Shown here one piece after another: positions 1 through 63,191 of a stretch of 63,191 nucleotides of DNA (positions are counted from its first letter, which is position 1; every line of letters begins with the position of its first letter). A program made the position numbers and the translations under genes. Origin of the DNA: an uncultured bacterium (GTDB taxonomy: Bacteria; Bacillota_I; Bacilli_A; RFN20; CAG-826); assembly GCA_949297445.1 (NCBI GenBank), contig CASFSS010000008.1:1-63191 (forward strand), given 5' to 3'. The notes under the pieces were generated by a model. It was not told the origin of the DNA, did no database searches, and was given only the letters and a program-made list of their open reading frames with translations.

Positions 1-84
1 CTTTTCATGAATCTCACGAATTGGCACTCCATCAAAAATATGTAGCTTCACCAATCGCAGCTTTTCTTCTAGAGTTAACTTCAT
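1..84 (-). CDS. N-terminal fragment of a probable transposase (IS3-type OrfA-like)
   Basis: Only the first 28 codons are in the window and the gene runs off the left edge. The start is ATG at 84 with a strong GGAGG site about 7 nt upstream. The peptide begins MKLTLEEKLRLVKLHIFDG and goes on with VPIREIHEK, which looks like the first helix-turn-helix of IS3-family OrfA transposases (a charged EEKL..V helix, a short turn, then an IREI recognition helix). This is judged from the fragment only. Another small HTH protein is possible. It lies next to a tRNA gene, a common place for mobile elements. Confidence 0.4.
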   Translation of the reverse strand, partial: MKLTLEEKLRLVKLHIFDGVPIREIHEK

Positions 85-147
85 AAAAAATCCTCCATTT
101 CATCTTACCCTATTTGGGCAAAATTTTGGGGGAAATTTCATCAGAAA

Positions 148-224
148 TGGGGCGAACGATGGGATTTGAACCCACGCATGATCGGTTCACAGCCGATAGT
201 GTTAACCGCTTCACCACGTCCGCC
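148..224 (-). tRNA. tRNA-His (GTG anticodon)
   Basis: The 77-nt cloverleaf folds cleanly. The acceptor stem is GCGGACG with CGTTCGC, the T arm is GTGGG/CCCAT around TTCAAAT, and the anticodon stem ATCGG/CCGAT encloses a loop with GTG. The gene encodes the extra G at position -1 (224), which faces C73, the hallmark identity element of tRNA-His. The 3' CCA is encoded (148-150). Confidence 0.95.
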
Positions 225-273
225 AGCACGTTAAATCATATATTTAAACAAATTAGTTGTAAAGTTTATTTTC

Positions 274-783
274 CTAAAAATACTTCTCTTTAATCATTCT
301 TAAAAGCGGCAATTCCCGTTGTTTCACTAGATATCCGACCAATTCATTTTGCATGTTTTCGTAAAGTTCAATAGCCTTATCAATGCTCACGAATACTTTG
401 CTCTCAACCATTTTCTTTTCAAATGGTGTTTCATGAGTTTTAGTGTGCCGATTAATTTTAGCCACAAAATAATGATTAAAATTTTCTCGTCTAATTAAAT
501 TATAGTAGTCAATAACCAAGCCAACCTCTTCGACATCCTTTATCGTGTAGCCTACTTCTTCCTCGATTTCACGCGAAAGAGCTATCTCTAAGGTTTCTCC
601 CTCCTCTACTCCGCCACCGGGCGTTTCGAAATAATCTCGATGGCCAAAACCATCATCTCCATATAAATGTAATAAACAAATCTCGCTTTTTTCATTAAAT
701 AAAAATGCTCGGACGATAAGACGCCTCTCTTTAATCCCAATATAAGGGTATTGATTGTCATTTAAAACCGCTATGATTTGCAT
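274..783 (-). CDS. Nudix hydrolase
   Basis: 169 aa. Residues 57-79 form a full Nudix box (GGVEEGE, seven residues, then REIEEEVGY), which binds the divalent metal and places the catalytic glutamates. Proteins of this family hydrolyse nucleoside diphosphates linked to another group, for example oxidised NTPs, ADP-ribose or NAD-like dinucleotides. The exact substrate cannot be read from the sequence. The gene stands alone and is divergent from the chromate-transporter pair. No Shine-Dalgarno site precedes the ATG at 783. Instead a TAAAAT box (790-795) lies 6 nt upstream, so the mRNA may be leaderless, although the -35 region is poor. Confidence 0.88.
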   Translation of the reverse strand: MQIIAVLNDNQYPYIGIKERRLIVRAFLFNEKSEICLLHLYGDDGFGHRDYFETPGGGVEEGETLEIALSREIEEEVGYTIKDVEEVGLVIDYYNLIRRENFNHYFVAKINRHTKTHETPFEKKMVESKVFVSIDKAIELYENMQNELVGYLVKQRELPLLRMIKEKYF

Positions 784-814
784 AAGAAGATTTTAACAAA
801 AATATAATACATTT

Positions 815-823
815 TGCTATAAT
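815..823 (+). promoter_or_regulatory. Extended -10 promoter of the chromate-transporter pair
   Basis: TGC-TATAAT (TGn extended -10) lies at 815-823. The expected transcription start near 830-831 falls just before the ATG at 832 and downstream of the alternative ATG at 826. A possible -35 (TTAACA, 793-798) is spaced too far (19 nt), so the extended -10 probably carries recognition. Confidence 0.5.
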
Positions 824-831
824 CAATGAGG

Positions 832-1437
832 ATGAAAAAAGAGCGAGGCAAAAAATTTAAAAGCAGTTTGTTAGAGACTTTAAAAGTTTTTTTAACTTTT
901 TTTAAGCTCGGCTTATTTTCCTTTGGCGGAGGAACAGCAATGATTTCATTGCTTGACGACGAACTTGTCAATCGAAAAAAATGGGTCAACAAAAACGAGC
1001 TTGTTGAAATGATAGCCATTGCCGAATCAACCCCTGGGCCAATTGCCATTAATATGGCAACATATGTCGGCTTTAATCGAGCGGGGCCACTCGGCTCTTT
1101 TTTTGCAACCCTCGGGGTAGTTTTACCTTCTTTCATAATCATTTTTATAATCTCGCTTTTTTTAGAACAATTTCTTGCTTTTGAAGTGGTCCAATATGCC
1201 TTTAAAGGCATTCAAGTGGCCGTCGTTTTTATAATTTTTAAAGCGGGATTCTCCTTAACAAAAAATTTCAAAAAAGACTGGGTTTCAATCACTCTATTTG
1301 TCTTAACGCTAATACTTGAAATATTAATAATGATTTTTGCTTTTGAATTTTCCTCAATTTATTTAATTTTAATCGGCGGAACAATCGGCATTATTTATTA
1401 CGGTTTAATTATAGGAAGGCGGCAAAATAAAAAATGA
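832..1437 (+). CDS. Chromate transporter family protein, first half-size subunit
   Basis: 201 aa from ATG 832, which I chose because the -10 box leaves ATG 826 outside the predicted transcript. It has the CHR-family signature FSFGGGTAMISLL near the N terminus and the ESTPGPIAINMATYVG motif, followed by several hydrophobic membrane segments (LGVVLPSFIIIFIISLFL and others). Full-length ChrA proteins hold two such domains. Here the halves are separate genes, as in the short-chain CHR pairs of Bacilli, which act together. Chromate export is known for some family members, but the true substrate here is unknown. The stop codon overlaps the next start (ATGA, 1434-1437), so translation is coupled. 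Confidence 0.88.
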   Translation: MKKERGKKFKSSLLETLKVFLTFFKLGLFSFGGGTAMISLLDDELVNRKKWVNKNELVEMIAIAESTPGPIAINMATYVGFNRAGPLGSFFATLGVVLPSFIIIFIISLFLEQFLAFEVVQYAFKGIQVAVVFIIFKAGFSLTKNFKKDWVSITLFVLTLILEILIMIFAFEFSSIYLILIGGTIGIIYYGLIIGRRQNKK

Positions 1438-2084
1438 TTTATTGGACGCTTTTCTACGAATTTTTATTGATTGGCTTATTCACCTTTGGCGGCGGATATT
1501 CAATGATACCGCTAGTGCGTGAATTAGTGGTCGAAAGAATGGGCTGGCTTACAACTGAAGAATTTTTGAATTTTTTAGCTGTTGCTGAATCCACACCTGG
1601 TCCAATTGCCATTAATATGGCAACTTATGTTGGTTCCACGCAGGGGGGCTTTGGTGGAGCATGCCTTGCCACTTTAGGGGTCGTATTACCATCATTCGTC
1701 ATTATTTTACTTATTGCCATTATCTTGAAGCGTTTTATGAAAAATCGCTTTGTTCAAGGCTTTTTTACCGGCGTTAAACCGATTGTCTTTGCTTTGATTC
1801 TTTCTAGCGCAATCATTTTGCTAAACGACGTCTTTTTTGTCTTTTCGGTCGACACCACCGCTGGAACAATCAATTATTCATTGTCTTATCAACCATTTCT
1901 AATTGGCCTTGTTTTAATTGCTTTTATTATCTTGACAAAACAAGCCTTTCATCGAAAAGTCAATGTCATTTATATAATTGTTTTAGGTGCAATTATTGGG
2001 ATAGTCGTCAATTATGTTTTCGATGGCATCGACCCAATGATAATAAGCAGTGATCCCATTAACTTAATTAAATTATTAATCTAA
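1434..2084 (+). CDS. Chromate transporter family protein, second half-size subunit
   Basis: 216 aa. It repeats the family motifs of its upstream partner (LFTFGGGYSMIPLVRE and ESTPGPIAINMATYVGS) and is an inner-membrane protein with about five or six hydrophobic helices. It starts inside the stop codon of the first subunit (4-nt overlap), so the two are made together and probably form a heterodimer. Its end overlaps the end of the convergent addA gene by 9 bp. The substrate may be chromate or another oxyanion and is not determined by the sequence. Confidence 0.88.
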   Translation: MIYWTLFYEFLLIGLFTFGGGYSMIPLVRELVVERMGWLTTEEFLNFLAVAESTPGPIAINMATYVGSTQGGFGGACLATLGVVLPSFVIILLIAIILKRFMKNRFVQGFFTGVKPIVFALILSSAIILLNDVFFVFSVDTTAGTINYSLSYQPFLIGLVLIAFIILTKQAFHRKVNVIYIIVLGAIIGIVVNYVFDGIDPMIISSDPINLIKLLI

Positions 2085-5000
2085 GCCGACTTCTTTTAAC
2101 TCGTTGTACAATATAGATAATAAATATCCTTTAATTGGTCGCTTATCAATTTTTCTTAAATACGAAGCATATACTTTAATCTGTCTATTATATTCATCGT
2201 CATCGATGCTGCTTGTTTTATAATCGATAATGACAATCTTATCATCAAATATCATGAGCAAATCAATATAACCATAAACATCGCTCTCTTCATCGTAGAA
2301 AGGAAATTCCTGTCGAATTTCTGCATCCATAACATCATCAAAAATCTGGTTTTTTAATAAGTCATCAATGATTCTTCTATCATTCGAATCGTTAATAAAT
2401 TGAGTATCTTTAATATGAAAATCTACCTTTTCTAAGTAAGCGTGGAATTTATTGCCAACTTCCAAGGCTTCCAAGTCGGTAATATTAGAAGCTTTTTTAC
2501 TAGCACGTTCAGCTAACAATAAATCTTTCTTCATTTTAAACGAAGGAAACAAGAAAACGTGCGCGCTTGGTAGTTGCGACATATCTTGTTTTAGTAGGCT
2601 AACATCATGTGGAAGATTTTTATTGAAAATGGTGTATTTAAATTTTTTATGGTAGATACCATAAGTGAGCATTTTTCGAAAAGATGTCGCTGCAAAAAGC
2701 GACTGCACAACTTCTGATCCAATAGGCTGCTTTTCAGAGTAGTAATCAATAAAGATAACCTTTTCTTCTGCGCGTGTTAAGGCAACATAGAAAGTTCTAA
2801 GACGTTCCAAAATATCTTCGTTCCCTTCTTTTATTTTGGCTAAATAATATATCGGACTACGAATTTGTTTATTGCCGTCAAAAAACGGTATATCAATGCC
2901 GTATTTAGAGTGAAAGAAAATTGGCGATTTTGAATCGTCATTTGGGCGAGAACCAAGTAACGGCAAATAAACAATTTTATATTGTAAACCTTTCGATTTA
3001 TGAATAGTTGTGATTGTAACAGCATCTTCAACTTGCTCAAGAATCTGATTAGATAAATTAATTTCGTATTTTTCAATAGACTCAAAATATTCATAATAGT
3101 CCTTTAAAGAGGAGCAAAGTCGTTCCATTGTTTTAGCAATGTTATTAAGATATTCAATTACTGAATACGCCGTTTCAATGTTGCCAATACGCGGTAACAA
3201 TTCAATAATTTGAAATTCGGAATAAATTGCATCCAATATTTTACATAAAGGTAAGGTTTCCACTTGTTTGGCTAAGGAAACTAATTGAGCATAAAGCTGT
3301 GTGCTAGCGTAATCCTTCTTCGAAATAATGTTATAAATAGTTTCGTCGCTCGTCATAAACAAATAAGAGCGTAAAATGCTAGCAAAAGGATGTGCAAAAT
3401 TATCGTCGACATCACCATCCGTAATCATCAAAAGCATTTTGATAATATTTAAGATAATTTTTAAAACATCATGATCATAAATTTTTCGATCAGCGTTAAC
3501 GATTAATGGAATATTTTTTTCTTTAAATTTTTGGTAGAAAGAATCAAAGGACTTTTTACGGTCAATCAAAATAGCAAAATCAGAAAAACGACACTTTCTA
3601 TATTTACCACTATCATTAACCAAATAACCAGCGTTTATCTTTTCGATAATATCGTTCGCGATAATTTCAATTTCCGTCAAGCGATTTTCATAGGCGCTTG
3701 TGCTTTCATAAAAATATATCTCGTGATGAGCATTAGGATTGGCTTGATAGCTAGAATTAGCAAATTCCATCGTGTGGTCTTTTTTGTAATCAAAGCCTGT
3801 TTCACCAGCATTCATTAAGTCAATAAACAAGGTATTATTATCGTTAATAACCTCCTGGCAAGAACGGAAGTTTGCGTTCATATCAATGCGATGACCATCT
3901 TTATTCTTTCCGTATTCATCAAACCGCTTAATAAAAATTGCCGGATTTGCATTGCGGAAGCGGTAAATCGATTGTTTGATGTCACCAACCACAAAAAGAT
4001 TATTTTGAGCAAGCATGGAAACGACTTTATCTTGAATGTCATTTGTGTCTTGATATTCATCGACCATAATATAGCGAAATTTATTCCGATATTCTTGTAA
4101 AATATCCGGTTTTTGCAAGGCTTTTAGTGCTAATCTAGCAATATCAAAAAAATCATAGGCATTATTTTTTCTCTTGAAATTGTCAAGCTCATCATCTAAT
4201 TCGCGGCTTACATTCATAATAAACATGGCTCGTTTTTTTATCTCTTCGAAATGAGAGAAAAAATCTTCCTTGGAACCAAGTGTCTTAATTAACGAAATTG
4301 CTTCGTTCAATTCTGATTTGACATGATCCATCAAAATCAAATCTTCTTGAGTGTATTCAACGCTTCGTCGTTTTGAAGGATATTTTACGACATTCTCAGC
4401 GTATAGTTTTGAATAAAATTCATCATAGTCACACGCTGAATAAAAATAATTCAAATATTCAAGCGCTTTATCGACAAATTTCATATCGCTATCAAGCGTC
4501 TTAATTTTTGTTATACATTCACTTATTTTTTCGTGTGCAAGATGAAAGATTTCGTGATAAAGCTTTAATATATATTCTTTGCTCAAATATTCGCTATCAA
4601 AATTTGAATAGTACTCGTCGCGATCAATAACGTTTTCTAACGATCTAGATACATTCAAAACCGAAGTAAAAATGGGATAATCATCGCGCGTGCAAAAATC
4701 AAAAAGCAAAGAAGAAAAAACTTGGCTATTTTCCTGATATAGTTTATCAAATATTCTTTTTAAAATAATATTTTTTTCAATTTGAAAAAATTCTTTATCA
4801 AATATCGACACATCCTTGCTCACTCCTAGCCGATAATAATGGGTTTTGACAACAGAAAGAGCAAAGGCATCAAAGGTTTGAATGGAAGACAAATCAATTT
4901 CCGCCGCTTCTTTATACATATGGTGTTCAAGTAGCTTTTTGCGAATACGATCCTTCATCTCGCTAGCAGCATCCTTTGCGAAAGTTAAAACTAAAAGTTC

Positions 5001-5141
5001 AGAAACCTTTACGCCTTCATGAATTAGTTGAAAAGCTCTTTCAGTCAATACGGCGGTTTTACCACTGCCGGCCGAAGCGCTGACAAGATAATTTCCTTTT
5101 CTAGCGTTAATCGCGTTGAGCTGTTCCTGTCTCCACTTCAT
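2076..5141 (-). CDS. addA: ATP-dependent helicase/nuclease subunit A (AddA/RexA)
   Basis: 1021 aa, a little shorter than Bacillus AddA (about 1230). Superfamily-1 helicase motifs run in order: Walker A SASAGSGKT (21-29), Walker B VDEYQDTN, motif III GDIKQSIYRFRNANP, motif V TIHKSKGLQYKIVYLP and motif VI TFYVALTRAEEK. The C-terminal RecB-type nuclease has the GYIDLLM aspartate and IIDYKTS. With AddB it processes double-strand DNA ends for recombinational repair. The ATG at 5141 has a GAGGAG site 7 nt upstream and lies inside the end of addB (35-nt overlap), so the two are translationally coupled. The stop overlaps the convergent transporter gene. Confidence 0.95.
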   Translation of the reverse strand: MKWRQEQLNAINARKGNYLVSASAGSGKTAVLTERAFQLIHEGVKVSELLVLTFAKDAASEMKDRIRKKLLEHHMYKEAAEIDLSSIQTFDAFALSVVKTHYYRLGVSKDVSIFDKEFFQIEKNIILKRIFDKLYQENSQVFSSLLFDFCTRDDYPIFTSVLNVSRSLENVIDRDEYYSNFDSEYLSKEYILKLYHEIFHLAHEKISECITKIKTLDSDMKFVDKALEYLNYFYSACDYDEFYSKLYAENVVKYPSKRRSVEYTQEDLILMDHVKSELNEAISLIKTLGSKEDFFSHFEEIKKRAMFIMNVSRELDDELDNFKRKNNAYDFFDIARLALKALQKPDILQEYRNKFRYIMVDEYQDTNDIQDKVVSMLAQNNLFVVGDIKQSIYRFRNANPAIFIKRFDEYGKNKDGHRIDMNANFRSCQEVINDNNTLFIDLMNAGETGFDYKKDHTMEFANSSYQANPNAHHEIYFYESTSAYENRLTEIEIIANDIIEKINAGYLVNDSGKYRKCRFSDFAILIDRKKSFDSFYQKFKEKNIPLIVNADRKIYDHDVLKIILNIIKMLLMITDGDVDDNFAHPFASILRSYLFMTSDETIYNIISKKDYASTQLYAQLVSLAKQVETLPLCKILDAIYSEFQIIELLPRIGNIETAYSVIEYLNNIAKTMERLCSSLKDYYEYFESIEKYEINLSNQILEQVEDAVTITTIHKSKGLQYKIVYLPLLGSRPNDDSKSPIFFHSKYGIDIPFFDGNKQIRSPIYYLAKIKEGNEDILERLRTFYVALTRAEEKVIFIDYYSEKQPIGSEVVQSLFAATSFRKMLTYGIYHKKFKYTIFNKNLPHDVSLLKQDMSQLPSAHVFLFPSFKMKKDLLLAERASKKASNITDLEALEVGNKFHAYLEKVDFHIKDTQFINDSNDRRIIDDLLKNQIFDDVMDAEIRQEFPFYDEESDVYGYIDLLMIFDDKIVIIDYKTSSIDDDEYNRQIKVYASYLRKIDKRPIKGYLLSILYNELKEVGLD

Positions 5142-7446
5142 GGTCTTGCTCCTCGTTTTTATTCATAATTCTTATCGAACGAAAATCCTCGTCAGTCACA
5201 AAACAAATATCTTTAAAAGTACAGTATTTACAACCGCGCTTATCGCCATTGATTGAGATAGGACTTATAAAAAAGTCCTCAGCGATAATTTTTTTAGCTG
5301 TCTCTCGATAAATTTCTTTCGTGCGTTTAATAACATCAACAAACCAATCATTCGATTTAAAGCGAGCATTTTCGACATTATCATTGGGCAAAGATCTAAA
5401 TATAAAATACGATTTGAACTTATCGTTAAACATAGAGTTAAGCGAAGGGTATATATCTTTATTGGTTATACCGTTTAATTTAATATCGTTATAAATTTTC
5501 TCTTCCTTATTGATTGTATTTGAACTATTGATTTTTAAATAATATAGACCGCCAATATGCTGCTTAGATAAGTCATTATCAAGAGAAAGTGCCAAAGCAT
5601 ATGTAGGAAGCTGCATGGATAAACCATATTCAAAAAGATCTTCATCGATTGCATCGACACTACTTTTAAACTTGTAGTCAACACAAAGTAAATAAGGCTG
5701 AATTCCATCACAAGTAATGACTGTATCGATTCGTCCTTTAACCTCAACAAACTTATCTAAATAAAGATGGAACGGCAATTCACTATAATATTTTGTGAAG
5801 TTTAATTGACTATAAATTTCTCTTAACTTGTCAAAAGTAATTTTTAAATCTCGCTTAACTCGTGGGAGAAACAATGCCTGAATTGGCTCAAAAGTATAGT
5901 TTGATTTTATATTAGCATAAATGTTATCGTAATCATAATTGTCCATTATGTGCTGAATTATTTCATGGGCAAAATTACCAATTTTAGCATATGAATTTTC
6001 AACAAATGGATCAATTTTTAAAATGTGATTTAAATAGTATCGAAATGGACAGAGTGAATAATCATTCAACAATGTATAACTTAAAACGACTTTTTTTAAA
6101 TTCAAATATTTTGTTGATGTTTTATAGCTATGATTAAATGACAAATATTCATCAATGTCAGGTGTCTTATCTTTTAAAGCTGGATAAAATTTCAAATTGG
6201 ATAAATAGTGACGATAAAAATCTTCATTTATCGAATAATAATAAAGCATTTCTTTTTTAGAATAGAATCTTAAAGTATTTGTCCCGTAAGAGGTTCGCAA
6301 ATTCAATTCATTGACTAACGGACTAATTCGAAATTTTTCATTGTTTGAACGCTCGGCAAAACTGATGTAAATATTAGCTTTTTGCGATAATAAAGATGTA
6401 AATATGGCTTTTTTTAAACTATTTTCATCCTCAATAGACGGATAATTAATTGCCTTTTTTTCATCATCTAAAATTAAACCATCACCAAGCAAGATAGGCG
6501 GACAGGTATCTTCAGAAAAATTAAGTATAAATATGTAATCGTCCTCATTAAACATAGATAGTTCGTCTACATTAATGGCTTCAACATATCTTGGTTCATG
6601 AATTTTTTTATCAAGAAAAACGCTTTTATATAACGATATTTGTTCTTCATTAGAAAGGGTTGGAATATTAAAATCATCGATTAACTCAATTATTGTTTCT
6701 TTATCTTCATTAGCGTAAAGAATACTATCAATAATTTCATTTCTAGCATCTTCAAGTGATGAACCATTATCAAGAGCATTTAAATAACTATAGACCAAAG
6801 GATGAGATAGAAGCGATAAATTATCAGGCATATTTATATTGATACCATAATTATTAGCCAATCTCTTTAAGGCGAAAATATGATGATCTGCCACATTGCA
6901 CAAATGGATTTTACGTGCGTTTACACCGCTATTAAGTAAGTCACCAACGTGCGATAAAACTGCTAACAATTCGCTATTAGCGTCTGAATAAATTTCCACA
7001 TTTAATGGAAATGAATCACCAAACGAATAAAATACATAATCAATCGAAAAGTACTCCATCAAACTAATAAGCTCCTTATCGCTTGAGGGATAATAAACTA
7101 TCGCTTTTTCATTTCGATTATAAGATAAATCATATTTTGGATAAGTTAATATATTGCTGCTAATTAATTCATTTTTAATTTTTAACAATTCTTTTAACTT
7201 CTCATTGAGAGTATATTCTTCGTTAATATATGGTAGGTACTTTAAAATGTCATGAGCCCTAAAATAATCATATTTATATTTCTCAATTAAAAATTTTAAC
7301 GCTTGGTGAGAATCAATTTTCCCATGATAATAAGCTAATAGCTCATTTTTATCAAGAAACAATACATCCTTAAACTTATCATTTTTGCGTAAACTTTTTA
7401 AAATGCATTTATGAAATGAGTGTGGAGCAATAATTAATTGTTTCAT
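5107..7446 (-). CDS. addB: ATP-dependent nuclease subunit B (AddB/RexB)
   Basis: 779 aa, far shorter than Bacillus AddB (about 1160). The C-terminal RecB-family nuclease is recognisable by VDYKFKSS. The iron-sulfur-type cysteines are present: one in CPFRYYLNHIL (about residue 465) and three in CKYCTFKDIC (about 739). The N terminus (MKQLIIAPHSFHK) has no Walker A GxxGxGKT, so this subunit probably lacks ATPase activity, as in streptococcal RexB. It forms the AddAB end-processing complex with the overlapping downstream gene. There is no Shine-Dalgarno site. A consensus promoter ends 7 nt before the ATG (see 7454-7481). Confidence 0.9.
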   Translation of the reverse strand: MKQLIIAPHSFHKCILKSLRKNDKFKDVLFLDKNELLAYYHGKIDSHQALKFLIEKYKYDYFRAHDILKYLPYINEEYTLNEKLKELLKIKNELISSNILTYPKYDLSYNRNEKAIVYYPSSDKELISLMEYFSIDYVFYSFGDSFPLNVEIYSDANSELLAVLSHVGDLLNSGVNARKIHLCNVADHHIFALKRLANNYGININMPDNLSLLSHPLVYSYLNALDNGSSLEDARNEIIDSILYANEDKETIIELIDDFNIPTLSNEEQISLYKSVFLDKKIHEPRYVEAINVDELSMFNEDDYIFILNFSEDTCPPILLGDGLILDDEKKAINYPSIEDENSLKKAIFTSLLSQKANIYISFAERSNNEKFRISPLVNELNLRTSYGTNTLRFYSKKEMLYYYSINEDFYRHYLSNLKFYPALKDKTPDIDEYLSFNHSYKTSTKYLNLKKVVLSYTLLNDYSLCPFRYYLNHILKIDPFVENSYAKIGNFAHEIIQHIMDNYDYDNIYANIKSNYTFEPIQALFLPRVKRDLKITFDKLREIYSQLNFTKYYSELPFHLYLDKFVEVKGRIDTVITCDGIQPYLLCVDYKFKSSVDAIDEDLFEYGLSMQLPTYALALSLDNDLSKQHIGGLYYLKINSSNTINKEEKIYNDIKLNGITNKDIYPSLNSMFNDKFKSYFIFRSLPNDNVENARFKSNDWFVDVIKRTKEIYRETAKKIIAEDFFISPISINGDKRGCKYCTFKDICFVTDEDFRSIRIMNKNEEQDHEVETGTAQRD

Positions 7447-7453
7447 TATTTTT

Positions 7454-7481
7454 ATTATAACATTAATATGATTAGATACAA
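7454..7481 (-). promoter_or_regulatory. addB promoter, leaderless type
   Basis: Reading the minus strand: TTGTAT (7476-7481), 16-nt spacer, TATAAT (7454-7459) preceded by TGT (extended -10), then 7 nt, then the addB ATG (7444-7446). The predicted transcription start coincides with the A of the ATG. Confidence 0.6.
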
Positions 7482-7489
7482 GATAATAA

Positions 7490-7520
7490 AAAAGAGATTA
7501 TGATAAACATAATCTCTTTT
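7490..7520 (-). terminator. Rho-independent terminator of the ABC transporter gene
   Basis: A perfect 13-bp inverted repeat (AAAAGAGATTATG / CATAATCTCTTTT) with a 5-nt loop is followed on the minus strand by six T. It lies 15 bp after the stop of the ABC gene and just ahead of the addB promoter. Confidence 0.85.
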
Positions 7521-7534
7521 ATATATTTGAAATT

Positions 7535-10108
7535 TTATTCTCCGGTTCGTAAAGCGATTACTGGATCTTTTCTTGCAGCTATTCGCGAAGGAATTAAACC
7601 ACTAATCAATGTTAGCACTATTGAGATGGCAATAAGCGCTAAAGCCCAATACCAACTTAGGAATGCTAAATTGTATACTCCTGTTAGTGCGCCAACAATT
7701 AAATTGATTGGAATAATTAATATTAAACTAACGATTACGCCGAGCGCACCAGCGCATAAACCAATTATAAGTGTCTCGGCATTGAAGACATTAGATATAT
7801 CATTTTTAGAAGCGCCCAAACTACGCAACACACCAATTTCCTTTGTTCGTTCAATCACGGAAACATAGGTAATTATTCCTATCATTATTGACGAAACAAC
7901 TAATGAAATTGAAACGAAGGCAATCAAGACAATTGTTACTGAATTAACTATTGTCGATATGCCGCTCATTAATGTGCCTACGGTATCGGTATATCGAATG
8001 ACCTTATCTTCAGAAACCGTATTATTGTAGGCATCAATCATCAAAACAATTTGTTCTTTATCAGAAAAAGAATTTGGATAAATGTAAATTGATGATGGGT
8101 CGTTAATATCGCACACGCCAAGCGAGGACATAACAGTATCGTAGGTAATAGACATACCTCCATATGAAACAGGATAGTCTTCATAAAAGGCAATGACACA
8201 TTTTGTAGGATTAGCAGCTTGCTCGACCACAACTGGTGCTTCATCGGTAGCGGCTATCAATTCTTTTGTTAAATCGCTACGGTAATAAATCCCTGTTTGT
8301 AATGTGCCGCCTGTTTGTACATCATCCTTGATGCGCAAGATGCCGGAAATCTTAACTTCGAGAGCGCTGTTTACTACTTCTTGGCAATATACCGGATCGC
8401 TTTCAATTGGTATGGTGACGCTTCCAATATTAATCGATGAATCTTGGCTGGCGTCATACCACGTTGATAAATTTAAGCTTCCGATGTTATAACCAAACTG
8501 TTTATAAAATGCTGCGCTAACAGGCATTTTAAATGATAAATTCAAAATATCATTGAAAGTACCAGACCATTGTTCAACAGTTTCGCCATTAATAATCTTT
8601 GCCAAATCTTCAGGGTCTTTCAAACCTAGTGCGTATAAAATATAGTCATCAATATTATTGTATTTATCAACAACTAATACCATTTCGTTTGAGGAGGTAG
8701 GATAGTTGCCGGCAATGACATCGTATTGTGACAAAATAAGTTCATCATTATCAATCATTTCGTGATAAGGAGAGTATGAAGACATGATTGAAACCATTGC
8801 CGATGTTAAGGAAGAATTAATCGAGGTTATATCGTCTTCAAGAAAGGTAAAATCAATCGGATATAATTGTTCTACTGTATCGGTAGAATTACGATAAATT
8901 TCGAAATCGACATCATAAACATATTGAATAGCATTAACATATTCAGAATAATTTTTCTCAAAATCTTCACTTTCTAGGTAGAGTTTAAAAGAGGCTAGAT
9001 CATTTGTGACTTCGGAGGCCGAAAACCCTTCAAAAAACGAACCAAATAAATCATTTTGCCCTAAAGTATCACCTTCAGGATAAGCAACTTCTCCACTGCT
9101 AGAGGAGCCGCCAGATACCGAGCTTATCATTAATGACTCAATTGATAATTCGTTTTGATTTAACGTTATAGGATATTGCGATAAAGTGTTAGTTTGTATT
9201 GTATTGATGTAAGAATTAAATCCATCTGACATTGCAAGAATTAAAGCAATACCAATGATGCCAATTGAGCCAGCAAAAGCGATTAAAATAGTTCTAGCCT
9301 TCTTAGACAATAGGTTACGAAAAGAAAGAGAAAGGGCCGTCCAAAAGGACATTGATGCTTTTTTCCTTTCGCTCACAATCTCTATATTTTCGGGTTTTCT
9401 TCTTTCTATATCGGCAAGACATTCCTCATCGCTATATGGTTGAGAATCAGATGTAATAAGGCCATCTGAAAGCTTAATAATGCGGGTTGAATATTTTTTA
9501 GCAAGTTCTGGATTGTGGGTTACCATAATAACTAAACGATCATTCGAGATTTCTTTTAATAAATCCAAAATTTGCACTGATGTTTCGCTATCAAGCGCGC
9601 CTGTTGGTTCATCGGCCAAAAGAATTTCCGGATTATTTACCAAAGCACGAGCAATCGCCACCCTTTGCATTTGGCCACCAGATAATTGGTTGGGATATTT
9701 ATTTATCGAATCCTTTAAACCAACTTTTTCAAGCACTAATCTTGCTCGTTCGCGTCGCTCTTTTTTCTTGACGCCGGAAATGGTTAGAGCCAGCTCAACG
9801 TTGTTTAAAATTGATTGGTGGGAAATTAAATTATATGACTGAAAGACAAAACCAATTGAATGATTACGATAAGTGTCCCAATCACGGTCTTTATATTCTT
9901 TCGTTGACTTGCCTTCAATAATTACATCACCACTAGAATATCGATCTAAACCGCCAATTATATTTAATAAAGTTGTCTTTCCACAGCCAGAATGTCCCAA
10001 AATAGAAACAAATTCAGAACGGCGAAAATTTAAGGTAATGCCTTTAAGGGCATGAGTGGTGTTTGAAGAACTAACATAATCTTTAGTAACATTTTTTAGT
10101 TGGAGCAT
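7535..10108 (-). CDS. ABC transporter, fused ATPase and MacB/FtsX-type permease
   Basis: 857 aa. Residues 1-225 are an ABC ATPase of the LolD/MacB class: Walker A GHSGCGKTT (38-46), Q-loop Gln90, signature LSGGQ (142-146), Walker B ILLADEP (162-168) and switch His198. A membrane segment follows at about 272-293, then a large extracytoplasmic domain (about 300-700), then three C-terminal helices with the FtsX-domain sequence ERTKEIGVLRSLGASKNDI. Such mechanotransmission proteins export peptides, antibiotics or lipoproteins, or regulate wall enzymes, rather than import solutes. The start has GGAGG spaced 10 nt and overlaps the marR end by 13 bp. It is probably controlled by that regulator. The cargo is unknown. 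Confidence 0.92.
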   Translation of the reverse strand: MLQLKNVTKDYVSSSNTTHALKGITLNFRRSEFVSILGHSGCGKTTLLNIIGGLDRYSSGDVIIEGKSTKEYKDRDWDTYRNHSIGFVFQSYNLISHQSILNNVELALTISGVKKKERRERARLVLEKVGLKDSINKYPNQLSGGQMQRVAIARALVNNPEILLADEPTGALDSETSVQILDLLKEISNDRLVIMVTHNPELAKKYSTRIIKLSDGLITSDSQPYSDEECLADIERRKPENIEIVSERKKASMSFWTALSLSFRNLLSKKARTILIAFAGSIGIIGIALILAMSDGFNSYINTIQTNTLSQYPITLNQNELSIESLMISSVSGGSSSSGEVAYPEGDTLGQNDLFGSFFEGFSASEVTNDLASFKLYLESEDFEKNYSEYVNAIQYVYDVDFEIYRNSTDTVEQLYPIDFTFLEDDITSINSSLTSAMVSIMSSYSPYHEMIDNDELILSQYDVIAGNYPTSSNEMVLVVDKYNNIDDYILYALGLKDPEDLAKIINGETVEQWSGTFNDILNLSFKMPVSAAFYKQFGYNIGSLNLSTWYDASQDSSINIGSVTIPIESDPVYCQEVVNSALEVKISGILRIKDDVQTGGTLQTGIYYRSDLTKELIAATDEAPVVVEQAANPTKCVIAFYEDYPVSYGGMSITYDTVMSSLGVCDINDPSSIYIYPNSFSDKEQIVLMIDAYNNTVSEDKVIRYTDTVGTLMSGISTIVNSVTIVLIAFVSISLVVSSIMIGIITYVSVIERTKEIGVLRSLGASKNDISNVFNAETLIIGLCAGALGVIVSLILIIPINLIVGALTGVYNLAFLSWYWALALIAISIVLTLISGLIPSRIAARKDPVIALRTGE

Positions 10109-10566
10109 ATGTTTTCCTCCCTATTATGAAAATGCAATTCCATGTTTGTAAAAGTTTTTGTCAATATTCGCAATAAATGTTTGGTATCTTCTTCGCCTAT
10201 CATCGAAACATATTCTTTAGCTTTGCTAAGAACCTTGTCAGAAATTAATTTGCATGCTTCCTCACCTTTTGCCTTCAAAACATAAATTACTCTCCGTCTT
10301 TCCTTAGGATTATGAATAGTTGAAACATAACCCTTTTGACGGAGATGTCGAATAGAGCGGCTTAAAGCCTCAGGAGAAATTGATAAGCGTGAACATAAAT
10401 AATTTGGTGTGGCACTTTTCTCATTTGCATTTCCATGCAAAATTGATTCAAGAACCATACATTCTTGATTAGTCAAACCATCATCATGTTCTAGCTTAAT
10501 CGTAAATTTTCTAATCTTTAAAAATGCCACTAGCAATTCATTAGCTAACTTTTCATTTTCATCCAT
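10096..10566 (-). CDS. MarR family transcriptional regulator
   Basis: 156 aa with the winged-helix arrangement of MarR/SlyA proteins: LTNQECMVLESIL, then recognition helix SISPEALSRSIRHLRQKGYV and the wing NPKERRRVIYVL. N- and C-terminal helices would form the dimer interface. It binds DNA as a dimer and usually represses its own operon until a ligand releases it. The strong GGAAGGAG site 7 nt before ATG 10566 sets the start. The gene leads a two-gene operon with the ABC transporter (13-bp overlap), and tandem palindromes upstream are its likely operators. Confidence 0.9.
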   Translation of the reverse strand: MDENEKLANELLVAFLKIRKFTIKLEHDDGLTNQECMVLESILHGNANEKSATPNYLCSRLSISPEALSRSIRHLRQKGYVSTIHNPKERRRVIYVLKAKGEEACKLISDKVLSKAKEYVSMIGEEDTKHLLRILTKTFTNMELHFHNREENICSN

Positions 10567-10581
10567 TTTAGAACTCCTTCC

Positions 10582-10610
10582 TTAACGATGTTAATAATTA
10601 ACAATGTTAA
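10582..10610 (-). promoter_or_regulatory. Tandem palindromic operator for the MarR regulator
   Basis: Two copies of a 13-bp dyad start 16 bp apart: TTAACGATGTTAA (10582-10594, one mismatch in symmetry) and TTAACAATGTTAA (10598-10610, perfect). They lie 16-44 bp upstream of the marR start codon, where a promoter would be. The match in size to MarR sites is known for the family. The assignment to this regulator is inference from position. Confidence 0.7.
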
Positions 10611-10654
10611 TGATATTACTTTTTGAAAATGAATACTAGCAATATATTAGAAAA

Positions 10655-11587
10655 TTATTGTAAATAATCTTTTATATCGATGCCGGCTTCTTTTAAAAGA
10701 GCGTCTTGCTTCTTATAATATTTTTTAAAAAGTTTGAAATATCCTTTAGTTTGGTCGTTGACATACGGAAATTCAATCGAAGAATCGGCCAATAATTTTT
10801 TATATTTAAAGCCACCGAAATTAACGCGCCACGGATTAAGTATGCCCATATAAAAAGCATCTTGAGGACAATTAAATGCACAAGCCATACAAATGGCACA
10901 GCTGCTATGCATTTTGATTTTACCTTTTTTATTAATATATAAACTATTTGTCGGACATGATTTTAAGCATACACCACATTCGGTACATTTTTTCTTTTTA
11001 ACAAAGCATAGTTTCGAATTAATTGGCCCAGCAATCCATTCTATTCTTATAAAAAATGAAATCATTCTTGATATGGCGGAATGTTTAATGCGGAACAACT
11101 CATGATCATCAAGAACTTCTTTAGCGAACAGCTCACTCATTGCGTTCGAATAAACATACATTGATTTAATTAATCCCTGTGGGTAATTAAACATAATGTT
11201 ATATGGCATCAAGAAATGATGCTCTAATGTCAAAACATACCCTTTTTTCTTCAAAATCTTGGCCGTCAAGGCACTGGAAGAATTGTTGGCAAAAAAGGGT
11301 TCGCCTGAATTTTTGGCAATAAAATATTTTTTACCTTTAATTGCCGAAGGCGGCAACATTTTAACAAAGCCCACAAATGGTTTAGGGGCATTAAAACCAT
11401 GAATCGGATAAGAAAAGCCAACATAATCAAAGTCATTTGGTGAAGGAACTAAATCTTTATCAATTGGATAGCGAATATTATAGATGGTTGTTTCTACACC
11501 TAATTGATCAAGCTTTTGCTTTAAAAAATTAGCTACATACAAAGAATTCCCTGTGCCAGAGAAAGTGTAAATTATGCAATTTGACAT
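10655..11587 (-). CDS. Flavodoxin-like/4Fe-4S ferredoxin fusion protein (EFR1 family)
   Basis: 310 aa. The N terminus is flavodoxin-like with an FMN-phosphate loop (YTFSGTGNSLYVANFL, about 7-22). Near residues 190-245 come two 4Fe-4S binding motifs, CTECGVCLKSCP and CAICMACAFNCP. Proteins of this type (EFR1 family ferrodoxin) are presumed intracellular electron carriers linking flavin and iron-sulfur chemistry, and no partner is known here. The gene begins 5 nt after the stop of the SDR gene without a clear ribosome-binding site, so it is probably co-transcribed with it. Confidence 0.88.
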   Translation of the reverse strand: MSNCIIYTFSGTGNSLYVANFLKQKLDQLGVETTIYNIRYPIDKDLVPSPNDFDYVGFSYPIHGFNAPKPFVGFVKMLPPSAIKGKKYFIAKNSGEPFFANNSSSALTAKILKKKGYVLTLEHHFLMPYNIMFNYPQGLIKSMYVYSNAMSELFAKEVLDDHELFRIKHSAISRMISFFIRIEWIAGPINSKLCFVKKKKCTECGVCLKSCPTNSLYINKKGKIKMHSSCAICMACAFNCPQDAFYMGILNPWRVNFGGFKYKKLLADSSIEFPYVNDQTKGYFKLFKKYYKKQDALLKEAGIDIKDYLQ

Positions 11588-11592
11588 ATTTA

Positions 11593-12591
11593 TTATTTAA
11601 ATTGCTCATTGCGATAGCAAGCAATGGCCGTTTCTTTAATGGCTTCTTCGAGTCCGCCGGTTGTCATTTTTAACTCCTCGCGGGTACTAACTATATCTTC
11701 ATCTTTGATATATAGTTCTCTCGTAAGAATTTCTTTCATGGTATATTCCATATTTAAGCCAGCTTCTTTGCCGTGCTTAAATTCATCTTTGCGCATCCAT
11801 TTGCCAACAAGACCTAAAAGCCAACGAGCTGGGTGCATGATTTTTCTTTTCTTGCCAAGCAAGGTAACCATCATAATATCAAGGAAGTAGTCAAAAGAGT
11901 GATTTTCTTCACCGACTGGATAGCGTTTGCCATGTTCACCATACATCAAAGCGCCAACGCCGGCTTCACCAATATGTTGAACGGCAATCATCGTTGTACC
12001 GCCTTTCGGGAACATGATTGTCTTCTTGCCATTAGCAAAGCGGTCTAGGAAAGTATCCTTCCACAACGGCACTCGTTCGGGCATTGAACCAAAAATATAT
12101 GGTAATTCAAGAATCATTACATCCATTGTTTTTGCTTGACTAATACACAATTCGGCCTGTTCAACACGACATTTAATGTAAGGATGTTTCTCAGCGAAGT
12201 GCACATCAGGATACAAACGATCAAAATAAGCAAAATAAGAGTTATAGACAACGGCACGCTTAACGCCAGCCTTTTCCGCTGCTCTTAATGTTTTTGCACA
12301 GTGTAAAACTAACCTTTCATGGAAAAATTCATAGCTAGGAGCAGGCGGGGTAATGCGGTCGTCAGGACCGACCGAGTAAACAACACCATCATAGCCTTTA
12401 AAATAAGAAACCAGTTCTTCTTCACTCAAGGCAAACACATCGCCAAAATTTACACTAACTTCTTCAGGAAACCAGCCCGACAAATTTATATCATCAAGTG
12501 CTAAAACGCCAACTTGGTGTCCTTTTTTAAGTGCATTTAGAACGGTATAGTACCCTAATAGACCGGTTCCGCCAACAACCATAATTTTCAT
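11593..12591 (-). CDS. NAD(P)-binding epimerase/dehydratase-like protein (atypical extended SDR)
   Basis: 332 aa. The N-terminal Rossmann motif VVGGTGLLGYYT (about 5-16) binds NAD(P), and the order of segments fits extended short-chain dehydrogenases (NAD-dependent epimerase family). The usual catalytic YxxxK is not evident. The matching region reads HPYIKCRVEQAE, with Arg where Lys is expected. The protein may bind a nucleotide cofactor without classical catalysis, or use another base. ATG 12591 has GGAGG 8 nt upstream. It heads an apparent two-gene unit with the flavodoxin/ferredoxin gene. The substrate is unknown. Confidence 0.8.
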   Translation of the reverse strand: MKIMVVGGTGLLGYYTVLNALKKGHQVGVLALDDINLSGWFPEEVSVNFGDVFALSEEELVSYFKGYDGVVYSVGPDDRITPPAPSYEFFHERLVLHCAKTLRAAEKAGVKRAVVYNSYFAYFDRLYPDVHFAEKHPYIKCRVEQAELCISQAKTMDVMILELPYIFGSMPERVPLWKDTFLDRFANGKKTIMFPKGGTTMIAVQHIGEAGVGALMYGEHGKRYPVGEENHSFDYFLDIMMVTLLGKKRKIMHPARWLLGLVGKWMRKDEFKHGKEAGLNMEYTMKEILTRELYIKDEDIVSTREELKMTTGGLEEAIKETAIACYRNEQFK

Positions 12592-12766
12592 ATATATTCC
12601 TCCAAATCATATTAATTTTATCAAATTGTTAACTAAAACAACAAGTAATTGTTTATACATCGACAATTTTTGGAAAAGCGTTGAATATTTTCACACTTTT
12701 TCATTTCATGTTTTATTTGTTTTTTTAGACGCGAGTTTTATAATAAGGTCGAAAGAAGGCGATACT

Positions 12767-13099
12767 ATGAAACATTTGCTTATCGTTACACTCGAAAATA
12801 CGGACGATACAGCTCGTTTACTTTATGATTTGTCATTTAAAGGTTATAACGCTACCGTCTATTCGACAACATCATTGAAACATGTATTACACGATGAAAA
12901 TGAGGATATTCCTACTATTTTGACTCTTTCCCACCTCCTGAGTCATCGCTTTGTTAATAACACAACAATATTTTTTGTATTAGACGAAACAACCATCGAG
13001 GATGTCAAAAACCTTATTAGAAAAGATACCGACAACTTTAGAAAAGTTAAAGGTGGTATGTGGGCAGCCCCGCTAGAATTTTACGAAGGAAGCTTCTAA
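12767..13099 (+). CDS. Small PII-like protein coupled to a cation antiporter
   Basis: 110 aa from ATG 12767, which has AAGAAGG 7-8 nt upstream. A TATAAT box lies at 12739-12744, and a longer upstream reading frame has no ribosome-binding site. The pattern MKHLLIVTLENTDDTARLL, then a strand-strand region with STTSLKHVL, a helix TIEDVKNLI, and the end GGMWAAPLEFYEG resembles the ferredoxin-like PII/CutA-type trimer proteins, whose C-terminal strand closes the ligand cleft. The classical PII T-loop signature is absent. It ends 2 nt before the antiporter start, so the two are one operon, and a role as nucleotide-sensing regulator of that transporter is inferred. Confidence 0.6.
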   Translation: MKHLLIVTLENTDDTARLLYDLSFKGYNATVYSTTSLKHVLHDENEDIPTILTLSHLLSHRFVNNTTIFFVLDETTIEDVKNLIRKDTDNFRKVKGGMWAAPLEFYEGSF

Positions 13100-13101
13100 A
13101 T

Positions 13102-14415
13102 ATGAATCAAATCCTTTGCATAGCGCTCGCGCTTTTGGTTGGTCTTTTATCTACTCGTCTAATGAAATTACTAAGGTTACCAAATGTAACTGGCTTTTTA
13201 ATTGCCGGTATTATTTTTGGACCATACTGTTTAGGACAATTTATCGGTGGCTGGGGTTATGGAGACAATACGGTCGAAGCTATTTCGTGGATAAGTGATA
13301 TAGCTTTAGGATTTATCGCCTTAACCATTGGTATTTCTTTCCGCTTGGATGCAATTAAAAAAGTTGGCAAACAAGTTGTTGTCATTACCATATTTGAAGC
13401 GTTAGGTGGGGCAATTCTTGTCATTGGAGCACTATTTATTGCCTATATCTTCCTCGGCGACGAATCTTTGCCCATCGGCGTAATTTTAACATTAGGGGCT
13501 ATCGCTTGCGCAACCGCTCCCGCAGCGACATTAATGATTGTCAAACAATATAATGCTCGTGGACCAGTCGTCAATACATTGTTACCTGTCGTCGCTTTTG
13601 ACGATGCCGTCGCGTTAATAGCCTTTTCCGTTTTATTTGCAATCGGTAAATCGTTAATATTGGGCGACAATATAAGCGTTATTGAAATATTGGTTGTTCC
13701 TCTAATTGAAATTGTTTCTTCGTTAGCTATCGGAGCTGTTTTAGGTGTTTTAATCAGCCTCGGATTCAAATTATTTAAATCAAGAAATAACCGCATGATA
13801 ATGTGTATTACATCCGTTTTAGTAGTTGTCGGTTTAACAGCCCTAGCGACAACAATGGATTGGCAGATTCTCGGTGTTTCCTTTACCTTTTCAAGTTTAT
13901 TGGCCTGCATGATGACTGGCGCAATGATAGTCAATCTAAGAAAAGATTCCGTACTAACATTTGAACAAATTGATCGTTGGACTTCTCCTCTTTATATGTT
14001 GTTCTTTGTCATATCGGGTGCCAGTTTAAACTTATCAATTTTCCTTTCCGAAGGTGCCTGGGTCGTCATTATAATCGCTCTAACATACGTCATCTTCCGA
14101 GCGCTTGGGAAATGGCTCGGCGCATTTGTTTCTTCAAAAATTACCAAGGCAAACAAAAATGTTCAGAAGTATCTAGGCTTTACTCTCTTTCCACAAGCTG
14201 GTGTGGCAATTGGTCTAGCGACAACCACCAATCAAATCTTTTCGACGAACGAGTTAACCGCTTTTGCTGGTGAGTTAATTTTAACGGTGACTTTAATGGG
14301 AACAATTATCTATGAACTTCTCGGACCAGTTATTACAAAAATTGCTTTGACAAAAGCGGGCGAAATTACCAAGGAAAAAAAGACACAACCGCCAGTCTCG
14401 TCATCCGAGCAATAA
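13102..14415 (+). CDS. Cation/proton antiporter, CPA family
   Basis: 437 aa from ATG 13102, preceded by AAGGAAG at 9 nt. A longer reading frame exists, but it overlaps the previous gene. It is an integral membrane protein with about 12 helices and the sodium/hydrogen exchanger signatures GFLIAGIIFGPYCLG, ATAPAATLMIVKQY and VVAFDDAVALIAF. The paired aspartates in the last motif are typical of electrogenic CPA2-type exchangers. There is no C-terminal TrkA-N/RCK domain, so regulation may come from the PII-like protein encoded 2 nt upstream. It exchanges Na+ or K+ for H+ (the ion is not determined). The 3' end overlaps a convergent HAD gene by 15 bp. Confidence 0.88.
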   Translation: MNQILCIALALLVGLLSTRLMKLLRLPNVTGFLIAGIIFGPYCLGQFIGGWGYGDNTVEAISWISDIALGFIALTIGISFRLDAIKKVGKQVVVITIFEALGGAILVIGALFIAYIFLGDESLPIGVILTLGAIACATAPAATLMIVKQYNARGPVVNTLLPVVAFDDAVALIAFSVLFAIGKSLILGDNISVIEILVVPLIEIVSSLAIGAVLGVLISLGFKLFKSRNNRMIMCITSVLVVVGLTALATTMDWQILGVSFTFSSLLACMMTGAMIVNLRKDSVLTFEQIDRWTSPLYMLFFVISGASLNLSIFLSEGAWVVIIIALTYVIFRALGKWLGAFVSSKITKANKNVQKYLGFTLFPQAGVAIGLATTTNQIFSTNELTAFAGELILTVTLMGTIIYELLGPVITKIALTKAGEITKEKKTQPPVSSSEQ

Positions 14416-15066
14416 ATTAAGTATTTCTAAAAAATTAGATGCTATATATGTAGCATCTTTTATTAATGAATCGCCGTAATTACCATAACCATATGTCAAT
14501 ATGGCCACATCAATACCGCCATTAATAGCAAACTCGATATCAATTTTAGAATCGCCGACATAAAGCACCTCATCCGCATTTAGATGATTTTTTTGAATTA
14601 ATGATAATAAAATATCGGGATTTGGTTTTTCTTTGATACCGTCTCTTTTACCGATAACATCAATAAAGAAATGAACTGGCAATTTTTTAGCAACAATTTG
14701 CTGGGTCAAGAAATCGGGTTTATTTGAAATAATCGCTAACTTATAACCATTTTTATATAAAGTTTCTAAACCTTCCAACACATGAGGAAAAGGTTTTGTG
14801 CTTTCACATTGAAACTTTTCATAATTGACTAAAAATTGTTTTAAAAAAATCTCTTTTTGGTCGTCTGAAACCTCGAAGGGTTCTAACGCTCTTTTGGCCA
14901 TTATTAAGGCGCCACTACCAATCAATTTTTTGCCTTCTTCATAAGAATATTTATAAGTAATTCCAATCGAAAATAGAGCCAAATTAATGGCTTTAACAAT
15001 GTCGGCTAACGTGTCTAATAAAGTGCCATCCAAATCGAAAATAATAGTTTGGTATTTTCTTTTCAT
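14401..15066 (-). CDS. HAD-superfamily phosphatase, phosphoglycolate phosphatase-like
   Basis: 221 aa. Motif I FDLDGTLLDT holds the nucleophile and acid/base aspartates, motif II is ISNKPD, and motif IV appears in VLYVGDSKIDIEFA. A helical cap sits between motifs I and II, the class of Gph, PpaX and beta-phosphoglucomutase. The substrate may be phosphoglycolate, pyrophosphate or a sugar phosphate. The start overlaps the stop of the uridine kinase gene by one base (TAATG), so the two are coupled, perhaps in nucleotide or sugar-phosphate housekeeping. Confidence 0.85.
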   Translation of the reverse strand: MKRKYQTIIFDLDGTLLDTLADIVKAINLALFSIGITYKYSYEEGKKLIGSGALIMAKRALEPFEVSDDQKEIFLKQFLVNYEKFQCESTKPFPHVLEGLETLYKNGYKLAIISNKPDFLTQQIVAKKLPVHFFIDVIGKRDGIKEKPNPDILLSLIQKNHLNADEVLYVGDSKIDIEFAINGGIDVAILTYGYGNYGDSLIKDATYIASNFLEILNLLLG

Positions 15067-15692
15067 TAATCAAGTTGTTTTTTAATTAAATCCACCAAGG
15101 GAATCGCCATCTCATAAGAATTATTATTGACGCTATTATCAATGACAATGTCGGCTAATTGTTTGGTGGGAAAAATATATTTCTCTTCCATAGGAACAAC
15201 AAATTTGTTCCATTGATTAGTTATCGATTCGGGTGACCGACCTCTTTCTTTTTGATCGCGAGCGAACCGACGCTCAAAACGAATATCGCGCTTTGCGTCT
15301 ACATATACGCAAAAATCAGCTTCTTTCATTAAAGAGGGGTAATAAAAACTTAAAATGCCTTCGACGATAATAATTTTTTTAGGCTCAACGCACATTGTGT
15401 CTAATAAACGTCTATGCTCTTTGAAGTCATAGAGGGGTATTTCAACGATTTTATTATGTTTTAATGAGTTTATATGCTTAGCTAATAATTCCCCATCGTA
15501 ACTAGCTGGTTCGTCGTAGTTTACATTCGAAAAATCACCATTAGATGAAAAAAAATCGCGACAATAATTATCAAAACCCATTGTTAAAATATCATTAGGG
15601 AACAACTCCTTAAGGTAAGAAGCAATATAAGTCTTCCCAGCAGCGCTTGGGCCAGCCATAAGGATAACAAAATTGTTTTTTGCCATACGCAA
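15066..15692 (-). CDS. udk: Uridine kinase-like P-loop kinase
   Basis: 208 aa, the usual size for Udk. P-loop GPSAAGKTYIASYL (about 14-27), the substrate region FDNYCRDFF, YDFKEHRR, IIVEGILSFYYP and the lid RRFARDQKERGRS match uridine/cytidine kinases. These phosphorylate uridine and cytidine to UMP and CMP in pyrimidine salvage. A phosphoribulokinase-like relative with another substrate cannot be ruled out. It is the first gene of a two-gene unit with the HAD phosphatase. Confidence 0.85.
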   Translation of the reverse strand: MRMAKNNFVILMAGPSAAGKTYIASYLKELFPNDILTMGFDNYCRDFFSSNGDFSNVNYDEPASYDGELLAKHINSLKHNKIVEIPLYDFKEHRRLLDTMCVEPKKIIIVEGILSFYYPSLMKEADFCVYVDAKRDIRFERRFARDQKERGRSPESITNQWNKFVVPMEEKYIFPTKQLADIVIDNSVNNNSYEMAIPLVDLIKKQLD

Positions 15693-15716
15693 ATTATATC
15701 ACAAATTTTTTAGTGA

Positions 15717-16436
15717 TTATAAAACATAGAAATAGATAGAACAAAATTGTAAGACGATACCAACGAGCACGAAGAAATGAAAAATGGTATGCCACCAAAT
15801 CGAACGTTTTTTACCTAAACCATACAAGGCTGCACCTAAAACATAGGCAACACCGCCAGCTAAACAAAGGGCAAAGCCGCTTGGCGTTAAAGCATTCCAA
15901 ATCGTGATGGGGTCAAATAGAATTGATAAACCTCCGACCAAATACATCACCATTGATACGACAGCGAATTTAAACATATTGACGGAACTTAACGAAACAC
16001 CGACCGCAATACAGACATAGCAAATGGCTAGCAATAAATAACCAGCAAAGTTAGCGCCTCCAATTCCCCATAACGGATAATCGCGCATTGCAACGAGGCA
16101 AAATGGGGCATAACTTCCAGCAATCAATAAATAAACCATCGCATGATCAATGACGCGTAGCACACGTTTACCGTTATTTTTAGCAAGCGAATGATAGACG
16201 CAAGAAATGGTCATACAAACTATTATGCTAAAAGCATAAAAACTGCAGGATACAATGGCAACGATATAGTCGACTTCATCCATCGGCGGTAAATCGGAAG
16301 GATAAACACGAGTAATTTTTAGCATCATCAAGATGAGAGCCACAATGCCAAAAAGTGCTCCTAGACCGTGCGAAATGGCGTTCCAAAGTTCTTGCGATAA
16401 TTTATAGTTAGCTAAATCAATATTTTTAACTTTCAC
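15717..16436 (-). CDS. Hemolysin III / PAQR family membrane protein
   Basis: 239 aa from GTG 16436, chosen because GGAGAAA lies 4-10 nt before it. An upstream ATG (16493) lacks such a site and would add an un-family-like basic stretch. Seven membrane helices follow. Family signatures include the N-terminal SQELWNAISHGLGALFG, SCVYHSLAKN, RVIDHAMVYLLIAGSYAPFCL and the C-terminal SIWWHTIFHFFVLVG. The conserved Ser-His and His residues bind zinc in PAQR proteins and suggest hydrolase activity on lipids. Haemolysis is known only for one founding member. A hairpin sits in its leader (16457-16482). Confidence 0.88.
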   Translation of the reverse strand: MKVKNIDLANYKLSQELWNAISHGLGALFGIVALILMMLKITRVYPSDLPPMDEVDYIVAIVSCSFYAFSIIVCMTISCVYHSLAKNNGKRVLRVIDHAMVYLLIAGSYAPFCLVAMRDYPLWGIGGANFAGYLLLAICYVCIAVGVSLSSVNMFKFAVVSMVMYLVGGLSILFDPITIWNALTPSGFALCLAGGVAYVLGAALYGLGKKRSIWWHTIFHFFVLVGIVLQFCSIYFYVL

Positions 16437-16456
16437 GGCTTTTCTCCAACAAATAT

Positions 16457-16482
16457 GCCTAGTTATTCTAGGCTTGCTAGGC
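16457..16482 (-). other. Competing hairpins in the hlyIII leader
   Basis: GCCTAG (16457-16462) can pair with either of two copies of CTAGGC (16468-16473 and 16477-16482), giving two alternative stems between the end of the HAD gene and the hlyIII ribosome-binding site. There is no T-run, so it is not a typical terminator. Confidence 0.4.
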
Positions 16483-16501
16483 GATAAAATCAATAAGTTT
16501 G

Positions 16502-17245
16502 TTAAAGATGCAATACATTCACTAAATAGTGAGCAATCCCATCTTCATCATTTGAAAGGGTAATATGTGGAGCATTTTGAATAACGATGTCAACGCTATT
16601 GCTCATAGCAACACCAATATCGGCCTGCGTAATCATTTCTAAATCGCCACTATCGTCACCAAAAACCACCGTTTTATAATTTTCACCAACGATTTTCTTC
16701 AAAGCCACATTGCCTAAATGCTTTCTAGCTAAATTTGTTCCAAAACGCGAAAAAGGGCCATTTAAATAATTTTGAAATGCCAAATCATATTTCTTTGCAA
16801 TGTCGAGCAAGAAATCTATGTTTAAACATTTGGTAATTATTTTGTAGCTTTCCATAAATAGGCCGTTTTGAAAATCTACATAAATGGCATTTTGATTATG
16901 ATAATTCGCATCGGAGGTGAAAAAATAATCTGGTGTTTGTACAGAAACATTGTCGGCATTTTCAAAAAGCAGTTTAGTAATTTCTTGCGTCACATGTGCC
17001 GAAATAGCCGTTTGATAAATTATCTTACCATTTTTATCGATTATTTCTGCGCCGCCACAATAAATACCATAGTCGGGTTTGATTAAGTCGAAAAGACGCT
17101 GACTTGCTTGGCGAGAACGTGAGGTATTAAATGCTAAAAGGTGTCCATCTTTTTGAATGCGCTTCAAGGTTTCTAAAGTAAACAGCGAGACAGAGTGGTC
17201 ACTTTTTAATAAAGTGTCATCGAGATCAAAAATGATTAAGTACAT
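16502..17245 (-). CDS. HAD-superfamily hydrolase, Cof/YkrA subfamily
   Basis: 247 aa. Motif I IIFDLDDTLLKSD is at the N terminus, and the C-terminal signature VVFGDDSGDLEMITQADIG (motif IV) is followed by AMSNSVDIV, as in Cof-type (subclass IIB) phosphatases acting on sugar phosphates or flavin and thiamine intermediates. The cap lies between the motifs. The ATG at 17245 lacks a ribosome-binding site, and a TATTCT box is 6 nt upstream, possibly another leaderless start. The precise substrate is unknown. Confidence 0.85.
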   Translation of the reverse strand: MYLIIFDLDDTLLKSDHSVSLFTLETLKRIQKDGHLLAFNTSRSRQASQRLFDLIKPDYGIYCGGAEIIDKNGKIIYQTAISAHVTQEITKLLFENADNVSVQTPDYFFTSDANYHNQNAIYVDFQNGLFMESYKIITKCLNIDFLLDIAKKYDLAFQNYLNGPFSRFGTNLARKHLGNVALKKIVGENYKTVVFGDDSGDLEMITQADIGVAMSNSVDIVIQNAPHITLSNDEDGIAHYLVNVLHL

Positions 17246-17334
17246 AAAAAAAGAATAACAAATTAATCATTATTTTGCGAGATAAAAGGTTGCCTTTTCT
17301 TTTACGCATGATAGAATAAATTCTAACGAAATAT

Positions 17335-18627
17335 ATGGAAATCTTGTATCGCGTTTTAGAAATCATTAACTATATCTTTATCGGCATTGCTTCAATCGGA
17401 TTTGTATTCCAATTTTTATACATATTATTTTTCTGGCTCAAACCAAAACATTTTGCTAAAGCAAACACTTTAAATCGTTTTGCAATTGTCATTCCGGCTT
17501 GTAACGAAGAAGATGTGATTTATAGTCGAGTTAAAGCCCTACTAGAAAAGCAAACTTATCATCGCACGCATTACGATGTGATTGTCTTAGCTCATAATTG
17601 TAGCGACTCCACCGCTCAAAAAGCGAAAGAGGCAGGTGCAATAGTTTACGAATTAGTCGATAAAGATCCTGCTCATCGGCGCGCTTCTTATGCCATGAAA
17701 TTTTTAATGGAAAAACTTCTTGAATTAGACAAATACGATGCCTTTATTAAATTTGATGCTGATAATCTTGCCAACGATGAATTCATTGAGAAAATGAACG
17801 ACGCGTTAGTCAGTGGCGTTAAAATTGCCCGCGCTTTTGAGGCATCGTCCAACTTAACACAAAACAATTGGACAAAAGTATCTGGAACTTATTATATAAG
17901 AGATTCACGCATTCCCTCCAATTTCCGTGAAAGAGTGCACATGGATTCTATGCTTTCTGGTGCGGGAATGATGTGCGCAATGTCAATTATAAAAGAAATC
18001 GGTGGTTGGGACGCAATGTCGACTAGCGATGACGCTGAATTTACTTTAAATCGCTTGATAGAAAAACGACACGTCCATTATGTAGCCGATGCAATTGTCT
18101 ATGAAGATCAGCCTTCCACATTTAAAGATACCTTTAATCGACTGACGAGAATGGGGCATGGTCTTAATGCTCTCTTTTGGAAAAAGGGATTTATTTTATT
18201 CTCAAAATTCTTTGTCACCGGAAGATTTTCTTACATCGATTTATTTATGCAGTTATTTTTCATACCAGTTGCTCTCATTTGCTGCGTGTGGTTTCCTTTA
18301 TACTACATTTTCTATTCAATTATTCATCTCATAAATGCTTTCGGCGTGCCTTTTATGGATTCATTTATGTCAGTAGAAGACTCGTATATGGCCATGATTA
18401 ATCTAGGCTATATGGTTTTATATGTTTTAGGAACTTATTATGTCATTTATACACTTCAAACTTGGTTTGCTTGCCTAATGAGCAAAAAAGCCTTGGGTCT
18501 TAAAACACTAAAAGGATATTATGCAGGTATATTTTTATCGCCGGCATTTATGATTATTTGGGCAATTGCCATTTCTATAGGCATTGTTACTAAACCAAAA
18601 TGGAAGAAAATTAAACGGAACGTTTAA
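17335..18627 (+). CDS. Membrane glycosyltransferase, family 2
   Basis: 430 aa. One N-terminal membrane helix precedes a GT-A domain with VIPACNEEDVIYSRVKALL (nucleotide-sugar binding), the metal-binding FDADN and acceptor motif TSDDAEFTL. The RLTRMGHG sequence is where processive enzymes carry QxxRW. Three or four C-terminal helices follow. It transfers a sugar from a nucleotide donor to a lipid or polysaccharide at the membrane. A TTGCCT-16-TAGAAT promoter (17290-17317) starts about 11 nt before the ATG, so the leader is very short. It converges with glf, and they may serve one surface glycan. Confidence 0.88.
   Translation: MEILYRVLEIINYIFIGIASIGFVFQFLYILFFWLKPKHFAKANTLNRFAIVIPACNEEDVIYSRVKALLEKQTYHRTHYDVIVLAHNCSDSTAQKAKEAGAIVYELVDKDPAHRRASYAMKFLMEKLLELDKYDAFIKFDADNLANDEFIEKMNDALVSGVKIARAFEASSNLTQNNWTKVSGTYYIRDSRIPSNFRERVHMDSMLSGAGMMCAMSIIKEIGGWDAMSTSDDAEFTLNRLIEKRHVHYVADAIVYEDQPSTFKDTFNRLTRMGHGLNALFWKKGFILFSKFFVTGRFSYIDLFMQLFFIPVALICCVWFPLYYIFYSIIHLINAFGVPFMDSFMSVEDSYMAMINLGYMVLYVLGTYYVIYTLQTWFACLMSKKALGLKTLKGYYAGIFLSPAFMIIWAIAISIGIVTKPKWKKIKRNV
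18611..18627. terminator. Palindrome spanning the stop-to-stop overlap, possible bidirectional terminator
   Basis: TTAAACG-GAA-CGTTTAA fills exactly the 17 bp shared by the glycosyltransferase and glf reading frames. Both genes end GTT TAA. A T-rich stretch follows on the minus strand only, so termination is plausible but weak. Confidence 0.4.
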
Positions 18628-19726
18628 GCAATGTATCCGCCAATTTAAGTGCTTCTAAAATAATATCATCCATATCTAAATATTTATATAGCCCTAAGCG
18701 TCCACCAAAGATAACATTGTTATCTTTTTTTGATAACTCACAATATTTTTCATACAGTTGATTATTTTGATTATCATTAATTGGATAATATGGTTCGGCA
18801 CCCTCTATCCATTTAGATGGATATTCTTTTGTAATGATTGTTCCTTTTTGATTTTCGCGCAAAACGAAATATTTGTGTTCAATGATACGAGTATAGGGAA
18901 CCTCAATATCTGCATAATTAATAACCGCATGGTCTTGATAAGAATTGATATCAAGACATTCCGTATCAAACCTTAAAGAGCGGTAGGCAAGTTGTCCAAA
19001 ACAATAGTTATAATATTTATCAATTGGTCCCGTATAAATAATCTTTGTCGCTAAATATTTATCTTTTACCGTTTCATACTCTTCATTTAAGTGGACTTCA
19101 ATACCTTCAAGCATATTACCGACCATTTTTGTGTAACCATCCTCTGGTATGCCTTGATAAATATCGTCAAAATAATTGTTGTTATATTCAAAGCGAACAG
19201 GAATTCTTTTTATGATGCTAGGTGGCAACTCGGTACATGGCTTGCCCCACTGCTTCTCGGTATATCCTTTGATTAAAGTTTCATAGACCGTTTTACCCAC
19301 TAAATTAATTGCTTGTTCTTCTAAGTTTTTCGGATTTTCAACATGATATTGTTTCTTCTCCGCTTCAATAATTTTCTTTGCCTCCTCAGGCGTAGTAATA
19401 TTGAACAATTTTGCGAACGTATACATATTAAAAGGAAGGTTATAGTATTCACCTTTATAAAACGAAAGCGGGCTATTGATAAAATCATTTAATTTAGCAA
19501 AGCGCAAGACATAGCGGTAAACCCTTTCGTTAGAGGTATGAAAAATATGCGCGCCATAAACATGCACATCAATATTAGAAATTTTTTCAGTATAAATATT
19601 ACCAGCAACATGACTACGTCGATCAATAACAATTACCTTATAACCTACATCAGTTAGTTCACGTGCAACAGTCGCTCCAAATAAACCGGCACCGACAACT
19701 AGGTAATCACATTTTAACTTTTTCAT
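18611..19726 (-). CDS. glf: UDP-galactopyranose mutase
   Basis: 371 aa, normal length. The FAD-binding VVGAGLFGATVARELT (about 7-22) and VIDRRSHVAGNIYTE, then YGAHIFHTSNERVYRYV are diagnostic for Glf. C-terminal parts NYADIEVPYTRIIEHKYF and TKEYPSKW match the substrate-binding arginine and flavin regions. It interconverts UDP-galactopyranose and UDP-galactofuranose, the donor for galactofuranose in cell-surface polysaccharides. The start has AAAGGA about 12 nt upstream, overlapping the end of the DUF3737 gene. The neighbouring convergent glycosyltransferase is a candidate user. Confidence 0.95.
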   Translation of the reverse strand: MKKLKCDYLVVGAGLFGATVARELTDVGYKVIVIDRRSHVAGNIYTEKISNIDVHVYGAHIFHTSNERVYRYVLRFAKLNDFINSPLSFYKGEYYNLPFNMYTFAKLFNITTPEEAKKIIEAEKKQYHVENPKNLEEQAINLVGKTVYETLIKGYTEKQWGKPCTELPPSIIKRIPVRFEYNNNYFDDIYQGIPEDGYTKMVGNMLEGIEVHLNEEYETVKDKYLATKIIYTGPIDKYYNYCFGQLAYRSLRFDTECLDINSYQDHAVINYADIEVPYTRIIEHKYFVLRENQKGTIITKEYPSKWIEGAEPYYPINDNQNNQLYEKYCELSKKDNNVIFGGRLGLYKYLDMDDIILEALKLADTLLKRSV

Positions 19727-19732
19727 ATATTT

Positions 19733-20587
19733 TTAATCCTTTGTTATAATAATGCCTCGATTTGATGAAGGCCCCTTATCATCAAAAATAATTTCGCCCA
19801 CGCTATCGACATAAAGTAATCCGCTAGAAAAATTTTTAATGCTTTTTATGTTGCCAAGAATATTACCATCTGCGCTAGAGTTTTCAAAGCACAAGTCGGC
19901 GTTAAGAAAACGACAATTTTTAAACACTAAATTTTGGCAATAACAAAATGGCTGCGTGCCATCAATGATACAATTTTCAAAAGTTAAATTTTTGGCATAC
20001 CAAGCGATATATTCGGCCTTAATATGGCAATTTTTTATAGTGACATTTTCCGCATGCCAGAAAATATCTTTGCTGATAAAATCACAGTCATCAAAAGTAG
20101 AATTCTTTATATACTGAAAAGCATATTTGCCAGAAAACACAATGTTTTTATAAACAATATCTGTACATTCTAAAAAAGCATATTCACCGCTAAAATTCGC
20201 GTCTTTACAACTAATTTTTTGGCATTTCCAAAACATTTCATCAGATTTTATTGAAGAGTGTCCAACGTTTAAAAATTGTGATTCGCGAAAAACTTTAATC
20301 GAATCAATCTTGCAACCAGTTAAAGAAACATCTTGGCAATACCATAGGGAGGCACGGGAATTAGCGAGAAATTCACAATCAGTTAATGTTAATTGACTAT
20401 TGTGCCATAACGGATATCTTAAATCTAATGTGCAATTTTTTAAATGTAGATTACGACATTCCTTGAGGGGCGATTCGCCATCAAGCGGCCCCATAAAATG
20501 GCATTTTATCAAATCAGTATCTTCTATGTTATATAAAGCGCGTTCGCACTCATAAGTTTTATCAATTATTTGTGTTCTTTTTTGCAT
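19733..20587 (-). CDS. DUF3737 family right-handed beta-helix protein
   Basis: 284 aa from ATG 20587, since TATAAT (20594-20599) ends 6 nt before it. An ATG 15 nt further upstream would overlap that box. The protein is a string of about 20-residue repeats with a Phe/Cys-rich pattern (LKNCTL, LTDCEF, LTGCKI, FDDCDF, IKNCHI, FENCII, FKNCRF), which predicts a solenoid like pentapeptide or pectate-lyase-type helices. This matches DUF3737, a widespread Firmicutes family of unknown function. No signal peptide or membrane segment is seen, so it should be cytoplasmic. It is followed 6 nt later by glf. Confidence 0.8.
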   Translation of the reverse strand: MQKRTQIIDKTYECERALYNIEDTDLIKCHFMGPLDGESPLKECRNLHLKNCTLDLRYPLWHNSQLTLTDCEFLANSRASLWYCQDVSLTGCKIDSIKVFRESQFLNVGHSSIKSDEMFWKCQKISCKDANFSGEYAFLECTDIVYKNIVFSGKYAFQYIKNSTFDDCDFISKDIFWHAENVTIKNCHIKAEYIAWYAKNLTFENCIIDGTQPFCYCQNLVFKNCRFLNADLCFENSSADGNILGNIKSIKNFSSGLLYVDSVGEIIFDDKGPSSNRGIIITKD

Positions 20588-20699
20588 AATCATATTATAC
20601 ATTTAATATTTTCTTTTTTATATCGCGATAAAAATATTTTAAATATCATTAATATAATTTTTAATTATTCAAAATATCATCTCTAATTCCTATTTATAG

Positions 20700-20708
20700 T
20701 GATATAAT
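20700..20708 (+). promoter_or_regulatory. Promoter of the tRNA-Arg gene
   Basis: An extended -10 element, TGA-TATAAT, ends at 20708, 12 nt before the mature tRNA. No good -35 hexamer is visible at 16-18 nt. Confidence 0.55.
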
Positions 20709-20720
20709 ACGTCTTAGGCT

Positions 20721-20797
20721 GCGCCAATAGCTCAACTGGATAGAGTACTAGACTTCGAATCTAGGGGTTGCGGGTTCGATTCCTGCTTGGCGCGCCA
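20721..20797 (+). tRNA. tRNA-Arg (TCG anticodon)
   Basis: 77 nt with encoded CCA. The acceptor stem GCGCCAA pairs with TTGGCGC. The anticodon stem CTAGA/TCTAG encloses CTTCGAA, giving anticodon TCG. The T loop is TTCGATT. Arg with UCG is less usual in Bacilli than the ACG (inosine) form. Confidence 0.94.
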
Positions 20798-20808
20798 CTT
20801 TTATAAAA

Positions 20809-20830
20809 AAAGGATGCTTGAGCATCCTTT
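20809..20830. terminator. Bidirectional terminator between tRNA-Arg and the lipoprotein gene
   Basis: AAAGGATGCT and AGCATCCTTT form a hairpin, with A-rich flank on the left and T-rich flank on the right. It can end tRNA-Arg transcription (plus) and the ECF operon (minus). Confidence 0.8.
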
Positions 20831-20847
20831 ATTTTCTTTTAACTATC

Positions 20848-21693
20848 TTAGAGAGTAACGACTACATAAGTAGAGGAGCCATCATCTAATACAACTTTCT
20901 CAAAATAGATTGTATCTTTAGTTTTGTTTTCTTCGACTTCGCACTTCAAATAATTTTTGCCATTGCGAGTGACTCTTTCAAATTCTAATTTGAGCGATGA
21001 TAGGGCGCTAGAAGCATCTTTCACTTTCAATTCTACTTCATCATTTTCTAATTCGAGCGAATATTCATATATCTTGCGACCGTTTTGATAAATTTCATAC
21101 TCGAATTCTTGTTCGCCGGTTTCAATCTCTTGCTCAACTTTTACGTAGGTATTTTCATCGAGCATATAACGGAAGTTGATTTCTAATTCGTCTTTATCTA
21201 ATTCTTTTTCACCGAGCATAGTATATTCTAGACCATCGACAAGGAGCACGCCTTCGATTCTATATTCTCTTTCGTCCTCGTCGTCGTCATCGTCATCGAA
21301 ATCGACTTTTTCTGTTTCGTTATAATACATGGCGATAGTTTTTTCTTGATTATTAACATCCAAATAAGTAATTACTGTATGTTTACTATATTCTTGGCGG
21401 TCAGATTCTTTATCAACCGCGACAATTTGACTTTCACCATTAAAGGCGGCATCCACCGCTGGCAAATATTCTTTAATAGCTTCGACCGTTGTGTCGGAAA
21501 CGCTATTTTTCTTAAGCGCCATTGGAGCGCTTTCGTTTTCGTTCAAGATACCTAAAAATCCAACGGAGGTAACAGCCTCATAGGCGAATGTTGCTTTGTC
21601 GGTATAAACGCCGCCACCAGTTTCCATACCAGCACAGCCGGCTAATAAAACCAAAGATAAAGTGGGTATTAGGAGATTGCTAATTTTTTTCAT
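20848..21693 (-). CDS. Lipoprotein sharing its main domain with the adjacent anti-sigma factor
   Basis: 281 aa. A lipoprotein signal peptide (hydrophobic LIPTLSLVLLAGC, lipobox cysteine at residue 20) anchors it outside the membrane. Residues about 36-270 align along their length with residues about 93-340 of the anti-sigma protein upstream: YYNE, then EYRIEGVLLVDGLEY against EFHIEGIILINDNEY, then VEQEIETGEQEFEYEIY against FEQEIESETGEYEEKYVY. A short Asp/Glu run lies at about 131-141. The domain is rich in beta strands and acidic, and I recognise no named family. The gene is third in an operon sigma, anti-sigma, lipoprotein, with GAGGATC before the ATG. A role as sensor or decoy is inferred. 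Confidence 0.75.
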   Translation of the reverse strand: MKKISNLLIPTLSLVLLAGCAGMETGGGVYTDKATFAYEAVTSVGFLGILNENESAPMALKKNSVSDTTVEAIKEYLPAVDAAFNGESQIVAVDKESDRQEYSKHTVITYLDVNNQEKTIAMYYNETEKVDFDDDDDDEDEREYRIEGVLLVDGLEYTMLGEKELDKDELEINFRYMLDENTYVKVEQEIETGEQEFEYEIYQNGRKIYEYSLELENDEVELKVKDASSALSSLKLEFERVTRNGKNYLKCEVEENKTKDTIYFEKVVLDDGSSTYVVVTL

Positions 21694-21763
21694 TTATTGA
21701 TCCTCGCTTTCACTATATCAACAAATGAAATTAATGATTTATTGGAAATTTTTTAAAAAAGTT

Positions 21764-22813
21764 TTATTTTCGAATAGTTAGATAAGAATAATTTTCTTTA
21801 ACGGCTGTATATAAATAATGATTTTCATTGGGAATATCGATAGTGATTTTGCCAGTGCCGTTATCGTTTTTATAATTCATGGACAAAGCGCCTTCCGTCG
21901 ATAAGAGCAATAAGTATTCTGCTTCGTAAGAATTATTTTTATACTTAATAGATGTTTCTTTAATACCATCTTCTAATTCAAATTCTAATTCTGTCTCGTA
22001 AACTTTTTCGCCTTCTGAATATAAGCTATAAACATACTTCTCTTCGTACTCGCCGGTTTCGCTTTCAATTTCTTGTTCAAACTCCAAATAAGAAGTGGAG
22101 GAAAGCGTTATGCGCAAAGTTAGTTCATGTTCGCTTTCGTCTGCTTCCTTCTCAATTTCCTTATCTCCGCGCACACGATACTCATTATCATTAATTAATA
22201 TAATGCCTTCGATATGAAATTCTTGTTCATCTTCAAAAGCCATCTCGTGAGAAGTAAGATCGACTTCGTTATAGTAAAAATTATAGGAATCTTTAAGCGA
22301 TTCAACGGTCATTAAATAATCATATTCTTGCTCATCATAAGTAACATTCTCGACAATCTTATATGTAGGAACAAAATTGTTTTTCAACATGCTTTCAATG
22401 GTTAACATATAAGGATTGATATCATCTATATGTTCTTCAAATTCGCTTTGCGAAATAAAACTATTTTTTAATAGCGATGAGGAAGAAGAAGTATTATTGA
22501 CTATTCCGGCGCTAGAAAGCAAAGAAAAGGCCAATTGATTAGAATTACCATCGATAATCACGTTGGTAATATCGCCTGGATTACTTCCTCCGCCGTTCAT
22601 ACTTAATGGTAAAACAATCGCTAACACCAAACCGGCGGCAACAGCTGGGGTCAAAATACCATAAAAAAGTTTATTGCGATACCAAGGTGTTCTTTTTTGT
22701 TCCTTATGTTCTAAATGAATCGCCTTAATGTGCGTATTTAAAGAAGGTATTTGCTCATCGCTTACCGCATTAAATAACTGCGCTTGTATCTTTTTTTCAT
22801 CTTCGTTAAGCAT
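21764..22813 (-). CDS. Membrane anti-sigma factor with a large extracytoplasmic domain
   Basis: 349 aa. About 48 cytoplasmic residues (acidic/basic, no zinc-finger HxxxCxxC) precede one membrane helix at about 50-71 (the hydrophobic run YGILTPAVAAGLVLAIVLPL). A serine/asparagine linker follows, then an extracytoplasmic domain (about 93-345) that is homologous to the next gene's lipoprotein. The layout and its start 1 nt after the sigma gene (AGGAGG site) mark it as the cognate anti-sigma factor, tethering the sigma factor at the membrane. Release could involve site-2 protease RseP, encoded at 31.2-32.6 kb in this window. This is inference. Confidence 0.72.
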   Translation of the reverse strand: MLNEDEKKIQAQLFNAVSDEQIPSLNTHIKAIHLEHKEQKRTPWYRNKLFYGILTPAVAAGLVLAIVLPLSMNGGGSNPGDITNVIIDGNSNQLAFSLLSSAGIVNNTSSSSSLLKNSFISQSEFEEHIDDINPYMLTIESMLKNNFVPTYKIVENVTYDEQEYDYLMTVESLKDSYNFYYNEVDLTSHEMAFEDEQEFHIEGIILINDNEYRVRGDKEIEKEADESEHELTLRITLSSTSYLEFEQEIESETGEYEEKYVYSLYSEGEKVYETELEFELEDGIKETSIKYKNNSYEAEYLLLLSTEGALSMNYKNDNGTGKITIDIPNENHYLYTAVKENYSYLTIRK

Positions 22814-22814
22814 G

Positions 22815-23348
22815 TCATTTACCTCCTAACTTAATTTCTAGCTTTCTTCTAGCTTCTTGATAAAGCCAGGTCAGAGTTCCGATTTTAATTTTCGTAAATT
22901 TGGAAATTTCTTTGAAAGAATATTCACCCAAAACTCGTAAAAGAAAGACGGTGTATTCTTTCTCGGATAAGTTTTCTTTGATTAAGTCGATTAAACCAGA
23001 GTCGCTGAAATTTTCTTCCAAAAACGAATACGGAACAAAATTATTTAATAACTCATTTTCCTTTTTGTGGCGGCGATAGTAGTTAATGGCGTTATTTTTA
23101 GCCATTGTAACCAAATACGCTAAAACATCCACATCTGCACGAAGCGATGAAACATTGTCGAGAAAGGAAACATATGTTTCTTGCATTAAATCTTCTGTGG
23201 CAGTTTTATCTTTTAAAATGAGATAGATCGCGAAGTAGACACCTTTTTTAGAAAGATTATAAATGATATCAAACGAATCAATATCACCATCTTTGAGATG
23301 CACGAACGCTTCTTTAGCTACATTTTTTTCGTCGATGTCTTCCTTCAT
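22815..23348 (-). CDS. RNA polymerase sigma factor, ECF subfamily
   Basis: 177 aa. Region 2 shows TEDLMQETYVSFLDNV and the -10-binding helix VDVLAYLVTMAKNNAINYYRRHKK split by a short turn. Region 4 shows LSEKEYTVFLLRVLGEYSF and the helix-turn-helix SFKEISKFTKIKIGTLTWL. It directs RNA polymerase to a small set of stress genes. It is the first gene of the three-gene unit with the anti-sigma factor (1-nt gap) and lipoprotein. No ribosome-binding site precedes its ATG, and no obvious ECF-type -35 (GGAAC-like) is seen upstream, so autoregulation is not demonstrable. Confidence 0.88.
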   Translation of the reverse strand: MKEDIDEKNVAKEAFVHLKDGDIDSFDIIYNLSKKGVYFAIYLILKDKTATEDLMQETYVSFLDNVSSLRADVDVLAYLVTMAKNNAINYYRRHKKENELLNNFVPYSFLEENFSDSGLIDLIKENLSEKEYTVFLLRVLGEYSFKEISKFTKIKIGTLTWLYQEARRKLEIKLGGK

Positions 23349-23395
23349 AATATTAACAATTGAAATTAGATTTTTATTGGTAAAAAAATAATTAT

Positions 23396-23791
23396 TTATT
23401 TAGGATTATATAATCCTATTTTTTCAATTTCACCAACATAGTGGAGCATAATGCGGGCGCTAGAAATATTGGTCGCTAGTGGCGTTTTTGTTACATCGCA
23501 TAGTCTTAAAAGAGCAGATATATCAGGCTCATGAGGCTGACTGGTTAACGGGTCACGCAAAAATATAACTAAATCCAATAAATTGTCAGCAATCATTGAG
23601 CCGACTTGTTGATCGCCACCTAGCGGTCCGCTTTTTAAAAGCGTCACTTTTAAGGAAGTGTTAGCAATAATTAAAGTTCCTGTTGTTCCTGTCGCATATA
23701 ATTCATGTAGGCGCAAGGTATCTTCGAACTGCTTGCATAGTTCAATCATTTGATTTTTTAATTTATCGTGAGCGATTAAGGCAATTTTCAT
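23396..23791 (-). CDS. mgsA: Methylglyoxal synthase
   Basis: 131 aa from ATG 23791. A longer frame begins 36 nt upstream inside the promoter and is rejected. Diagnostic segments are [38 protein letters not shown] (phosphate binding with the catalytic Asp) and [23 protein letters not shown]. The enzyme turns dihydroxyacetone phosphate into methylglyoxal plus phosphate, a relief valve when sugar phosphates build up. A TTGTCC-17-TAGAAT promoter ends 7 nt before the ATG and there is no Shine-Dalgarno site, so the transcript should be leaderless. The ECF sigma gene follows 47 nt downstream on the same strand. Confidence 0.95.
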
Positions 23792-23798
23792 ATAATTA

Positions 23799-23827
23799 AT
23801 TCTACTAAATGGATATATAACGGACAA
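23799..23827 (-). promoter_or_regulatory. mgsA promoter, leaderless type
   Basis: On the minus strand: TTGTCC (23822-23827), 17-nt spacer, TAGAAT (23799-23804), 7 nt, then the ATG of mgsA. It is the clearest example of the leaderless architecture in the window. Confidence 0.65.
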
Positions 23828-23890
23828 TCGTATAAAAGCAAAAAATGAAATTATGTTTTATGTCGCTATTTTTAAAAATAAGTCATTAAA

Positions 23891-24550
23891 TTATCGGCGC
23901 GCTTCAAATTTTCTGATGTTTACTTTTTCACCCAAAACTATTAAGGTGTCGCCTTCTTTTAAAACATATTCAGGCTCAATGCGCGCGATAATTTTATTGT
24001 CGTTTTTAATGGCAATAATATTCAAACCAAACTTTTGACGAATATTCGTGTCGCGAATAGCATTGTTCAAATAAGACTTCGGCACTTTTACTTCGCAAAT
24101 TTCTAACTCATCATTTAAGGAAATAAAGTCCAAAATGTTTCCACTAACAAGGCGCTTCGTCAAACGATCGACACTATCTTTATAAGGATAGACCACCTCA
24201 GCACCAAGTTTTTCTAATACTAATCCTAAATCATCGGTGTTAGACATGGAGATTACTTTGACGGTCTTTAACGACAAGGCACTCAAAGTAGCGAAAATAG
24301 CCGTATCCATATGTTCACCGATGCAAACGACGATTGTGGAACAAGCTTGGAAACCCATATCTTCAAAAGTAGAAGCTGATAAATCTTCACTCACATAAGC
24401 AAAATCAGTAAACTCAAGCGCTTTTTTAACCTTTGCTTCATCTTTGTCGACGCAGACAACTTCTTTCCCGGCCTTAACTAGCGCTTCCGCTAATGCCATG
24501 CCATATTTACCTAGGCCAACAATTCCAATACTAATTTTTTTCTTTGCCAT
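23891..24550 (-). CDS. ktrA: K+ uptake regulatory subunit, TrkA/KtrA family
   Basis: 219 aa, typical of KtrA. An RCK_N Rossmann domain with GIVGLGKYGMALAEAL and acidic VCVDKDEAKV binds NAD(H)/ATP. The C-terminal half (about 140-219) is an RCK_C domain ending LKEGDTLIVLGE. It forms the cytoplasmic ring that gates the KtrB channel, and RCK_C domains can also bind cyclic di-AMP in related bacteria. ATG 24550 has GGAGATAG 6 nt upstream, and the gene follows ktrB by 11 nt in one operon. Confidence 0.92.
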   Translation of the reverse strand: MAKKKISIGIVGLGKYGMALAEALVKAGKEVVCVDKDEAKVKKALEFTDFAYVSEDLSASTFEDMGFQACSTIVVCIGEHMDTAIFATLSALSLKTVKVISMSNTDDLGLVLEKLGAEVVYPYKDSVDRLTKRLVSGNILDFISLNDELEICEVKVPKSYLNNAIRDTNIRQKFGLNIIAIKNDNKIIARIEPEYVLKEGDTLIVLGEKVNIRKFEARR

Positions 24551-24561
24551 TTTTCTATCTC

Positions 24562-25962
24562 CTATCCGATACGTATATCTTCAACGACATAATCAAATTT
24601 TTTCATATTTTTTCTTCTAATTACAGTCGATATTGATAAAGGACCAATTCGACCTATATACATTAGTAATATTAAAACGATTTTGCTACCAATTGAATAA
24701 TAAGGGGTAAAACCGGTAGTTAAGCCAACTGTTCCAAAAGCCGACATCGCTTCGAATACATAATCGATGAAGGAGAAGCGAATTGCTCCTTCTTGATATT
24801 CAAAAATCTTATCGCCGGTAGCCGAAATATAATTTACATTGCCTTCAAAAATACAAATTAGGAAGACGCCACACAAAAAGACGCTGATGCCCAATAAAAG
24901 AATCAAAGATGCTCTTTTAATTAAATCATCGCTCATTCGACGACGGAATAAAGTAGGATTCTTGCCCAAAACCAAACCGCGGAAGTAAGCAAATAAAACG
25001 GCTAAAGTTGCTGTTTTAATACCACCGCCAGTTCCACCTGGGCTGGCTCCAATAAACATCAAAATAGTCATGACAAATATTGTCGCATCGCGATAGGTGG
25101 ACAAATCGTACAAAGTAAAGCCAGCTGTTCTTGTCGATGTTGACATAAAGAAGGCGCCAAAAAAACTTGTGTGCGAATCGTTATTTATCTCGCATAAATA
25201 AATTAGTAAAGTGCCTACGACTAATAAAAAAGCCGTGTATGATAAAACAACTTTAGTGTGCGTATTAAATTTATTAAAGCGAAAACCGCGAGAGACAACA
25301 TCGATTATGACAAAAAAACCAATCCCACCTAAAATAATTAAGATGGCTGTTGTAATGTTTAATAAATAATCGTTTTGAAAAGGTATGAGGGATTTATTGC
25401 CAAATAAATCGATTCCGGCGTTATTAAAGGCACTGACCGAATGGAATATCGCGTAGCCAACCGCCTCATCCAACGGATATGAATGAATGTAATAAAAATC
25501 TAAGAACAAAATAATTGCACCGGCTGTCTCAATGGTGAATGTCACAACTAAAACTAAGAAAAATACTTTGCGAAGGCCACGAAAGGATCTTAAATTCCAG
25601 GTTTCTTTTACGAGCGTCTGCTCATTAAAAGAGATTTTTGAAGAGATAACCATGAAAAAGAAAACGGCAAATGTCGTCACACCTAGACCACCAATTTGAA
25701 TTAAAAAACCGGTGACAATTCTACCAAATAAACTATAAGTTGGCCCAATTCCATCCACGACAGATACTAATCCTGTGACACATGTCGATGTAGTCGCAGT
25801 AAATAAAGCATCAATGTATGAGGGAGAATAGCCTTCCTCATAGGCAAACGGCAAGACAAGTAAAATGCTGCCTACAAGAATTACAATTAAAAAGGAGAAC
25901 GAAATAACAAAAAACGGAGTTATTTTGAAATTTTTTAGGCGTTCAATTAATTTCTCTTTCAT
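24562..25962 (-). CDS. ktrB: K+ transporter membrane subunit, TrkH/KtrB family
   Basis: 466 aa with about eight to ten membrane helices and four pore-loop repeats. The selectivity glycines are visible in TSTCVTGLVS, FHSVSAFNNAGIDLFG, STRTAGF and SAFGTVGLTTGF. It is the K+ (Na+-coupled) translocating subunit and works with the downstream KtrA. The first gene of the pair, it lacks a clear ribosome-binding site, and a TAGAAT box lies 15 nt before the ATG. The 155-bp upstream region is AT-rich, and I see no cyclic di-AMP riboswitch there. Confidence 0.92.
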   Translation of the reverse strand: MKEKLIERLKNFKITPFFVISFSFLIVILVGSILLVLPFAYEEGYSPSYIDALFTATTSTCVTGLVSVVDGIGPTYSLFGRIVTGFLIQIGGLGVTTFAVFFFMVISSKISFNEQTLVKETWNLRSFRGLRKVFFLVLVVTFTIETAGAIILFLDFYYIHSYPLDEAVGYAIFHSVSAFNNAGIDLFGNKSLIPFQNDYLLNITTAILIILGGIGFFVIIDVVSRGFRFNKFNTHTKVVLSYTAFLLVVGTLLIYLCEINNDSHTSFFGAFFMSTSTRTAGFTLYDLSTYRDATIFVMTILMFIGASPGGTGGGIKTATLAVLFAYFRGLVLGKNPTLFRRRMSDDLIKRASLILLLGISVFLCGVFLICIFEGNVNYISATGDKIFEYQEGAIRFSFIDYVFEAMSAFGTVGLTTGFTPYYSIGSKIVLILLMYIGRIGPLSISTVIRRKNMKKFDYVVEDIRIG

Positions 25963-26097
25963 AAAATTAACATTAATATTCTAGCTATTTTTAAATAAAA
26001 ATAAATCAAATTCAACAATTAATGCTTAGATATGAGTTCTATATTAACCAATATTTACTTGTCATATTCATTCTTAAAAGCTTAATAATTTTAATAA

Positions 26098-26116
26098 AAA
26101 AATCTAAAAGATTTTT
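26098..26116 (-). terminator. Weak AT-only terminator after the macrodomain gene
   Basis: AAAAATC and GATTTTT form a stem with a 5-nt loop, followed on the minus strand by T-rich sequence immediately after the stop codon. Confidence 0.45.
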
Positions 26117-26117
26117 C

Positions 26118-26636
26118 TTAACAAATAATTGAATGTTCCTTTAAAACTTTTAAATAAATATTATATGATTCTTTGCTATAAACACAAAAAATAATTTCTA
26201 GCGGGTAGCCGGCATTTGCTTTTTGCCATTTTATAACGGCAGAAACGGCGATTTGGCAAGCTGATAAAATTGGATATGAATATGCACCGGTAGAAATTGC
26301 TGGAAACGCTACTGACTTTAAATTGTATGATTTTGCCAAATTTAAAGAATTGGTGTAACAGTTTTTGAGCAAATCGCTTTGATCAATCGTTGAAGAATAT
26401 ATTGGACCGACAGTATGAATGACATGTTTAGATGGCAACAAATATCCCGAAGTGATTTTTGCTTCGCCAACCTTACAGCCGTTTAGCAAACGACATTCAT
26501 CCAAAAGTTTAGGACCAGCTGCTCGATGAATAGCCCCATCAACTCCGCCGCCACCAAGCAAGGAAGTATTTGCCGCATTGACGATAGCATCTACCTTTAA
26601 TGTTACGATATCTGCTTGTACTAATTTAATTGCCAT
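26118..26636 (-). CDS. Macrodomain protein (ADP-ribose/O-acetyl-ADP-ribose hydrolase-like)
   Basis: 172 aa, a single macrodomain. Key loops are VQADIVTLKVDAIVNAANTS, then LLGGGGVDGAIHRAAG, GEAKITSGYLLPSKHVIHTVGP and AFPAISTGAYSYP, which match MacroD/YmdB-type enzymes that remove ADP-ribose from proteins or O-acetyl groups from ADP-ribose. It is cytoplasmic. It sits alone between the K+ transporter operon and the polC operon. A TTGTTA-17-TATAAT promoter ends 6 nt before the ATG with no Shine-Dalgarno site, indicating a leaderless mRNA. Confidence 0.93.
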   Translation of the reverse strand: MAIKLVQADIVTLKVDAIVNAANTSLLGGGGVDGAIHRAAGPKLLDECRLLNGCKVGEAKITSGYLLPSKHVIHTVGPIYSSTIDQSDLLKNCYTNSLNLAKSYNLKSVAFPAISTGAYSYPILSACQIAVSAVIKWQKANAGYPLEIIFCVYSKESYNIYLKVLKEHSIIC

Positions 26637-26642
26637 AAATTA

Positions 26643-26671
26643 ATTATATTAAAAACATAACAATTTAACAA
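26643..26671 (-). promoter_or_regulatory. Macrodomain gene promoter, leaderless type
   Basis: Minus strand: TTGTTA (26666-26671), 17-nt spacer, TATAAT (26643-26648), 6 nt, then the ATG. Its -35 box lies beside the T-run of the polC operon terminator. Confidence 0.62.
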
Positions 26672-26674
26672 AAA

Positions 26675-26702
26675 AACCGATTTTGTTTAAACAATATCGG
26701 TT
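26675..26702 (-). terminator. Terminator of the rpsB-polC-tRNA-Pro operon
   Basis: AACCGAT and ATCGGTT close a long stem (inner TTGTTT/AAACAA pairs with one mismatch), followed on the minus strand by seven T. It lies 12 nt after the tRNA-Pro CCA end. Confidence 0.8.
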
Positions 26703-26714
26703 ATAAATTTCAAA

Positions 26715-26791
26715 TGGTCGAAGCAGAGAGATTCGAACTCTCGACCTCTTGGTCCCGAACCAAGCGCACTACCAAGCTGTGCTATGCCTCG
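26715..26791 (-). tRNA. tRNA-Pro (CGG anticodon)
   Basis: 77 nt with encoded CCA. The acceptor begins CGAGGCA and ends TGCTTCG, the C1 start and A73 being typical of tRNA-Pro. The anticodon stem CTTGG/CCAAG encloses TTCGGGA, so the anticodon is CGG with G37. It starts 2 nt after the polC stop codon and is very likely cut from the polC transcript. Confidence 0.93.
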
Positions 26792-26793
26792 AA

Positions 26794-29700
26794 TTATTCA
26801 AAGGAAAAATCAAACAAAGATATTTGATCGGTCTCGCTCAAACCATCGAGCGCACCTAATTGTAACAAATCTTTGACATTTGTGGAATTAAGTTTTGTTC
26901 TACTTAATAAATTTTCTTGGCTGGTAAATTCGCCAGCTTTACGCGCTTCAATGACACTATCAGCCGCACTCTCACCCAAACCATCGATGACGATAAATGG
27001 CATAATTAAAGCTTTGTTTTCATGGTCAACGACAAAATTTGATGCCTCGGAGCGATAAATATCGATGTTTTTAAAAATATAACCTCGTTCAGTCATTTCG
27101 ATAGCCATCGTCAACGTCTTCATAATTTCTTGCTCTTTCGGTGACAGTTTATCGAAATGACTTTGTTTTTTACGACGCAACTCATCATAACGCTCAGTAA
27201 TGCTATCGACTCCACCTAGCATCGCTTTCGCATCGTATTGTTTGCAGCGCACAGAAAACCATACAGCATAAAATTCGAGCGGATGATACACCTTAAAATA
27301 GCCAACTCGAACAGCCTGGGTCACATAAGCTACCGCGTGAGCTTTCGGGAACATGTAGGCAATCTTATTACAAGAATCGATGTACCATTGAGGAACGTTG
27401 TTGGCGAACATGATTCGTTCAAACTCTTCGTTGACGCCGCGACCTTTACGAACATCTTCCATGATTGAGAAGGCAATCTTATTATTGATACCGCGTTCAA
27501 TGAGATAAGTCATAATATCGTCACGACAACCAATAACTTGGTTGAGGGTACAACGCTTAGATTTGATTAAATTTTCGGCGTTATTGTTCCATACATCAGT
27601 GCCGTGACTCAAGGCGGAAATAATGACCAAATCGGAAAAAGATGATGGCTGTGAATCAATCAATATGCCCTGAACAAAGTCGGTACCAAATTCTGGAATG
27701 CCCATTGCCCCCGTTTCAACTTTTAAATAATTGCCTCGTCTTTCAAGGGCTTTGTCGCTAGAAAAAATCGATAATACCTTGCGGTCATTCATCGGTATTT
27801 TAGTTACATCAATGTGGGTCAATTCAGACATTAGTTTAAGCGCTAATGGGTCAACGTGGCCAAGTAAGTCCAACTTTAATAAGGAATCGTGCAAAGCGCG
27901 ATATTCAAAGTGGGTCGTTAACCAGGTATTCTCTTTATCGTTGGCGGGATATTGAATAGGTGTAAAATCGTATACTTTTTCGCCGCGAGGAATAACCATA
28001 ATGCCACCAGGATGCTGCCCGGTTGTTCTTTTGACACCAGTTGCTTTATAGGCCAAATAAGAAATATTGACGCGAGGTATTGAATTAGGATCGATGAAAT
28101 GGCGTTCGTAATAGCCACGAACATAACCAAAGGCAGTTTTATCCTTCACTGTTTCGATTGTACCGGCACGGAAAACATTGTTTTCACCTAATAACACTTT
28201 CGTGTAATCGTGCGCTCTAGATTGATAGTCGCTTGGGAAGTTCAAGTCAATATCAGGTATCTTGTCGGCATTAAATCCTAAGAAAGTTTCAAAGGGAATA
28301 TTTTGACCATCACTAATCATTTTGTGGCCACATTTCGGACAAAGTTTTTCCGGCAAATCAAAGCCGGAACGATATTCTTTATTGGTCGAAAATTCGAAAT
28401 GTAAACAATTTGGACATCGATAATGAGGAGCTAAAGGATTTACCTCAGTTATTCCATACATCGAAGCGACAAGCGAAGAGCCAACCGATCCTCGCGAACC
28501 GACCATATAACCATCGGCATTAGCCTTTTCGATAATTTTTCTAGCTATGTAATAAGTGACAGAATAACCGTTATCGATAATGCCTCTCAGCTCCCTATTC
28601 AATCGATTGACGATATATTCGGGAAGTGGGTCACCATATAATTTTTTCGCATTGGCAAAAGTTTCATCTGTTAAAATCTCGGCACTATTGGTAAACGATG
28701 GAATGTGCAAGTCTTTTTTAATCGGCTCAAAAGTTTCAATTTGATCAGCGATTAAATTGCTGTTCTTAACAACAATTTCATAACATTTTTCCTTTGACAA
28801 AAACGGAAACTGGCCAAGCATCTCTTCGGTAGAACGATAATGCTGATTAGGAGCGTCAACAATTTTAATGTTAGGCTTCGAATACGGATTATTGTTCAAA
28901 GGATGAGGGACATTGCCGACGGCCATCGCCGAAATATAAATGTCGCGGACTATTTTATCTTCTGGATTCACATAATGGCAATCGCCAGTCGCCACAATTG
29001 GTAGACCTAACTCATCGGCCGCTTCAATAATATCTAATAAAATAGTTTTTAGTTGTTCCAAACTATCTACGCTACCAGTATCAATCAAATATGAATAATT
29101 TTCTATAGGCTGAATTTCGATGAAATCGTAGAACTTCATCACCGCTAATAAAACATCTTTGGTGCGCGTTTTAGCAGTATCAAAAACTTCCCCATTAAAA
29201 CAGGCAGAACCAATTAAAAAGTGCTGACGTTTCTCGCTTAATAGTCGTTTTGGCACCTTTGGTACTTCCGCCAAAAAAGTGGTGTGCGACAAGGAAATTA
29301 ATTCATATAAATCAGGAAGGCCAGCCTGGTTTTTTAATAGTACGGTACAATGCGAAGAACGCATGTGTTTAAGCATGGCTTCTGAGGTTTTTAATTTAGA
29401 TAATTCATCGTGACGATAATGAATATTTTTATCAATAATTTGTGGCAGCATATTTTGCCAAACATCGCTTAAAACGCGCGCGTCAAAATCCGCCCTATGT
29501 GCCTCGTCTTCATTGTATGTAGTCACCTGTAAATTTTTAGCTAGCGCACCTAAACGATGACTTTTAGCGTACGGAAACATGTATTGAGAAAGGGACAAAG
29601 TATCTATCAAGGGGTTTTTAATGGTCGGTCTATTTAGCTGTGTTAAGGCAGCATTTAAAAATCCAATATCGAAATTAATGTTATGCGAAACGATAATGGC

Positions 29701-31239
29701 ATCGCCAATAAATTCTAAAATATCATCAATAATTTCGCTAATTTTAGGGGCTTTTTGCACCATATTTTGCGTAATCTTGGTTATTTTTTGAATTTTTTCA
29801 GGAATAGGAATCTCGGGATTTATAAACCAATCTACAGTTCTAACAACATTACCTTTTTCGACTCGAACAGCACCAAATTCAATGATGCGATCATGGCGAG
29901 CGCTCAATCCAGTCGTTTCTAAGTCAAAGATAACATAATTGGCTTTCATGAGTTCAACCGGCGAGGGATTTAAGCCAAACGGCAACTCATCATTGACCAT
30001 GTATAATTCCGCACCATAAATCATTTTAAGGCCGTAATCTTTGGCGGCTTTTTGGGCCATAGGAAAAGCTTGCACAACACCATGGTCGGTAACAGCAATT
30101 GCTTTATGACCCATACTTTTTGCTACTTTGCAATACTCATCAATATCTGAAACGCCATCCATCGTCGACATCTTGGTGTGCAAATGAAGTTCAACCCGTT
30201 TTTCTTTTTCTTTATCAACGCGCGTAGAAGAGGGAGGGAGTATATCTAGATAGTGGACCATGATAAAGTTCTCATTGTTAAAGTTATCAACACTTACAGC
30301 TCCACGCACGCGAATATTCATTCCGTCTTGCAAATCTTTAATAAATTGGCCTGGAAGAATTTTACCGCTCTCAATTAGTTTTAAAGTAATGGCGCTTGTA
30401 CCACTGCCCACCGCTCCTCGTCTAGTGACTTTGCCATTTTTACTTAAACGTGCATCTTCTAATGAAAACAATTCACCATTTATATCGACATTGCCACTCT
30501 CGGCATTTAACTTACTTAAATCGTCGAAATGAACATAGTCTCCTTTTTGCCACACTTTCTTTGCTTTTCTTTCTTCGAGCATCCGCTTATAGTTGGCTTT
30601 CATTTCTTTTAAATAATTTTGTTCAAATTCTGCCAATTCATCTTTCTTTTCTTCTTCGATTTCGCGTTGGTCATTAAAATAAGTTTTTTCGCTATCGTTT
30701 ACCTCTAGCATGGCGTTTTGTTCAATAATTTTAGTCGCCTTTTCTTCTAACTTTTTTAATTGCTTTTCACTTACTTTTTTTGTCTCTTCAACCTCTTGGT
30801 ATTTGACACTTGTTTCAAGCGAAAAAGGATAATTCAAAAAATCGAGAAACTCTTTAAATTCTTGGACAATCACTTGACCTTGTTCAAGCTTCTCATCGCT
30901 AGAAAAAATAAAAGTAATTATGTCGTTAATTCCGTCTAGATAAAAATCTTTTTGAAAACGATTATGGGCTTGATGCCAATCATCAAATAACTTTATAGCA
31001 TCATAGACATTAGGAGAATTGACATAAGAAAAGCGCAATGTATAAGGATAACCAATTGTATTTAAACCATTTTGAAACTCTTCTAAATACTGGAAATCCC
31101 ACGGAGTTGTTTTAACAATTTGCATATCCACTTGATTGCGGTCAAAAATGTTTCGAGAAACAGAATCAAAATCTATATCAAAATGCTCGATATCGTTAAT
31201 ACCGATTGAGTTTAAGAATCGACGCATTTTTTCTTTCAT
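26794..31239 (-). CDS. polC: DNA polymerase III subunit alpha, PolC type
   Basis: 1481 aa, the normal PolC size. Domain order: N-terminal region, OB fold, PHP domain (VELHLHTKMSTMDGVSDI), inserted DnaQ-like 3'-5' exonuclease (VIFDLETTGL near 437, SHNINFDIGFL, HRADFDARVL), zinc module (CPNC...CPKC) and polymerase core with GSRGSVGSSLVASM (about 916) and PDIDLNFPSD (about 997). It is the main replicative polymerase with built-in proofreading, characteristic of Firmicutes. It starts in the stop codon of rseP (TAATG) and is the last protein gene of a 12-kb operon, followed directly by tRNA-Pro. The proS gene found between these two genes in Bacillus is absent. Confidence 0.98.
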   Translation of the reverse strand: MKEKMRRFLNSIGINDIEHFDIDFDSVSRNIFDRNQVDMQIVKTTPWDFQYLEEFQNGLNTIGYPYTLRFSYVNSPNVYDAIKLFDDWHQAHNRFQKDFYLDGINDIITFIFSSDEKLEQGQVIVQEFKEFLDFLNYPFSLETSVKYQEVEETKKVSEKQLKKLEEKATKIIEQNAMLEVNDSEKTYFNDQREIEEEKKDELAEFEQNYLKEMKANYKRMLEERKAKKVWQKGDYVHFDDLSKLNAESGNVDINGELFSLEDARLSKNGKVTRRGAVGSGTSAITLKLIESGKILPGQFIKDLQDGMNIRVRGAVSVDNFNNENFIMVHYLDILPPSSTRVDKEKEKRVELHLHTKMSTMDGVSDIDEYCKVAKSMGHKAIAVTDHGVVQAFPMAQKAAKDYGLKMIYGAELYMVNDELPFGLNPSPVELMKANYVIFDLETTGLSARHDRIIEFGAVRVEKGNVVRTVDWFINPEIPIPEKIQKITKITQNMVQKAPKISEIIDDILEFIGDAIIVSHNINFDIGFLNAALTQLNRPTIKNPLIDTLSLSQYMFPYAKSHRLGALAKNLQVTTYNEDEAHRADFDARVLSDVWQNMLPQIIDKNIHYRHDELSKLKTSEAMLKHMRSSHCTVLLKNQAGLPDLYELISLSHTTFLAEVPKVPKRLLSEKRQHFLIGSACFNGEVFDTAKTRTKDVLLAVMKFYDFIEIQPIENYSYLIDTGSVDSLEQLKTILLDIIEAADELGLPIVATGDCHYVNPEDKIVRDIYISAMAVGNVPHPLNNNPYSKPNIKIVDAPNQHYRSTEEMLGQFPFLSKEKCYEIVVKNSNLIADQIETFEPIKKDLHIPSFTNSAEILTDETFANAKKLYGDPLPEYIVNRLNRELRGIIDNGYSVTYYIARKIIEKANADGYMVGSRGSVGSSLVASMYGITEVNPLAPHYRCPNCLHFEFSTNKEYRSGFDLPEKLCPKCGHKMISDGQNIPFETFLGFNADKIPDIDLNFPSDYQSRAHDYTKVLLGENNVFRAGTIETVKDKTAFGYVRGYYERHFIDPNSIPRVNISYLAYKATGVKRTTGQHPGGIMVIPRGEKVYDFTPIQYPANDKENTWLTTHFEYRALHDSLLKLDLLGHVDPLALKLMSELTHIDVTKIPMNDRKVLSIFSSDKALERRGNYLKVETGAMGIPEFGTDFVQGILIDSQPSSFSDLVIISALSHGTDVWNNNAENLIKSKRCTLNQVIGCRDDIMTYLIERGINNKIAFSIMEDVRKGRGVNEEFERIMFANNVPQWYIDSCNKIAYMFPKAHAVAYVTQAVRVGYFKVYHPLEFYAVWFSVRCKQYDAKAMLGGVDSITERYDELRRKKQSHFDKLSPKEQEIMKTLTMAIEMTERGYIFKNIDIYRSEASNFVVDHENKALIMPFIVIDGLGESAADSVIEARKAGEFTSQENLLSRTKLNSTNVKDLLQLGALDGLSETDQISLFDFSFE

Positions 31240-32618
31240 TACATGATACCTATTAATCGCAATATATCTATGATTAATATTATAATCATAAATCCAAATA
31301 AAATGATTAAACCAATTGCTGAAACAATATTTTTTACTTTATTTGGAATCTTTTTTCTTGTCGCACCTTCAATGGCGGTAACCAAAAGCGACCAACCGTC
31401 CAATCCGGGGAAAGGAAGCAAGTTAAAAATTGCAAGGTTGATAGAAATGACTGCCCAAAAATAAAAATATGTCGCAAACGTATAAGAAGAATAGATGGTA
31501 GCGCTTTGCGTCATTATGCCAATAATGCCTGACACTTCACTTTGACCGGTAAATAGCATGCCAATTCCTTTAAAAATAGCGCTGGCGGCCGAACCATAAT
31601 CGATAAAAGTATTTTCTAGCCTTGTGGCAAAAGGCAACCATTCATTGCGGTTTTGGAAGCTCATACCGACATCTTGCCAATAAAAGTTGGTCGTATCATC
31701 GCTTCTTGCAACCATTTCAAATGTCGCGTTGACTTTCTCACTATCATAAATAATATCTCCTTCAGTCGTTGAGGAAGGAACATAAAAACTCAAAGTTGTC
31801 GAGTAACTAGCGTTTAAACTCGGATGCAAATATTCTTTTGAAAAATCGGGATAATATGGAAGCGAGTAGCCATTTGCAATCCAATTTTTAAAGGCTTCTT
31901 CGTTTGGGGTTTCACTCGCTTGAAATAAATAAACAGATTGAGAAAACACTGGTTCGCTACGATTGCCGGTAGGAATATACATTAAAACATAGTTCGCATC
32001 GTTATAAACAACATTGTCGTCGATTATATAACCATATTGATTATTTATGTCGGAATTAGATGTGCCACTAACTGGAATGGCACTGAAATTACTAATGCCA
32101 TCAACAGTTATTTCACTGCCATAAATATAAAGATGATAATCGCTTCTAATTCCCGCTTCATAAGCAACACTATTTTCAACTACCGTTACATTGCTGGTTA
32201 AATAGACAGTTGGAAAACATACATCGCTTACAAAAATAAAGACATAGCCTAAAGAAAAATTAAGAATAATGCCAGCCGCTAAAATAATGGCTTTTTTCCA
32301 CTTTTTAATGCCCTCTAATGATCTTTCTTCCGGGACATTCACGCCATCCTCTAATTCAATTTCTTCCCCGTACATTGAAACGTATCCGCCGAGCGGAATA
32401 GCACGAATGGAAAAATATGTTTCGCCACCTTTGCGGCGTTTCTTTAATAGTTTAGGGCCAAAACCAATCGAGAATTCTTGACAATAAACATTGAATAACT
32501 TAGCCATGGAAAAATGGCCCAATTCGTGAATGGTGATTAGCACCGCTAAAGCGATGATAAACATTAAAATTGAGACGACCCAATCTATTGCGCTTATTGA
32601 TGATAGTATGTTGAGCAT
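31239..32618 (-). CDS. rseP: Site-2 membrane metalloprotease RseP (RIP family)
   Basis: 459 aa. The zinc-binding HExxH is in ITIHELGHFSMAKL near the first membrane helix, and the second active-site motif is NLLPFPGLDGW near the C terminus (NxxPxPxLDG). A PDZ-type domain and an enlarged extracytoplasmic insert lie between them, with four membrane helices in all. It cuts anti-sigma factors and leftover signal peptides within the membrane. The ECF anti-sigma factor at 21.8-22.8 kb is a possible substrate (inference). Its start overlaps dxr by 25 nt. Confidence 0.93.
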   Translation of the reverse strand: MLNILSSISAIDWVVSILMFIIALAVLITIHELGHFSMAKLFNVYCQEFSIGFGPKLLKKRRKGGETYFSIRAIPLGGYVSMYGEEIELEDGVNVPEERSLEGIKKWKKAIILAAGIILNFSLGYVFIFVSDVCFPTVYLTSNVTVVENSVAYEAGIRSDYHLYIYGSEITVDGISNFSAIPVSGTSNSDINNQYGYIIDDNVVYNDANYVLMYIPTGNRSEPVFSQSVYLFQASETPNEEAFKNWIANGYSLPYYPDFSKEYLHPSLNASYSTTLSFYVPSSTTEGDIIYDSEKVNATFEMVARSDDTTNFYWQDVGMSFQNRNEWLPFATRLENTFIDYGSAASAIFKGIGMLFTGQSEVSGIIGIMTQSATIYSSYTFATYFYFWAVISINLAIFNLLPFPGLDGWSLLVTAIEGATRKKIPNKVKNIVSAIGLIILFGFMIIILIIDILRLIGIM

Positions 32619-33754
32619 ATTATTTCCGTGACCTCTTTAGATTTTTTATCAATTAATTTAATTTCGTTTAAAGTAGGAAACATCAACGATGAATGGCGAG
32701 AAACAATTTTCTTAATTACATCGACAATATCTAAAAATCCTATTTTACCAGCTAAAAAAGCGTTGACCGCCACTTCATCCGCCGCATTTAAAACAACTAA
32801 TTTGGTGCCGCCTTCCACTAAGGTTGAACGCGCAAACTCAAACAATGGATATCGTTTTAAATCAACGCTAAAAAAGTGACAATCTTTTAATTCGCTTAAG
32901 GAATTCACGTGCAGTACATCAAATTTATTTTTGCCTTCAAACAAAGCATACTCGATACAAGTACGCATATCAGGATGACCATAATCTAGCAAATAGGAAC
33001 CATCGTTTAGTTGAACCATAGAATGAACTAAACTTTCTTTATGCATTAAAACATCAATTTGTTCTAAGGGAAAATTAAACAAATAGAAAGCCTCAATAAC
33101 TTCAAAACCTTTATTCATCATCGTGGCACAATCAATCGTAATTTTATCACCCATATGCCAGTTTGGATGTTTTAAGGCATCGCTAGCTTTCGCCTTAGCT
33201 AATTTATCGATTGGCCAATCGCGAAGGGCCCCACCGCTAGCCGTTAATATAATACGTTTTACATCGAAGCGAGAACACTTTGATAGGCATTTTGCTACGG
33301 CAACATGTTCGCTATCAATTGGATATAGTTTTCCTTTGTGCTTATTCAAAAGAGCATTGATTAATGTTCCACCAGTCACTAATGCTTCTTTATTCGCTAA
33401 ACATAAGATTTTATTTTTCTTTAGCACTTGGATGGATGGTTCTAACCCGACAAAGCCTACCAAGGCATTGACGCAAATGTCAAAGCGACAATTTCGAATA
33501 AGTTTTTTTAGACCGCTCTCACCAGTATAAAATGTTACCTTCCGATAGAGATAACGATAATGTTTTGTCATCGCTCCCTCTCTTAAATAAATATATTTAA
33601 CACTAGGAAATTCTTTTAATACATCTTCAATCAGCTCATGATGGTAGCCAACAGAAAAACCTACCAGCAAGAAATCTTTATTATATTTTTTTAATACATC
33701 GATTGTTTGTTGGCCAATATTTCCACTTAATCCTAATAGCAAGACCTTTTTCAT
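32594..33754 (-). CDS. dxr: 1-deoxy-D-xylulose 5-phosphate reductoisomerase
   Basis: 386 aa, standard length. It shows the NADPH motif LLGLSGNIGQQTIDVL, NKEALVTGG, IDSEHVAVAKCL, TASGGALRDWP (flexible loop) and YGHPDMRTCIEYALFEG. It converts deoxyxylulose phosphate to methylerythritol phosphate, the committed step of the non-mevalonate isoprenoid pathway, feeding undecaprenyl phosphate made by UppS in the same operon. It overlaps cdsA by 4 nt (ATGA). Confidence 0.96.
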   Translation of the reverse strand: MKKVLLLGLSGNIGQQTIDVLKKYNKDFLLVGFSVGYHHELIEDVLKEFPSVKYIYLREGAMTKHYRYLYRKVTFYTGESGLKKLIRNCRFDICVNALVGFVGLEPSIQVLKKNKILCLANKEALVTGGTLINALLNKHKGKLYPIDSEHVAVAKCLSKCSRFDVKRIILTASGGALRDWPIDKLAKAKASDALKHPNWHMGDKITIDCATMMNKGFEVIEAFYLFNFPLEQIDVLMHKESLVHSMVQLNDGSYLLDYGHPDMRTCIEYALFEGKNKFDVLHVNSLSELKDCHFFSVDLKRYPLFEFARSTLVEGGTKLVVLNAADEVAVNAFLAGKIGFLDIVDVIKKIVSRHSSLMFPTLNEIKLIDKKSKEVTEIICSTYYHQ

Positions 33755-34800
33755 GGGGCAAAGAGATTTCCTCCGTTATTTATGGAAATCACTATCGCAG
33801 CAACAAAGACAGAAGTAAATAATATTGAATCTAAACGATCTAAAACACCACCATGTCCCTTTAACAAAACACCAAAATCCTTGATGGCAAAATATCTTTT
33901 TATCGATGAAAAAATAAAATCGCCGATTATAGCAATAAAAGGCATGAATAACGATATTAATAAAATCCAATACCAATGTTCTAAATCTAAGAGTGGCAAA
34001 ATAGGTAAGCCGCACGCTGCATTAATATAAGCATAGCTTAAAGAAAAGACGAATGATATGACATAACCGCCGATTAAGCCTTCCCAAGTTTTTTTAGGAG
34101 AGATGCGCGGGTTAATCTTGTGCTTGCCCCATACGACGCCTGTCAAATACGCAAAAATATCGTTTATACAAACACCGATGACAACATAAAATAAAAGGCT
34201 CGCTGACTGGTAATAATTAAATGTCGACGTACTGACATCATAACCGATGCTACGGAACATATCATAAGGTGAGTATCTCAAATACAAAAGAGATTGAAAA
34301 CAAATACCGACGAAGACGACCATCCCGAAATAATAAAACACATGTCCTATCGTATAGCGATCGTCTAAAAAAGACATGAAAAAATAAACCAAAGCCATCA
34401 AGGCAACACCTGTGGCAGAAATTTGAATTGTATCAAAACCGTTATCAAGTAAATGCTCCAAAAAATATGAGATATTTCCTGCATCGATATAACTTTGATA
34501 AACACGGATATTATTCAAAATAAAAATCCAAAATACCATCGCATATAAAAAGAAAAAAGTGATAATATACAAAGCTACTTTATAACGAGCAATCGGCGAA
34601 GAAGCCTTAACAATTTCATAGGCAGAAAAACCAACAGCTATCGCTACAAGGATTAAATAAAACCAAGACCCAAGGAAGATGCAGGGAATACAAACGAAAA
34701 TTAAAATTAGTGATGTGATTAAGCGCGCAACAAAAGTTCGCTTTGTGTCTTTATTAATTTCGTTATGGGGAATAATGGGCTGGTTTTTTTTATTTTTCAT
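33751..34800 (-). CDS. cdsA: Phosphatidate cytidylyltransferase
   Basis: 349 aa with about eight membrane helices. The family signature is split: SPKKTWEGLIGGYV, then GDFIFSSIKRYFAIKDFG and LKGHGGVLDRLDSI with the metal-binding aspartates. It makes CDP-diacylglycerol from phosphatidate and CTP, the branch point for phospholipids. It has GGAGG 8 nt before the ATG, overlaps the end of uppS by 11 nt, and sits in the conserved uppS-cdsA-dxr-rseP block. Confidence 0.95.
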   Translation of the reverse strand: MKNKKNQPIIPHNEINKDTKRTFVARLITSLILIFVCIPCIFLGSWFYLILVAIAVGFSAYEIVKASSPIARYKVALYIITFFFLYAMVFWIFILNNIRVYQSYIDAGNISYFLEHLLDNGFDTIQISATGVALMALVYFFMSFLDDRYTIGHVFYYFGMVVFVGICFQSLLYLRYSPYDMFRSIGYDVSTSTFNYYQSASLLFYVVIGVCINDIFAYLTGVVWGKHKINPRISPKKTWEGLIGGYVISFVFSLSYAYINAACGLPILPLLDLEHWYWILLISLFMPFIAIIGDFIFSSIKRYFAIKDFGVLLKGHGGVLDRLDSILFTSVFVAAIVISINNGGNLFAP

Positions 34801-35530
34801 TCTTTATTCCTCCAAAACGACGATTACGTCCTTCAAATTCTTGCAAACAACTGATAAAAACATCAAAAGTAAAATCTGGCCAATGCACTTTTGGGAAAAC
34901 AAATTCAGCATAAGCAGATTGGTACAACAAAAAATTCGATAAACGCTCTTCGCCAGACGTTCTAATTAATAAATCCACATCGGGCATCTCGCTAGTATAA
35001 AGATGCTTATTAAACAATTGATTATCAATTTCGTCGATTGATATTCTATTATCTTTAACCAATGCGCTAATTTCTTTGGTCGCTTTTATAATTTCATCGC
35101 GGCTACCATAATTTAAACAAATATTAAAAAAATATTTATCATTCGCATGAGTTTTTACTAACGCTTCTTTAATTGTTTTTTGTGTTTTGCTAGGTAGGGG
35201 CGAAATATCTCCCGAAATAATAATCTTTACGCCGTCGCGCATTAAATGATCGATTTCTTTTTTAAAGAAAATTTCTAAATATTTGAATAGCTGGCTAATT
35301 TCGCTCTTTGGCCGCTTCCAATTTTCGGTAGAAAAAGCATAAAACGACATATATTTGATATGAAAAACTTTGCAGTATTCGAAAACATCAATTAAGCGAT
35401 CACAACCAACTTTATGTCCGTATGTTCTAGGACGATTATGGGCTTTTGCCCAGCGACCATTCCCGTCCATGATAAAAGCGATATGATCGATTTTCTTTGT
35501 TAATGTAAAATTTGTCTTAAATTCGTTCAT
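34790..35530 (-). CDS. uppS: Undecaprenyl diphosphate synthase (isoprenyl transferase)
   Basis: 246 aa from ATG 35530. The open frame extends further up into frr, but the family begins near DHIAFIMDGNGRWA, so the shorter start fits best. Other motifs are GHKVGCDRLIDVFEYC, YMSFYAFSTENWKR (substrate stacking) and LIRTSGEERLSNFLLYQSAYAEF (metal and dimer site). It builds the C55 carrier lipid for wall and surface glycans. A TATAAT box lies 9 nt before the ATG, so an extra promoter inside the operon is possible. Confidence 0.95.
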   Translation of the reverse strand: MNEFKTNFTLTKKIDHIAFIMDGNGRWAKAHNRPRTYGHKVGCDRLIDVFEYCKVFHIKYMSFYAFSTENWKRPKSEISQLFKYLEIFFKKEIDHLMRDGVKIIISGDISPLPSKTQKTIKEALVKTHANDKYFFNICLNYGSRDEIIKATKEISALVKDNRISIDEIDNQLFNKHLYTSEMPDVDLLIRTSGEERLSNFLLYQSAYAEFVFPKVHWPDFTFDVFISCLQEFEGRNRRFGGIKNEK

Positions 35531-35585
35531 ATCGCTTTTATTATATAAAACTATTAAATAATCGTGCCACAAATAAGATAAAATC

Positions 35586-36131
35586 TTAAATGGACATGAT
35601 TTCTTTTTCTTTATTTGCAAACAATTCGTCTAATTGTTTAATTGCTTCATCGGTAACCTTTTGAATATCGGTTTCAATTCTTTTTTTGTAGTCGTCAGTA
35701 TATTCATCACTCGACTTAACAAAATCAATATAATCGCGGCGAACGTTACGGACACTGACTTTCGCATTTTCAAGCATTCCTTTGCCTTTTTTCACCAATT
35801 CGCGACGAGAATCTTCGGTTAAGGGCGGAATTTTGATGCGAATACAATCACCCTCGTTGATAGGATTTAAGCCTAAATCAGCGCTAGCAATCGCACTTAA
35901 AATAGTTTTTAAGTCAGAACGATCGAAAGGCTTCACCAAAAGCTGACGAGGTTCAGGAACAGATATTGATGAAAGTTGATTGATAGGCATTTTATCGCCG
36001 TAATAATCACATTCAACGCGATCAAGCATCATAGCACTAGCGCGACCAGTTCTTAAAGTTGATAAATCGCCGCGAAATACTTCCACGGTCGTCTTCATTT
36101 TTGATTGAGCTTCAAGGGCTATTTCATCCAT
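35586..36131 (-). CDS. frr: Ribosome recycling factor
   Basis: 181 aa from ATG 36131 with AGAGGA upstream. An upstream in-frame ATG adds 19 residues that overlap pyrH and is not family-like. The sequence shows FRGDLSTLRTGRASAMMLDRV, YYGDKMPINQLSSISVPEPR, PPLTEDSRRELVKKGK and VRNVRRDYIDFVK, the two-domain tRNA-mimic fold. It splits post-termination ribosomes together with EF-G. It starts 4 nt after the pyrH stop. Confidence 0.97.
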   Translation of the reverse strand: MDEIALEAQSKMKTTVEVFRGDLSTLRTGRASAMMLDRVECDYYGDKMPINQLSSISVPEPRQLLVKPFDRSDLKTILSAIASADLGLNPINEGDCIRIKIPPLTEDSRRELVKKGKGMLENAKVSVRNVRRDYIDFVKSSDEYTDDYKKRIETDIQKVTDEAIKQLDELFANKEKEIMSI

Positions 36132-36135
36132 TTTC

Positions 36136-36852
36136 TTATCCTCTTTTAATTTTTGTGCCGATGTTCTCGCCTTTAACAACCCGTTCAAAATTTTTCAAAT
36201 CATTATTATTAAAGACTAAGACATCAATAAACTTGTCAAGCAATAATTCCGCTGCCGACAAATCCATTACTTTTAATTTTAAATCAATTATCTCTTTCGG
36301 GGTAATTTCTTTAAAGAATTTAGCATTAGGATTGATTTTGGGATCAGCATCATAGATGCCATCTACACCATTTTTAGCCATCAATATGGCGTCGGCATTT
36401 ACCTCACTAGCACGCATAACGGCTGCGGTATCAGTGGAATAAAAAGGTTTTCCTAAACCACCGCCAGAAACTACGACATAGCCATCATCGAGCAATTTAT
36501 TAGCTACATCCGCATCGAATTTTTCAACGAATGTAGGAATTTCAATGCTAGAAAGAGCCTTTGCCTTTATGCCATTACGATTCAGTGCATTCTCAATGGC
36601 AATCGCGTTAATTATTGTGCCGAGCATGCCCATATAATCAGCGCTAACACGATCTAGAAAGTCGGCGCGGGCAATCATTTCGCCACGGCAAATATTACCC
36701 GCACCAACAACAATTAATACTTTTGCGCCACAATTAATAATAGAACGAATGGCTTCCACCGTGCCAATAAGTGTCTCTTTATCAATGACACTATTAGATG
36801 AACCGCTCAGCGCTTCACCACTCAATTTAACAACAACACGATGGTAACTCAT
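36136..36852 (-). CDS. pyrH: UMP kinase (uridylate kinase)
   Basis: 238 aa, normal size. RVVVKLSGEALSG at the N terminus binds phosphates, GAGNICRGEMIARADFLDRVSAD splits into the nucleotide-binding segments, and MAKNGVDGIYDADPKINPNAKFF is the characteristic UMP kinase loop. It phosphorylates UMP to UDP as a hexamer. AGGATT precedes the ATG. It lies 18 nt downstream of tsf in the conserved rpsB-tsf-pyrH-frr operon. Confidence 0.97.
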   Translation of the reverse strand: MSYHRVVVKLSGEALSGSSNSVIDKETLIGTVEAIRSIINCGAKVLIVVGAGNICRGEMIARADFLDRVSADYMGMLGTIINAIAIENALNRNGIKAKALSSIEIPTFVEKFDADVANKLLDDGYVVVSGGGLGKPFYSTDTAAVMRASEVNADAILMAKNGVDGIYDADPKINPNAKFFKEITPKEIIDLKLKVMDLSAAELLLDKFIDVLVFNNNDLKNFERVVKGENIGTKIKRG

Positions 36853-36870
36853 TTTCTAATCCTAGTCTAA

Positions 36871-37743
36871 TTATTTGACGGCGTTCATAACTTCATCAAC
36901 GAAATTATCGACGCGTTTTTCAATACCTTCCCCCACTGCATAGCGATAAAATTTCAAAACTTTCGCACCATTTTCTTTTAAAACTTGGCCGACGGTTTTT
37001 TCACCATCTAACAAATATGCTTGATCGGATAATGTTTGTTCCGCCAAGAATTTTTTAACTTTTCCTTCAATTATGGCGTGAAGAACTTTTTCAGGCTTAT
37101 TAACTAATTTTTCATCAGTCTTACTTGCTTCTAAAGCAATTGCTTTTTCTTTATCAATTACTTCTGCCGGGATTGCTTCTGCTGTAATATATGCCGGATT
37201 GTTCGCAGCAATATGCATAGCTAAACCTTTGGCTAGCTCAGGATTATCTTTATCAAGAAGAACTAAAACGGCAATTTTTCCACCCATATGCACATATGAG
37301 CCAAAACCTTCACCTTGACTTTTCGAAACAATTTCATAGCGACGATAAGAGAATTTTTCACCCATAGCAACGGTTGCATCAGTAAATAATGGGGCAGTTA
37401 ATTCGCGGGCCGCTTCAATCGTGCTAGGCTTATGAGCCAAAGTCATATTCATTGCATCATCAACTAATTTGTGAAATGCTTCACCTTTTGAAACAAAATC
37501 AGTCTCACAATTTATTTCAACGATGACGGCTTCATTGCCTTTAACCAAGGTTGACGCTACACCTTCCGCAGCAATTCTTGCAGCTTTGGCGGCCGCTTTT
37601 GCTATACCTTTTTCGCGGAGCCAATCGATAGCTTTTTCGACATCTTCGTTGCTGGCTTCAAGAGCACGCTTGCAATCCATCATGCCAGCACCAGTACGTT
37701 CGCGGAGAACTTTAATGAGTTCAATCATATTTTTGGATGCCAT
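36871..37743 (-). CDS. tsf: Translation elongation factor Ts
   Basis: 290 aa. The N-terminal UBA-like domain has LRERTGAGMMDCKRALEAS and DVEKAIDWLREKGIAKA. The signature VEINCETDFVSKGEAFHKLVD follows, then core domains with MHIAANNPAYITAEAIP. It exchanges GDP for GTP on EF-Tu. Its GGAGG ribosome-binding site is formed by the last codons of rpsB (5-nt gap), so expression of the two is tied. Confidence 0.97.
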   Translation of the reverse strand: MASKNMIELIKVLRERTGAGMMDCKRALEASNEDVEKAIDWLREKGIAKAAAKAARIAAEGVASTLVKGNEAVIVEINCETDFVSKGEAFHKLVDDAMNMTLAHKPSTIEAARELTAPLFTDATVAMGEKFSYRRYEIVSKSQGEGFGSYVHMGGKIAVLVLLDKDNPELAKGLAMHIAANNPAYITAEAIPAEVIDKEKAIALEASKTDEKLVNKPEKVLHAIIEGKVKKFLAEQTLSDQAYLLDGEKTVGQVLKENGAKVLKFYRYAVGEGIEKRVDNFVDEVMNAVK

Positions 37744-37748
37744 GGCAA

Positions 37749-38870
37749 TTATTCCTCCACCTTTTCTTCGGCAGGTTTTTCTTCAGCTTTCGCTTTTTTT
37801 GTAGCTCGTTTCTTTGGCTCTTTAACTTCTTCTTTTGCTTCGGCAGCTTCTGGTTGAGCTACTTCTTCCTCTTTCTTCGTTTCGCGAGCTTTTTGCAAAC
37901 GCATAGCTTCCCGTTGGGCTTGCATTTTTTCAAATTTCTCTTGCTTTTCGCGACGAGCTTGACGAATAGCAGCTAACTTTTCAGCATTTTCCTTATCGGC
38001 TTGACGAATAGCATCGCGCATGGTGACTTCTTCGCCGTCATCTTTTATATGAGCGACAATGGTTTGACCGCCTTTACTTTCGACAATAGCATCAGCCAAA
38101 ACAGTAAGAACGATGCGAATTGATTTAACGGCATCATCATTGGCCGGAATTGGGAAGTTTAAATCATCGGGATCACTATTTGTATCAGCGATACCGAAAA
38201 CAGGAATATTAAGTCTCTTTGCTTCTAATACAGCAATGCGTTCAATCTTAGGATCGACGACAATCATTGCATTTGGCAATTTGCGCATTTCTTTAATGCC
38301 TTCCAAGTTTTTGGATAATTTATCCTTTTCTTTGCGTAGTTGAATAGCCTCTTTTTTAGGAAGGCGATCATATGTGCCATCTAATTCATAATTCTCCAAT
38401 TCTTTTAATCGGCGAATTCTATTTTGAATTGTTTTGAAATTTGTCAATGTGCCACCAAGCCAACGATTGTTGATAAAGAATGAACCGGAACGGATTGCTT
38501 CTTCTTGAACAATTGCCTTAGCCTGATTCTTTAATCCGACAAATAACACTTTACCATTTTCGTCAACAATAGACTTCAAAGCGGCATATGCTTCTTCGAT
38601 TTTTTGAGCAGATTTGGCTAAATCAATGATATAGATGCCATTTCTCGCTCCATAAATATATTTGCTCATCTTTGGATTCCATTTACGGGTTTGATGACCG
38701 AAATGGACACCTGCTTCGAGCAATTTCTTCATTGTGATGACCGGGGCATCATTATCGTGAATGAGTTCAGCCATCGATTCTTCTTCTAAAGTGTTAGGCG
38801 CGTCATCCTCTTTAGAAGTGGTCGCCGAGGTCGTTTCCTCGTTGACAACGCTATTTTCTTCTTCGTTCAT
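37749..38870 (-). CDS. rpsB: Ribosomal protein S2 with long N- and C-terminal extensions
   Basis: 373 aa, against about 230-260 for most bacterial S2. Core S2 runs from about 46 to 268: MKKLLEAGVHFGHQTRKWNP, NRWLGGTLTNFKTI and PVFGIADTNSDPD. In front is an acidic Ser/Thr/Glu tail of about 45 residues. Behind is an extension of about 105 residues that begins as a predicted charged helix (REKQEKFEKMQAQREAMRLQ) and ends in an Ala/Lys/Glu tail. The start at 38870 is supported by GGAGG 8 nt upstream, so the N-terminal tail is real coding sequence. A structured leader precedes it. Confidence 0.96.
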   Translation of the reverse strand: MNEEENSVVNEETTSATTSKEDDAPNTLEEESMAELIHDNDAPVITMKKLLEAGVHFGHQTRKWNPKMSKYIYGARNGIYIIDLAKSAQKIEEAYAALKSIVDENGKVLFVGLKNQAKAIVQEEAIRSGSFFINNRWLGGTLTNFKTIQNRIRRLKELENYELDGTYDRLPKKEAIQLRKEKDKLSKNLEGIKEMRKLPNAMIVVDPKIERIAVLEAKRLNIPVFGIADTNSDPDDLNFPIPANDDAVKSIRIVLTVLADAIVESKGGQTIVAHIKDDGEEVTMRDAIRQADKENAEKLAAIRQARREKQEKFEKMQAQREAMRLQKARETKKEEEVAQPEAAEAKEEVKEPKKRATKKAKAEEKPAEEKVEE

Positions 38871-38884
38871 TATGAACCTCCATT

Positions 38885-38976
38885 TGTTAATCCTCCGCCT
38901 CTTCGAACATTTACCCTCTTAAACGAGACATGGTGAATGAATCCAAGGCGTGTGTAGTCTCTTAGATAAAGAGCCG
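38885..38976 (-). ncRNA. Structured rpsB mRNA leader (candidate S2 autoregulatory element)
   Basis: Two stems are seen between promoter and gene. Stem 1 is CTCTT/AAGAG (38959-38973) within a GGC...GCC context. Stem 2 is an 8-bp helix of 38908-38915 (CATTTACC) with 38932-38939 (GGTGAATG), with inner CTC/GAG pairs (38916-38918, 38925-38927). S2 leaders that bind S2 and control rpsB-tsf are known in bacteria. Whether this matches a described class was not tested. Confidence 0.55.
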
Positions 38977-38982
38977 TTTTGT

Positions 38983-39012
38983 ATTCTATCATACGCGCAT
39001 AATAAAAAACAA
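38983..39012 (-). promoter_or_regulatory. Promoter of the rpsB operon
   Basis: Minus strand: TTGTTT (39007-39012), 18-nt spacer, TAGAAT (38983-38988). The implied leader is about 105 nt. Confidence 0.6.
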
Positions 39013-39049
39013 TTATAAAAACAGAAAATTACTAATTTATCGGAAAAAA

Positions 39050-39958
39050 TTATTTTTTCTTTGATCGTGGATGAGCTATTTCATATTGGTGTTTCATAGC
39101 TTGAGTCGTCACATGTGTATAAACTTGAGTTGCGTTTAGCGATTCATGCCCTAATAATTCCTGAATAACTCTCAAATCCGCGCCATTTTCAAGCAAATGT
39201 GTAGCAAAAGTATGACGAAATAAATGTGGGTGCAAGTCCAAAAAACAACCAGTTTTTGTTTCGACATCTTTTAAAATGTATTCCACTCCACGAGTGGTCA
39301 GTTTCTTGCCTTTTGCATTCAAAAAGAAATTTTCCACATTATATTCATCTTGATTTTTGCTTAGCAAAATCGGGCGTAAATTTTTTTCATAATTTTGCAT
39401 AGAAACGAGGCAAGTTTTGGAGATAGGAACCAAGCGTTCTTTCTTTCCTTTGCCTAAAATCATTATTGTACGATTACGAAAATCAATATCTTGTCTAGTT
39501 ATATTCACTAACTCAGCAACACGAATGCCAGAACCATATAGCAACTCTAAGATAGCTTGGTCGCGATCTTTCAATAAATCACTTCGTTTACTATTTTCGT
39601 TAAGCAATTTTTCAACTTGTTCATAGAACAAGACGTGAGGTAATTTATTTTCTTTTTTAGGTGAAGAAATTAGCAAAAATGGATTTTTAGTAATCAATTT
39701 TTGTTCGCTCAAAAAGGAAAAATAATGTCTTAAAGAGGACAAGCGTCTTTGACAAGAACGTTTGCTAATGCCATTAGAAAGTTCTATCGATAAAAAGTTA
39801 CGTATCAATATTATATCGACATCGGTAAAATCATAGCCCTCTTTATAAATGTAATCATAAAATTTTTCGATGTCTCGTCGATAAGCATCAATAGTCTTGC
39901 TCGAATACTTATTTACTAACGCTAATTCTTCTAAAAAATCATTTAACTCTTTCGTCAT
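39050..39958 (-). CDS. xerC: Tyrosine recombinase XerC/XerD
   Basis: 302 aa. The N-terminal core-binding domain starts NDFLEELALVNKYSSKTIDAYRRD. Catalytic residues are visible: Arg in YGSGIRVAELVNI, Lys in LGKGKKERLVPI, His-x-x-Arg in HPHLFRHTFATHLLENGADL, His in LLGHESLNATQVYTHV, and Tyr within the same motif. It resolves chromosome dimers at dif. It is the last gene of the lepB-to-xerC unit and starts in the trmFO stop codon (ATGA). No terminator with a good stem is seen after it. XerD cannot be excluded. Confidence 0.9.
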   Translation of the reverse strand: MTKELNDFLEELALVNKYSSKTIDAYRRDIEKFYDYIYKEGYDFTDVDIILIRNFLSIELSNGISKRSCQRRLSSLRHYFSFLSEQKLITKNPFLLISSPKKENKLPHVLFYEQVEKLLNENSKRSDLLKDRDQAILELLYGSGIRVAELVNITRQDIDFRNRTIMILGKGKKERLVPISKTCLVSMQNYEKNLRPILLSKNQDEYNVENFFLNAKGKKLTTRGVEYILKDVETKTGCFLDLHPHLFRHTFATHLLENGADLRVIQELLGHESLNATQVYTHVTTQAMKHQYEIAHPRSKKK

Positions 39959-41238
39959 TTTTCTAACTCTTTCAAATATTCATCGATAGCTTTTAATGAT
40001 TGCTCAGCGAGTCGCACTTTGTTAAGCCTATTTTCGTTCAACAAAATTCCATAATTAGCATTCATAGGAGTGAAACGTTGGCTAGTTGCATGAGTAATAT
40101 AATTAAGGAGCGCACCACTCATCGTTACTAAAGGAGGCATAAGCAAGGCTAAGCCATTCACCATGCGATAGGCGTTTATGCCAGAAATCAATCCCGACAT
40201 CATCGATTCAACATATCCTTCAACACCAGATAGTTGACCGGCGATAAAAATATTTGGTTTATTTTTTAAACGAGAGAACTCATCTAGTACTAAAGGACCA
40301 TTTAAAAAAGTATTGCGATGCATTAATCCATAGCGAACGAATTCAGCCTTACTAAGGCCGGGAATAAGGCGAAAGACACGCTTTTGCTCAGAATATGTTA
40401 AATTCGTTTGGAAACCGACCAAATTGTATAATGAAGCAACCGCGTTATCTTGACGCAACTGAACAACGGCATAAGGACGAAGACCATCATGTTCGAGACC
40501 CTTTGGTTTTAGTGGCCCATAGCGTAAAGAATCAAACCCTTTTTTGGCCATTACTTCAATGGGCATACAGCCAAAAAAATAATTTTTATCAAAATCGTGC
40601 AACATGGCACATTTAGCGTTTATTAACTCTCTCACAAAAAGTTCATATTCTTCTTTAGAAAAAGGGCAATTAATGTAACTAGCCTCACCTTTGTCATAGC
40701 GAGACTTAAAATAAGCAACTGAAAAATCAATGGAATCCTTGGTTACTATCGGGCTCGATGCATCATAAAAATATAAATTCGGACTACCGATTACATTGGC
40801 TAAATATTGAGACATTGTTTCGCTAGTCAATGGGCCAGTTGCCAATATATAAATGGCATCATCTTCTAATGTAGTAACTTCTTGATTTACCAAACGAAAA
40901 TTTGGAAAAGAAGTGATTTTTGCAGTGATTTTTTTACAAAAAGACGCGCGATCAACATTGAGCGATTCCCCGCCGGGCACTGCTGTTTGATTGGCAATAT
41001 CTAGGCAAATTGAACCTAGGTGGCGCAGTTCTTCTTTTAATAATCCACAAGCATTATCAAGACGATTGGACTTTAAAGAATTAGAACAAACCAATTCAGC
41101 AAAATAACCGCTATGATGTGCCTCCGTCATTTTATTAGGACGCATTTCATAAAGTTCAACTTCGATGCCTTTTTTTAGCAAATAAAAGGCTGCTTCAACA
41201 CCCGCTAAACCAGCTCCAATAATTTTTATTTTTTTCAC
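39955..41238 (-). CDS. trmFO: tRNA (m5U54) methyltransferase, folate/FAD dependent
   Basis: 427 aa. The FAD-binding IKIIGAGLAGVEAAFYLL begins the protein and VELYEMRPNKMTEAHHSGY is diagnostic of TrmFO (Gid). FAELVCSNSLKS and the GGESLNVDR segments follow. It methylates U54 in the T loop of tRNAs using methylene-tetrahydrofolate. The start is GTG at 41238. There is no Shine-Dalgarno site, and TATAAT (41245-41250) ends 6 nt upstream, so a leaderless GTG mRNA is possible in addition to read-through from topA (24-nt gap). Confidence 0.95.
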   Translation of the reverse strand: MKKIKIIGAGLAGVEAAFYLLKKGIEVELYEMRPNKMTEAHHSGYFAELVCSNSLKSNRLDNACGLLKEELRHLGSICLDIANQTAVPGGESLNVDRASFCKKITAKITSFPNFRLVNQEVTTLEDDAIYILATGPLTSETMSQYLANVIGSPNLYFYDASSPIVTKDSIDFSVAYFKSRYDKGEASYINCPFSKEEYELFVRELINAKCAMLHDFDKNYFFGCMPIEVMAKKGFDSLRYGPLKPKGLEHDGLRPYAVVQLRQDNAVASLYNLVGFQTNLTYSEQKRVFRLIPGLSKAEFVRYGLMHRNTFLNGPLVLDEFSRLKNKPNIFIAGQLSGVEGYVESMMSGLISGINAYRMVNGLALLMPPLVTMSGALLNYITHATSQRFTPMNANYGILLNENRLNKVRLAEQSLKAIDEYLKELEK

Positions 41239-41262
41239 ACAAATATTATAAAACTAAACACA

Positions 41263-43362
41263 TTATTTGCGTGACGATTTTTTATAGCGCTCACGAAAAC
41301 CACATTTTGCAAAATTGCTGCATTCCAAATAACTACCGTATTTTCCTTTCTTTAAAAGAAGGTCACCACCGCATTTAGGACACTTGCGCGAACGATAAAG
41401 AATTGGGGTAGGTGTTTGATAAATATTTCGCGAATAGGAACAATTCGGATAAGCACTACAGGAAATAAACTTTTTATTATTCTTATCATAGCGATAAACG
41501 AGTGGCTGGCCGCACCTAGGGCAATTCTCACCTACTTTTTCATAATTATCAGTCGAATGATATTTGCATTTCGGATAGTTACTGCAGCCAATAAACGTTC
41601 CCTTCGTGCTCTTTTTTATAACAAGTGGCTTGCCACATAAAGGACATAGCTCTCCTGTTTCTTGATCATTGTCTTTGTACATCTTTTCTTTTACCGAATT
41701 ATATTGTTCGATAAAAGCATCGTAAAATTTGTGCAAAATTGACGACCTATTTTCTTTGCCTTCTTGAATTTCATCTAATTCTGCCTCTAATTCAGCAGTA
41801 TATTTTGCGTTAACAAGATTTGGAAAATACTTATTTAAAATAAATGCATTCTTCATTCCTTCTTCTGTCGGACGCAAAATGCCTTTTTCTTGCTCAAGAT
41901 AACGATGATGATATAGATGATTGATTGTCGAAGAATATGTAGAAGGTCTACCAATACCCTTTTCCTCCATTAATTTAACTAGCTTAGCCTCGCTATATCT
42001 TTCAGGAGGTTCAGTAAATTTCTTTTCGCAAACAATTTCCGCAATCGGCATTTTATCACCTTCGTGAAGAGAAGAAATATTTAATGTTTTCTCTTGTTTT
42101 TCTCGACTTAAAATCGTGTATCCATCAAATGTCAAAACCGGTACTTCCAACTTAAATGTTAAATTATCAGCGCCAAAAATAATTGTTGTGACAGACTCCT
42201 TTTTAGCACTCATCAAAGATGCCAAAGCACGATTATAAATCAATTTGTATAATTTATATAATTTTTCTCCATCGCTACCAAGCGCTAGCAAATATTGTTT
42301 GACGCTTTCGGGTGTGCGATGGTTGCTTGTTGGCCTAATTGCCTCGTGAGCGCCCTGCGATAGAAACTCTTTTTTAGCGCTTTTTTTGCCAGAAAAATAT
42401 TCATCACCATATGTCTCAACAATATAATTTTTAGCTCTAGCTACATAGGTGTCAGAAAGAGCTGTTGAATCAGTTCGAATGTAAGTAATCAATCCAACGA
42501 GCTCGCCACCAATTTTAACGCCTTCAAATAACTTTTGAGCCAATGAAGATGTTTGCTTTGTTGAAAAACGATAGACATTGAACGCCTCTTGTTGCAAAGT
42601 TGAAGTCGTAAATGGGGGTTTACTTTCAATTCTGCGCGTCGATGTCTTAATTGTTTTTACAAAGACAGAATCACCATTTCGCGCTTTAATCTGATTAGCT
42701 TCTGTTTCATTTGCAATGTGATATTTTTCACCGTTAATTTGATATAGCGGCACGCTGATGATTTCGTTATCAATATTTAATTTTATTAAATATGTCCAAT
42801 ATTCTTCTGGCACGAATTCCTTAATTTTATTTTCGTGATCGCAAACCAATTTTAATGTCGCCGATTGCACGCGACCAGCTGATTTTTGTTTGATACGCCT
42901 TTGCAATAGTGCACTCAAATCAAACCCAATAATGCGGTCAATAATTCGTCTAGTTTCTTGTGATGAAACAAGATTCAAATCAATTGTGCGAGGATTTTTT
43001 ATCGCTTCGGTAATAGAGGAGCGAGTAATCTCGTGAAATTCCATGCGCTTAGTCGTAAGTGGATTAATTTTTAATACTTGCGTCACATGCCACGCAATAG
43101 CTTCTCCCTCGCGATCAGGGTCAGTAGCTAATATTATTTCACTAGCGTCTTTAGATTTTTTTACCAATTCGTTAACGGAAGAAAAATTTGTTACAACATA
43201 TTTCGGCTTGAAATCGTGATAAACGTCGACGCCTAAACCTCCGCGTCCCTCTTTAGCAAGATCGCGGATATGTCCTTTTGTAGCAACTACCTCGTAATCT
43301 TTTCCTAGATAAGAGGCAATCGTATGAGATTTGGTCGGCGATTCAACAATAACTAATTTCAT
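41263..43362 (-). CDS. topA: DNA topoisomerase I
   Basis: 699 aa from ATG 43362, which has GGGGA about 6 nt upstream. An ATG 12 nt earlier lacks a site. The Toprim domain (VIVESPTKSHTIASYLG, ATDPDREGEAIAWHV) comes first. The active-site tyrosine region is ITYIRTDST, and C-terminally come three C4 zinc ribbons (CPLCGKPLVI..., CPRCGQPLVY..., CPKCGGDLLL...). It relaxes negative supercoils. It follows dprA in the unit rnhB-dprA-topA-trmFO-xerC, an order conserved in Bacilli. Confidence 0.97.
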   Translation of the reverse strand: MKLVIVESPTKSHTIASYLGKDYEVVATKGHIRDLAKEGRGGLGVDVYHDFKPKYVVTNFSSVNELVKKSKDASEIILATDPDREGEAIAWHVTQVLKINPLTTKRMEFHEITRSSITEAIKNPRTIDLNLVSSQETRRIIDRIIGFDLSALLQRRIKQKSAGRVQSATLKLVCDHENKIKEFVPEEYWTYLIKLNIDNEIISVPLYQINGEKYHIANETEANQIKARNGDSVFVKTIKTSTRRIESKPPFTTSTLQQEAFNVYRFSTKQTSSLAQKLFEGVKIGGELVGLITYIRTDSTALSDTYVARAKNYIVETYGDEYFSGKKSAKKEFLSQGAHEAIRPTSNHRTPESVKQYLLALGSDGEKLYKLYKLIYNRALASLMSAKKESVTTIIFGADNLTFKLEVPVLTFDGYTILSREKQEKTLNISSLHEGDKMPIAEIVCEKKFTEPPERYSEAKLVKLMEEKGIGRPSTYSSTINHLYHHRYLEQEKGILRPTEEGMKNAFILNKYFPNLVNAKYTAELEAELDEIQEGKENRSSILHKFYDAFIEQYNSVKEKMYKDNDQETGELCPLCGKPLVIKKSTKGTFIGCSNYPKCKYHSTDNYEKVGENCPRCGQPLVYRYDKNNKKFISCSAYPNCSYSRNIYQTPTPILYRSRKCPKCGGDLLLKKGKYGSYLECSNFAKCGFRERYKKSSRK

Positions 43363-43453
43363 GCGTTTCCCCATAAAATATAATGAGCGTTGATGGTCGA
43401 TGTCAAACCATTTTGTAATTCATTTTGCCTTTAAAGAATTAATAGATAATCCT

Positions 43454-44263
43454 TTAAGAATTTTTACTTTCTAGACAGTATTTTGTTGGACTAAAATTAA
43501 TTTCATCGTATATGTCTTGAGCGGTTTCCACCAGTTTAGCTCCTTCTTTAATCAAGCGATTACAAGCAGAATTTCTCCCAGCTAAAAACGGAACGCAACA
43601 AATGTCTGAACCTTTCATTAGAGCGTATGAAACAGTGATATAACTGCCAGAATGAACGCTCCCTTCAACAAGCAACAATGTTTTTGAAAAATATGCAATT
43701 AAACGATTGCGTTCAGGAAATCGTTCTTTTGAAGGAGGCGTCATGCCCGGATACTCGCTAATAAGAAGATGGTTTTCCTTTATTTTTTCATAAAGTGGGC
43801 GATTTTCATTTGGATAACAGTAATCAATCCCACAGCCAAGTATTGCTACCGTTTTTCCATTGACCGTGATGGCTGTTTCATTTGCAATCGAATCGATTCC
43901 TTTCGCTAGTCCACTGACAATGACAAAATATTTGGCCAACTCTTTTACTAACTCTATAGTCATTTCTTTCCCATATTCAGTATTTTTTCGACTGCCAATC
44001 ACCGAAATACATTTTCTATCATCACTCACAATATTTAAATCACCATAATAATACAAAACAAAGGGTGGCTTATTGACGTTTTTTAAAAAATTTGGATATT
44101 CATCATCAATTATTGTTACCGCTTTCGATTTAATGCCATCAATAGCACATATAATGTCATTTTCAGAAAAATCTTTTCGCCTATTTTTAATGTCTTGATA
44201 AATTTTGTTCCAATTTCCTTCATTTATCACGCTTAGATAAATCAATATTTCTCGACCAGTCAT
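43454..44263 (-). CDS. dprA: DNA processing protein DprA/Smf
   Basis: 269 aa from ATG 44263, with GAGG about 9 nt upstream. The open frame extends further without support. The Rossmann-like DprA fold is shown by ISVIGSRKNTEYGKEM, VSGLAKGIDSIANETAI, TVAILGCGIDYCYPNENRPLYE, then ERFPERNRLIAYFSKTLLLVEGSVHSGSYIT and ALMKGSDICCVP. It loads RecA on single-stranded DNA taken up in transformation. No other competence genes are in the window, so a general repair role is equally possible. It lies between rnhB and topA. Confidence 0.94.
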   Translation of the reverse strand: MTGREILIYLSVINEGNWNKIYQDIKNRRKDFSENDIICAIDGIKSKAVTIIDDEYPNFLKNVNKPPFVLYYYGDLNIVSDDRKCISVIGSRKNTEYGKEMTIELVKELAKYFVIVSGLAKGIDSIANETAITVNGKTVAILGCGIDYCYPNENRPLYEKIKENHLLISEYPGMTPPSKERFPERNRLIAYFSKTLLLVEGSVHSGSYITVSYALMKGSDICCVPFLAGRNSACNRLIKEGAKLVETAQDIYDEINFSPTKYCLESKNS

Positions 44264-44317
44264 ACAAAAAACCTCACTAGTTAAAAATAGTGAAAATAAT
44301 CTAAGGTGTGCCAAATT

Positions 44318-44944
44318 TTAAAACAAAGGAATAAAATTGATTGGCTTAAAGGAAAAACGATGAATTCCTTTAATTGGACCATAAATTTCTAAGGCTCTTA
44401 AATGCTCTTTTGTCCCATAACCTTTATTTTTAGAAAACTGATAATTTGGATATTTTTTTGCAAGCGCGTCCATGTATCTATCGCGCGTCACTTTGGCAAT
44501 AATTGATGCTGCGGCAATCGATAAACTTTTAGCGTCACCTTTTATAATTCCTATAACTTTGTTATCAACAGGTAAACTTTTAATAGCGTCCACCAAAACC
44601 AAATCGCATGGATGCTTTAAATCTTTAATAGCATTTGTCATTGCTAGCTTTGTGGCGTTTAAAATATTTATCTCATCAATTATAGGAGCATCAACAAAAG
44701 ATACAGAATAAGAGATGGCATTTTTAACAATATCTTCAAATAGTTCAGAACGTTTTTTAGCAGATAGCAATTTTGAATCGTTTATTTCCTTATTATTATA
44801 CGCGCGCGGAAAAATGACGGCCGCCGCAACAACTGGTCCAGCAAGGCAACCCCTACCGACTTCGTCAACGCCGGCAAGAATATTAATATCATCGCGATAA
44901 TAACTATCGTCAAATTCCTTTAATGAGGAAAGCGATCGAGACAT
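44318..44944 (-). CDS. rnhB: Ribonuclease HII
   Basis: 208 aa. The catalytic acidic residues sit in AGVDEVGRGCLAGPVVAAAVIF (Asp-Glu-Gly), LVDAIKSLP and GDAKSLSIAAASIIAKVTRDRYM. It removes ribonucleotides misincorporated into DNA and RNA primers. The start overlaps the rbgA end by 25 nt. The order lepB-rbgA-rnhB-dprA-topA matches Bacillus. Confidence 0.96.
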   Translation of the reverse strand: MSRSLSSLKEFDDSYYRDDINILAGVDEVGRGCLAGPVVAAAVIFPRAYNNKEINDSKLLSAKKRSELFEDIVKNAISYSVSFVDAPIIDEINILNATKLAMTNAIKDLKHPCDLVLVDAIKSLPVDNKVIGIIKGDAKSLSIAAASIIAKVTRDRYMDALAKKYPNYQFSKNKGYGTKEHLRALEIYGPIKGIHRFSFKPINFIPLF

Positions 44945-45771
44945 ATTTTTCCAATTTCCCCGTTACGAAAATCTTTCAAGACTAAATTGAGGGCACGATT
45001 TGTATCTAAGCCACTTTTAGACATAAAATTACGATTATTAGCAATAGTTTGCAAAACGCTTAAATCATCGCCATCTAAAGTAGTTAATTTATATTTAGCA
45101 AGGAAAAAATTAGGGTAATATAGACGATAAAAATTTATCAAATAAGAAAACAATTCTTCAAGCGGCAAGATATCCTCTCGCATCGATCCTAATAAGGCAA
45201 GTTTAATAGAAACCTCCTTATCAACATAAGAAGATGGCAAAATTCCTGGCGTGTCTAATAATTCTAGCGAATCACTTATTTTAATCCACTGCTCACTTCT
45301 AGTTAACCCGGGTCGATTTTCAACTCGAGCGGATTTCCTCCTTGAAATTTTATTAATCAATGTAGATTTACCGACATTAGGTATACCGATTATCATCGCG
45401 CGAATAGCTTTTCGATTTATACCTCTTGAGACATTCTTTTGTAGCGCTTTTTCGCCAATCTCTTTGGCACATTCAACAATATTTTTCACTGATTTTTCGT
45501 TGTTTAAATCAGCAAAAATAACTTTATTTTGCGTGTTATTTAAACTAGATTCCCATTTTTTTATTTCGTTTTTATCGGCTAAATCAGCTTTGGTAAAAAC
45601 AATCAAATGCATTTTCTTGTCATATAAAAAAGATAGGGAATTATTGCGCGAAGAAATAGGCGCCCTACTATCGACTAATTCAATGACAATATCAACAAGG
45701 CGAAGGCGTTTTTCCATTTCGCCAAGTGCTTTTTTCATATGACCGGGAAACCAATGAATATTCTTTTCCAT
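44920..45771 (-). CDS. rbgA: Ribosome biogenesis GTPase RbgA (YlqF)
   Basis: 283 aa from ATG 45771, with CGAGG 9 nt upstream. A TTG six codons earlier is not needed. It is a circularly permuted GTPase: the NKxD-like motif (FTKADLAD) and G5 come before the P-loop GIPNVGKSTLIN, then DTPGIL. The N-terminal IHWFPGHMKKALGEME is the RbgA hallmark. It helps late assembly of the 50S subunit. The ATG overlaps the lepB stop by one base (TAATG). Confidence 0.95.
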   Translation of the reverse strand: MEKNIHWFPGHMKKALGEMEKRLRLVDIVIELVDSRAPISSRNNSLSFLYDKKMHLIVFTKADLADKNEIKKWESSLNNTQNKVIFADLNNEKSVKNIVECAKEIGEKALQKNVSRGINRKAIRAMIIGIPNVGKSTLINKISRRKSARVENRPGLTRSEQWIKISDSLELLDTPGILPSSYVDKEVSIKLALLGSMREDILPLEELFSYLINFYRLYYPNFFLAKYKLTTLDGDDLSVLQTIANNRNFMSKSGLDTNRALNLVLKDFRNGEIGKICLDRFPH

Positions 45772-46550
45772 TATATAAACCTCGGCCAAAAGAAATTGAA
45801 ATTAGTCAATGTATATTCGCCGTTGCTATAATGCACTGTCACTGTCGCTTCAAGCGCAACAACAACGCCGGAAATATAATCGCACAAAATTGGTCCTTCG
45901 TTTCGCGAGTCGTTAGATCTTCCAGCATAACGATTATCGCCTATAACAAAAATTTCATTATCATCTAAAGTATGTGGCGTACTATAACTTGTAGGATATG
46001 TGCCACCATGAATAATCTCTTCGCTCAAATTTTGAAATGTAAGTTCAAATTCATTTGTCTCAACATTTAAAACATAGAGATTGCCATTATCTTCTTGACC
46101 AGGTGTAGTTGAGGTAATGTAAAATGTCTCGCCTGGTAGAACAATTACACGCTTAATCTTTTCTGTTTTATCAAAATTACTATAATGCAAGACAACGATA
46201 TCGTTACGCTCGATATTATCAATAGCGTTTTGATGCTCATCCATAATTCCATAGTCAATACCACTATACCCATTTATATTTCCGGTTACTGATTGGTTGC
46301 CAACTAACTCGCCATCTGGATTGCGGGCATTATAATTTAATGTCGGATACATTGATTGTCCACTGACCCAAAAAGATGTGTAATAGGTATTATGAAATAT
46401 CAATAAGCCACTAATCGACAAACAAATCACAACAAAAATAGAAGCTATAATAGTAATTATCGTTTCCCGACGATGATTCTGCTTATTAGGAGCTTTTTCT
46501 TTTGAAGATGATACATTTACTTGTTCGTTTGAATTCTCTACTTTGGTCAT
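45771..46550 (-). CDS. lepB: Signal peptidase I
   Basis: 259 aa. A cytoplasmic, charged N terminus precedes one membrane helix (ETIITIIASIFVVICLSISG). The catalytic Ser is in VSGQSMYPTL, the general-base Lys in EKIKRVIVLPGETFYI, and box E is VIGDNRYAGRSNDSRNEG. It cleaves signal peptides of exported proteins. It is the first gene of the unit after the rplS terminator and has no clear ribosome-binding site before ATG 46550. Confidence 0.95.
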   Translation of the reverse strand: MTKVENSNEQVNVSSSKEKAPNKQNHRRETIITIIASIFVVICLSISGLLIFHNTYYTSFWVSGQSMYPTLNYNARNPDGELVGNQSVTGNINGYSGIDYGIMDEHQNAIDNIERNDIVVLHYSNFDKTEKIKRVIVLPGETFYITSTTPGQEDNGNLYVLNVETNEFELTFQNLSEEIIHGGTYPTSYSTPHTLDDNEIFVIGDNRYAGRSNDSRNEGPILCDYISGVVVALEATVTVHYSNGEYTLTNFNFFWPRFI

Positions 46551-46598
46551 AATAAACTTTGTTTATGCTAAAATTGTAATATGAAATTTCAAAATAAA

Positions 46599-46635
46599 AA
46601 AGGCTTATATGATTTCTCCACCATATAAAGCCTTT
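46599..46635 (-). terminator. rplS terminator
   Basis: The hairpin of AAAGGCTTATATG with CATATAAAGCCTTT (one bulge) is followed on the minus strand by a T-rich run. It lies about 18 bp after the rplS stop. Confidence 0.8.
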
Positions 46636-46652
46636 CAATGCTAAATTTTAAA

Positions 46653-47000
46653 TTATAAAATTTCTTTAATACGGGCAGATTTACCGGAACGTTGTCGTAA
46701 ATATGTAATTTTATTACGTCTAACTTTGCCTCGACGAACGCGTTCAATTTTTTGAATTGAAGGCGAATTAACTGGGAAAGTTCTTTCAACACCTACGCCA
46801 GAAGAGATTTTTCTAATGGTGAATGTTGCACTAATTCCGGAGCCACGGCGTTGCATTACGACGCCTTGGAAGACTTGAATACGCTCTTTTTTATTTTCAA
46901 TAATACGAACATAAACTTTGACGGTGTCACCTGATTTAAATTCAGGAATGTCATTACGGAGCTGACGTTCAGTAATTTCATTAACAAGATTGTTGTTCAT
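46653..47000 (-). CDS. rplS: Ribosomal protein L19
   Basis: 115 aa from ATG 47000, which has AAGGAGGAAGG just upstream. An upstream in-frame start would read through this site. Typical L19 segments are [40 protein letters not shown] and [16 protein letters not shown]. It sits at the 30S-50S interface. It is transcribed alone, with its own promoter and terminator, divergent from rpsP. In Bacillus it is in the trmD operon, so it has been split off and inverted here. Confidence 0.97.
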
Positions 47001-47086
47001 TGTCCTTCCTCCTTCTAACAAATATTATCAAACGAGTTCATATCGATGTCGTAATAGCGGAACACGTCGGCACATTAAATGCTCTA
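47001..47086 (-). promoter_or_regulatory. rplS mRNA leader
   Basis: About 80 nt of leader lie between promoter and ATG. L19 leaders are known regulatory RNAs in Firmicutes. Short stems (for example GTTC/GAAC around an AT-rich loop) can be drawn, but none is compelling by eye. Confidence 0.3.
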
Positions 47087-47088
47087 AA

Positions 47089-47117
47089 ACTTTATCACTA
47101 TATAAGTGATTATTCAA
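47089..47117 (-). promoter_or_regulatory. rplS promoter with a palindrome in its spacer
   Basis: Minus strand: TTGAAT (47112-47117), 17-nt spacer, TAAAGT (47089-47094). The spacer is almost filled by the dyad ATCACT-ATATA-AGTGAT (47094-47110). Confidence 0.5.
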
Positions 47118-47219
47118 TAAGAAAATAAAAAAGTATCAAGTAAATGGTTGTCTAAATTTATAAATGCACGCTATATTTAAAAAACTAAACGAGAGCAAAA
47201 ATGTGTTAAGCAATTATGC

Positions 47220-47248
47220 TTGACAGCTATGAACAAATGAAATATCAT
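47220..47248 (+). promoter_or_regulatory. Promoter of the rpsP-khpA-rimM-trmD operon
   Basis: A consensus TTGACA (47220-47225), 17-nt spacer and TATCAT (47243-47248), starting transcription about 20 nt before the rpsP ATG, which has AAAGGAG. Confidence 0.8.
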
Positions 47249-47275
47249 TAATCAACGTAAAAAGGAGATAGAAAA

Positions 47276-47539
47276 ATGGCAGTAAAAATTAGATTAACAC
47301 GCATTGGTCGCCACAAAGAATCAATTTATCGCATTGTTGTTGCTGATGGAAGATTCGCTCGCGATGGTCGATACATTGAACAAATAGGTTATTTCGATTC
47401 TACAAAAGGCGATGGAATATTAAATATTCAGGAAGATCGCGCACTCGAATGGTTAAAAAAAGGTGCAACACCTTCTGATACAGTTCGCACGCTTTTAACT
47501 AAAAAAGGTTTAATCCAAAAAGCAAAAGAAACTAAATAA
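47276..47539 (+). CDS. rpsP: Ribosomal protein S16
   Basis: 87 aa. VKIRLTRIGRHKESIYRIVV, ADGRFARDGRYIEQIGYFDS and GATPSDTVRTLLTKKG are typical of S16. It is a primary assembly protein of the 30S body. It has an excellent ribosome-binding site (AAAGGAGA, 8 nt) and heads the classic operon rpsP-khpA-rimM-trmD. Confidence 0.98.
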   Translation: MAVKIRLTRIGRHKESIYRIVVADGRFARDGRYIEQIGYFDSTKGDGILNIQEDRALEWLKKGATPSDTVRTLLTKKGLIQKAKETK

Positions 47540-47550
47540 GGAATATATCT

Positions 47551-47820
47551 GTGGATTACGCAACAATTATACATACTATTATCGATCCTATCGTCGAAAA
47601 TAAAGAATCTATAATGATTCGCGAATTGCCCTCTACGTCGACTAAAGATGTCACAATTTTAATCGTTGCCGAAAATAATGATACGGCACGTTTAATTGGT
47701 AAGCGAGGAGCCGTTGCAAATGCCTTACGAGAAATGATTTCAGTAGCGGGCAAGCAAACAAGCAAGCGAATCCATTTAAAATTCGAATCATACGACGAAG
47801 AAAACGAAGAAGAGGAATAA
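47551..47820 (+). CDS. khpA: KH-domain RNA-binding protein KhpA (YlqC)
   Basis: 89 aa from GTG 47551, with AAGGA 8 nt upstream. It is a single KH domain: TILIVAENNDTARLIGKRGAVANALREMI contains the GxxG-type loop (GKRG). It pairs with KhpB in related bacteria to bind RNA and affect cell size. It lies 11 nt after rpsP and 1 nt before rimM. Confidence 0.93.
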   Translation: MDYATIIHTIIDPIVENKESIMIRELPSTSTKDVTILIVAENNDTARLIGKRGAVANALREMISVAGKQTSKRIHLKFESYDEENEEEE

Positions 47821-47821
47821 T

Positions 47822-48322
47822 GTGGATTTTTTAACCGTTGGACGAATAATTAAAACTGTCGGATTAAAAGGCGAGTTGAAAATATTTCCAACCACCTCTT
47901 TTTCTTTTATGCGCTTTAAAAAAGGAGCGAATTTATACATCGAAGCAAACGGTGAATATCGTAAAGTGACCATCGAGGCAAAACGAACTAAAGACAAATT
48001 TATAATTCTAAAATTCAATGAGCTAAATGATATTAATGAGGCAGAAAAATATTTAGGTAATTTTTTGTTGGCAGAAAAAGATTATAGTTTGTTAAAAAAA
48101 GATGAATATTTTTATGAAGACCTTCTTAATTGTACAGTTTATTTTGATAATGGAGCATTAATTGGCCTAGTATACAAAATAGAAGAATATGGTCCATATG
48201 TGACATTACGAATTAAGACTAATAAAAAAGATGTTCTAATTCCCTTTGTCGAACAATATTTGTCAAATGTAGATATTGCATCCAAAAAAATAGTTATAAA
48301 CTATATTGAGGGTCTTGTATGA
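47822..48322 (+). CDS. rimM: Ribosome maturation factor RimM
   Basis: 166 aa from GTG 47822, preceded by GAGGA. The N-terminal domain has VGRIIKTVGLKGELKIFP, the middle has FNELNDINEAEKYLGNFL, and the C-terminal PRC-barrel has EDLLNCTVYF and VLIPFVEQYLSNVDI. It helps assemble the 30S head, next to S19. It ends TGA and overlaps trmD by 4 nt. Confidence 0.96.
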   Translation: MDFLTVGRIIKTVGLKGELKIFPTTSFSFMRFKKGANLYIEANGEYRKVTIEAKRTKDKFIILKFNELNDINEAEKYLGNFLLAEKDYSLLKKDEYFYEDLLNCTVYFDNGALIGLVYKIEEYGPYVTLRIKTNKKDVLIPFVEQYLSNVDIASKKIVINYIEGLV

Positions 48323-49092
48323 AAATAAATATATTGACGCTTTTCCCAGAAATGTTTGCAGGGTTTATTTCAAACTCAATTATTAAACGGGCAATTGAAA
48401 AAAATATAGTTGAAATCAATATAATTGATTTTCGTCTCTATACGGAAGATAAATATGGGCGTGTCGATACGCCACCGGTTGGCGGAGGAGCTGGTTTAAT
48501 CCTTAAATGTCAACCAATTGTCGATGCACTCAATAAAATAGAAAGCAATACAAAGAAAATTCTCTTATCACCGCGCGGCAGAACTTTTGACCAAACACGC
48601 GCCAAGGAACTTGCTAAAGAAGAATCGATAACGCTAATTTGTGGTCATTATGAAGGCTTTGATGAACGTATTCGCACATTTGTTGACGAAGAAATATCAA
48701 TTGGTGATTATGTCTTAACTGGCGGCGAAATCGCGGCAATGGCAATTTCTGATGCTACGATTCGACTATTAAAAGGAGCCATCAGCGACGATTCACTAAT
48801 TGAGGAGAGTTTTAACAGCAATTTGCTCGAATATCCTCAATATACTGAACCATATGAATTTCATGGACTAAGAGTCCCTGATATACTATATTCTGGCAAT
48901 CATGAAACCATCGATAAATATAGACGAAAAGAAGCAATTCGAATCACGAAAAAATATCGGCCTGATATTTTCGCTAAATTTGCACCAAATAGAGTTGATT
49001 TAAAATTGATTGAAGAAATCGATGATGAAGTTGAAAATCCAGATTGGATAAAGCGAGCATTATCAAAAGGCAAAAAATTTATTAAAAATTAA
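48319..49092 (+). CDS. trmD: tRNA (guanine37-N1)-methyltransferase
   Basis: 257 aa. The trefoil-knot SPOUT motifs are present: LTLFPEMFAGFISNSIIKRA, PPVGGGAGLILKCQPIVDAL, LICGHYEGFDERI and EISIGDYVLTGGEIAAM. It makes m1G37 next to the anticodon, preventing frameshifts on tRNA-Pro, tRNA-Leu and tRNA-Arg (the tRNA-Pro in this window has G37). It is last in its operon and overlaps the end of convergent ffh by 4 bp. Confidence 0.98.
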   Translation: MKINILTLFPEMFAGFISNSIIKRAIEKNIVEINIIDFRLYTEDKYGRVDTPPVGGGAGLILKCQPIVDALNKIESNTKKILLSPRGRTFDQTRAKELAKEESITLICGHYEGFDERIRTFVDEEISIGDYVLTGGEIAAMAISDATIRLLKGAISDDSLIEESFNSNLLEYPQYTEPYEFHGLRVPDILYSGNHETIDKYRRKEAIRITKKYRPDIFAKFAPNRVDLKLIEEIDDEVENPDWIKRALSKGKKFIKN

Positions 49093-50429
49093 AACATTCC
49101 ATTCATGCCGGGCGGAATTCGTCCGGTTTTTTTGTATTTATTTAGTGTTCGCATAGTTTCTTTCATCTGATCATACTTTTTCAAAAGACGATTAATGTCA
49201 GCGCTGGTTTTGCCAGAACCCTTTGCAATGCGAACTTTGCGAGAATTTTTTAAACACTCAGGATGCTTTCTTTCATAAGGGGTCATCGAATTGACAATCG
49301 CTTCTAAATTGTGCATTTCTTTTTCCGCATATTGTTTTTGTTCATCGCTCAATGAAGGCATACCTGGAATGAGTTTCATTAAGCCAGATAATGAACCCAT
49401 TTTTTGAATTTTCTTCATGTTTGCAAGCATATCTTCAAGCGTAAACTCGCCCTCTTCGAACTTAGAAGCGATTTTTTTAGCCTCTTTTTCATCAATTTCT
49501 TCTTGAACTTTTTCGACAAGAGTTAAAACATCACCCATGCCAAGAATGCGGTCCGCCATACGATCCGGATGAAAAATATCTAAATCGGTAATTTTTTCAC
49601 CAACACCGGCAAACTTAATTGGAAGAGAGGTCAGCTGTTTGATCGATAAAGATGAGCCACCTCGAGCATCGCCGTCTAACTTCGACATAATTATGCCAGT
49701 CAATTGAACACTTGAATGGAATGCATTCGCGACATTAATAGCATCTTGACCACTCATCGCATCTACCAAAAGTAATATTTCATTAGGAATAATTGCTTCC
49801 TTAATCTCAACTAATTCACTCATCAATTTACTATCGATGTGCAAGCGACCAGCCGTATCAACAATCAATACGTCGTAATGTTCGTCATAAGCAGTCTTTT
49901 TTGCTCTTTTAGCGATATCAACCGGCTTTTCATTGGTTAAATTTCTTAATAGCGGAACATCAATTTGCCGAGCAATTGCCTCCAATTGATCAATCGCACC
50001 TGGCCGATAAATGTCAACGCTGGTCAATAAAACTTTTTTATTCATTTTTTTCTTCATGAATAGAGCGAGTTTTCCGGCCGTTGTTGTCTTACCAGATCCT
50101 TGAAGACCTACGAGCATAATTATCGTCGGCTTGTTCTTTTCGAAATGTAATTCGCTATCATCGCTTCCAAGTAGTTCAACAAGTTCATCGTGAACAATTT
50201 TGACTACCATTTGCGACGGATTTAACTTTAAATATACTTGTTCGCCAATAGCTTTTTCTTTAACGTGCTGAACGAAACTTTTAACAACCTTAAAATTAAC
50301 ATCAGCCTCTAGTAGAGCAATTCTAACTTCCTTTAACATGTCATCCATGTTGGCTTCAGTTAATCTAGATTGCCCTTTAATTTTTTTAAGAATACTTTGA
50401 AACTTTTCACTAAGCGACTCAAATGCCAT
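49089..50429 (-). CDS. ffh: Signal recognition particle protein Ffh
   Basis: 446 aa. The NG GTPase domain has GLQGSGKTTTAGKLA, DTAGRLHID and SKLDGDARGG. The C-terminal M domain has a methionine-rich hydrophobic groove (MLANMKKIQKMGSLSGLMKLIPGM) and the RNA-binding GSGKTSADINRLLKKYDQM. It binds signal sequences and SRP RNA and docks with FtsY, encoded two genes upstream. It follows ylxM with an 11-nt overlap. Its last codons double as the terminator for the convergent trmD operon. Confidence 0.98.
   Translation of the reverse strand: MAFESLSEKFQSILKKIKGQSRLTEANMDDMLKEVRIALLEADVNFKVVKSFVQHVKEKAIGEQVYLKLNPSQMVVKIVHDELVELLGSDDSELHFEKNKPTIIMLVGLQGSGKTTTAGKLALFMKKKMNKKVLLTSVDIYRPGAIDQLEAIARQIDVPLLRNLTNEKPVDIAKRAKKTAYDEHYDVLIVDTAGRLHIDSKLMSELVEIKEAIIPNEILLLVDAMSGQDAINVANAFHSSVQLTGIIMSKLDGDARGGSSLSIKQLTSLPIKFAGVGEKITDLDIFHPDRMADRILGMGDVLTLVEKVQEEIDEKEAKKIASKFEEGEFTLEDMLANMKKIQKMGSLSGLMKLIPGMPSLSDEQKQYAEKEMHNLEAIVNSMTPYERKHPECLKNSRKVRIAKGSGKTSADINRLLKKYDQMKETMRTLNKYKKTGRIPPGMNGMF
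49108..49133 (+). terminator. trmD operon terminator embedded in the ffh coding end
   Basis: CCGGGCG-GAATT-CGTCCGG followed by seven T on the plus strand (T 49127-49133). It lies 16 nt after the trmD stop, wholly inside the last codons of ffh on the other strand. Confidence 0.8.
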
Positions 50430-50733
50430 CTTTTATTTTCCTCTCTAAATTGGTTAATAATTCTAACTCATTTTTAGATTTATTTTGTTTAAAATCCTTA
50501 AAAATTTCCACTAAATGCAAATTATTCTCGCAAATATAGAGTTTTTTTAAAGAATTTTCAATTACATATGAAACGGCGGTTCGCGATATTTTACGATTGG
50601 TAGCAATTTCAGCTAATGAAAGATTATAAACAAAATAATCCTTCATGATAGCTCGCTGATGGTCAGTTAAAAAACGATCATAAAATGATAATAATTCATT
50701 GACATATAAAGTATTCTCAATTGTCGGTTTCAT
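50419..50733 (-). CDS. ylxM: YlxM family helix-turn-helix protein
   Basis: 104 aa from ATG 50733, because AGGTGAT lies 5-11 nt before it. A GTG three codons earlier sits on that site. The segment RAIMKDYFVYNLSLAEIATNRKISRTAVSYVIENSLKKL is a sigma region 4-like helix-turn-helix, as in YlxM/p13. The protein is found almost always next to ffh and is thought to modulate SRP function. Its exact role is unsettled. It overlaps ftsY and ffh at its ends. Confidence 0.9.
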   Translation of the reverse strand: MKPTIENTLYVNELLSFYDRFLTDHQRAIMKDYFVYNLSLAEIATNRKISRTAVSYVIENSLKKLYICENNLHLVEIFKDFKQNKSKNELELLTNLERKIKDGI

Positions 50734-51709
50734 ATTTATCACCTAAACATAATCCATACAAATATTTGTCTAAATCAAATTCTTCAAGATCGCTCATGCC
50801 TTCGCCTAGTCCAATAAAGCGAACCGGTAAATGCAACTCATCACGAATTTCTAAAATAATGCCGCCTTTCGATGTTCCATCCATTTTAGTAATAACAATT
50901 CCTGTCAATGGGGTGGCATCTAAAAACTGTCGAGCCTGACTAACACCATTTTGGCCTGTTGTCGCATCGATAACTAAAAAAGACTCATGGGGTGCACCGA
51001 CAATTTCTTTATTAAGAACACGAGCAATTTTGCTCAATTCACTCATTAAATTTTGTTTAGTTTGCAGACGGCCTGCCGTATCGACTATTAATAAATCGAT
51101 ATTTTGTTTTTTAGCCGCTTGTGCTCCCTCAAACGCAACGCTAGCAGGATCGGCATTAGTTTGGCCGACAACGATTGGACAATTAAGGCGATCAGCCCAT
51201 ATTTTGAGTTGTTCAACTGCCCCAGCGCGAAAAGTATCTCCCGCCACCAACATTACTTTTTTTCCTTTGTTAATATAACGATAGGCTAATTTAGCAATCG
51301 TAGTCGTCTTACCAACACCATTTACGCCACTAATCATCAAAACAGTCGGCCCAGAGTCAACAAATTCAATTTCATTATGAATATCATCACCACTCGTCGC
51401 GTAATTCATGAACATCTTGTCGACTAATAGTTCATTAATCAATGTCGGATCTTTTATTTTATTCGCCTTCGATTCTTCTAAAACTTCATCGATAATTTTT
51501 AAGGTGAGATTAACGCCAACATCAGCTTCGATCAAAATTTCTTCTAGTGACTCGAAATATTCTAAATTAACTTCTTTGTATGATTTAGCTAAGGAGGCCA
51601 ACTTATTAGCAAAATTATGGCGAGATTTCTCTAATCCTTTATTATATTTTTCATCAGTTGGATTATTCTTTTTGGAAAATTTTTCTTTTAAAAAAGCAAT
51701 TAGACCCAT
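50717..51709 (-). CDS. ftsY: SRP receptor FtsY
   Basis: 330 aa. The N domain is about 30-110. The GTPase motifs are GVNGVGKTTTIAKLAYRY, DTAGRLQTKQNLM and TKMDGTSKGG. There is a short charged N terminus and no long acidic A domain. It receives SRP-ribosome complexes at the membrane. It starts immediately after the rnc stop (51710), and ylxM overlaps its 3' end. Confidence 0.97.
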   Translation of the reverse strand: MGLIAFLKEKFSKKNNPTDEKYNKGLEKSRHNFANKLASLAKSYKEVNLEYFESLEEILIEADVGVNLTLKIIDEVLEESKANKIKDPTLINELLVDKMFMNYATSGDDIHNEIEFVDSGPTVLMISGVNGVGKTTTIAKLAYRYINKGKKVMLVAGDTFRAGAVEQLKIWADRLNCPIVVGQTNADPASVAFEGAQAAKKQNIDLLIVDTAGRLQTKQNLMSELSKIARVLNKEIVGAPHESFLVIDATTGQNGVSQARQFLDATPLTGIVITKMDGTSKGGIILEIRDELHLPVRFIGLGEGMSDLEEFDLDKYLYGLCLGDKYETDN

Positions 51710-52399
51710 TTATTTTATGCTCGCTTTCTTTGCCAAGGCATCCTTTGCGGCATTAATTTCGGCTTCCTTTTTCGTTGAGCCTTCCCCATAGCCTAAAACG
51801 ATATCTTCAAATTTTACGCATACGCGAAAATGACGATTATGAGGCGGCCCACTTTCTTTTAATAACTGATAAGTAACAGATTCTCGATACTCTGCCTGCA
51901 TCTCTTCTTGTAAACGCGATTTATAATCTTTGGAATCGTTGACGTCATAAGCCTTAATTAAATCTATAAAAGTCTTTTCAATAAACGCGCCTGCATCTTT
52001 AATGCCTCTATCTAAATATAGCGCGGCGATAAATGCCTCGAAGACATCTTCTAAAATTGAATCGGACTTACTTAAATCATTTGAAAAGCTGTTGCCAACT
52101 CTTATATATTCGTGAAAATTATACTTGCGGGCTAAATTGGCTAATGACTTAGTAGAGACCAAAGAGCTTTTAAGCTTTGTAAGATTTCCTTGCGATAATT
52201 CTAGACGGTGCTTAAAAGCTAAACTAGCCACGACGAAACCCAAAATAGAATCGCCTAAAAATTCTAATCTTTCATAGTCATGATGGCGCGTATGTGCATC
52301 AGCGTTATACGAAGAATGAGTAAAGGCAGTCTCATAAATGCGCATCGTATGGGGCTTAATCCCCAATTGGTTTAATAATTCATGTAAATCTTTATGCAC
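51710..52399 (-). CDS. rnc: Ribonuclease III
   Basis: 229 aa from GTG 52399 (AGGAG upstream). The signature YERLEFLGDSILGFVVA and the second catalytic helix EDVFEAFIAALYLDRG are present, with a C-terminal double-strand RNA binding domain (YQLLKESGPPHNRHFRVCVKF, GYGEGSTKKEAEINAAKDAL). It processes rRNA precursors and degrades duplex RNA. It overlaps plsX by 8 nt. The acpP and fab genes often found between plsX and rnc are missing here. Confidence 0.97.
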   Translation of the reverse strand: MHKDLHELLNQLGIKPHTMRIYETAFTHSSYNADAHTRHHDYERLEFLGDSILGFVVASLAFKHRLELSQGNLTKLKSSLVSTKSLANLARKYNFHEYIRVGNSFSNDLSKSDSILEDVFEAFIAALYLDRGIKDAGAFIEKTFIDLIKAYDVNDSKDYKSRLQEEMQAEYRESVTYQLLKESGPPHNRHFRVCVKFEDIVLGYGEGSTKKEAEINAAKDALAKKASIK

Positions 52400-53363
52400 C
52401 GAGGAAACGCTCCTTAATTTGCTGCACGACTCGCTTATCCATCAAATTATAAGCAACATTCATGGCAGCTTTAAAAGATTGACGGTCAGAATTGCCGTGT
52501 GCTTTGACCACCACCGAGTTGACACCTACGAGCAATGCGCCGCCTACTTTTTTATAGTCCATTTTACTCTTTAATTCATCGAAACCTTTTTTTGCAAAAA
52601 GATAACCTATTTTTGAAAATATGCTTCTTTTGAATGCATCTTTCATTAAACCGGACATCATTTTTGCCATTCCTTCTGAACCTTTTAAATATACATTGCC
52701 GGTAAAGCCGTCAAAGACAACAACATCAGCTTCGCCTTTTAAAATGTCGCGAGCCTCCATATTTCCAAAGAAAAATGGTTCCTTTTCAAGCAACGAATAT
52801 GCTTCTTTCACCAAAGGTGATCCTTTGCCTTTTTCGCTGCCATTACTAACTAAATAAACATGAGGATTTTCCTTATGAAAAACTATCTGTGAATAAAGAA
52901 GACCCATTTTGGCAAATTGGGCAAGTTCTTCTTTAGTATTTTCATTATTGGCGCCAACATCGAGCAAAACAACATTTTGATTATCGATAATTGTTGGAAA
53001 GGATGTTATTAGCGCTGGTCTAATAACGCCGGGTATCTTTTTAATCTTCAAAGTTGCTAAAGACAAATATGCACCGGTAGAGCCACTAGAAATAATACCG
53101 TCGGCATTCTCTTTTAAAAGCGTTTCGACCGCCACATACATCGAAGATTCTTTGTCGCGCATAGCTTCTAAAACACCAGCTTCCATTGGCAAAATAGATT
53201 TTGCATAAACTGGATGCGCTATATCTTGAATCGCATCGACGTCTTCTTTCATCCCGACAGCAAAGATTTCGACATCGGGATGTTCGCCTTTGAACAATTT
53301 TATCGCTTCAATAATTTCAGTTGCGCCATTATCGCCACCTAATGTATCAACAACGAGTTTCAT
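52392..53363 (-). CDS. plsX: Phosphate acyltransferase PlsX
   Basis: 323 aa, standard length. LVVDTLGGDNGATEIIEAI, ADGIISSGSTGAYLSLATL, LLDVGANNENTKEELAQFA and VVFDGFTGNVYLKGSEG are PlsX signatures. It converts acyl-ACP to acyl phosphate, the first step of phosphatidate synthesis with PlsY, feeding CdsA elsewhere in the window. ATG 53363 has GGAGG 9 nt upstream, preceded by a small hairpin (AAAGAAT/ATTCTTT). It begins the plsX-rnc-ftsY-ylxM-ffh unit. Confidence 0.96.
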   Translation of the reverse strand: MKLVVDTLGGDNGATEIIEAIKLFKGEHPDVEIFAVGMKEDVDAIQDIAHPVYAKSILPMEAGVLEAMRDKESSMYVAVETLLKENADGIISSGSTGAYLSLATLKIKKIPGVIRPALITSFPTIIDNQNVVLLDVGANNENTKEELAQFAKMGLLYSQIVFHKENPHVYLVSNGSEKGKGSPLVKEAYSLLEKEPFFFGNMEARDILKGEADVVVFDGFTGNVYLKGSEGMAKMMSGLMKDAFKRSIFSKIGYLFAKKGFDELKSKMDYKKVGGALLVGVNSVVVKAHGNSDRQSFKAAMNVAYNLMDKRVVQQIKERFLGA

Positions 53364-53439
53364 AATAATTATTCCTCCAAAGAATAAAATTCTTTTGCTT
53401 TTTAATTATATTAGATAATCCAAACTATTGCATCATCTA

Positions 53440-55437
53440 TCAAACATCGAGAAAAACATCTTCGTCAATTGATTTTTTCGCCTGCTCAATGATTTTGAGA
53501 AAATCAGTGTAATTTCGATTTTTTAAAATGTACTTGGCGTCCTCACGTGAAATTACAAACATCTTATAATCATTGATTATATTGACATAAGCAAAATCAA
53601 CAAGGCCAGATTGTCTCTTACCGATAAGTTCACCCGGTCCGCGCCGCTTTAAATCTTCTTCAGCGATTTTAAATCCATCATTTGTTTGGACCAAAACATT
53701 TAATTTGTTCGTTTCATCTTCGTCTAATTCATCCGCCACCATGACAAAATATGCTTTTTGGCCATTGCGGCCAATTCGACCTCTTAATTGATGAAGCGAA
53801 GCTAGACCAAAAAAAGATGGCTCATAAACGAGCATTAAATTGGCTTCTTTAATATCAATGCCAACTTCAACTACACTAGTAGAAACAAGGATTGGTTTCT
53901 CACCATTTTTAAAATCGGTTAAAGCAAAATTTTTATCATCTTCGTCTAATTTGCCATGAAGCAAAGCTACTTTTAAAGGATATTTTTTTGCGTATATATC
54001 AAAAAGTTTGCTCACAGATAATTCATCGTCAATCCCCTCGATACGAGGAGCAATGACGTACACTCGACCATTATTGGCCAAGGCATTTTTAATCATGCTA
54101 TCAATTTTCTTCGTATCGTTTGCAACAATTAATGTTTCAACATCCTTTTTAGCGAAAGGAAACGATAGCAAGGTGGAAACATCTAAATCACCATAAATGG
54201 TCAGCGCTAAAGAACGAGGTATCGGAGTGGCTGAAAGCATTAATAAATCAGAACTCTCACCCTTATTGGCCAATAAATGACGTTGATTGACACCAAATTT
54301 ATGTTGTTCGTCGATAATGACCAAGCCAAGCGAGTTATAATCGATATCTTTAGAAAACAAAACATGGGTTCCAATAATAATATCAATCTCACCATTATAA
54401 AGAGCTTTCCGCACAGCCGAGCGCTCTTTAAGAGTAGAACTGCCCAACAATAAAGCAACCTTAATATTTTTGTCTTGCAGCAATTTAGCAATATAGGCAT
54501 AGTGTTGTTTGGCCAAGGCCTCTGTCGGGGCCATAATTGCTCCTTGATTGCCGCGCAAATAATTTGCATACAAAGCGATTAAAGAAACGAGCGTTTTTCC
54601 TGAGCCGACATCGCCTTGTAAAAGTCGATACATTGATGTTTCTAAATTCATATCGTCAATTATTTCGCCGACGGCATTTTTTTGATCATCTGTTAAAATA
54701 TACGGCAAATCGCCAATAAATTTTTCAATTTTGCTTTTATCAATCAATACATTATCGTGCTTAAAAATGGCTTTTGTCTCTTCCCTAATCAAGAGACTTT
54801 TTAGGGAAAATAAAAGGCATTCTTCATATTTTAAGTGACGATGACTTTCTTTGATACTACTATACGAAGTGGGAAAATGAGCGTTCTTTATCGCATCATA
54901 TTTATCGATGAGACGATACTTATCAATATAAAAATTAGGGACAATGTTGGGGATATCTTCATTAGTTAAATTGGCGATGGCCTTTTCCTCTATTTTCAAG
55001 AATTCATGTTGCTCGATAAGACGAGGTAAAGTATAAATAGGTTTAATTTCTTTGTCGGGAGATATTTGTCCTTTAACGATTGTAATTAAGTTCAAAATAT
55101 TCCTAGTTTTATCTAAATTACCGACGACAGTATAATTTTCATTCGGGACTAGATTCTTGGCTAAATAGGGTCGATTCCACGCGTTTACATAATAAAAATT
55201 GCCACGCGAACTTAAAATAATAAATTTAGTAATCGAGATCTTTTTAAATCTTAATAAAGTCGCACTACCAATCAATCGTCCATAAATCACTAGTCGCTCA
55301 TTATCGGCAATTTTCGATTCATCGCTCAACGCAAAATTTTCATAACGTTTCGGCAAATATAACGCAACATCGTAATAGGAAAATAAGCCCATCCGATAAA
55401 GTGCTAAATTAATCCGGCTAGATTTAGAAAATTTCAT
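53440..55437 (-). CDS. recG: ATP-dependent DNA helicase RecG
   Basis: 665 aa. The N-terminal wedge/OB domain comes first. Helicase motifs follow: LLQGDVGSGKTLVSLIALYA (I), GAIMAPTEALAKQHY (Ia), VIIDEQHKFGVNQR (II), MLSATPIPRSLALTIYGD (III), then LVSTSVVEVGIDIKEANLML (V), LHQLRGRIGRNGQKAYF (VI) and the RecG tail RRGPGELIGKRQSG. It remodels stalled replication forks and branched DNA. It follows yloV by 5 nt. Confidence 0.97.
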   Translation of the reverse strand: MKFSKSSRINLALYRMGLFSYYDVALYLPKRYENFALSDESKIADNERLVIYGRLIGSATLLRFKKISITKFIILSSRGNFYYVNAWNRPYLAKNLVPNENYTVVGNLDKTRNILNLITIVKGQISPDKEIKPIYTLPRLIEQHEFLKIEEKAIANLTNEDIPNIVPNFYIDKYRLIDKYDAIKNAHFPTSYSSIKESHRHLKYEECLLFSLKSLLIREETKAIFKHDNVLIDKSKIEKFIGDLPYILTDDQKNAVGEIIDDMNLETSMYRLLQGDVGSGKTLVSLIALYANYLRGNQGAIMAPTEALAKQHYAYIAKLLQDKNIKVALLLGSSTLKERSAVRKALYNGEIDIIIGTHVLFSKDIDYNSLGLVIIDEQHKFGVNQRHLLANKGESSDLLMLSATPIPRSLALTIYGDLDVSTLLSFPFAKKDVETLIVANDTKKIDSMIKNALANNGRVYVIAPRIEGIDDELSVSKLFDIYAKKYPLKVALLHGKLDEDDKNFALTDFKNGEKPILVSTSVVEVGIDIKEANLMLVYEPSFFGLASLHQLRGRIGRNGQKAYFVMVADELDEDETNKLNVLVQTNDGFKIAEEDLKRRGPGELIGKRQSGLVDFAYVNIINDYKMFVISREDAKYILKNRNYTDFLKIIEQAKKSIDEDVFLDV

Positions 55438-55442
55438 TAAAT

Positions 55443-57116
55443 TTATTCTACGCCAATAAGGAAGGAATAAACTGGTTGATTACCATGACGAATCTCGAAT
55501 TCAGCATCAGGGTATTGACTCGATAATTTTTCATTAATTTCATCGACATACTTCTCGTCAATATCTTCACCTAAAAAGATAGTAACAACGATTGATTCTT
55601 CGTCAACCATTCGGCCAATCAATTCATAGAAGCAATCAAATTTATCTTCTTTACAAACAACAATGTGCTTATTCAATATTCCCATAAAGTGGTTTTTGGT
55701 AACATGGACACCATCAATATCAGTGTCCTTTATGGCATAGGTAATCGAACCGCTTTTAACGGAATTAAAAGCATTTTTCATCTCGGTAAAATTTTCTTCT
55801 GCATCGGCATCGGGATTAAAAACACTAGCGGCGACGACACCTTCTGGAATTGTCTTGGTTGGCACAACATAAACATTAATATTTTCATCGGACAATAAGT
55901 CGGCCGCTTGTGAAGCAGCCATGATGATATTTGCGTTATTAGGGAAAACAAAAACGTTTTTAGCGTGGGAATCTTTAATCGCTTCAGCGATATCTTCGAT
56001 GGAAGGGTTCATTGTCTGACCGCCTTTTACAATGTTGCTTACGCCTAATTCTTTAAAGGTTTCATCAATGCCTTCGCCAGCGCTAATTGCCACCATTGCA
56101 AAATCTTTTAGCGGCAAGGAATTCTTCCTATTTTCTTCCTCTTCTTTTTCCTTGTCTTTATTCTTTTTCTCTTCGAGAATATGCGTATGTTGCTCAGTCA
56201 TATTTTCAATTTTCAAAGTGACAAATTCGCCAAAATTCTGCGCGTATTGTAAAATGCCACCTGGATTTAATGTATGTATATGGACTTTTACAATATCGTC
56301 GATGCAAGCCACCACTAAAGAATTACCGTGCGATTCAAGAACAGAAACAAATCTTTTTTCTACGAATGGTTTTTTCACGCTATCAGGACCTAACCGCATG
56401 ATAAATTCGGTACAATAGCCATATTCTTCTTCGCCTTCGACGTTTAATGTCGCTGGTCCACCTTTTTCTTCAACGGATGTGGCCGTAGATTTTTCCACCA
56501 CATCGCCCAAAATGGCACTATACATGCCTTCTAAAATTTTGATTAAACCGGCACCACCACTATCAACGACACCAACTTCTTTTAAAACGGGTAGGAGCTC
56601 CGGCGTTCTTTTTAACGAGGCGCGCGCTTCTTTTAATAAATAATCAAAAGCTTTTTCAATTGATAAATCGGTCGTTTTAATCTTTTCGGTCAAGGCTGTC
56701 GAGGATTCACGAATGACAGTTAAAATAGTTCCTTCGACCGGACGCATAACCGCTTTATACGCGACTTTTGTGCCATTAGAAAAGGCTTCGGCTAAATCTT
56801 TAGTTTTAATAATGTTTTTGCCTTCTAATGATTGGGCAAAACCTCTAAAAATTTGACTGGTAATAACGCCGCTATTACCTCTAGCACCCATCAACAAACC
56901 TTTTGAAAAGGCAAAGGCGATATCATAAACATTTTCATCGTTCCGGTTTTGAACTTCCTTGGCACCACTAGACATGGTCAAGTTCATATTCATACCCGTA
57001 TCACCATCGGGGACCGGGAAAACATTTAAGGCATCAATTTCTGGATACGAATTATAAAGATTATTCGCGCCAGAAATTATCATCTGTTTTAATAATTGTC
57101 CATCTATATTACGCAT
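55443..57116 (-). CDS. fakA: Fatty acid kinase catalytic subunit FakA / YloV (DAK family)
   Basis: 557 aa. The N-terminal DhaL-type kinase domain has DALNVFPVPDGDTGMNMNLTM (Mg-ATP aspartates), SKGLLMGARGNSGVITSQIFRGF and VVDSGGAGLI. A middle and C-terminal region related to DegV-like folds follows (GEGIDETFKELGVSNIVKGG, VFVFPNNANIIMAA). FakA with a FakB lipid carrier phosphorylates fatty acids, supplying acyl phosphate to the PlsX route in the neighbouring operon. It starts directly after the yloU stop. No fakB gene is in the window. Confidence 0.93.
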   Translation of the reverse strand: MRNIDGQLLKQMIISGANNLYNSYPEIDALNVFPVPDGDTGMNMNLTMSSGAKEVQNRNDENVYDIAFAFSKGLLMGARGNSGVITSQIFRGFAQSLEGKNIIKTKDLAEAFSNGTKVAYKAVMRPVEGTILTVIRESSTALTEKIKTTDLSIEKAFDYLLKEARASLKRTPELLPVLKEVGVVDSGGAGLIKILEGMYSAILGDVVEKSTATSVEEKGGPATLNVEGEEEYGYCTEFIMRLGPDSVKKPFVEKRFVSVLESHGNSLVVACIDDIVKVHIHTLNPGGILQYAQNFGEFVTLKIENMTEQHTHILEEKKNKDKEKEEEENRKNSLPLKDFAMVAISAGEGIDETFKELGVSNIVKGGQTMNPSIEDIAEAIKDSHAKNVFVFPNNANIIMAASQAADLLSDENINVYVVPTKTIPEGVVAASVFNPDADAEENFTEMKNAFNSVKSGSITYAIKDTDIDGVHVTKNHFMGILNKHIVVCKEDKFDCFYELIGRMVDEESIVVTIFLGEDIDEKYVDEINEKLSSQYPDAEFEIRHGNQPVYSFLIGVE

Positions 57117-57479
57117 TTAGTCATCCACTCTTTCTAACGATTGGGCATATACGTTAATTTTCTTAAATTTCACGGCAAATGTTTTTTCTAAAACATAACG
57201 TACTTTCTTTTGAACTTCTGAAAGCACTTCTGTGATCTTTATGCCATAAGCGATTACAAGATAAATATCAATCGCGTAACCACTTCTTTCTTTGGTAACG
57301 ACAACTCCTTTGGCAAGATTGTCCATTTTTAAAAGAACTATGATGTTGTCGCGTAAAGCATTTTTACTAGCCAATCCAACGACACCATAGCATTCTAAAG
57401 CAGCGTCAGCGACGACTTTTGTAATTGCTTCAGCAGAGATGTTAATTTGACCGTATTGAGTTGCTTTTGTTACTGGCAT
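57117..57479 (-). CDS. Asp23/Gls24 family protein YloU
   Basis: 120 aa from ATG 57479. The Asp23 pattern GQINISAEAITKVVADAALECYGVVGLA starts the domain, and DIYLVIAYGIKITEVLSEVQKKVRYVLE forms the second half. YloU-type proteins accompany fakA, and their function is not clear (envelope stress and alkaline shock are associated in relatives). A GGAGG lies 27 nt before the ATG, separated from it by a small hairpin, and the predicted transcript starts at that GGAGG. Confidence 0.9.
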   Translation of the reverse strand: MPVTKATQYGQINISAEAITKVVADAALECYGVVGLASKNALRDNIIVLLKMDNLAKGVVVTKERSGYAIDIYLVIAYGIKITEVLSEVQKKVRYVLEKTFAVKFKKINVYAQSLERVDD

Positions 57480-57487
57480 AATTTTCC

Positions 57488-57503
57488 ACGAGACGATTCT
57501 CGT
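57488..57503 (-). other. Hairpin between GGAGG and the yloU start codon
   Basis: ACGAG and CTCGT (57488-57492, 57499-57503) form a 5-bp stem directly between GGAGG (57506-57510) and the ATG (57477-57479). Confidence 0.45.
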
Positions 57504-57514
57504 TACCTCCGTGT

Positions 57515-57543
57515 AATATATCATAATTGCTATTCAAAATCAA
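57515..57543 (-). promoter_or_regulatory. yloU-fakA-recG promoter
   Basis: Minus strand: TTGATT (57538-57543), 17-nt spacer, TATATT (57515-57520). Transcription would begin around 57508. Confidence 0.6.
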
Positions 57544-57617
57544 AGATTATGAATACACTATGCAATTTATATTATAAAATGATTAAAAAAGAAAATCACT
57601 TATAGATATTTAGGAAA

Positions 57618-58790
57618 CTATAAAATGATATCAAAAAATGTCTTGATGACATTGACATGATCACCATAGCAACAAATTAAATGGTTGCCAACCGCTTTAC
57701 GATAAATTATTTTTTCTATCTCTGGCGATTTAATTTCAATTTGCGTGCGACAATAGCATTCTTTGTCTAAATTAGCGATTATTTGGCCTTTAGTGAGCAA
57801 ATAGTCATCAAGATGGTTGTTTAAACGTAAGATAGTAATCTCCTCCATCTTTAAATTACCCTTAATTGCCAATGAAAGATTGCTTTCAAAATGAGTTTTA
57901 AAATTGTAGGATAAGCACATGCTGAGGGGGATGGTACAATGTGCCAAAACCAGCGTATCACCTTGAAGATAAGAAGGATTAGCTTGAAAGGTCGATAAAT
58001 CTAAAAGAACTTTGACAAAATACATTGATAAAAGAGCCGGGACATCACCTTCACAGGTAGCGACAATTCCTGCGTCGTTTAGTAACGCTAACGCCAAACA
58101 AGCTGTCGCGCGATAAGAGAAAAGTAAATCAAAACAGCGAATAGTTAAACCGTTTAAATTATAACGTTTAACCAATTTCAACAATGCCGAATAAATTTTA
58201 AGAGCTTTTTCCAATTCGTTTAAATCAGCAACTTGTTTGGCAAATCTTTGATAGAGGGTAATGTAATAAGTTGCCATATCTATTTCCGCTACTAATTCAT
58301 CATAATTAATTGAAATTAAATCAATACCAAATTTATCATGAACCAAACAAGGCGAGACTTCGCTAGCAATTAGCCAATCGCTCGGTTTACCAACGACACC
58401 TAAACGCTTATTTTTTAAATTGGATTTTGCTTGGTAGGCAAAGGAATATTCCTTAATTCTAATAAGGGCAGTTTCAAAATCAGAAGGAAGAATTTCATAA
58501 CGCAATTGCTTGCTTTTTAAAAAGGCGATTATTTCTAAACTAGCCGCTAAAGAATTATCGTTTTGATCAAAGAAAAAAACGTAAGGCTGGGGATACTTTT
58601 GATAACAATCTACAAACGGCTTTTCAGCACCACCAGAGACCACTAAAAAGAGTGTAAAAAAGGCATTATTGCCATCCAAACACGGCAAAACGCCATTATT
58701 TTTCAATTTATTTATCGTACGCTTAAGTTTAAAAGTCAGCGCGTCATTACTAATTTGTGAGCAAAGAGAAACTAAATTAATTTTAAGCAT
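57618..58790 (-). CDS. L-fucose/L-arabinose isomerase-like protein
   Basis: 391 aa from ATG 58790. A longer frame exists but lies inside the upstream lipoprotein gene. The second half resembles COG2407 sugar isomerases: ATCEGDVPALLSMYFVKVLL, LVLAHCTIPLSM and a C-terminal HLICCYGDHV, with Glu, Asp and His that could bind a metal. The first half (PYVFFFDQNDNSLAASLEI) fits the alpha/beta N-terminal domain. Family members isomerise aldoses and ketoses, but sequence similarity is loose and the sugar is unknown. It overlaps the lipoprotein gene by 8 nt and is translated with it. Confidence 0.65.
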   Translation of the reverse strand: MLKINLVSLCSQISNDALTFKLKRTINKLKNNGVLPCLDGNNAFFTLFLVVSGGAEKPFVDCYQKYPQPYVFFFDQNDNSLAASLEIIAFLKSKQLRYEILPSDFETALIRIKEYSFAYQAKSNLKNKRLGVVGKPSDWLIASEVSPCLVHDKFGIDLISINYDELVAEIDMATYYITLYQRFAKQVADLNELEKALKIYSALLKLVKRYNLNGLTIRCFDLLFSYRATACLALALLNDAGIVATCEGDVPALLSMYFVKVLLDLSTFQANPSYLQGDTLVLAHCTIPLSMCLSYNFKTHFESNLSLAIKGNLKMEEITILRLNNHLDDYLLTKGQIIANLDKECYCRTQIEIKSPEIEKIIYRKAVGNHLICCYGDHVNVIKTFFDIIL

Positions 58791-59289
58791 TGTCGTAAGC
58801 TTCTTGTGTGGCGTCATAGCGAAGTTCAAGCGTATAAGAAACGCTAGAAGAAGCATCGTTATATTTGATGACGCCAACCATTTCAACGGTTATCGTTTCT
58901 TGACTAGTCGCCGGATATTTAACTATTTGAACTGTCGCATGTGGACTATCGGAACTAGTGGGATAAATAACATTGAAACATGATTCATCGGAAAAAGACC
59001 AATCGATTGTTGGCACAATACTTTCACTATAATCAAACCAAATGGAAAGCACCAAAGTTGTCGCACTAATATAAGAGCGATCCGGATAATCTTTTTGATT
59101 AAAAGAAGAAGGTTTATAAATAACATTAGGACGATCGACCAAAAGTGGTTCACGGCCACTCGTTCCATATTGTCGCAAAGCGATGGCACCAACATTAGAA
59201 ACATAATCGGTAACTTCTTTATACGATCCTTCGCAACTTGTCAATAATAATAGGGGCAATAAAGCAATGATTGCTAATTTATTTTTCAT
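58783..59289 (-). CDS. Small lipoprotein of unknown function
   Basis: 168 aa. A lipoprotein signal (MKNKLAIIALLPLLLLTSC, lipobox Cys at 19) is followed by a beta-rich domain: LVLSIWFDYSESIVPTIDWS, then TVQIVKYPATSQETITVEMVG and VSYTLELRYDATQEA. This pattern resembles bacterial immunoglobulin-like (Big) folds. I do not recognise a named family. It directly follows the rRNA operon (44 bp) with its own leaderless-type promoter and is coupled to the isomerase-like gene. Confidence 0.75.
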   Translation of the reverse strand: MKNKLAIIALLPLLLLTSCEGSYKEVTDYVSNVGAIALRQYGTSGREPLLVDRPNVIYKPSSFNQKDYPDRSYISATTLVLSIWFDYSESIVPTIDWSFSDESCFNVIYPTSSDSPHATVQIVKYPATSQETITVEMVGVIKYNDASSSVSYTLELRYDATQEAYDNA

Positions 59290-59296
59290 ATAGTTA

Positions 59297-59305
59297 ATTA
59301 TAACA
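59297..59305 (-). promoter_or_regulatory. Extended -10 promoter of the lipoprotein gene, leaderless type
   Basis: Minus strand: TGT-TATAAT (TATAAT at 59297-59302), then 7 nt, then the ATG at 59289. No -35 hexamer and no Shine-Dalgarno site are seen. Confidence 0.55.
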
Positions 59306-59333
59306 ACATAAATACTTTTTATAAATAAAAAAA

Positions 59334-59445
59334 GCCCGGCGGCTCGCTATTCTCCCTACCAAGGTAGATACCTTCGCCACTACGGTGCTTAACTTCTGTG
59401 TTCGGGATGGGAACAGGTGTGACCACCGCGCCATCGCCACCAGGC
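59334..59445 (-). rRNA. rrf: 5S ribosomal RNA
   Basis: About 112 nt. The ends pair (GCCTGG with CCGGGC), and the conserved CCGAACACAGAAGTTAAGC and GGTAGGGAG segments are present. Seven T follow its 3' end directly, so the closing helix plus T-run may serve as the operon terminator. No separate hairpin is seen. Confidence 0.95.
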
Positions 59446-59547
59446 CTTTTTTTCAAAGAACTATGCTAGTTCCCTGAAAACCAGATATTAATTACATGTT
59501 CTTAAGTTTATTATTAACATTCACTAAAAATTACATAAAATCTTATG

Positions 59548-62445
<2,898 letters not shown>

Positions 62446-62684
62446 TTCGTAAAATTTAGTTTTTTAATAATTCACTTTAACTTTTCATCGCAAATTTGAT
62501 GAAATCATAAATTGCAACTATTAGAAAGAACATGTTTATAATATCCAGTTTTCAAAGAACTATTTTCTGAGAGAACTATCTCTCAAAACCGAATAGATGG
62601 GAACTAATAACGCACCATAAACTAAAAATAATAGGTTAAATATATACAATTCAGACAAATGTTATGCTGAATTACTTTCTCCAT
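62446..62684 (-). other. 16S-23S internal spacer
   Basis: A 239-bp AT-rich spacer. I see no tRNA gene in it (no TTCRANY T loop with flanking stems), only stretches that can pair as rRNA processing stems. Confidence 0.75.

Positions 62685-63191
<507 letters not shown>

Follow-up and report, generated by a model that had tools for sequence, protein, structure and literature searches.

An ECF sigma/anti-sigma locus in which the anti-sigma ectodomain and a co-conserved lipoprotein are paralogous copies of one acidic domain

Three adjacent genes in the window, by which we mean the whole 63,191-nucleotide stretch of DNA that was analysed, encode a sigma factor of the extracytoplasmic function (ECF) type, a single-pass membrane anti-sigma factor and a lipoprotein, and one acidic beta-meander domain occurs there in two paralogous copies, as the ectodomain of the sensor and as the lipoprotein. 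Sigma factor, anti-sigma factor and lipoprotein form a conserved unit, and we give a probability of roughly 0.5 to the reading that they constitute a self-contained autoregulated ECF circuit, the dedicated product of which would be a copy of the sensor domain that captures the same ligand as an effector.

The locus and its shared domain

The sigma, anti-sigma and lipoprotein genes named in a preliminary description of this DNA were recovered as three minus-strand open reading frames (ORFs), and are listed here with a likely terminator and a peptidase gene.

22815-23348, minus strand: sigma gene; ECF sigma factor of 177 aa with regions 2 and 4 only
21764-22813, minus strand: anti-sigma gene; 349 aa, assigned by position, hydropathy, profile homology and AlphaFold2 model
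20848-21693, minus strand: lipoprotein gene; 281 aa, assigned by lipobox, profile homology and AlphaFold2 model
20804-20830, minus strand: likely intrinsic terminator 3' of the lipoprotein gene, AAAGGATGCT-CA-AGCATCCTTTTTTT, read from the sequence
31242-32618, minus strand: M50 (RseP-type) intramembrane peptidase gene (Pfam Peptidase_M50, 3.1e-53)

The sigma factor scores above the cut-offs for Sigma70_r2 (2.9e-11) and Sigma70_r4_2 (6.2e-6) in Pfam and for sigma70-ECF (4.2e-17) in NCBIfam, and its length and region content are those of ECF (group IV) factors, which comprise about 160-200 aa and regions 2 and 4 only. A gap of 1 base separates its gene from that of the anti-sigma factor, which has the layout of a membrane anti-sigma factor encoded beside its sigma gene: a cytoplasmic N-terminus (residues ~1-50), a single transmembrane segment (~52-72) and the shared domain on the extracytoplasmic side (~85-347). 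One strong transmembrane segment, starting at residue ~40-63, is present in each anti-sigma factor of all 65 loci listed. The earlier remark that the protein lacks the zinc motif of ZAS proteins extends to the family, as HxxxCxxC occurs in none of the scanned anti-sigma factors, and the window protein has no cysteine residues. The lipoprotein consists of a signal peptide, the lipobox LAGC with Cys20, and the shared domain (~32-279); a lipobox is present in 28 of 28 trio lipoproteins of the first set, and Cys20 is invariant across 36 aligned lipoproteins. Judged by sigma domains, operon, promoter type and topology, the locus is assigned to the ECF/anti-sigma systems. The preliminary description had also pointed to RseP as an available protease; an M50 peptidase is indeed encoded, about 8 kb from the trio and not specific to it, and its part in cleaving the anti-sigma factor is conjectural.

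An apparent tRNA gene (minus strand, near 20725-20800) lies between the lipoprotein gene and a downstream gene for a DUF3737 protein (19733-20602; Pfam 1.1e-95), and directly upstream of the operon (23396-25962) are genes for an MGS-like domain protein and for TrkA and TrkH potassium uptake. Genomes of these bacteria measure about 1.1 Mb, and just three sigma-70 genes, the trio sigma gene among them, were found. The genome's second ECF-like sigma gene (L083, 1426-1938, plus strand) adjoins a gene (1953-3194, plus strand) for a single-pass membrane protein with a serpin ectodomain (Pfam Serpin, 4.8e-30), an apparent serpin-domain anti-sigma factor; the pair corresponds to G000:C15 about 15470-17238. 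A similar long protein occurs in several relatives, and our literature search for serpin-domain anti-sigma factors returned no paper joining serpin and anti-sigma in this way.

Homology between the lipoprotein and the anti-sigma ectodomain, proposed earlier from short aligned pieces, was borne out by composition-adjusted BLASTP (E 3e-15, 41% over 104 aa) and by the profile comparison that had been suggested as a check, in which hhalign, run on 28 anti-sigma factors and 36 lipoproteins, gave a probability of 99.9 and an E-value of 2.5e-35 over 245 co-linear columns. The profile alignment spans residues 85-337 of the anti-sigma factor and 34-278 of the lipoprotein and covers the pieces quoted before. 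AlphaFold2 models of the two proteins, built separately, agree in fold and share one order of elements, helical segments followed by about 14 antiparallel strands, which fits the claim of a beta-rich domain. The N-terminal helices comprise residues 90-105 and 122-143 in the anti-sigma factor and 32-50, 67-74 and 77-85 in the lipoprotein; mean pLDDT is 74 for the anti-sigma model, with the beta domain mostly near or above 90, and 79 for the lipoprotein model, with the beta domain mostly above 90.

As previously described, the domain is acidic: D+E amounts to 21-22% and K+R to 8-9% in both copies, against 12.5% and 11.5% in other ORFs, and the net negative charge per 100 residues is about 13 in both domains compared with 0.9 in other ORFs and 7.1 in other putative lipoproteins nearby. 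Since both domains hold about 21% D+E, their similarity might be thought to reflect shared acidic composition alone, a reading to which we assign a negligible probability and which we rejected on the strength of the adjusted BLASTP score, the co-linear profile match, the identical strand order in two separate models and near-invariant glycine and glutamate positions common to both families. The homology is not compositional because it is based on ordered columns and shared invariant positions. These positions are G203, E228, E250 and E257 in the anti-sigma factor, corresponding to G148, E169, E191 and E194 in the lipoprotein, and when 61 anti-sigma ectodomains are aligned together with 70 lipoproteins they are conserved at 89-100% in each family. 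By the strand limits of the lipoprotein model, E169 stands at the start of a strand, E191 at the end of the strand after it and E194 at the start of the third, and E228, E250 and E257 of the anti-sigma factor are placed likewise. From this predicted secondary structure, the three glutamates should be neighbours, side by side on three consecutive strands. Conservation of this row in the two paralogues points to a cationic ligand or metal common to both, or to a common structural requirement, and the acidity as a whole may stem from habitat or stability rather than from cation binding.

No Pfam family matches the window lipoprotein or anti-sigma factor, NCBIfam returned nothing meaningful for either, and among the known ectodomain families in both databases there was nothing consistent across members. 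Searching PDB sequences with both profiles gave weak, unrelated matches only (best E 0.014), and in the PDB fold search none of the 50 top-ranked matches to each model fell below E 0.02, with TM-scores of about 0.2. The domain family of sensor and lipoprotein is an undescribed one.

The promoter pair and the spread of the trio

The motif CCAATAAA-N13-TTGTTRAT precedes the sigma gene as well as that of the lipoprotein, and these two sites are the only exact matches in the window's genome.

23352-23380, minus strand: ECF-type promoter of the sigma operon, CCAATAAA aatctaatttcaa TTGTTAAT, exact motif match
21717-21745, minus strand: ECF-type promoter of the lipoprotein gene, CCAATAAA tcattaatttcat TTGTTGAT, exact motif match

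The sigma ATG lies a few bases past the -10 half of its promoter (window 23346-23380), and some relatives have the first ATG of their sigma ORF within the promoter motif itself; translation may begin at a point further inside the ORF, or the sigma mRNA may lack a leader.

We fetched 100 loci around genome-search matches; a set of 81, consisting of the window and 80 loci from its order, contains 65 sigma genes of this kind. The lipoprotein gene is among the next four same-strand genes in 62 of the 65 sigma loci and is exactly third in 57, and of 20 loci fetched from the class outside the order, 17 contain the trio. In the preliminary description, a search of related genomes had been proposed, and here the genes proved to be linked in nearly all homologues. 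With the agreement in predicted fold, neither of the two outcomes named there as refuting the idea was obtained. One locus (L055, from genome G012) carries sigma and anti-sigma genes without a lipoprotein gene, and its ectodomain has diverged. Elsewhere, an anti-sigma match with one in-frame TGA was noted at G098:C26:13795-14439 (L020, L049). Eight loci from other families of the class (L175-L179, L185, L188 and L189) have the operon order lipoprotein-sigma-anti-sigma, with an ECF-type promoter before the lipoprotein gene and none seen before the internal sigma gene.

Scanning the order yielded some match at 1e-3 in 148 of 192 genomes, many of these being signal-peptide matches, and a best match of 1e-20 or lower in 82 of the 192; a sample drawn from the whole class gave matches at 1e-8 in 76 of 296 genomes, of which many lie beyond the order. 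Named genome contigs gave no match in a single-sequence search and 20 loci in an alignment search, all in metagenome-type assemblies titled uncultured bacterium, Firmicutes, Bacilli or, once, Clostridia, with no cultured carrier among them.

Across the order, the bipartite motif lies upstream of 57 of 65 sigma genes, and thus of the sigma factor's own operon, as ECF autoregulation would have it, and of 58 of 62 lipoprotein genes, compared with merely 1 of 65 anti-sigma genes and 1 of 538 other ORFs; the counting pattern was composed after viewing the sequences, and its specificity rests on the 538 control upstreams. The -35 half alone precedes 60 of 65 sigma genes, 60 of 62 lipoprotein genes and 17 of 538 other ORFs. 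This half is nearly constant among clades; the -10 half is clade-dependent (TTGTTRAT, TTGTATTA, TCGTATTT or CCGTTTGG), and both genes of one genome usually agree. A test that uses no motif, comparing the sigma upstream with the upstreams of all genes in its locus, found the lipoprotein upstream to be the best match in 48 of 62 loci, where 11.8 would be expected.

We also searched for the regulon by sequence pattern. In nine close trio genomes and in G012, every zero-mismatch match to CCAAYAAA-N13-TTGTTNNTA genome-wide lies at this locus, and one-mismatch matches elsewhere resemble those of a reversed-pattern control. A looser pattern gave 8 matches in the window's genome, against 6 for the reversed pattern, and the six that fall outside the operon do not have the appearance of gene promoters. 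With the motif in front of both genes and almost nowhere else, the targets of the sigma factor are very probably its own operon, the lipoprotein gene and little besides, and the earlier suggestion that the lipoprotein is a feedback product of the sigma factor gains strong support from the promoter common to both genes.

History of the domain

In a tree of the ectodomains, the anti-sigma and lipoprotein roles form two separate old lineages, with two or three changes of role label on the tree against 17-21 when labels are shuffled. The duplication is ancient, and the origin by duplication that had been suggested for the pair is now supported by the profile comparison, the shared predicted fold and this tree. 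One anti-sigma factor stands apart.

L060 7031-8140, minus strand: anti-sigma gene of genome G076, with a lipoprotein-type ectodomain by its position in the tree

The ectodomain of this protein falls among the lipoproteins and has 57% identity to the lipoprotein of its own genome over 104 aa, and its grouping with the other anti-sigma factors is rejected (AU p 3.1e-8); the remaining anti-sigma factors of that tree lie on one side of a branch with support 90. On the simplest reading, the sensor ectodomain would have been replaced by a copy of the lipoprotein domain while the circuit was kept, which would mean that the sensor is able to use the lipoprotein's version of the domain.

Nine genomes possess the lipoprotein and no anti-sigma factor of this family, and in them nothing but the lipoprotein matches the anti-sigma profile strongly. 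The ECF motif is absent from 8 of 8 upstreams read for these solo lipoproteins, several of which have TTGAC-type sites instead. The solo lipoproteins of family f5 nest within the f1 group in the tree, so the f5 genomes may have gained a lipoprotein gene rather than lost its regulators. Retention of lipoproteins without the anti-sigma factor would argue that the lipoprotein is more than the decoy or co-sensor considered in the preliminary description.

Proposed mechanism, alternatives and related systems

Sensor and product are built from the same acidic domain, which suggests that they handle the same signal. In the circuit that we propose, the sigma factor would at rest be held at the membrane by the N-terminus of the anti-sigma factor. 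An extracytoplasmic ligand, probably cationic, would contact the anti-sigma ectodomain, and the anti-sigma factor would then be cut stepwise, with the M50 protease as the candidate site-2 enzyme. Sigma factor freed in this way would transcribe its own operon and the lipoprotein gene. The lipoprotein would add more copies of this binding domain to the membrane and, capturing the same ligand there as an effector, would lower the signal.

Co-regulation alone fits equally well with direct binding of the lipoprotein to the anti-sigma factor. RseA and MucA are protected by the established co-regulators RseB and MucB, and the RpoE/RseA/RseB and AlgU/MucA/MucB systems resemble the trio in joining a sigma factor, an anti-sigma factor and an extracytoplasmic third protein (PMC7400510). 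By analogy, the lipoprotein could bind the ectodomain, like domain to like, and shield it from site-1 cleavage until a signal breaks the complex, newly made lipoprotein then shutting the system off. Adjacent, co-regulated genes with paralogous domains are what such feedback would predict, and the diverged ectodomain of the lipoprotein-less G012 locus is in keeping with it; we nevertheless regard this explanation as unlikely, albeit the strongest of the alternatives. Nine genomes retain the lipoprotein without any anti-sigma factor of the family, and in G076 the hetero-pair has become nearly a homo-pair, which would be tolerable only with a symmetric interface. Moreover, RseB and MucB are LolA/LppX-like, are not homologous to their anti-sigma partners, RseB having no domain in common with RseA, and are, like LolA, absent from the top 50 matches of the PDB fold search with either model, whereas the third protein of the trio is homologous to its sensor. 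The solo lipoproteins and the apparently interchangeable domain of G076 would thus favour a shared ligand over shielding of this kind.

Another possibility is that the lipoprotein is the signal and not the response, the sensor monitoring the lipoprotein or its ligand-loaded form and thereby reporting on lipoprotein trafficking or surface stress. The position of the lipoprotein gene at the head of the operon in several families fits a self-measured reporter, but a signal induced by the sigma factor would tend to lock the circuit on, and we consider this checkpoint improbable. A further reading, in our judgement very improbable, is a duplication without any present functional link, with the lipoprotein gene beside the operon for historical reasons. 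Tandem duplication alone would be expected to leave adjacency and similarity, yet the trio stays together where gene order elsewhere in the class has been reshuffled, the promoter pair changes in step across clades, which needs continued selection, and the ectodomain replacement in G076 likewise speaks against it.

For capture of a shared ligand, the preferred reading, we tentatively extend the proposal to the class: an undescribed ECF cassette whose sole or near-sole other target is a surface copy of the sensor domain, the matched pair sensing and buffering the same ligand through the glutamate row, with occasional exchange of domains between sensor and product. We place this extension at somewhat below even odds.

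The RsgI systems are the closest in idea to the trio, and RseB/MucB the closest in three-part layout. In the cellulosome-forming Clostridium thermocellum, SigI/RsgI pairs combine an autoregulated operon with a single-pass anti-sigma factor whose sensing modules are carbohydrate-binding modules of a kind also present in secreted proteins (PMC6056542, PMC10575876). The trio has in common with them a sigma operon that is probably autoregulated, the single-pass anti-sigma factor and a sensor domain that is also found in an exported protein; unlike the RsgI systems, with their known carbohydrate modules and many controlled enzymes, it is a three-gene unit with a domain lacking a Pfam family and one product that is a paralogue of the sensor. 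Neither the RsgI N-terminal domain nor a known carbohydrate-type sensor module was matched by Pfam in 28 members. SigV/RsiV of Bacillus subtilis, in which RsiV is the lysozyme receptor (PMC4183432, PMC5014341), likewise pairs an ECF sigma factor with an anti-sigma factor that spans the membrane once and has an ectodomain as receptor for an extracellular ligand, a role shown for RsiV and supposed here. The RsiV ectodomain consists of DUF4163 plus DUF3298, however, and Pfam matched neither in the window protein or in the 28 members. MPT83 is a lipoprotein encoded near the SigK locus and is not known to share an extracytoplasmic domain with RskA. The mycobacterial SigK/RskA system with MPT70/MPT83 resembles the trio in that the ECF sigma regulon includes a lipoprotein (PMC7509140). 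Our searches of openly licensed papers turned up no ECF sigma factor described as having a lipoprotein paralogue of its sensor for a dedicated product.

The activating cue is not known for most ECF systems, and a product that is a paralogue of the sensor offers an evolutionary handle on it. Because of this kinship, the soluble domain of the lipoprotein could be used as bait to fish for the sensor's ligand. The promoter is sharply defined, and the apparent regulon of one operon and one gene is small enough to rebuild in a laboratory host, giving a testable role to a widespread family without a Pfam model.
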